22,401 nucleotides of DNA from a virus (IMGVR_UViG_3300008339_000549:1-22401), one strand, 5' to 3'; counted from the stretch's first letter, positions 1-22,401 are shown. The notes: generated from the letters alone by a model not told the origin. Numbers and translations: made by a program.

Positions 1-1
1 C

Positions 2-955
2 ATATTTACTAAGTCTATCGCTTCAACATCGAATAGAAAAAACGTTTATAATATAGCGCCTTACATCAAAGAATATGTTGATGCTATTAGACCAGCTGAC
101 AACACGAACTCGATGATGGCAATCGTAGAGGTCAAGCGATTTAAAGAAGCAACGTTAGGCACATACACAGAGCTAGACACGACAACTTATTATTCAACTG
201 GAGGCTATACAAATTACTCAGGAGGCTACAACCAAACGGGATCTACAAGCACAATCCTACCTCTTGCAAATACAACTTTAGAATACTACTACGAAGAAGG
301 GATTGCTGAATCTAAATATCCATACATCAACGTGTGGGCTAACAACGCAAGCCCTGCAACGCTTACCGTATCCTACAAAGATTTGCGTGGCCGTAACGAG
401 GTTATTGTTACAATCGCAAGAGATGGCGCAAAGCTTTACAAGATTCCATTAAGAACAACAAGCGTTAAATTTAATGATGGCAATACTTGCTCTATAATTT
501 GGAAGCCAACTGGAGAATACACAGACTCAACGACAACGATTCGAGTGATACCAATATGCGAAACAAAGTACACTCCAGTTCAATGTCAATTTATTAACCG
601 ATACGGAGGCTGGCAATTTCTTACTTTCTTTAAAGCTAGAACGAATACCATTCAAACAATGGGTACTACGTTTAAGCTATTGCCTGATGCAGTTAATTAC
701 AACGCTTCAAGAGCACAGACTAAAAGCTTTAATATCAACGGAGGGCAAAACGTTAAATTAAATACTGGGTGGTTGCCTGAAAACTACAATGAGCTAATCC
801 AAGATTTGCTTTTAGCAGAAACAATTTTATTAGATAACGTGCCAGTTGAAATTGCCACAACGGCTACCGAATTAAAGACATCGCTTAGAGATAGAAACAT
901 AAATTACGAGCTTGAATTTAGCTACGGCTTTAACCTTATAAACGATGTAGTCTAA
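2..955 (+). CDS. Putative phage tail structural protein, 5' end cut by window edge
   Basis: The frame is open from base 2 with no start before the window edge, so the gene begins upstream. The first internal ATG (113) follows at least 37 sense codons in the same frame and is unlikely to be the true start. About 317 residues are visible. They are rich in Tyr, Thr and Asn with a Gly/Tyr-rich turn segment, which suits a beta-rich virion protein. The stop overlaps the start of the next tail gene by one base (TAATG). Its place just before a minor tail gene and the tape measure suggests a tail-tip or baseplate component. I do not recognise a named domain; the role is inferred from neighbours and composition. 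Confidence 0.7.
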   Translation: MFTKSIASTSNRKNVYNIAPYIKEYVDAIRPADNTNSMMAIVEVKRFKEATLGTYTELDTTTYYSTGGYTNYSGGYNQTGSTSTILPLANTTLEYYYEEGIAESKYPYINVWANNASPATLTVSYKDLRGRNEVIVTIARDGAKLYKIPLRTTSVKFNDGNTCSIIWKPTGEYTDSTTTIRVIPICETKYTPVQCQFINRYGGWQFLTFFKARTNTIQTMGTTFKLLPDAVNYNASRAQTKSFNINGGQNVKLNTGWLPENYNELIQDLLLAETILLDNVPVEIATTATELKTSLRDRNINYELEFSYGFNLINDVV

Positions 956-2955
956 TGATTAGTGTATTATTATATATTTACGATGACTACACGCAAGAGC
1001 CTCAACGTGTCGAATTATTTAACGATGAAAAGATAAGCGTTACAAGTAACATTCAAAACGTGAATGATATTAGTAAAGTATTCACGGATTTTTCGCAATC
1101 GTTTACCGTACCTGCAACTCCGTATAACAACCGAATTTTTAGGCATTGGTATGAGAACTCAATTACGAATGGATTCGACGCTAGAACACGAAAGAATGCT
1201 TATATTGAACTAGACTACACTCCATTTCGTAAGGGAAAAATTCAGCTAGAGAAAGCAACTTATAAAAACGGAGTGATTGACAATTATCAAATCACGTTTT
1301 TCGGTGCTTTAGTTTCACTAAAAGATACATTTGGAGGTAAGTTTTTAAGGGATCTAAATCTAAGCTCATATAATTTTAGCTATACTGGCACGGTTGTAAA
1401 GAATCGTGTGACTGCTTTGAGTGACTTGGATGTTATGTTTCCTTTAATTTCATCTAATAACGTTTGGCAATACGGCACAAACGGCACTTCTAGAACAAAC
1501 TGGGATATTAGCAAAAATGGGCATCCGATTTATCACACCGATTTATTCCCTGCGATTCGTGTTAGTAAAGTATTTGATGCGATTGCATCTAGTTTAGGTG
1601 TCACATTTGAAGGCACTTTTTTAAGTGATTTGCGATTTACTCGTGCATACTTATGGCTAAAGAATAGCGAAACATTTGCTTTGAAAACGGTTGCTAATAA
1701 ACTAAACTTTCAGACAAGCACTTCAACAACTGGAACGCAAGGCATATTTAACGTATTTAGTGACACGCTTAATTATGTAAAGCCTACTGCACCAGAATAC
1801 CAAAGCCAGTCCAATATCACAATCACGTTTAGCGTTCCAAGCGTAGGGCAGGATGCTCAATTATTTTATTTCTACGTTTACCGTGATGGGGTTGTAGTTA
1901 ATACGCAAAGCTATTTAACGCAAACGAGTGCAATGTATTTAGAAGTGCCTCTTGAAGAATCAGGAGCTTACACGTTTTACATTGCCTCAACCGCAGCGAT
2001 ATCATTTACATCGGTTTATTACTATGAAACTGGAGTATTAAGCGGAGGCAGTTACACTAAATTGACTGATTTAACAGTTACTCAATCCACAACTCAGACT
2101 ACGACAACGACATTAGACTTGGCTCAGTATATGCCAGAAATGACTATTGAGGAGTTCTTTAGTGGTATTCTTAAAATGTTTAATCTTACTTGCTACTCGG
2201 ATACACCGGGAGTTTACAAAATTGAACAACTAGAAGGTTGGTATGCAAGTGGAGAAATTAGAGAGATAACGCAATACATAATTACCGATAACATAGACAT
2301 TGAGAGAAGTAAAGCTTATAAGAAAGTAAACTTTAAATACCAAAAAGGCGAATCGTTCTTGAATGAGGAATTTATGTCACGTTCAAAAGTGCCTTATGGC
2401 GATTTGTATTATGAGCTTGATAACGATGGCGAAGAATACACCGTTGAGCTACCATTTGAAACTATTCTACATAACAAATTTACTGGCACTAATTTGCAAG
2501 TAGGCTACTCAATGAAACCTAGCTATATACCCTATATTCCAAAGCCAGTTATTTTGTACAACTATGGGGCATTGCAAACCGTATCAACCTTCCATTTTAA
2601 TGATGGAACTGGAACGGATGACTATACAAGTGCAAACATATTTGGGCAAGACACACTAATCAGCTCAGTAGATTACACGCTAAATTTTGGAGCAGAGCAA
2701 TCAACCTATACTGGGGCAATAGAAAATCAATCTTTGTTTATTAATTATTACGCTAATTATTTAAACAACATTTTTGGAATTAAGAGTAGGATTGTAAAGC
2801 TAAAAGGGATGCTACCAATTAGCCTTTTAACTAATTTAAAAGTAAACGATAGAGTAATTATTCGAGATAAACGTTACATAATTAACCAGTTCACAACCGA
2901 TTTAACAAGTGGAGAGGTAAGTTTTGAATTACTAACAGACTTTAGAACGATATGA
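955..2955 (+). CDS. Putative minor tail / tail-tip protein
   Basis: This 666-residue protein starts at the ATG overlapping the previous stop. The N-terminus (about residues 1-140) looks like the minor tail proteins placed next to tape-measure genes in Bacteroidetes phages: a short beta strand, then a Ser/Thr/Pro segment (VFTDFSQSFTVPATPYNN) and an aromatic-rich stretch. The middle (about 270-400) is Thr/Ser/Tyr-rich with alternating hydrophobic residues, suggesting beta-sandwich domains. There is no signal peptide or membrane segment. The stop (TGA) overlaps the ATG of a small gene. A tail-tip or baseplate-hub role is the best guess from size, position and general resemblance. I cannot name a specific family. 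Confidence 0.7.
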   Translation: MISVLLYIYDDYTQEPQRVELFNDEKISVTSNIQNVNDISKVFTDFSQSFTVPATPYNNRIFRHWYENSITNGFDARTRKNAYIELDYTPFRKGKIQLEKATYKNGVIDNYQITFFGALVSLKDTFGGKFLRDLNLSSYNFSYTGTVVKNRVTALSDLDVMFPLISSNNVWQYGTNGTSRTNWDISKNGHPIYHTDLFPAIRVSKVFDAIASSLGVTFEGTFLSDLRFTRAYLWLKNSETFALKTVANKLNFQTSTSTTGTQGIFNVFSDTLNYVKPTAPEYQSQSNITITFSVPSVGQDAQLFYFYVYRDGVVVNTQSYLTQTSAMYLEVPLEESGAYTFYIASTAAISFTSVYYYETGVLSGGSYTKLTDLTVTQSTTQTTTTTLDLAQYMPEMTIEEFFSGILKMFNLTCYSDTPGVYKIEQLEGWYASGEIREITQYIITDNIDIERSKAYKKVNFKYQKGESFLNEEFMSRSKVPYGDLYYELDNDGEEYTVELPFETILHNKFTGTNLQVGYSMKPSYIPYIPKPVILYNYGALQTVSTFHFNDGTGTDDYTSANIFGQDTLISSVDYTLNFGAEQSTYTGAIENQSLFINYYANYLNNIFGIKSRIVKLKGMLPISLLTNLKVNDRVIIRDKRYIINQFTTDLTSGEVSFELLTDFRTI

Positions 2956-3110
2956 TAAAGCAAATAATAGAAATGTTAAACACGTTCGACCATTACGGAA
3001 GGAGTGAAACGATAGAAATTGCCAAAGGTAAGCACGAATTGCCAACGACAATAAAAAAAGGATGGAAACAAATTAAACGCAATTACAAATGGCAAAGGAT
3101 ATCGAAGTAG
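2952..3110 (+). CDS. Small basic 52-aa protein between minor tail and tape-measure genes
   Basis: An ATG at 2952 overlaps the upstream TGA in the ATGA manner and opens a 52-codon frame ending in TAG at 3110. It therefore runs 22 bases into the tape-measure gene. The product begins MIKQIIEMLNTFDHYG and is Lys/Arg-rich toward its end. Without it, 133 bases would lie empty in an otherwise gapless operon, and the ATGA overlap is the same junction used elsewhere in this genome, so I regard it as real. The function is unknown. Position suggests a tail-assembly accessory role, perhaps with the tape measure, but that is only inference. Confidence 0.6.
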   Translation: MIKQIIEMLNTFDHYGRSETIEIAKGKHELPTTIKKGWKQIKRNYKWQRISK

Positions 3111-4714
3111 ATATTAATGTTAATAACAACATTGAAGGATCTATCGCTCAACTAAAAGCCTTAAAACGTGAGTTAAAAAACACGGCAGTAGGAACAGAGG
3201 AATTTAAGAATCTATTTAATCAGATTGATGACTTAGAGGACAAAATTAAATCTGCAAAAAATGTTTCTAGCGATTGGATTGACTCACTTGAATCAGCAGG
3301 TGGGCCGATTGGTATGCTTGGTGCAGGATTAAATAAAGCTAAAGTTGCAACGCAATCGTTCGGCTCTGCTTTAAAAGCAACTGGAATCGGCTTAGTGGTT
3401 GCCGCAGTAGGTGGATTAGTAGCTGCGTTTAGTGAATCCGAAACTGCAATGAAAAAGCTAGAGCCTTTGTTCATTGGATTAGAGAAAATTCTAGGTGGTA
3501 TCTTTAAAGTATTTGAGCCATTGCTTGATGCTTTTATTGATTTAGCTCTAAGAGCATTGCCATATATTACAAAAGGAATTGGTGGATTTTATTCTGGATT
3601 ATTTGCGTTGTTTACTTTAGTTAAAAACGTAGGTATGGGAGCAGGCAAAATTTTAAAAGGAATTTTTACGCTTGATTTTGATGCGCTAAAAGAAGGTTAT
3701 ACACAATTGACTGGTAGCTGGAACGCAGCGGTTGAAGAATTTAAAGCAGCTAATAAAAGATTTGAGGCAGGATCAAACGAATTAACTAAAACCGAAAAGA
3801 AAAATGTTAAGGAAAGAGTTGCGGTTAGGAAAACAGAGAAAAAAGAAAAGGATAAGGTTATTGATTCTGAGCTTGCAGCGATGCGAGAATTTCAAGGCGA
3901 ATATGAAAATTACCTAAAGCAATTACAAGATTTACAAAAGCAGTATAATACTGAAATCGAAGATATGCAAGCGGTAACCGAGCAGCAAAAACTAGATTTA
4001 TGGTATAAAAGAAGAGCGCAAGAAATTGATGCAATTACAAAAGACAATTCTGTTAAAAATGAGTTGTATGCTTCTTTAGAAACTCAACGAGCTATAAAAC
4101 AAGCAGAGATTGAAAAGAAAAAAGAGGATGAGCTTACAAAAATTAGGACTGAAGGAGAAGATGCACGTTTAGCTTATGAAGCAAAACAAGCATTAGAATC
4201 GCAAAAAATACTTGAAGCAAGATTGCAAGCGAAATTACAATTTGCCTCTGCGGTTGGTGGTGCAATCGGTGCGCTCGGTGGATTGTTTGAACAAGGAACT
4301 GCGGCAGCTAAAACTGCTGCATTAACTGAAATTGCAATTAACACCGCAATAGGATTTGTTCAAGGATTAGATATTGCACAAAAATCTGCAAAAGCAACTG
4401 GGCCTGCGGCAGCGTTTGCATTCCCTATATTTTATGCAACTCAAATAGGTGCAGTTTTAAGTGCGGCAAACAGAGCAAGAGGTATTTTGTCAGCAGGTAA
4501 ATCTTCAGGAGCTGGAGGAGGTATGTTGGTTTCAAATCCTTCAGTACCTCAAGCCCCTTCATTTAACGTTGTAGGAACTGGCGGAGCAAATCAGATTGCT
4601 CAAACAATCGGAGCGCAAGGACAGACACCAGTAAGGGCTTACGTTGTATCGCAAGATGTAACTACTCAGCAGGCACTAGATAGAAATATCGTAAAATCTG
4701 CGACATTAGGATAA
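3089..4714 (+). CDS. Tail tape-measure protein (short)
   Basis: The 541-residue product has the composition of a tape-measure protein, which sets tail length and is ejected with the DNA. Residues 1-58 are charged and helical. A Gly/Ala-rich hydrophobic segment (about 92-114) and a second hydrophobic region (about 124-195) look membrane-active. A long charged coiled coil (about 215-385) follows, then another Ala/Gly-rich segment (about 385-475) and a Gly/Pro linker. The tail ends PVRAYVVSQDVTTQQALD, a type of ending I associate with Bacteroidetes phage tape measures. At roughly 0.15 nm per residue a fully helical ruler would give a tail near 80 nm at most. The gene lies between tail-tip and head genes rather than after a tail-tube gene. 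Confidence 0.8.
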   Translation: MAKDIEVDINVNNNIEGSIAQLKALKRELKNTAVGTEEFKNLFNQIDDLEDKIKSAKNVSSDWIDSLESAGGPIGMLGAGLNKAKVATQSFGSALKATGIGLVVAAVGGLVAAFSESETAMKKLEPLFIGLEKILGGIFKVFEPLLDAFIDLALRALPYITKGIGGFYSGLFALFTLVKNVGMGAGKILKGIFTLDFDALKEGYTQLTGSWNAAVEEFKAANKRFEAGSNELTKTEKKNVKERVAVRKTEKKEKDKVIDSELAAMREFQGEYENYLKQLQDLQKQYNTEIEDMQAVTEQQKLDLWYKRRAQEIDAITKDNSVKNELYASLETQRAIKQAEIEKKKEDELTKIRTEGEDARLAYEAKQALESQKILEARLQAKLQFASAVGGAIGALGGLFEQGTAAAKTAALTEIAINTAIGFVQGLDIAQKSAKATGPAAAFAFPIFYATQIGAVLSAANRARGILSAGKSSGAGGGMLVSNPSVPQAPSFNVVGTGGANQIAQTIGAQGQTPVRAYVVSQDVTTQQALDRNIVKSATLG

Positions 4715-4754
4715 CGAAAATAAAACAAGGATAATTTTTAAACGTTTATGCGAT

Positions 4755-5333
4755 ATGAGAATAGTTGAATTAGTTATCGAAAAAGAGATGGATGGCATTG
4801 ATGCGGTTAGCCTCGTGGATGCTCCAGCTATTGAAGAAAACTTTATAGCACTAGCTAAAGAATATAAAATGGAGCTTGCTGAGGTAGATGCAGACAAGCG
4901 TATCTTAATGGGTGCGGCATTAGTTCCAAACAAACAAATCTACCGCAAGCACGGCAAGGATGAATTCTACGTTTTCTTTTCTGAGAGCACCGTTAAAAAG
5001 GCAAGCGAATTGTTTTTACAAAATGGCAATCAGTCAAACGCAACGCTAGACCACAAGACAAAATTTGAAGGTGCAACCGTTGTTGAATCTTGGATAATTG
5101 ACAATCCTGAAATGGATAAGTCTAAGGCATACGGCTTTGAATTACCAAAAGGCACTTGGATGATCTCAATGAAAATTGAAGATGACAAAGTTTGGAGCGA
5201 TGTTAAGGATGGCAAGTACAAAGGTTTCTCAATCGAGGGATATTTTGCAGACAAATTAGAAATGTCTTTGCAAGAAGTAGAAGCCGAAAAATTGATTAAC
5301 GAAATACTAAACATTTTAAAAGATGGCAAATAA
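4755..5333 (+). CDS. XkdF-like prohead serine protease
   Basis: The 192-residue product matches the pattern of the XkdF-type putative phage protease. The N-terminus reads IDAVSLVDAPAIEENFIAL, typical of that family. A beta-rich core then carries a conserved-looking His (H100 in LDHK) and a late Ser (S159 in KGFSIEGYF). By analogy with other prohead proteases these are candidate catalytic residues; I cannot verify the assignment. Such enzymes trim the scaffold and capsid precursors during head maturation. Position supports this: a Cys-rich small gene, the scaffold-like gene and the capsid gene follow directly. The start at 4755 comes after a 40-base AT-rich leader. Confidence 0.8.
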   Translation: MRIVELVIEKEMDGIDAVSLVDAPAIEENFIALAKEYKMELAEVDADKRILMGAALVPNKQIYRKHGKDEFYVFFSESTVKKASELFLQNGNQSNATLDHKTKFEGATVVESWIIDNPEMDKSKAYGFELPKGTWMISMKIEDDKVWSDVKDGKYKGFSIEGYFADKLEMSLQEVEAEKLINEILNILKDGK

Positions 5334-5508
5334 GAAAACAAGTCCACAAGGAGGCATAAAAGATGCTTGCCTTTGTGAAGATGGCACATACTCAAAGGAG
5401 TGTTGCAAAGGAGAACAAATCAATCAAGGGATTGGCTCATTGGTAGGGCAAGGCTCTTCAATAGTTATTAACACAAACGAGGCTCGTGTTGTCGTTTCTG
5501 GAAGCTAG
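5323..5508 (+). CDS. Cys-rich small protein in the head module
   Basis: This is a 61-residue product whose ATG lies 11 bases inside the end of the protease gene. It carries a compact cysteine group, C16-x-C18 and C27-C28 (DACLCEDGTYSKECC), followed by a polar Gly/Ser/Val tail. Four cysteines within 13 residues suggest a small metal-binding or redox knuckle. Similar short Cys-patterned proteins occur in the capsid region of other Bacteroidetes phages, in my recollection without an assigned function. It could be a minor head protein or an assembly factor. The frame is tightly fitted between protease and scaffold, which supports it being real. Confidence 0.65.
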   Translation: MANKKTSPQGGIKDACLCEDGTYSKECCKGEQINQGIGSLVGQGSSIVINTNEARVVVSGS

Positions 5509-5533
5509 TAAATTAAACAAACAAATAAATAAA

Positions 5534-6115
5534 ATGGAATACAAAAACAAGTTAAACCAAATCAAAGCACTTTTGTCGCTAGAGGTTAAGCTTGCTCAGA
5601 TGACTCTTGCAGACGGCATTACCGTTGTAGAGGCTGAAGAGTTCGAGCCCGAATACTCAGTTGGCATTGTGACTCCAGATGGTATCGTACCGATGCCAGT
5701 AGGAGAGTACGAATTGCAGGATGGTACAATGGTAGTTGTAGAAGTTGAAGGAATTATTGCTTCAGTAGGTGCAAAAGCCGAAGAAGAAGCTCCTGAAGCG
5801 GAAGCAGCAACTGAGGCAGTTGTTGAGCCAGAAATGGAAGCAGCACCTTCAGCACCACAACCTAAAAGAATTGTTGAATCAGTATCAAAGGAATCTTTCT
5901 TTGAAGCACAAGTTGCTGAATTGAAAGCTGAGATTGAAGCATTGAAATTAGCAGCTCAAACGAAAGAAGAAGAAGTTCAATTGGCATCTCAAGAAGAAGC
6001 AGCTGAGGCAATCTCTTTCAATCCTGAATCATCTATTAAGCCTGAAGGTTTTAGATACGGTAAGAATCGTTCTAAGAACATTCAAGATTCAGTTTACAAC
6101 AAATTATTCAACTAA
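5534..6115 (+). CDS. Putative head scaffolding protein
   Basis: I chose the ATG at 5534 because it follows an A-rich leader after the previous stop; the longer in-frame option at 5486 would overlap the preceding gene. The 193-residue product is strongly acidic, with a Glu/Ala/Pro-rich stretch (about 80-110) and a predicted coiled coil (about 118-158). A short basic C-terminal tail (about 168-193) ends in NKLFN. Acidic, coiled-coil, capsid-adjacent proteins with a basic C-terminal helix are typical of phage scaffolds, in which the tail binds the capsid shell. It sits 17 bases upstream of the major capsid gene. The likely fate is cleavage by the upstream protease. Confidence 0.7.
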   Translation: MEYKNKLNQIKALLSLEVKLAQMTLADGITVVEAEEFEPEYSVGIVTPDGIVPMPVGEYELQDGTMVVVEVEGIIASVGAKAEEEAPEAEAATEAVVEPEMEAAPSAPQPKRIVESVSKESFFEAQVAELKAEIEALKLAAQTKEEEVQLASQEEAAEAISFNPESSIKPEGFRYGKNRSKNIQDSVYNKLFN

Positions 6116-6132
6116 AATTAATTAAATAAGAA

Positions 6133-7086
6133 ATGGCAACTACAACGTCAATCACTACAACTTACGCTGGCGAGTTTAAAGATAAAATTATCGCAGCGGC
6201 TTTATTGTCATCTCCAACTATCGACAATGGTGGTATCGAGATCAAACCAAACATTAAGTACAAAGAAGTTATCAAGAAAATCGCTACTGATGCAATCTTG
6301 AAGAACGCTACTTGTGACTTTGATGCAACATCTACGGTTACTTTAACTGAGCGTATTTTACAACCAGAAGAGTTCCAAGTAAACTTACAATTATGTAAGA
6401 AGGATTTCCATTCTGATTGGTTATCAGCTCAACAAGGATATTCAGCATTTGATGTTTTACCAAAGTCTTTCGCTGATTTCTTAGTTGCACACGTTGCTGC
6501 TAAAGTTGCTGCTAAAAACGAAACTAACATTTGGGCAGGTGTGAACGCTAACGCTGGCGAGTTTGCTGGTTTCCAAGCTTTATTAGCTGCTGATGCTGCT
6601 CTTCCTGCTGCTCAAGAGGTTGCTGGAACTACGGTAACTGCTTCAAACGTTGTTGCTGAATTAGGCAAAATCGTTGATGCTATTCCTGCTACGTTATACA
6701 CTAACGAAAACCTTTACATCTACGTTTCACAAAACATCGCTCGTGCTTACGTTCGTGCTCTTGGTGGATTCGGTGCTTCAGGTTTAGGTGCTAACGGTAC
6801 AAACGCTCAAGGAACTCAATGGTACAACAATGGTTCATTGTCATTTGATGGTGTTAAAATCTTTGTTGCTAACGGTATGTCTAACAACGTAGCAATCGCT
6901 ACAACTAAGGACAACTTGTATTTCGGTACTGGCTTATTAACAGATATGACTGAGGTAAAAGTTATTGATTTAGCAGACATTGACGGATCTCAAAACGTTC
7001 GTGTAGTTATGCGTATGAGTGCAGGTGTTCAATACGGAATCGTTGAGGACATCGTTACTTACGGTTTGACTAACTCAGCTAACTAA
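6133..7086 (+). CDS. Major capsid protein
   Basis: The 317-residue product has the size and composition expected for an HK97-fold major capsid protein: an N-terminal arm, a beta-rich E-loop-like region around residues 40-80, an Ala-rich helix near 110-150, and a C-terminal P-domain-like half. It directly follows the scaffold gene and is followed by a terminator-like hairpin. Codon use is more uniform than in its neighbours, with GCT for Ala and TTC/AAC dominating, as expected for the most abundant virion protein. The start is the ATG at 6133, preceded by the A-rich leader aattaaataagaa. The family name is inferred from context and general pattern rather than from a decisive motif. Confidence 0.82.
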   Translation: MATTTSITTTYAGEFKDKIIAAALLSSPTIDNGGIEIKPNIKYKEVIKKIATDAILKNATCDFDATSTVTLTERILQPEEFQVNLQLCKKDFHSDWLSAQQGYSAFDVLPKSFADFLVAHVAAKVAAKNETNIWAGVNANAGEFAGFQALLAADAALPAAQEVAGTTVTASNVVAELGKIVDAIPATLYTNENLYIYVSQNIARAYVRALGGFGASGLGANGTNAQGTQWYNNGSLSFDGVKIFVANGMSNNVAIATTKDNLYFGTGLLTDMTEVKVIDLADIDGSQNVRVVMRMSAGVQYGIVEDIVTYGLTNSAN

Positions 7087-7100
7087 TAGCAAAAGAAAAA

Positions 7101-7131
7101 AGCACCTCGTTAATTCGGGGTGCTAATTTTT
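7101..7131 (+). terminator. Intrinsic terminator-like hairpin after capsid gene
   Basis: AGCACCTCG (7101-7109) pairs with CGGGGTGCT (7116-7124) over nine base pairs including one U-G wobble. The loop is TTAATT and the arm is followed by AATTTTT. It lies between the capsid stop and the next ATG. It probably lowers, rather than ends, transcription into the tail-tube gene. Confidence 0.75.
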
Positions 7132-7152
7132 AACATTGTAAATAAAATCAAT

Positions 7153-7680
7153 ATGTCTTGCGATATTTCATTAGGACGCATTGAGCCTTGCAAAACAAGT
7201 AACGGAGGTTTAAAATCCGTTTACTTTGTAAACTGGGGCGATGCGACTGGGTACACATACGATGCTACCGATACCGATGTAATTGATGCAGTAGCAGGAA
7301 CTCCTTCAGCATACAAGTATGACTTAAAAGGAAACTCTAGCTTCGAGCAGACAATCACATCAAGCCGTGAGAACGGAACAACATTCTTTGAGCAAACGTT
7401 AAATTTGACTTTAAAGAAATTATCTATTGTCGATCACAAGCAAATCAAATTGTTAGCTTATGGCCGTCCACAAGTTATCGTTGAAGATAACAACGGAAGC
7501 TTATTCTATGCTGGTTTAAAGCACGGAATGGAAGTGTCAGGTGGAACAATTGTAACTGGTGCAGCGATGGGCGATTTATCAGGATACACATTAGTGTTAA
7601 CTGGACAAGAGCCAGTTCCTGCAAACTTCTTGGGTGCGACTTTAGTAGCTGCTGGATTCACGGTAGTTTCAGGATCGTAA
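7153..7680 (+). CDS. Putative major tail (tube) protein
   Basis: I use the ATG at 7153 (MSCDISLGRIEPCK). A longer frame begins at a GTG inside the terminator hairpin and is unlikely. The 175-residue product is beta-rich, lacks membrane segments, and has a Gly/Thr-rich C-terminal half with GDLSGYTLVLTGQE. Size, position right after the capsid gene, and bracketing by two hairpins that would allow separate dosage all suit an abundant tail-tube subunit. I have no family-defining motif, so another structural role such as a head decoration protein remains possible. Confidence 0.55.
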   Translation: MSCDISLGRIEPCKTSNGGLKSVYFVNWGDATGYTYDATDTDVIDAVAGTPSAYKYDLKGNSSFEQTITSSRENGTTFFEQTLNLTLKKLSIVDHKQIKLLAYGRPQVIVEDNNGSLFYAGLKHGMEVSGGTIVTGAAMGDLSGYTLVLTGQEPVPANFLGATLVAAGFTVVSGS

Positions 7681-7706
7681 CAAAGATTGTTTTTTGTGAT
7701 GATTTG

Positions 7707-7732
7707 AAAGGGGGACTTGATTGTCCCTCTTT
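7707..7732 (+). terminator. Second hairpin, after the putative tail-tube gene
   Basis: AAAGGGGGAC (7707-7716) pairs with GTCCCTCTTT (7723-7732) over ten base pairs with one G-U wobble and loop TTGATT. The T-rich part lies in the stem and only CCATTT follows, so it may be a leaky terminator or an mRNA-end protector. Confidence 0.55.
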
Positions 7733-7772
7733 CCATTTAAAAACAAAGCCTATTAAAAAACGTTTATCTATT

Positions 7773-8099
7773 GTGATAGTTTTAAAAGAAATAGGTACGG
7801 CACAAACGGTGCGCTTTATCCCTACTCGTAGAAGTAGCGGAACATCATTAATTTTAAAAAACGAAACGACAAACGCTTCGACAACATATTCCATTACGAC
7901 AACCGCAACTTCATACTATTTGACATTCTCTAAAATACTAACTTTAAAAGAAGGGCATTTTTACGAGATGACAATCTTGGATGGGGCTGAATTAGTTTAT
8001 CGTGATAAGGTATTTTGCACAAATCAAACGATTGCTACCTACTCAATTAATAAAGATGAGTATGTAGAAAACAATCAAAACATCATTTTCTATGAGTAA
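7773..8099 (+). CDS. Small conserved-type phage structural protein, unknown role
   Basis: The frame is open from 7704, but that TTG start would place the hairpin at 7707-7732 inside the gene. There is no suitable in-frame ATG. The GTG at 7773 gives a 108-residue product beginning MIVLKEIGTAQTVRF, which resembles the N-termini of short proteins placed before portals in Bacteroidetes phages. It is beta-rich (RSSGTSLILKNETTN) and ends in NNQNIIFYE. The stop overlaps the portal ATG by eight bases, suggesting translational coupling. A connector or tail-completion role is possible but not shown. The start codon is the least certain part. Confidence 0.55.
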   Translation: MIVLKEIGTAQTVRFIPTRRSSGTSLILKNETTNASTTYSITTTATSYYLTFSKILTLKEGHFYEMTILDGAELVYRDKVFCTNQTIATYSINKDEYVENNQNIIFYE

Positions 8100-9825
8100 C
8101 GTTCACGTTTTCAATTTTGAATCTCATAAACCGCCAACGACAACAGAATCGAAAAGAGATAACTGGGTTGAGTTTGGAGATGACAACAATTATTTTCAGT
8201 ATTTGATTGACCGTTACAATAATAGCACAACGAATAGCGCAGTTATAAACGCAATCACTAAGCTAATCTATGGTCGTGGCTTAGATGCTACGGATTCAAA
8301 TAAGAAGCCGAACGATTATGCTCAAATGAAGATGCTTTTTCGTACTGAGGTATTAAAGAAAGTTATCCAAGATGAGTACCTATTAGGACAAGGATATTTT
8401 CAGTTAATCTATAATAAGCAAGGCAATTCAATTGTAAGAGTTGAGCACATCCCAGCTCAGTTAATTAGAGCTGAAAAATGCAACGATAAAGGAGAAATTA
8501 CTGGCTATTATTATTCAGATAATTGGGATGATACAAGAAAGTTCGTTCCTAAAAGAATACCAGCATTTGGATACGGAGATAAGAAGCTAGAATTGCTTCG
8601 TGTTGGAGAATATAGCGTAGGACAAAAGTATTATTCAAACGTTGATTATATTGGTGCAGTTCCTTATGCTAAATTAGAAGAGGAGATTGCAGACTTTTTA
8701 ATCAATGATGTTCAACACGGTTTTTCTCCTACATCGGTTATTAACTTCAATAACGGAGTACCTGATGAGGAAAAACAAAGCATAATTGCTTCAGATGTAA
8801 AACGAAAATTAACTGGATCTAGCGGTGCAAAGGTTGTGGTTGCTTTTAATAGCGATGAAACAAAGAAAACAACTATTGATTCAGTTCCTTTAAATGATGC
8901 ACCTGCTCACTATCAATATCTAAGTGAAGAAGCTCGTGGCAAGATATTATTAGGTCACTCAGTTACATCAGGCTTGCTATTTGGTATTCCTTCAGCAAAC
9001 GGATTTAGCTCAAACGCTGATGAATTAAAAAATGCTTCTATTTTGTTTGACAACTTAGTTATCAGACCAAAGCAAGGCACGATTATAGATGCTTTAGATT
9101 TAATCCTAGCGTTTAATAAAGTTACGTTGAATATGTACTTTAAAACGCTTCAACCTTTAGAGTTTATCGACCAAAATCCTATTATTTCAAAGGATGATAT
9201 GGAAGAGGAAACTGGGCTTAAATTATCATCTCATATTGATAAATTAAACGTTGAAGAATACGGCGCAGAAATGAATCCTGATGAGTGGGAATTAATTGAT
9301 AGCCGTCCAGTATCATACGAAGATGAAGAGCGATTAGATGCAGAGCTAGAGGCTTTAAACAATCCGCAAAAATCTATTATGTCTAAGGTTTGGGAGTTTG
9401 TAACAACTGGAGTTGCAAGACCTGATTTAAAATCTGAGCAAGACGGAAAATTGTTTGCATCTCGTTATAGATATACTGGCGAGATATCAGCGGACTCTCG
9501 TGAGTTTTGTCAGAAAATGATAAAGGCTAATAAGCTATATCGCAAAGAGGACATTATTAGAATGGGCGAAAAGCCAAACACTAATCCGGGATTTGGGCCA
9601 AGAGGTGCAGACAGATACGACATATTCCTTTACAAAGGAGGCGGAGCTTGCCATCACTTTTGGACTCGTGAAACTTACAAGCGTTTTGTAGATCCTAGAA
9701 GAAGAGGAGCAGAGCAAATAACACCAGCACAAGCAAGAAAGCAAGGCGAGATTTTACCAACGGTTAATAAATTGGTTTATACTGCACCGATTAATATGCC
9801 GAATAAAGGATTTTTACCCAAATAA
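8092..9825 (+). CDS. Portal protein with fused C-terminal MuF-like/zinc-knuckle-type domain
   Basis: Residues 1 to about 400 have portal character: an N-terminal segment with FGDDNNYFQYLIDRYNNS, a helical wing, and a hinge region (LLFGIPSANGFSSNADELK) near residue 300. Portals form the dodecameric DNA gate of the head. After an acidic linker, the C-terminal part (about 455-577) carries DSREFCQKM (C473), then NPGFGPRGADRYD, then GGGACHHFWTR (C520, H521, H522). That Cys/His pattern with an NPG turn resembles C-terminal parts of phage Mu F-like minor head proteins. The gene may therefore be a portal plus minor-head fusion. No frameshift is visible, and the frame runs unbroken for 577 codons. Confidence 0.78.
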   Translation: MSNVHVFNFESHKPPTTTESKRDNWVEFGDDNNYFQYLIDRYNNSTTNSAVINAITKLIYGRGLDATDSNKKPNDYAQMKMLFRTEVLKKVIQDEYLLGQGYFQLIYNKQGNSIVRVEHIPAQLIRAEKCNDKGEITGYYYSDNWDDTRKFVPKRIPAFGYGDKKLELLRVGEYSVGQKYYSNVDYIGAVPYAKLEEEIADFLINDVQHGFSPTSVINFNNGVPDEEKQSIIASDVKRKLTGSSGAKVVVAFNSDETKKTTIDSVPLNDAPAHYQYLSEEARGKILLGHSVTSGLLFGIPSANGFSSNADELKNASILFDNLVIRPKQGTIIDALDLILAFNKVTLNMYFKTLQPLEFIDQNPIISKDDMEEETGLKLSSHIDKLNVEEYGAEMNPDEWELIDSRPVSYEDEERLDAELEALNNPQKSIMSKVWEFVTTGVARPDLKSEQDGKLFASRYRYTGEISADSREFCQKMIKANKLYRKEDIIRMGEKPNTNPGFGPRGADRYDIFLYKGGGACHHFWTRETYKRFVDPRRRGAEQITPAQARKQGEILPTVNKLVYTAPINMPNKGFLPK

Positions 9826-9833
9826 TTAAAAGA

Positions 9834-10334
9834 ATGGCACAAGCATTATTTATTAGCCGTGATGACATTGTTAAATTTACCGCTCTAAACGGTAACATTG
9901 ACACCGATCGTTTTATTCAATGGGTAAAAGTGGCACAAGATATTCACATTCAAGGGTATTTAGGCACAAAGTTATTTAACAAAATCAATGATGGCATCGT
10001 TGCAGGTAATTTAGCTTCTCCATACACAACACTTTTAAATACTTATATTAAACCGATGGTAATTCATTGGTCAATGGTTGAGTTTATGCCGTTTAGTGCG
10101 TACACATTTGGAGGCAAAGGAGTGTTTAAACATTCATCTGAGAACGCTCAAAACGTTGAGAAGGATGAGATAGACTTCTTAGTAGAAAAAGAGCGCTCAA
10201 TCGCAGAGCATTACACTCGCAGATTCATTGATTATATGAGTTTTAATCAGTCAAGTTTTCCAGAATATAACACGAATAGCAATGCAGATATGTTCCCTGA
10301 CAAACAAGCGGACTTCGGTGGCTGGTATCTCTAG
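9834..10334 (+). CDS. Putative head-tail connector (adaptor) protein
   Basis: The 166-residue product begins MAQALFISRDDIVKFTALNG and is mostly helical. A hydrophobic-aromatic core helix lies near residues 65-95 (IKPMVIHWSMVEFMPF). The C-terminal tail ends in GGWYL. Helical proteins of this length directly after the portal gene are usually adaptor/connector subunits that dock on the portal ring. It resembles, from memory, Bacteroidetes phage proteins in the DUF6712 group. It starts nine bases after the portal stop and needs no Shine-Dalgarno site. Confidence 0.6.
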   Translation: MAQALFISRDDIVKFTALNGNIDTDRFIQWVKVAQDIHIQGYLGTKLFNKINDGIVAGNLASPYTTLLNTYIKPMVIHWSMVEFMPFSAYTFGGKGVFKHSSENAQNVEKDEIDFLVEKERSIAEHYTRRFIDYMSFNQSSFPEYNTNSNADMFPDKQADFGGWYL

Positions 10335-10399
10335 GGGCAAATATGCAACTAAAGATACAAACGTTAAAAAATTAAAGGTTTACCTTAACAAAATAGAAA

Positions 10400-10738
10400 A
10401 TGGCTCTTAATTTCACGCATACAAAAGGCGATACATTTAGTGAAGTAGCTTTCGAAGTAAAGAAAAACGGCACGGCTATCAACTTAACTGGGGCAACAAT
10501 CAGAATGCAACTGAGAAAACAATACTCTGACACGACTGCATCTCTTTCTTTAACATCCGCTTCATCGGCAGGCATCACAATTACAAACGCAGCAAGCGGA
10601 TTATTTAAAATTAACACTCAAATTATAGACATCGAAGTCTTTAATTACGTTTATGACATTCAATTTACCTTGTCTACTGGCGAGGTTAGAACGTATGTAA
10701 AAGGAGGATTTAACATTACACCAGAAGTTACTCGCTAG
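10400..10738 (+). CDS. Small beta-sandwich baseplate/fibre-attachment protein
   Basis: This 112-residue product begins with FTHTKGDTFSEVAFEVKKNG and contains GATIRMQLRKQY. That is the pattern of short Ig-like or BppU-like N-terminal modules that link receptor-binding proteins to phage baseplates. It is predicted to be all beta with no signal peptide. The stop lies one base before the ATG of the large fibre gene, so the two are probably co-translated and may form one appendage. The family match is from general pattern only. Confidence 0.6.
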   Translation: MALNFTHTKGDTFSEVAFEVKKNGTAINLTGATIRMQLRKQYSDTTASLSLTSASSAGITITNAASGLFKINTQIIDIEVFNYVYDIQFTLSTGEVRTYVKGGFNITPEVTR

Positions 10739-10739
10739 A

Positions 10740-13391
10740 ATGGAAGATATTATAGACATCATAGTTACCGAAACTACCAATACAATTGAAATCACGGCTC
10801 AACCGAACGATGAGATTATTGATGTCAATATAATTGATAACAGAGAGGATATAGTACTTAACGTAACTCCTACCGTTGTCGAAATTAATATCAATTCTTT
10901 GACAAGTAATTTTGGAGTTGAATGGGGCGATATAACTGGAACGCTTGCCGATCAAACTGACCTTAATAACGCTTTAGCTTTAAAGGCTAATTTAGTAGGT
11001 GGCAAAGTTCCTGCTTCAGAATTGCCTTCATACGTTGATGATGTAGTTGAGGTTGCTACATTTAGCGCACTTCCTGCGACTGGCGAGATAGGTAAGATTT
11101 ATGTTATATTAGACACGAATAAAATCTATCGTTGGTCTGGCTCGGTTTACGTTGAGATTGCAGATTCTACTGCGGTTTGGGGTGCAATAACTGGAACGCT
11201 ATCTAATCAAACTGATTTACAAAATGCGTTAAATGCCAAGCAAGATGATTTAAACGGTACTGGATTTGTTAAAGCATCGGGAACGACAATTAGCTATGAC
11301 AATAGCACTTATGCTTTAGATTCTGCCGTAGTTAAATTAGCAGGAGCGCAAACTATTACGGGATTAAAAACTTTCTCAGGTGGTTTAATTGCAAACGTTT
11401 CAACTGGTGGCGATCAAGGCTTTTATTCGATAAACACTTCTACGAGTGCTTCCTCTGTTTTTGTTCAAAACAATAGTACTGGTTCAGCTATTAATATAAG
11501 CAATGCTTCGACTGGGGATTCTGTTTATATTAATAATGATACTTCGGGAAGAGCAATTTATATTTCTAACGCTACAACTTTGGGAAGTGGAAAAGGCTTA
11601 TTTATTGACAACTATAATTCTGGTGTAGGTATTGAGGTAGCTTCCGATACAACTGCGGATGCTATTTTAGTTACGCATTTATCAGGCAGAGCTTTTAGGA
11701 TTGATTCAAGTGGAGGCGGTTATGGAATTATAATTAATAACGAAACTGCATCAACCTCTGCACCTTTTACAATTCAAAAGACTGGAGCAAGCGTTATTTC
11801 ATTTACCGATACGGGAGCAGGAACGTTTAATTCTACTTTAACCGCTAATAGCTTTGTAAAAACTAGTGGAACTTCTAGTCAGTTTCTTAAAGCAGATGGC
11901 TCAGTTGATTCTAGCGTTTATGCTTTAGATTCTGCGGTGGTAAAATTGACTGGAAATCAAACTATAGCTGGAATTAAAACAATGTCTAATGTATTTAAAT
12001 TAGACGATACTTTACAAATTAAAAACATAGCTCAATTAAGCAATAATACTGGGTATACTGGTGTTTGGGCTGAAACTGCCGCTATTGGATTCTACACTGG
12101 CGCAAATGCAATTCGTTTACTATACGCTGGTAATTATAATTATACAATGCCTTCCGCAGATGGAACGCTTGCCTTAACTTCTCAGTTATCCTCTTACCTA
12201 CCTTTAAGCGGAGGCACTTTAACTGGAGCTTTAAGCGGTACAAGTGCTACGTTTACTGGAACTGGTTATTCAGTTTTTCAAGGTAGTGCTCATCTTCAAA
12301 CACCTGCTTCGACTGGTTTGTCTTTTGGTTATAATAGAAGCGGAGCTAATGGAGAATCTACGATAGTTTACGGAGCACCTGCATCAGGTTTTAATTTTGA
12401 GATAGCAAGCGTAACAAGTGGCACAATAACTCCAAGATTAACTATTACAAATGCAGGCGCAGCCACGTTTTCGAGTAACATACATATTCCTTCAGCTAGT
12501 TCACCCGGTCAAGGATATTTTTATTTTGATTATTTATCTACTCAAGCAGATTCAAGAACTTGGAGGATAGCAAATGATTATAATGTTTATGGAGATTTCC
12601 AAATTCAGCAATCAACAACTCAAAGTGGAAGTACATACTCAAAGATTTTAGGATTTAGTCCCACCGGAGCCGCCACGTTTTCGAGTAGTGTTAGGGCAAC
12701 GCAATTATATGCTGACACTTCTAGTAGTGTAGTAGGAGGATTTAATTCGACTAACGCAAATGGAGGCTATTTAACTTGGGCAACTAGCGGAACTATTATT
12801 GCAGATATTGGAACACTTAACCAAATTTTTGGTACTGGAGGTTCTACAAATTTTGGAATAAATGCAAGAGGCGTAAAAGATTTAGCCTTTGGAACTAATA
12901 ATACCGAACGTATGCGAATCACGAGCGGGGGAAATTTATTGATAAATGCAACAACGGCAAATGCAAATACTAATGGTTTACAAGTTAATAGCACAACAGG
13001 AACAAACATAGTTACCGTAAATTCTGGAAGCATTGCTATTGCAATGAGATTTTTTACAAGTGTTACTACACAAGCTGGATATATAGTTGTAGATGGCTCA
13101 ACAACAAATTATGTTACATCTTCAGATTATCGTTTAAAAGAGGATATAAAATCAATTAAAGGATTAGATATTGTAAATAAAATCAAAGTTTATGATTATA
13201 AATGGAAAGCTTCAGATAAACGAATGGACGGAGTTTTGGCTCACGAACTAGCTGAGGTTTTACCTTACGCAGTAAGTGGCGCAAAAGATGGTGAAGAAAT
13301 GCAAGGAGTGGATTACTCTAAAATAGTTCCGGTAATGATTCAAGCTATAAAAGAATTAAAAGCAAAAATAGAAACTTTAGAAAACAAATAA
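10740..13391 (+). CDS. Tail fibre / receptor-binding protein with C-terminal S74 chaperone domain
   Basis: The product has 883 residues. The first ~60 are an Ile/Asp/Thr-rich beta segment. Two copies of a shaft motif, WGDITGTLADQTDLNNAL (W62) and WGAITGTLSNQTDLQNAL (W147), flank a module with GKIYVILDTNKIYRWSGS. Residues about 225-340 show repeated short rungs (INISNASTG, VYINNDTSG, IYISNATTL), suggesting a beta-helix. The C-terminal ~89 residues are an intramolecular chaperone of the endosialidase/peptidase S74 type, with TSSDYRLKEDI (S794/S795, D796, R798, K800) and a terminal coiled coil. S74 domains trimerise the fibre and cut themselves off at the Ser next to the DxRxK motif. The fibre is the likely host-range determinant. 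Confidence 0.85.
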   Translation: MEDIIDIIVTETTNTIEITAQPNDEIIDVNIIDNREDIVLNVTPTVVEININSLTSNFGVEWGDITGTLADQTDLNNALALKANLVGGKVPASELPSYVDDVVEVATFSALPATGEIGKIYVILDTNKIYRWSGSVYVEIADSTAVWGAITGTLSNQTDLQNALNAKQDDLNGTGFVKASGTTISYDNSTYALDSAVVKLAGAQTITGLKTFSGGLIANVSTGGDQGFYSINTSTSASSVFVQNNSTGSAINISNASTGDSVYINNDTSGRAIYISNATTLGSGKGLFIDNYNSGVGIEVASDTTADAILVTHLSGRAFRIDSSGGGYGIIINNETASTSAPFTIQKTGASVISFTDTGAGTFNSTLTANSFVKTSGTSSQFLKADGSVDSSVYALDSAVVKLTGNQTIAGIKTMSNVFKLDDTLQIKNIAQLSNNTGYTGVWAETAAIGFYTGANAIRLLYAGNYNYTMPSADGTLALTSQLSSYLPLSGGTLTGALSGTSATFTGTGYSVFQGSAHLQTPASTGLSFGYNRSGANGESTIVYGAPASGFNFEIASVTSGTITPRLTITNAGAATFSSNIHIPSASSPGQGYFYFDYLSTQADSRTWRIANDYNVYGDFQIQQSTTQSGSTYSKILGFSPTGAATFSSSVRATQLYADTSSSVVGGFNSTNANGGYLTWATSGTIIADIGTLNQIFGTGGSTNFGINARGVKDLAFGTNNTERMRITSGGNLLINATTANANTNGLQVNSTTGTNIVTVNSGSIAIAMRFFTSVTTQAGYIVVDGSTTNYVTSSDYRLKEDIKSIKGLDIVNKIKVYDYKWKASDKRMDGVLAHELAEVLPYAVSGAKDGEEMQGVDYSKIVPVMIQAIKELKAKIETLENK
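11310..11981 (+). repeat. Internal duplicated module in the fibre gene
   Basis: The 63-base unit at 11310-11372 (YALDSAVVKLAGAQTITG) recurs at 11919-11981 (YALDSAVVKLTGNQTIAG) 609 bases downstream. The DNA is still very similar. A shorter echo, gccacgttttcgagta, occurs near 12470 and again near 12670. These fit duplicated shaft modules. Confidence 0.7.
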
Positions 13392-13392
13392 T

Positions 13393-13719
13393 ATGGCATT
13401 CAACTGGGTTATCTCACAATTAGATACATTTCCATTATTAGATGGAATGGAAAAAGTAATTATAGCAATTCACTGGAGAGCACAAAAACAATATCAAGAA
13501 GATGTAATTCATTTTACGGCAGACACCTACGGCAGTATGTTAGTCGATGCTCCACACGAAGCGAGCTTCACTCCTTACGATGAGGTTACGAAAGAAATGG
13601 TCGAAGGCTGGTTATCAGATTCATTGGATACCGTATCAATCGAGGCGAATTTGGATAGTCAAATTGAAAACTTTTTGAATCCTCCGATTGTGGCTTATCC
13701 ATTGCCGTGGCAATCATAA
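13393..13719 (+). CDS. Fibre-adjacent phage protein, unknown function
   Basis: The 108-residue product begins MAFNWVISQLDTFPLLDGM and includes IHWRAQ and a C-terminal LDSQIENFLNPP. Small proteins with this layout (N-terminal FNWV, central V-x-H-W-R, ending in a helix and an NPP turn) recur beside tail fibre genes in several phage groups. I know of no assigned function. The start follows the fibre stop by one base, so it probably belongs to the receptor-binding unit, for instance as an assembly factor or a virion-surface protein. No signal peptide or membrane helix is present. Confidence 0.6.
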   Translation: MAFNWVISQLDTFPLLDGMEKVIIAIHWRAQKQYQEDVIHFTADTYGSMLVDAPHEASFTPYDEVTKEMVEGWLSDSLDTVSIEANLDSQIENFLNPPIVAYPLPWQS

Positions 13720-13725
13720 TTTTTT
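13701..13725 (+). terminator. Weak terminator-like hairpin at end of fibre operon
   Basis: ATTGC (13701-13705) pairs with GCAAT (13710-13714) around a CGTG loop. CATAA and six T follow (13720-13725). The stem is short and overlaps the end of the coding region, so it is only a candidate. Confidence 0.3.
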
Positions 13726-13727
13726 AC

Positions 13728-13764
13728 TAATTTTATATCACAAAAAACAAAAACAAAAAACAAA
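13728..13764 (+). promoter_or_regulatory. Possible promoter and A-rich leader before the lysis genes
   Basis: TAATTTTA (13728-13735) differs from the Bacteroidetes -7 consensus TAnnTTTG only in its last base. An almost pure A/C leader runs from about 13740 to the ATG at 13765. Such A-rich leaders replace Shine-Dalgarno sites in this phylum. The promoter call is weak. Confidence 0.3.
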
Positions 13765-14046
13765 ATGAAAATTGATTTAAACTTTGATTTACTTGGTCTT
13801 GATGGTTTAGCAGTATTGGATCAAACAGGACAAACAATTAATGCTGGAAAAGTAATTGCACAAAATCTTGTTCAACAATCTAAAGGAGATGCTTTGAAAT
13901 TTTGGGATTGGGCAGTTGCTTTAAACAAAGGCGAAGTGCTTGACTTAGATTCTAGCGATCAAGAAACATTTAAAAACTTTGTAAAAGATGGCGAATTGCC
14001 AATTATTACCAAAGCACAAATTTTACATAAACTTAAAAAAGAATAA
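13765..14046 (+). CDS. Small phage protein upstream of lysis genes, unknown function
   Basis: The 93-residue soluble product begins MKIDLNFDLLGLDGLAVLD. It has a central GDALKFWDWAVALNKGE and an acidic segment DLDSSDQETFKNFVKD, ending in a basic helix. Proteins with the order 'GDALKFW-W---L--GE-LDLD-SDQE' recur before lysis genes in Bacteroidetes phages and prophages, as far as I recall, without a known role. It starts after an A-rich leader that separates it from the fibre genes and ends two bases before the holin candidate, so it may open the lysis transcription unit. Confidence 0.6.
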   Translation: MKIDLNFDLLGLDGLAVLDQTGQTINAGKVIAQNLVQQSKGDALKFWDWAVALNKGEVLDLDSSDQETFKNFVKDGELPIITKAQILHKLKKE

Positions 14047-14048
14047 CT

Positions 14049-14336
14049 ATGGCATTTTTAGACATTTTCAAGGATGACAATGAAATCAACGAGAAAGCAA
14101 TCCTAGGATTTGCATCGTTCGGTGTCTTAATGGTTTACGGCATTGCTGATGTTGTGACTGGGTTAGAGCAACAACAATTTGTTATCGAGCCAATTATCTT
14201 AGAGGTATTTGCAGGCTTAACATTTGGATGCTTTGGCATCGCAAGCTATGAGAAAGTAGCAAACCGTAAAACGGATGCAGAGCGTGAAAAAAACTTGCAA
14301 GGTGGATTAGCTCCATTGCCTGAAGATGAAGGTTAA
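14049..14336 (+). CDS. Holin candidate
   Basis: The 95-residue product has two predicted membrane segments (about residues 17-38 and 48-66) separated by a short loop containing ELQQ-type polar residues. A charged cytoplasmic-style C-terminus (KTDAEREKNLQGG) follows. This is the plan of a class II holin, which forms inner-membrane holes that release the endolysin. Support is positional: a spanin-like protein and a signal-less endolysin follow immediately. The gene overlaps the next by 11 bases. No sequence family is clear, so another small membrane protein is possible. Confidence 0.6.
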   Translation: MAFLDIFKDDNEINEKAILGFASFGVLMVYGIADVVTGLEQQQFVIEPIILEVFAGLTFGCFGIASYEKVANRKTDAEREKNLQGGLAPLPEDEG

Positions 14337-14931
14337 TATAGCCCTTTTCATTTGTTGTATGATTGCTATCTTCTATGCTTATACAAAGCATAAGCAAGCA
14401 GGAGAGGCAAAGCCAAACGATACGCTCGTTGTACACGATACAACTTGGAAAAGATACGATTCAATAATCGTAAAGAAAGTGCCTGTATTAAAAGAGGTTA
14501 TTGTCGAGGTAGCATCTAAACCTGAGATGCTACCAGACACAAACTACGCTAATTTAAAAAGGCAATACATGGCTTTGCTTCAGTTGTATATGAATAAGGT
14601 TATTTATTCAGATACAATACGAGTAGGCAATTACGGATACATTGCAGTTTTAGATTCAATTCAAAATAATAAATTAACAAGCAGGCGCACTCGTGAGAAC
14701 TATCAGATACCTGAGATTAAAGAAACAAAAACTATCACACGCTATTTACCGCCATCACGAGCTTTGTTTGTGGGTGGTGGAATTAATACGAGCAACTCAA
14801 TAGGAATCAGAGGTATCGAGGCAGGAATCATTTACAAGACAAAGAAGGACGCATTGCTTAATGTCAAGGCTCAAGTCGATTTAGATGGGCAACCATTGTA
14901 CGGCTTTGGCTATTATCACAAAATAAAATAG
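14326..14931 (+). CDS. Membrane-anchored, spanin-like periplasmic protein
   Basis: The 201-residue product has one N-terminal membrane segment (about residues 3-19, ALFICCMIAIFYAY). A charged periplasmic region with helical stretches follows (about 50-125). The C-terminal part (about 145-201) consists of Gly- and aromatic-containing alternating strands ending YGFGYYHKIK, similar to the edge of a beta barrel. Position between holin and endolysin suggests a role in envelope disruption, like a spanin that links inner and outer membranes. The barrel-like C-terminus is unusual for classic spanins, and I see no separate o-spanin lipoprotein embedded here. Function is inferred. Confidence 0.5.
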   Translation: MKVNIALFICCMIAIFYAYTKHKQAGEAKPNDTLVVHDTTWKRYDSIIVKKVPVLKEVIVEVASKPEMLPDTNYANLKRQYMALLQLYMNKVIYSDTIRVGNYGYIAVLDSIQNNKLTSRRTRENYQIPEIKETKTITRYLPPSRALFVGGGINTSNSIGIRGIEAGIIYKTKKDALLNVKAQVDLDGQPLYGFGYYHKIK

Positions 14932-14933
14932 AT

Positions 14934-15782
14934 ATGCTTTTAAGAGTAGGATCAACAGGGGATGATGTCGTTAAACTTCAAGTAAAACTTGGTGTCGATC
15001 CGATAGGTAAATTTGGCCCAAAGACAGAGGCCGCAGTTAAGGGCTGGCAATCAGCTCACGGCTTAACACCTGATGGCATCGTAGGCGATGCAACGTGGAG
15101 CAAGTTATTTGCTGAAGTGACACAAGTACCCACTCCGCAAGTTATCGTTCAACAAGAACCAACTATCGTGCCTACAAGCGGATTCAAATTAGATAGATTG
15201 GTAGGACATATTCCGCAAGCGGTAATAAATCAAATACCTGACACCGCAGCGAGGTTTGGAATTACAACCTCTTTGCGCCTTGCTCACTTCTTGGCTCAAT
15301 GCGGACACGAATCAGGAGGCTTTAGAGCGGTAAGTGAAAACCTAAACTATTCAGCAAAAGGATTGCTAGGTATTTTTCGCAAGTATTTTACAAATGTAAA
15401 CTTGGCGATGCAATACGAGCGCAAACCTGAGAAGATTGCTAACCGTGTTTATTCATCTAGAATGGGTAACGGCAATGAAGCATCAGGCGAAGGATGGAAA
15501 TTTAGAGGTCGTGGCTATATTCAATTGACAGGCAAGGACAATTACAAAGCATTTGATGCTACCGTAGGCGAAGATATTCTTGCTAATCCTGATTTAGTAG
15601 CAACTAAATACCCATTAGCATCGGCTGCATTCTTCTTCAAGCGTAACAATCTATGGGCAATCTGCGATAGAGGTGCATCGATGGATGTAGTAACGGCAGT
15701 AACTAAGCGAGTAAATGGCGGAACAATTGGACTTGCCGACAGACAAAAGCATTTTAAAGAATACTATAATTTATTAGCATAA
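14934..15782 (+). CDS. Endolysin: peptidoglycan-binding domain + GH19 lysozyme/chitinase
   Basis: The 282-residue product has an N-terminal peptidoglycan-binding domain (about residues 1-60; GSTGDDVVKLQ, GKFGPKTEAAVKGWQ, GIVGDATW) and a GH19 catalytic domain (about 85-282). The likely catalytic glutamates are E126 in GHESGGF and E186 in GEGWKFRGRGYIQLTG, the latter a strong family signature. GH19 phage enzymes cut the glycan strand of peptidoglycan. There is no signal peptide, so release should depend on the holin encoded upstream. The stop shares a base with the next start (TAATG). This is the most secure enzyme call in the window. Confidence 0.92.
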   Translation: MLLRVGSTGDDVVKLQVKLGVDPIGKFGPKTEAAVKGWQSAHGLTPDGIVGDATWSKLFAEVTQVPTPQVIVQQEPTIVPTSGFKLDRLVGHIPQAVINQIPDTAARFGITTSLRLAHFLAQCGHESGGFRAVSENLNYSAKGLLGIFRKYFTNVNLAMQYERKPEKIANRVYSSRMGNGNEASGEGWKFRGRGYIQLTGKDNYKAFDATVGEDILANPDLVATKYPLASAAFFFKRNNLWAICDRGASMDVVTAVTKRVNGGTIGLADRQKHFKEYYNLLA

Positions 15783-15910
15783 TGGCAAAGGCAAAAGCAG
15801 GTAATGGCAACCAAAAAATTTCATTCGGATCTAAGAAAAAAGGAAAGGCTAAAAGAGCTTTTTCCAAATACGAGCAGAAACCAAAACGTTATAAAGGTCA
15901 GGGACGATGA
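15782..15910 (+). CDS. Very basic 42-aa protein linking lysis genes to the envelope cassette
   Basis: This short frame starts at the ATG overlapping the endolysin stop and ends in TGA at 15910, overlapping the next ATG (ATGA). The product is MAKAKAGNGNQKISFGSK at the start and KPKRYKGQGR at the end, with 15 Lys/Arg in 42 residues. Small basic proteins ending in -YRGQGR or -YKGQGR are a recurring feature of Bacteroidetes phages in my recollection. They may bind nucleic acid or be virion proteins. A longer frame in another reading frame (15804-15992) is a shadow of this gene. Confidence 0.6.
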   Translation: MAKAKAGNGNQKISFGSKKKGKAKRAFSKYEQKPKRYKGQGR

Positions 15911-16422
15911 ACAACGCATTTGCAATTACCGCCAAGATTGTTTCTCTTATCATTGGCATGAGTTTTACGGTACAAACTTATTTCATTTATAAGCACTTTT
16001 TTCCAACTGAGCCTATTACGGTTGCGCCAGTTGAAAACAAAGTACAGATAGGGGCTTTAGCAGGTAATCGCAATCTAGCGTTTGGAGTTAAAAACATATT
16101 AGAAGAATATCTTGTCGTAAAGGATTACGATTTAGGCGATGGATCGGATAAGGTGCTAAAGGTAGAAATCCTTTATTTAGATGTTTATAAGCGTGAGGCT
16201 AACCTATCTATCTTTCACGGTGCAACTGAGGCGGTTGTAATTCGATTAAGAGGCACGTTATACAACAAGGGTAAGGTAGTAAGCAAGGCAATAGTAGAAG
16301 AGCAAGCAGAGGAGGTATCTATGTCTACATTGCTAATTGATGAAGGCGGACAATTTAATCAGCAAAATCTTTCAAGTGCCTTAAAAAAATCGTGTAACTC
16401 CTTAATCAATAAATTGCTTTGA
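15907..16422 (+). CDS. Membrane-anchored protein with CsgG/curli-assembly-like periplasmic half domain
   Basis: The 171-residue product has one N-terminal membrane segment (about residues 7-30) without a cleavage site, leaving a periplasmic domain. After a Pro-rich linker, the order of elements parallels the exported CsgG-family protein encoded at 18842: a helix NLAFGVKNILEEYL (57-69), strands VLKVEILYLDV (83-93) and AVVIRLRGTLYNKGKVV (109-125), then a final helix NLSSALKKSCNSLINKLL (154-171). This fits a shortened CsgG-like or YajG/LptE-like alpha/beta domain, but sequence identity is low. It opens the envelope cassette, overlapping both neighbours by four bases. Confidence 0.45.
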   Translation: MNNAFAITAKIVSLIIGMSFTVQTYFIYKHFFPTEPITVAPVENKVQIGALAGNRNLAFGVKNILEEYLVVKDYDLGDGSDKVLKVEILYLDVYKREANLSIFHGATEAVVIRLRGTLYNKGKVVSKAIVEEQAEEVSMSTLLIDEGGQFNQQNLSSALKKSCNSLINKLL

Positions 16423-18185
16423 AAAATCTTCTCGCCTTTGCCTTTTGCTTAATTAGCCTTTCAGCTAATAGCCAAACCATAAAGTTGTATTTCCAAAACG
16501 ATTCAACGAATCTAAACGTAAATGGCAATGTAATTAATAAGGGCGATTTATTTGATGTCGTTGTATTTGCGGACGGCAATGGTAATACATCATCACGCTC
16601 TTTGTATTTTGATTTCGAATTTCAAAACACGGCATTTGATTTTGTATCTATAAATCATACTGGCACAATGGGCAACGGTGGTATTATTCCAGCAGGCTCA
16701 CAAGTAAGCCAATCACATTTCTTATATCCGGGTTATTCATTTAATAAAACCACATCTAACAGTACAATCAACGGCAACACAAACTACAACTTTGCTCAAT
16801 ATACTTTTACGCAAGGAGGCCCAAAAACAATCCTGCGTTACTATCTAAACTGGGCAGTTACGCAAGGCGGTTTAGGCAAAGATAGATTAGTAGTAATGCG
16901 CTTTAGATTAAAAGCTACCGCTCAAGGCTTTGCGTGGAATCCAATCTTAATGAACTTCGGAGCAAGCTTTAATCAAAACGGCTCGAATGGTTCAACGGAA
17001 ATGACAACTCCATTGACTAACGTTATTCTTTTAGATCCTACGGCTTCCAAATATGTCACGGCTACGTTAGACAATAACACAAACATTGATGCGCTTACAC
17101 TCAATCGTGTAGTGTTTGAGGATACGCTAAGAAAAACAATGTATAAAGTGGATGCTTTAGGTAATGGAACAATTCCAATCGATCAAACTCAGCTAAAACC
17201 GAACACGGTTTATAGGGTTTATAATAGTGTAAACGCTGATAGTTACCTAGATTTACACGCAGCAGCGGTAACGGTGTCAGATTATACAACCGCACAAGCT
17301 GAGTTTAATAGTCAAAACCTAGATGGCACATTTAAAGGGCAATCAATTATAACTGGCGCAGGCTATTACGCATCGGATATTAACAAAAACAAAAAGTTTG
17401 ATGGGGGCGATGTGGTCAGGATATTCTCGCAAGCGGTAGGAGTTGATGCTATTGTTAGTCTACCTTCTAATTATGTAGCAAGCACAGATATGTATATACC
17501 AGTTGCAACGTTTACTGATTCAACTTTTAACGAATTAAGCGCATCTAATTGGAAGGATGCAAACAATGTTGTCTATTTTAAAACATCAGAGATAGGGAAA
17601 AACCTACCTTTAAAACTTAAATACGTTTTAGAAGGGGATATAAACCGTTCACATTCATCGCAGGTTATGATTGGAAGTGAGATAGCAACAAACGCAGTAC
17701 CTTCTTTACGTAAAAATCTAGGCTCGCCTCAAGCTAATTTGCTAATCAATACTAAGCAACCTATACAATCAATAAACGTAAACATTAAAAGCCAAGTAAT
17801 TCAAGGCAATAGCATTGAAGTTCCTGTTGCGCTTGACACTAAATCCCTTGCCGTTTCTGCGCTTCAATTTGAGTTTGAATATGATGCTACCAAATTAAAA
17901 TTTGAGAGCCTTACAAACGAATTGCCGAACACTTGGTACACGTTTGTGAATAACAAAGAGGGCAAGATTAAATTCGGATCGATTGACAAGGATGTTAAGA
18001 ATCCTATTACTGGGGTTTTAACACCTTTTAAATTAAGGTTTAGCTCAATTAATAACGGAAACGACTTAAATACGTTTATTAAAGTGAGTCCAGTTATGGA
18101 TGCCAGCTCTAAAACTGGCTACCAATTAGGCATAAATCTTAATACTGAATCAATTAGATTGCTAGGAATTAATTTATTTCAATGA
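16419..18185 (+). CDS. Secreted protein with two cohesin-like domains and a dockerin-like calcium loop
   Basis: The start is TTG at 16419, overlapping the upstream TGA. It gives a complete signal peptide, MKNLLAFAFCLISLSANSQ, whereas no in-frame ATG is near, so the rare start is well supported. The 588-residue product has an N-terminal beta domain (about 25-205) resembling a cohesin. At 320-331 it has DINKNKKFDGGD, which fits an EF-hand/dockerin calcium loop with acidic or Asn residues at positions 1, 3, 5, 9 and 12. A C-terminal cohesin-like domain spans about 450-588 (IEVPVALDT, ALQFEFEYDATKLKFE). Cohesins and dockerins bind each other to assemble surface complexes. It is probably exported and calcium-stabilised. 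I see no clear T9SS sorting domain. Confidence 0.65.
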   Translation: MKNLLAFAFCLISLSANSQTIKLYFQNDSTNLNVNGNVINKGDLFDVVVFADGNGNTSSRSLYFDFEFQNTAFDFVSINHTGTMGNGGIIPAGSQVSQSHFLYPGYSFNKTTSNSTINGNTNYNFAQYTFTQGGPKTILRYYLNWAVTQGGLGKDRLVVMRFRLKATAQGFAWNPILMNFGASFNQNGSNGSTEMTTPLTNVILLDPTASKYVTATLDNNTNIDALTLNRVVFEDTLRKTMYKVDALGNGTIPIDQTQLKPNTVYRVYNSVNADSYLDLHAAAVTVSDYTTAQAEFNSQNLDGTFKGQSIITGAGYYASDINKNKKFDGGDVVRIFSQAVGVDAIVSLPSNYVASTDMYIPVATFTDSTFNELSASNWKDANNVVYFKTSEIGKNLPLKLKYVLEGDINRSHSSQVMIGSEIATNAVPSLRKNLGSPQANLLINTKQPIQSINVNIKSQVIQGNSIEVPVALDTKSLAVSALQFEFEYDATKLKFESLTNELPNTWYTFVNNKEGKIKFGSIDKDVKNPITGVLTPFKLRFSSINNGNDLNTFIKVSPVMDASSKTGYQLGINLNTESIRLLGINLFQ

Positions 18186-18538
18186 GAAATTTAATAATCT
18201 TCACGGTTTTGCTGGTGTTTGCATCTTGTACTGAGCCACAAATCGTGGTTATTGAGCCGATCGGACTAGGAGAAAACCCTCAAGTGAATGCAATTATCGG
18301 TTATTCGGTAGTAAATAACACGGCACACGTTAAAGCAAAGACAACAATCGGTGCTAAATACTCTCTACAATTGTCTAAACTAGGACAATCTGAGCCTATA
18401 AAAGCGCAAGGATTTACGGCAACTGCTGAAGAATCTAACCTTGTAATTAGTTTTGATAAAACGGAAGCAGGCATTTACGATTTAATTTTACTAGACATAA
18501 GCGGAAACGCATCTAAATTACCCATAAACATCAAATAA
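18182..18538 (+). CDS. Predicted small lipoprotein of the envelope cassette
   Basis: The 118-residue product has a short signal peptide ending LLVFASC, with C16 as the candidate lipidated cysteine. The -3 residue is Phe, slightly off the usual Leu/Val. The mature part is a beta-rich Ig-like segment with alternating polar and hydrophobic residues, ending LILLDISGNASKLPINIK. No acidic surface-export signal follows the cysteine clearly, so it may stay on the periplasmic face of the outer membrane. It overlaps the cohesin-like gene by four bases. It might anchor the secreted protein or partner the CsgG-like protein; this is inference from location. Confidence 0.6.
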   Translation: MRNLIIFTVLLVFASCTEPQIVVIEPIGLGENPQVNAIIGYSVVNNTAHVKAKTTIGAKYSLQLSKLGQSEPIKAQGFTATAEESNLVISFDKTEAGIYDLILLDISGNASKLPINIK

Positions 18539-18539
18539 A

Positions 18540-18848
18540 ATGGCAGAAGAACAAGAAGGCGGAGGCTCATTAAAGAGCATCCTTATCGGATTAGCAAGCA
18601 CAATCGCACTAGGTGTAGGCGGATTTGTTACAAAACAATTAACAGGCGAAGAAGAGGCAAGCCCAGCACCTGCATCGGTGTCAGCTCCTGCACCTGTTAT
18701 TAACATTACAACAAACAATACTCAGCAACAAAAGCAAGCATCAGGCGGAGGCACAAAGATTGTTGAGCGTGTGGTAGAAAAACCAGCAAAAGAAAAACCA
18801 AAAGCTCCAACGGCTAAAGAAGAATTAGAGAAAGCTCCACAATGGTAA
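18540..18848 (+). CDS. TM plus Pro/Lys-rich protein, TonB-like in shape
   Basis: The 102-residue product has a short acidic/Gly N-terminus and one membrane segment (about residues 12-30, ILIGLASTIALGVGGFV). A Pro/Ala-rich stretch (about 40-50), an Asn/Gln-rich segment, and a Lys/Pro/Glu-rich end (VERVVEKPAKEKPKAP) follow. This is the outline of a TonB-type energy transducer or periplasm-spanning linker, but it lacks a folded C-terminal TonB domain. It could bridge the inner membrane to the outer-membrane partners encoded next to it. It starts one base after the lipoprotein stop and overlaps the CsgG-family gene by seven bases. Confidence 0.5.
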   Translation: MAEEQEGGGSLKSILIGLASTIALGVGGFVTKQLTGEEEASPAPASVSAPAPVINITTNNTQQQKQASGGGTKIVERVVEKPAKEKPKAPTAKEELEKAPQW

Positions 18849-19549
18849 AATGGACTATTTGCTTATTGCTCTTGTCGTTGTCTTGCTTTGGGCAGATAGC
18901 TTCGACAAAGACTGAAAGCTACACGGCATCCTTTGAGAAGAAGATAAACATCGATTCTTTAATGGATTATGATGGGCCTAAAATCCCTATTCAATTACTC
19001 TCGCTTGGTATAAGTGAAGAAGTGTACGCATCCTATCCAGAGCTAAAAGATAAGCGTGTCGGGCTTGGTGTAACTAACATTGTTGTTGAGTTCCTAGAAG
19101 AAACTAATCGCTTTACATTTACTGAAGATAAGGCAGAGATTAAGAATAGAATGGTTAAGCAATTCCAAGCAAGCCAGTCGGGTATCACAGAAAACAAATT
19201 AGATGGGAGAGGCAAGATAAAGCTCGCACAATACTTTGTTTATATTGAGGTTTATGATTTTAGCGTAAGCGAAGATGAATCAATCAGCTTTAAGGATGGA
19301 GTAAAGCAAACCGTAGTTACAAGATTAGGCTTGCAGGTTAAGTTTGTGAATGCTGAAACAGGCGAATACTTTACAGGCTCAGGGCTAGGCGAAGCAAAGA
19401 CAACAAGAGAGGCTACGCTCATGAACGATGGCAACTTTGCAGAGATTAAATTCAACCAATCAACAATCGGAAGCACCACAAAGAAAGCATTAGAAAACGC
19501 ATCTGCTAAAATCATTGTTCGAATGATTAAGAAAAAGCTATTCAAATGA
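18842..19549 (+). CDS. Exported CsgG-family (curli-type secretion channel) protein
   Basis: The 235-residue product has an N-terminal signal peptide (MVKWTICLLLLSLSCFGQ). Cys15 lies near the cleavage site, but the -3 position does not fit a standard lipobox, so cleavage by signal peptidase I after G17 is also possible. The mature part follows CsgG-like order: helix GLGVTNIVVEFLEETNRF (74-91) before an acidic segment, strands AQYFVYIEVYDF (129-140) and RLGLQVKFVNAETGEYFTGS (161-180), and a final helix STIGSTTKKALENASAKII (207-225). The 'V-x-x-ETGE' strand turn is typical of the family. CsgG forms a nonameric outer-membrane channel for curli export; whether this shorter version forms a pore is unknown. 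Confidence 0.6.
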   Translation: MVKWTICLLLLSLSCFGQIASTKTESYTASFEKKINIDSLMDYDGPKIPIQLLSLGISEEVYASYPELKDKRVGLGVTNIVVEFLEETNRFTFTEDKAEIKNRMVKQFQASQSGITENKLDGRGKIKLAQYFVYIEVYDFSVSEDESISFKDGVKQTVVTRLGLQVKFVNAETGEYFTGSGLGEAKTTREATLMNDGNFAEIKFNQSTIGSTTKKALENASAKIIVRMIKKKLFK

Positions 19550-20748
19550 AATGGCTTGCCGTGTTGTTTACATTTGTAACTGCTACGGCTTCGGCTCAAG
19601 TATTAACTCAAACCTTTATCGATCCTTGCTCTGGGCAGGTAACGGTTGTAACCGTTCCGCTCGCTAACGGTAGAACAACAATCATTTATCGTGGTAGGTT
19701 TAGAACGGTAACGGCTAACGATATTACATCGGGAGAACTACAAGCGTGGATAAATAATTTAACGGTAAACTTTCCGTGTCCACAAGCGCAGGTTGCAGTC
19801 CAACAAACGGTCACTAATGCCGTACAACAAGCGGTTGCACAAGCCACATCACAAGCAACAAGTCAGGCTACAAGTCAAGCGGCGAGCTCAGCAGTCGCTG
19901 CATCCGTATCGGTAGCACCGCCTCCGCCTGCACCTGCACCTGCATCTGCTCCTGCATCAAGTTCATCTTCTTCTACACCACAAGCCGAATCTAAAAGTGA
20001 AACTAAAACTGAATCATCTGAAACTAAGGCGGAGTCTAAAAGTGAAGAGAAGAGCGAATCGAAAAGTGAAAGCAAATCTGAAAAGAAATCTTCGGCTAAG
20101 AGCCAAGCTAAAGTTAATCCGATTATTTATTCATCTGATTTTACGGTTGCCCCTTCTACTGATGTTTTACAGATCATTGCTTCCGTTGGTTTTAGTCAGT
20201 CTAGTTTAATGGGCAATAGCTCGTGGGGTGTTAGCTCTATGATATGGAGCACGTTTGACCAGTTTGCATTGTCAGGCAGATACACGAAAATGAACTTTGT
20301 AGAAGGCAAGCTACAATCAATTTCAAATTATGGCCTTACAGGGGTTTATTTAGGCGGAAGTGTGCTAGGCTTTGGCACGGCTGCATATATCCTACCTATG
20401 GGCAAATATGGGGTATCAGGTGCGAACTATACTTTCTCGGTTGCAGGTGCGGATGTAGGGCTTAATTTATCTAATAACATATTGCTATTTTATACAATAC
20501 CAATTAAAGTTAATAAGCGTTTGACTATATCGCCTGATGTTTACATTTCGGGATCATCAACCGGCTATCTAACCAATCAAAAGCTATTTATTATTTCGGA
20601 TGATGTAGGCTTTTTAACTGGCGCATCGTTTGATTTTGCGCTTACAAAACGCTTTAAATTTAACTTTGCACTCAAGACTGGCTTTAACACGAATCCGCAA
20701 GTGCCTATAAATTATCTTGGAATGATAGGAACTAAAGTAAATTTATAA
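19546..20748 (+). CDS. Outer-membrane beta-barrel candidate with low-complexity periplasmic/surface linker
   Basis: The 400-residue product has a signal peptide (residues 1-18, MKWLAVLFTFVTATASAQ). A ~75-residue N-terminal domain ends with FPCPQAQVAVQQTV. A Gln/Ala/Thr/Ser repeat follows (about 85-115, QATSQATSQATSQ), then a Pro/Ala run (about 122-138) and a Ser/Lys/Glu repeat (about 146-190). From about 195 to 400 alternating aromatic/Gly strands resemble an eight- to ten-strand outer-membrane barrel. It is the last gene of the cassette and ends 60 bases before a strong terminator. It could be a surface anchor or pore. The C-terminal residue is Leu rather than the usual Phe, so a barrel is likely but unproven. 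Confidence 0.55.
   Translation: MKWLAVLFTFVTATASAQVLTQTFIDPCSGQVTVVTVPLANGRTTIIYRGRFRTVTANDITSGELQAWINNLTVNFPCPQAQVAVQQTVTNAVQQAVAQATSQATSQATSQAASSAVAASVSVAPPPPAPAPASAPASSSSSSTPQAESKSETKTESSETKAESKSEEKSESKSESKSEKKSSAKSQAKVNPIIYSSDFTVAPSTDVLQIIASVGFSQSSLMGNSSWGVSSMIWSTFDQFALSGRYTKMNFVEGKLQSISNYGLTGVYLGGSVLGFGTAAYILPMGKYGVSGANYTFSVAGADVGLNLSNNILLFYTIPIKVNKRLTISPDVYISGSSTGYLTNQKLFIISDDVGFLTGASFDFALTKRFKFNFALKTGFNTNPQVPINYLGMIGTKVNL
19840..20115 (+). repeat. Low-complexity coding repeat
   Basis: This stretch encodes a tandem QATS unit (about residues 99-113), a Pro/Ala run, and a Ser-Lys-Glu repeat (about 146-190, units such as SKSE and KTES). It contains related short DNA repeats such as 'tctaaaagtgaa', which could vary by slippage. 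Confidence 0.7.
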
Positions 20749-20807
20749 TTACTTTTGTGAGGTTAATGATTTTTTTCATAAATGTAGGTTTAGAACATAC
20801 AATCGAA

Positions 20808-20838
20808 AGGCTTGAGGTATTGCTTCAAGTCTTTTTTA
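20808..20838 (+). terminator. Strong intrinsic terminator ending the late operon
   Basis: AGGCTTGAGG (20808-20817) pairs with CTTCAAGTCT (20823-20832) over ten base pairs with two G-U wobbles and loop TATTG. A run of six T starts at 20832. It lies 60 bases after the barrel gene and 53 bases before the next -7 box, so it separates the late and early units. Confidence 0.85.
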
Positions 20839-20847
20839 TTACCTTAT

Positions 20848-20928
20848 AAAAAAAGATTAAAAAAGATTTTTTTATTTCAAATGTTTTTTGTATCTTTGAA
20901 TTACAATAGCAACGAAGCTATTCTAAAC
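20848..20928 (+). repeat. Promoter-leader repeat, copy 1
   Basis: An A-rich track with gattaaaaaagatttttt is followed by a T-rich spacer, the -7 box, ATAGC-AACGAA-GCTAT and ctaaac. The same order recurs at 21143-21223 with only scattered changes. Both copies end shortly before an early gene start. Confidence 0.85.
20891..20922 (+). promoter_or_regulatory. Early promoter 1 with transcript-start hairpin
   Basis: TATCTTTG (20891-20898) exactly fits the Bacteroidetes -7 element TAnnTTTG. The expected -33 position is T-rich rather than a clear TTTG. AATAGC (20905-20910) and GCTATT (20917-20922) then form a 6-bp hairpin around AACGAA. The transcript would start near 20904, putting the hairpin at its 5' end. 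Confidence 0.65.
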
Positions 20929-20939
20929 CAACCCAAAAA

Positions 20940-21128
20940 ATGGAAATAGACGTATCAAAAGCAACCAAGCTTAGTAGACAAAAAGAGCTAAATATGCTAA
21001 ACAAGCTAAATGGCATTAAGCAAACACAAAAAGAATTAAAAGCATTGTCGTTAATTACATTAAACAAATTGATCAATGAAGGTTACGACAAAGCCTACGG
21101 TAAACAAATTGTAGGCAAGTGGCTTTAA
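20940..21128 (+). CDS. First early gene, small helical protein of unknown function
   Basis: The 62-residue product begins MEIDVSKATKLSRQKELNML and is Lys/Leu-rich and helical, with two similar helices (LNMLNKLNGIKQ and KALSLITLNKLINEG). It is soluble and carries no motif that I recognise. It is the only gene between the two promoter-leader repeats and begins 42 bases after promoter 1. Such first-transcribed small proteins in phages are often host-takeover factors, but nothing in the sequence shows this. Confidence 0.6.
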   Translation: MEIDVSKATKLSRQKELNMLNKLNGIKQTQKELKALSLITLNKLINEGYDKAYGKQIVGKWL

Positions 21129-21142
21129 TATATAATCAATAA

Positions 21143-21223
21143 AAAAAAAGATTAAAAAAGATTTTTTATTACAAATAATAGATAGATATTTGAATCACGA
21201 TAGCAACGGAGCTATTTCTAAAC
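21143..21223 (+). repeat. Promoter-leader repeat, copy 2
   Basis: This repeats copy 1 (20848-20928): an A-rich track with gattaaaaaagatttttta, a spacer, a -7-like box GATATTTG (21185-21192), then gaatcacg and the hairpin ATAGC-AACGGA-GCTAT (21200-21215). The loop differs by one base from copy 1 while the inner stem is unchanged. Confidence 0.85.
21185..21215 (+). promoter_or_regulatory. Early promoter 2 with transcript-start hairpin
   Basis: GATATTTG matches TAnnTTTG except for its first base. The 5-bp hairpin ATAGC/GCTAT lies eight bases downstream. Its position relative to the box matches copy 1, which supports a shared regulatory role. Confidence 0.55.
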
Positions 21224-21234
21224 TACATAAAACA

Positions 21235-21345
21235 ATGAGAGAATCATTAAAAAACCTTGACAAAAACGACATAGCTGGTGCTATTCTTGTATCGGCAGTC
21301 GTGTTCATTACTTACTACATCATTTACTTTATCCAACACATCTAA
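21235..21345 (+). CDS. 36-aa single-pass membrane peptide
   Basis: An ATG 12 bases after repeat copy 2 opens a 36-codon frame. The product MRESLKNLDKNDIAGAILV continues into one membrane helix (about residues 13-33) and ends FIQHI. An acidic/basic N-terminus followed by a single helix suits a small inner-membrane peptide. The next gene starts four bases after its stop. As the first frame after promoter 2 it is probably translated. The function is unknown; superinfection exclusion or membrane-targeted takeover are possibilities only. Confidence 0.5.
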   Translation: MRESLKNLDKNDIAGAILVSAVVFITYYIIYFIQHI

Positions 21346-21349
21346 ACCA

Positions 21350-21586
21350 ATGGAAGATTTATTTAAAAAAGTCGAGATGCTTTTATCAGATACTGGCATC
21401 AGCTCTAAAAAATTCTGGAGTATTCACGTAGGAATATCGCAAAATAGCATAACGATGTTTGCATATTACGATTCAGCATTAGCCAAAACGCTTTCGCTAT
21501 CAGCGGAAGGCAAGCTTGAAGAAACTGGATTTATCAAGTTTACTTTTACTCAATACGAAACAGAATTCCAAGTTGTATTATGCTAG
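21350..21586 (+). CDS. Small early protein, unknown function
   Basis: I use the ATG at 21350 (MEDLFKKVEMLLSDTGIS), just after the membrane-peptide stop. A longer in-frame form would overlap that peptide by most of its length. The 78-residue product starts with a helix and continues with alternating strands (FWSIHVGISQNSITMFAYYD), ending ETEFQVVLC. It is a compact alpha/beta protein with no recognised family. The stop overlaps the next gene by seven bases, so it is part of the same early transcript. Confidence 0.6.
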   Translation: MEDLFKKVEMLLSDTGISSKKFWSIHVGISQNSITMFAYYDSALAKTLSLSAEGKLEETGFIKFTFTQYETEFQVVLC

Positions 21587-21765
21587 TTTTAAAAGCGCAG
21601 TTTAAAGATAAAGCTGGATTCTATACAATGACTTGGTCGTATAATTCAGACTTGTGGGAGGCAAAAGATTTGCTTGCTCACGAATGTAAAAAGGAAAATT
21701 CTAAACTAATAAAAATCATTTCCAATGAAAAACTTAATCAAGGCTCTAAGCCAGTTTCAAAATGA
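21580..21765 (+). CDS. Small early protein overlapping the ERF gene
   Basis: The 61-residue product begins MLVLKAQFKDKAGFYTMTWS, with predicted strands then a helix (DLLAHECKKENSKLIKIIS). No family is recognised. Its last 41 bases overlap the start of the ERF gene in another frame. The ERF N-terminus is well supported at 21725, so the overlap is either genuine or the end of this frame is non-essential. The 7-base overlap with the upstream gene supports translation of its start. Confidence 0.5.
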   Translation: MLVLKAQFKDKAGFYTMTWSYNSDLWEAKDLLAHECKKENSKLIKIISNEKLNQGSKPVSK

Positions 21766-22249
21766 ATGCCCGATTATTCACAAAGACACGAAAGGTCACA
21801 ACTATACTTATGCAGATCTTCCACAAATTTTTAATGTTATTAATCCTTTGCTAAACAAGCACAAGCTTTGCTTCACTCAGCTACTTGAAAACGATGGCAT
21901 AAGAACTATCCTATTCCACGTTGAATCTGGCGAGCAACTAGAAAGCTTAACTACGATTCCATTAGTTAAGCTAGGGGCAATGAATGAGTACCAAAGCTAC
22001 GGTAGCGGTGTAACTTACTTTCGCAGATACGCACTAAGTTCAATGCTTGGTTTAGTGACTGACAAGGACACGGATGCAGCAGGCGGAAGCGCACCATTTT
22101 TAGCAAATCTTAGCACTTGGGCAACTGCAATAAATCAAGTAAATACTCAAGAAGAACTTGAAAAGCTATTCTCAGACAAGAAGCATCAGATAGCAGGCAA
22201 TCAAGACATCATAAAATTATTTTCAACTCGTAAACAACAATTAAACTAA
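21725..22249 (+). CDS. ERF-family single-strand annealing recombinase
   Basis: The 174-residue product carries the ERF pattern: an N-terminal ALSQFQNECPIIHKDTKG, then YTYADLPQIFNVINPLL (27-43). The signature GSGVTYFRRYALSSMLGL spans residues 93-110 and DKDTDAAGG follows. ERF proteins anneal complementary single strands during phage recombination and replication. The C-terminal ~50 residues form a short helical tail, and the protein is near the lower end of family length. The stop shares a base with the next ATG (TAATG). This marks the following region as the DNA replication/recombination module. Confidence 0.88.
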   Translation: MKNLIKALSQFQNECPIIHKDTKGHNYTYADLPQIFNVINPLLNKHKLCFTQLLENDGIRTILFHVESGEQLESLTTIPLVKLGAMNEYQSYGSGVTYFRRYALSSMLGLVTDKDTDAAGGSAPFLANLSTWATAINQVNTQEELEKLFSDKKHQIAGNQDIIKLFSTRKQQLN

Positions 22250-22401
22250 TGGCAACTATTCTAAGTGCATCTTTAAACGTGGCTAAAATCGATCAAACAA
22301 AATTAATCGATGGCCGTACAGGTAAATTCTTAAACGTAACTATCACAATCAACGATGAGGTTGATAAGTTTGGTAACAATGCAAGCATCTTTGAATCACA
22401 A
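22249..22401 (+). CDS. Protein downstream of ERF, 3' end cut by window edge
   Basis: The ATG at 22249 overlaps the ERF stop and the frame is open to the window end, giving 51 residues. It begins MATILSASLNVAKIDQTKLI, with a beta-rich pattern (FLNVTITINDEVDKFG). Similar short openings are seen in proteins directly after ERF genes in Bacteroidetes phages, possibly single-stranded DNA-binding proteins. That role fits the context but is not shown by the visible part. Confidence 0.6.
   Translation, partial: MATILSASLNVAKIDQTKLIDGRTGKFLNVTITINDEVDKFGNNASIFESQ

Follow-up and report, generated by a model that had tools for sequence, protein, structure and literature searches.

A phage gene cassette that encodes a cohesin-like protein, a predicted CsgG-fold protein, and a predicted outer-membrane barrel

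Genes for CsgG are carried by pelagimyophages (HTVC008M) and by the Methylophilales phage Melnitz (PMC7029224, PMC9004378), and aggregation of cells ("sibling capture") and the timing of lysis have been proposed as roles of the phage CsgG (PMC7029224, PMC9004378). Cryophage encodes cargo with type-A sorting domains of the type IX secretion system (T9SS), including one protein with a PA14 domain, and a function in exclusion has been suggested (PMC7468147).

Virus fragment IMGVR_UViG_3300008339_000549:1-22401, the whole 22,401 nucleotides of which are referred to here as the window, contains a cassette of six genes, numbered g1 to g6 in the 5' to 3' direction. As in the csgF-csgG loci of HTVC008M and Melnitz, a gene for an exported protein with a predicted CsgG fold is found beside other genes for secreted proteins, outside the virion genes. 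However, HTVC008M and Melnitz have a true CsgG, with 37-40% identity to the CsgG of E. coli, together with CsgF and curlin-repeat genes, whereas g5 is without detectable CsgG sequence similarity and its partners are a cohesin, a lipoprotein, a transmembrane protein, and a barrel. Sister cassettes share phage-encoded T9SS type-A sorting domains with Cryophage, but the Cryophage proteins are products of single enzyme or cargo genes, whereas the cassette is a conserved multigene module. Furthermore, g2 of the window is without a sorting domain and the lipoprotein g3 resembles one instead.

The presence of a cohesin and a dockerin-type calcium loop on secreted proteins of one cluster recalls the cohesin-dockerin scaffolds of the cellulosome type, but in the cassette there is no catalytic cargo, the partners are lectin-like, the dockerin duplication is incomplete, and binding is putative. 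In a similar manner, g6 resembles FapF, NalP, and EspP in having a predicted 12-stranded outer-membrane barrel after a helix and a linker, but it has no detectable sequence relation to them and possesses its own N-terminal domain with a cysteine pair and a long Ser/Glu/Lys linker. A literature search, in which coverage was thin for subscription journals, found no description of the module, and a search for phage cohesin/dockerin or FapF systems found no such system. There is a fair chance that the module deserves a class of its own.

Operon layout and neighboring lysis genes

The window is a fragment of a tailed phage, in which portal, major capsid, tape measure, and tail-fibre genes are followed by lysis genes and the cassette (Table 1). 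A gene for a DUF7936 protein (positions 13393-13719; Pfam, 7.8e-21) is located directly after the tail-fibre gene. A previous reading made from the sequence alone (the sequence-only reading) had described six genes on the plus strand joined by short overlaps or a gap, and all were as described, with overlaps of 4, 4, 7, and 4 bases and one 1-base gap at the junctions; the reading frames are conserved as protein families. The start codon of g2 is TTG, and relatives start at the equivalent place. The position after the lysis genes was also correct, but a seventh gene, of 42 codons, had been missed. Its ends overlap the stop codon of the endolysin gene and the start codon of g1, so the lysis genes to g6 are continuous, in an unbroken chain from the holin-like gene through the genes for the 201-aa protein, endolysin, and 42-aa peptide. 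By tblastn, 130 fetched loci encode the 42-aa peptide, in most cases in the interval from the endolysin to g1.

Table 1. Features of the window in and around the cassette
Feature	Positions	Strand	Description and basis
Holin-like gene	14049..14336	+	95 aa, two transmembrane helices; first gene of the upstream lysis block; read from sequence
201-aa protein gene	14326..14931	+	N-terminal transmembrane helix, periplasmic part, beta-rich C terminus; spanin-like candidate
Endolysin	14934..15782	+	PG_binding_1 (Pfam, 1.9e-12) and Glyco_hydro_19 (7.1e-9); PHROG endolysin (2.6e-73)
42-aa basic peptide gene	15782..15910	+	Overlaps endolysin stop and g1 start; read from sequence
g1	15907..16422	+	Membrane-anchored or exported periplasmic domain; probable short g5 paralogue; alignment and profile match
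g2	16419..18185	+	Secreted; cohesin-like N-terminal domain, dockerin-like middle, C-terminal cohesin
g2 dockerin-like Ca-loop DINKNKKFDGGDVV	17376..17417	+	Motif; equivalent position in most relatives
g2 Pfam cohesin match	17802..17987	+	Residues 462-523
g3	18182..18538	+	Lipoprotein; body resembles T9SS type-A sorting domain
g4	18540..18848	+	One transmembrane helix; Pro/Ala/Lys-rich tail with invariant Trp at the end; alignment of 20 relatives
g5	18842..19549	+	Exported protein, predicted CsgG fold; AlphaFold2 model and PDB structure comparison
g6	19546..20748	+	Signal peptide, small N-terminal domain, helix, linker, predicted C-terminal outer-membrane barrel
g6 barrel domain	20122..20745	+	Residues 193-400
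Intrinsic terminator	20805..20838	+	Operon end; folding energy versus shuffles

The strong terminator that had been noted 3' of the cassette was recovered by folding (minimum free energy, -16.5 kcal/mol; z, -3.5), with 0 of 200 shuffles equally stable, although a consensus terminator scanner made no call at this site despite the stability of the fold. No promoter had been visible after the endolysin, and no Bacteroidota-type promoter pattern was found between the endolysin and g1, but the pattern was not commoner than chance in the window, and scans of the window for sigma-70 and Bacteroidota promoters performed no better than on shuffles. The cassette shares the lysis operon, so its expression in the window phage is probably late, as had been proposed. 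Farther downstream, two 91-nt direct repeats (20848-20938 and 21142-21232) that are 71% alike are each located just upstream of a small gene; both contain a ATAGCAACGAAGCTAT-type hairpin and are probably repeated promoter/leader units.

The 95-aa holin-like gene was conserved beside the cassette and in some relatives was directly upstream of g5. The 201-aa protein, a candidate for a Bacteroidota spanin-like protein, was conserved upstream of the endolysin. It also adjoins an M15 peptidase in phage record MW202828, in which no cassette gene is annotated.

Several other genes were observed in or beside the cassettes of relatives. Many relatives encode, between g4 and g5, a second holin-like protein of ∼120 to 210 aa (L185:11288-11905 and equivalents), with two transmembrane helices, a IDYWFSDTDKDKMLVQKMDEEDG core, often a C-terminal CxxCG, and no Pfam family. 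Separate lineages encode secreted DNA/RNA nonspecific endonucleases within the cassette or next to it (L041:8958-9572, Pfam 4.9e-41; L096:8708-9334; L092:9935-10513). In one locus a class-3 lipase gene (L053:6170-6952) is immediately 3' of g6 and is followed by an amidase gene, and in another a 199-aa look-alike of GIY-YIG homing nucleases, recognized by eye, is encoded between g4 and g5 (L019:7213-7812).

Spread of the cassette among phages

Each of the six products belongs to a protein family found in dozens to hundreds of viral contigs, and this conservation indicates that g1 to g6 are genuine genes. Relatives of g1 were present in 387 viral stretches; those of g5 numbered 109 in one scan of viral contigs and at least 509 confirmed IMG/VR stretches in an alignment-based scan, with the proviso that many IMG/VR contigs are fragmentary and that they do not count as independent samples. 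The neighborhood search that the sequence-only reading had proposed found g1, g2, g4, and g5 on the same strand in all 106 distinct viral loci and in the same order in 105 of them, within fetched loci that span only 8 kb on either side; g6 was located after g5 in 96 of 97 loci. In the two most divergent members, inspection of motifs revealed probable g1-like genes adjoining g5 and g6. Thus, the combination that had been considered worthy of attention is indeed a conserved one, but it is a widespread module rather than a feature unique to the window phage.

When 84,980 bacterial and archaeal species genomes were scanned, only two MAG contigs had the cassette. One, of 12.6 kb, carried the whole cassette and an endolysin, and in the other, of 254 kb, a GH19 endolysin adjoined the cassette; both are probably phage. 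A T4-type major capsid protein was present in 4 of 35 carriers, and the portal of the window was common to only 2 of the 35. Nevertheless, g5 was ∼85% identical between the window and a T4-like carrier (L041). The occurrence of the module in T4-like and unrelated carriers, with unrelated capsids and portals, indicates that it moves between unrelated phages. The module is widespread in unrelated phages and almost absent from bacterial genomes.

Among sequenced phages, tblastn found no match to g1 or g2, and g5 matched only Flavobacterium phage immuto, a 160-kb phage with a cultured Flavobacterium host that is also one of the carriers with a T4-type capsid protein. In immuto, genes for a secreted nuclease, a lectin with a dockerin motif, a cohesin-like/dockerin-like protein, and a protein with cohesin and sorting domains are followed by g4, g5, g6, and a g1-like gene identified by motif alone; this cassette is located among genes for replication and nucleotide metabolism. 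Flavobacterium is also the host for one of the MAG contigs. The carriers infect freshwater Bacteroidota, and we infer that the host of the window phage belongs to the Bacteroidota as well.

Predicted properties of the cassette products

The sequence-only reading regarded g5 as an exported member of the CsgG family. An AlphaFold2 model of moderate confidence (pLDDT, 64; pTM, 0.58) had a CsgG-type fold: in Foldseek comparison with the PDB the top 11 matches were all CsgG (E, 8e-7), and VIA aligned 167 residues with CsgG (Z, 11.7; rmsd, 4.2). CsgG was best in three comparisons, followed by FlgT, PelC, and LptE, which are periplasmic proteins of related fold. However, the sequence of g5 did not match CsgG in Pfam, NCBIfam, or a PDB profile search, hhalign comparison with CsgG gave a probability below 1, and PDB profile searches with g5 and with g1 found nothing; the CsgG assignment of g5 therefore rests on structure prediction. 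An N-terminal cysteine for lipidation was not conserved among 22 relatives, and the signal, judged like all signal peptides here by eye, ends in an AQ-type site. The regions corresponding to the amphipathic membrane hairpins of CsgG are similar to them in length. The first carries charges, including an EDE motif that is invariant, and had a lipid-face score of -0.02 versus 0.56 in CsgG; the second scored 0.45 versus 0.54, and clear membrane hairpins may be absent. The most suitable description of g5 is a periplasmic protein with a predicted CsgG fold, whose status as a pore is putative. The description of the cassette as curli-like was not upheld, given the lack of sequence similarity between g5 and CsgG and the absence of CsgA, CsgB, CsgE, or CsgF partners from the six products in Pfam and NCBIfam searches.

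The product of g1, previously described as an anchored CsgG-like half domain, is a probable short paralogue of g5. A first hhalign comparison was weak (probability, 10), and larger alignments, which extended across the entire g1 domain, raised the probability to 33-63 (E, 7e-5 to 4.5e-4; ∼120 columns; controls at most 5.7), which is still not proof, so that the half domain is suggested only through a moderate match to the g5 profile. The membrane anchor is not universal; many relatives have a signal peptide of the cleavable type.

The description of g2 as a secreted cohesin/dockerin-like protein was supported by a match to Cohesin PF00963 above the cut-off (Pfam, 8.7e-7; 29.7 bits versus 24.1), the only named family in single-sequence Pfam, PHROG, and NCBIfam scans of g1 to g6. 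Hence both folds whose absence the sequence-only reading had named as a refutation, a predicted CsgG fold and a cohesin, were found, and the reading was not refuted. Thirteen of 20 relatives of g2 matched the cohesin at an E value of 0.01, and the top two matches in a PDB profile search were a cohesin and a dockerin, at weak E values of 0.36 and 0.46. The N-terminal domain is cohesin-like at a moderate level (probability, about 50). The middle of the protein is homologous to the C terminus of a lectin-dockerin protein (E, 2e-19) and has one canonical calcium loop and a degenerate second one, GDxNxSHSS, an incomplete duplication; Dockerin_1 was matched in a relative only, below the cut-off.

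The T9SS sorting domain PF18962 was absent from g2 of the window. In 8 of 20 sampled relatives g2 ends in Por_Secre_tail, which was also detected on gp15 of immuto (5.4e-9), and the profile of the g2 sorting domain also finds solved T9SS sorting domains. In the loci with sorting domains, the gene after g6 often encodes a secreted protein that contains a C-type lectin, PA14, or GEVED domain (Lectin_C, 1.9e-15; PA14, 1.3e-10; GEVED, 1.1e-11), and the lectin and GEVED forms carry a dockerin-like module at the C terminus. A lectin-type gene was present in 22 of 28 sorting-domain loci; the window locus has no lectin gene.

That g3 is a lipoprotein, as had been proposed, is indicated by an invariant lipobox cysteine, Cys16. 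Alignment of g3 with the T9SS sorting-domain profile gave an hhalign probability of 93 (E, 3e-7), versus at most 54 for other and reversed controls, and the highest control value came from the g2 family, some members of which carry the sorting domain. Eighty-two loci had g3 only, 28 had the sorting domain only, 4 had neither, and none had both. On the g5 tree this pattern needs five parsimony switches. Only two of them are independent events on branches with good support, not enough for a sign test to reach significance, so that the replacement of the g2 sorting domain by g3 is a striking but statistically unproven pattern. In the most economical interpretation, g3 would hold or deliver g2 at the outer membrane, as the sorting domain does elsewhere. 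A relation of g3 to GhpA, the grappling-hook protein of Aureispira, was rejected because the PDB match (E, 2.6e-4) covered 34 residues and was too short.

The previous descriptions of g4 and g6 were also sustained. The transmembrane helix, charged proline-rich tail, and terminal tryptophan of g4 recur among its aligned relatives. In g6 the N-terminal domain contains a conserved cysteine pair and is followed by a helix, the Ser/Glu/Lys linker, and the barrel, which is predicted to be 12-stranded and of the autotransporter/FapF type (pLDDT, 67 overall and about 80-87 in the barrel). Foldseek placed FapF first (E, 1.9e-7), and VIA-align placed the NalP/EspP translocators first (Z, 23.9), with FapF at Z 19. 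No family was above the cut-off for the g6 sequence in Pfam or NCBIfam. Weak matches of g6 to GltJ and DDHD stem from the low-complexity linker, and these candidates were rejected.

Possible functions of the cassette

We lean toward the view that the six products form an envelope-spanning complex that, at a late stage of infection, exports adhesive cohesin/dockerin proteins to the surface of the Bacteroidota host cell or anchors them there. In such a complex, g4 would be in the inner membrane and g1 and g5 in the periplasm, where g5 might form a ring, and g6 would provide the outer-membrane barrel, with its long linker and N-terminal domain reaching back to g1 and g5. The surface scaffold would be g2, held by the lipoprotein g3 in the window phage and by the type IX sorting domain in sister phages, in which dockerin-tagged lectin, PA14, or GEVED proteins might dock onto it. 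Surface display had been one of the roles suggested from the sequence, and the sorting domains and lectin-dockerin genes of sister cassettes strengthen it, although the function is deduced from sequence. The phage would probably gain by making infected cells and their debris adhere or aggregate, or by shielding receptors from other phages; the sequence would fit adhesion, aggregation, and exclusion alike. A wider proposal, which we put forward tentatively and with less confidence, is that the cassette encodes a mobile, almost exclusively viral apparatus of a kind not recognized before, common to unrelated Bacteroidota phages. It would span the envelope with CsgG-fold periplasmic proteins, an inner-membrane anchor, and a transporter-type barrel and would build a cohesin-dockerin-lectin layer on the infected cell, in some lineages through the T9SS of the host.

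An alternative is that g1 to g6 form an envelope-bridging complex that breaks or perforates the outer membrane after the holin and endolysin have acted, with the cohesin protein in a structural or regulatory role. We kept this explanation, which we consider unlikely, because lysis genes are within reach of the cassette in 77 of 85 testable loci and genes of lysis type intrude into it. The cassette of the window is in one operon with the holin-like, transmembrane/beta, and endolysin genes, relatives have second holin-like, class-3 lipase, amidase, and secreted nuclease genes in or beside it, and the CsgGF pore of Melnitz has been proposed to act in lysis (PMC9004378). However, the cassette of immuto is surrounded by genes for replication and nucleotide metabolism, endolysin and cassette are encoded on opposite strands in one clade (L075-L080), and the 201-aa protein and a peptidase co-occur in a record without an annotated cassette gene, so that lysis seems not to need the cassette. 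Furthermore, the sorting domains and lectins would have no obvious use in rupture, and domains for sugar binding and sorting are better matched to adhesion.

The same complex might serve instead to coat the cell, with a cohesin/lectin layer that hides receptors or traps incoming virions. The evidence for surface display applies here too, interchangeable sugar-binding partner domains would suit such a coat, and the T9SS cargo of Cryophage has been suggested to act in exclusion (PMC7468147). The position in a late operon is odd for this purpose, and we consider such a coat rather improbable as the main benefit. Superinfection exclusion is usually an early function. It is even harder to regard the products as virion-associated proteins, which would cross the envelope or cover the particle once the cell has lysed. 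Tail-fibre genes do adjoin the cassette in some loci, but Sec-type or lipoprotein signals are kept on four products across divergent relatives, g6 is a predicted membrane barrel, the capsids and portals of the carriers are unrelated, and the virion parts of tailed phages are normally assembled in the cytoplasm; this explanation is very improbable.

If the proposed export and adhesion complex is correct, many Bacteroidota phages, including the isolate immuto, would remodel the surface of infected cells through dedicated machinery, and an explanation would be at hand for a large block of environmental phage genes that lack annotation. The puzzle of curli genes in pelagimyophages would then be tied to a wider phenomenon of phage-driven surface display, and the T9SS would be a delivery route that phages use with a multigene module. 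The role of export pores in phages becomes testable in a culturable phage-host pair.
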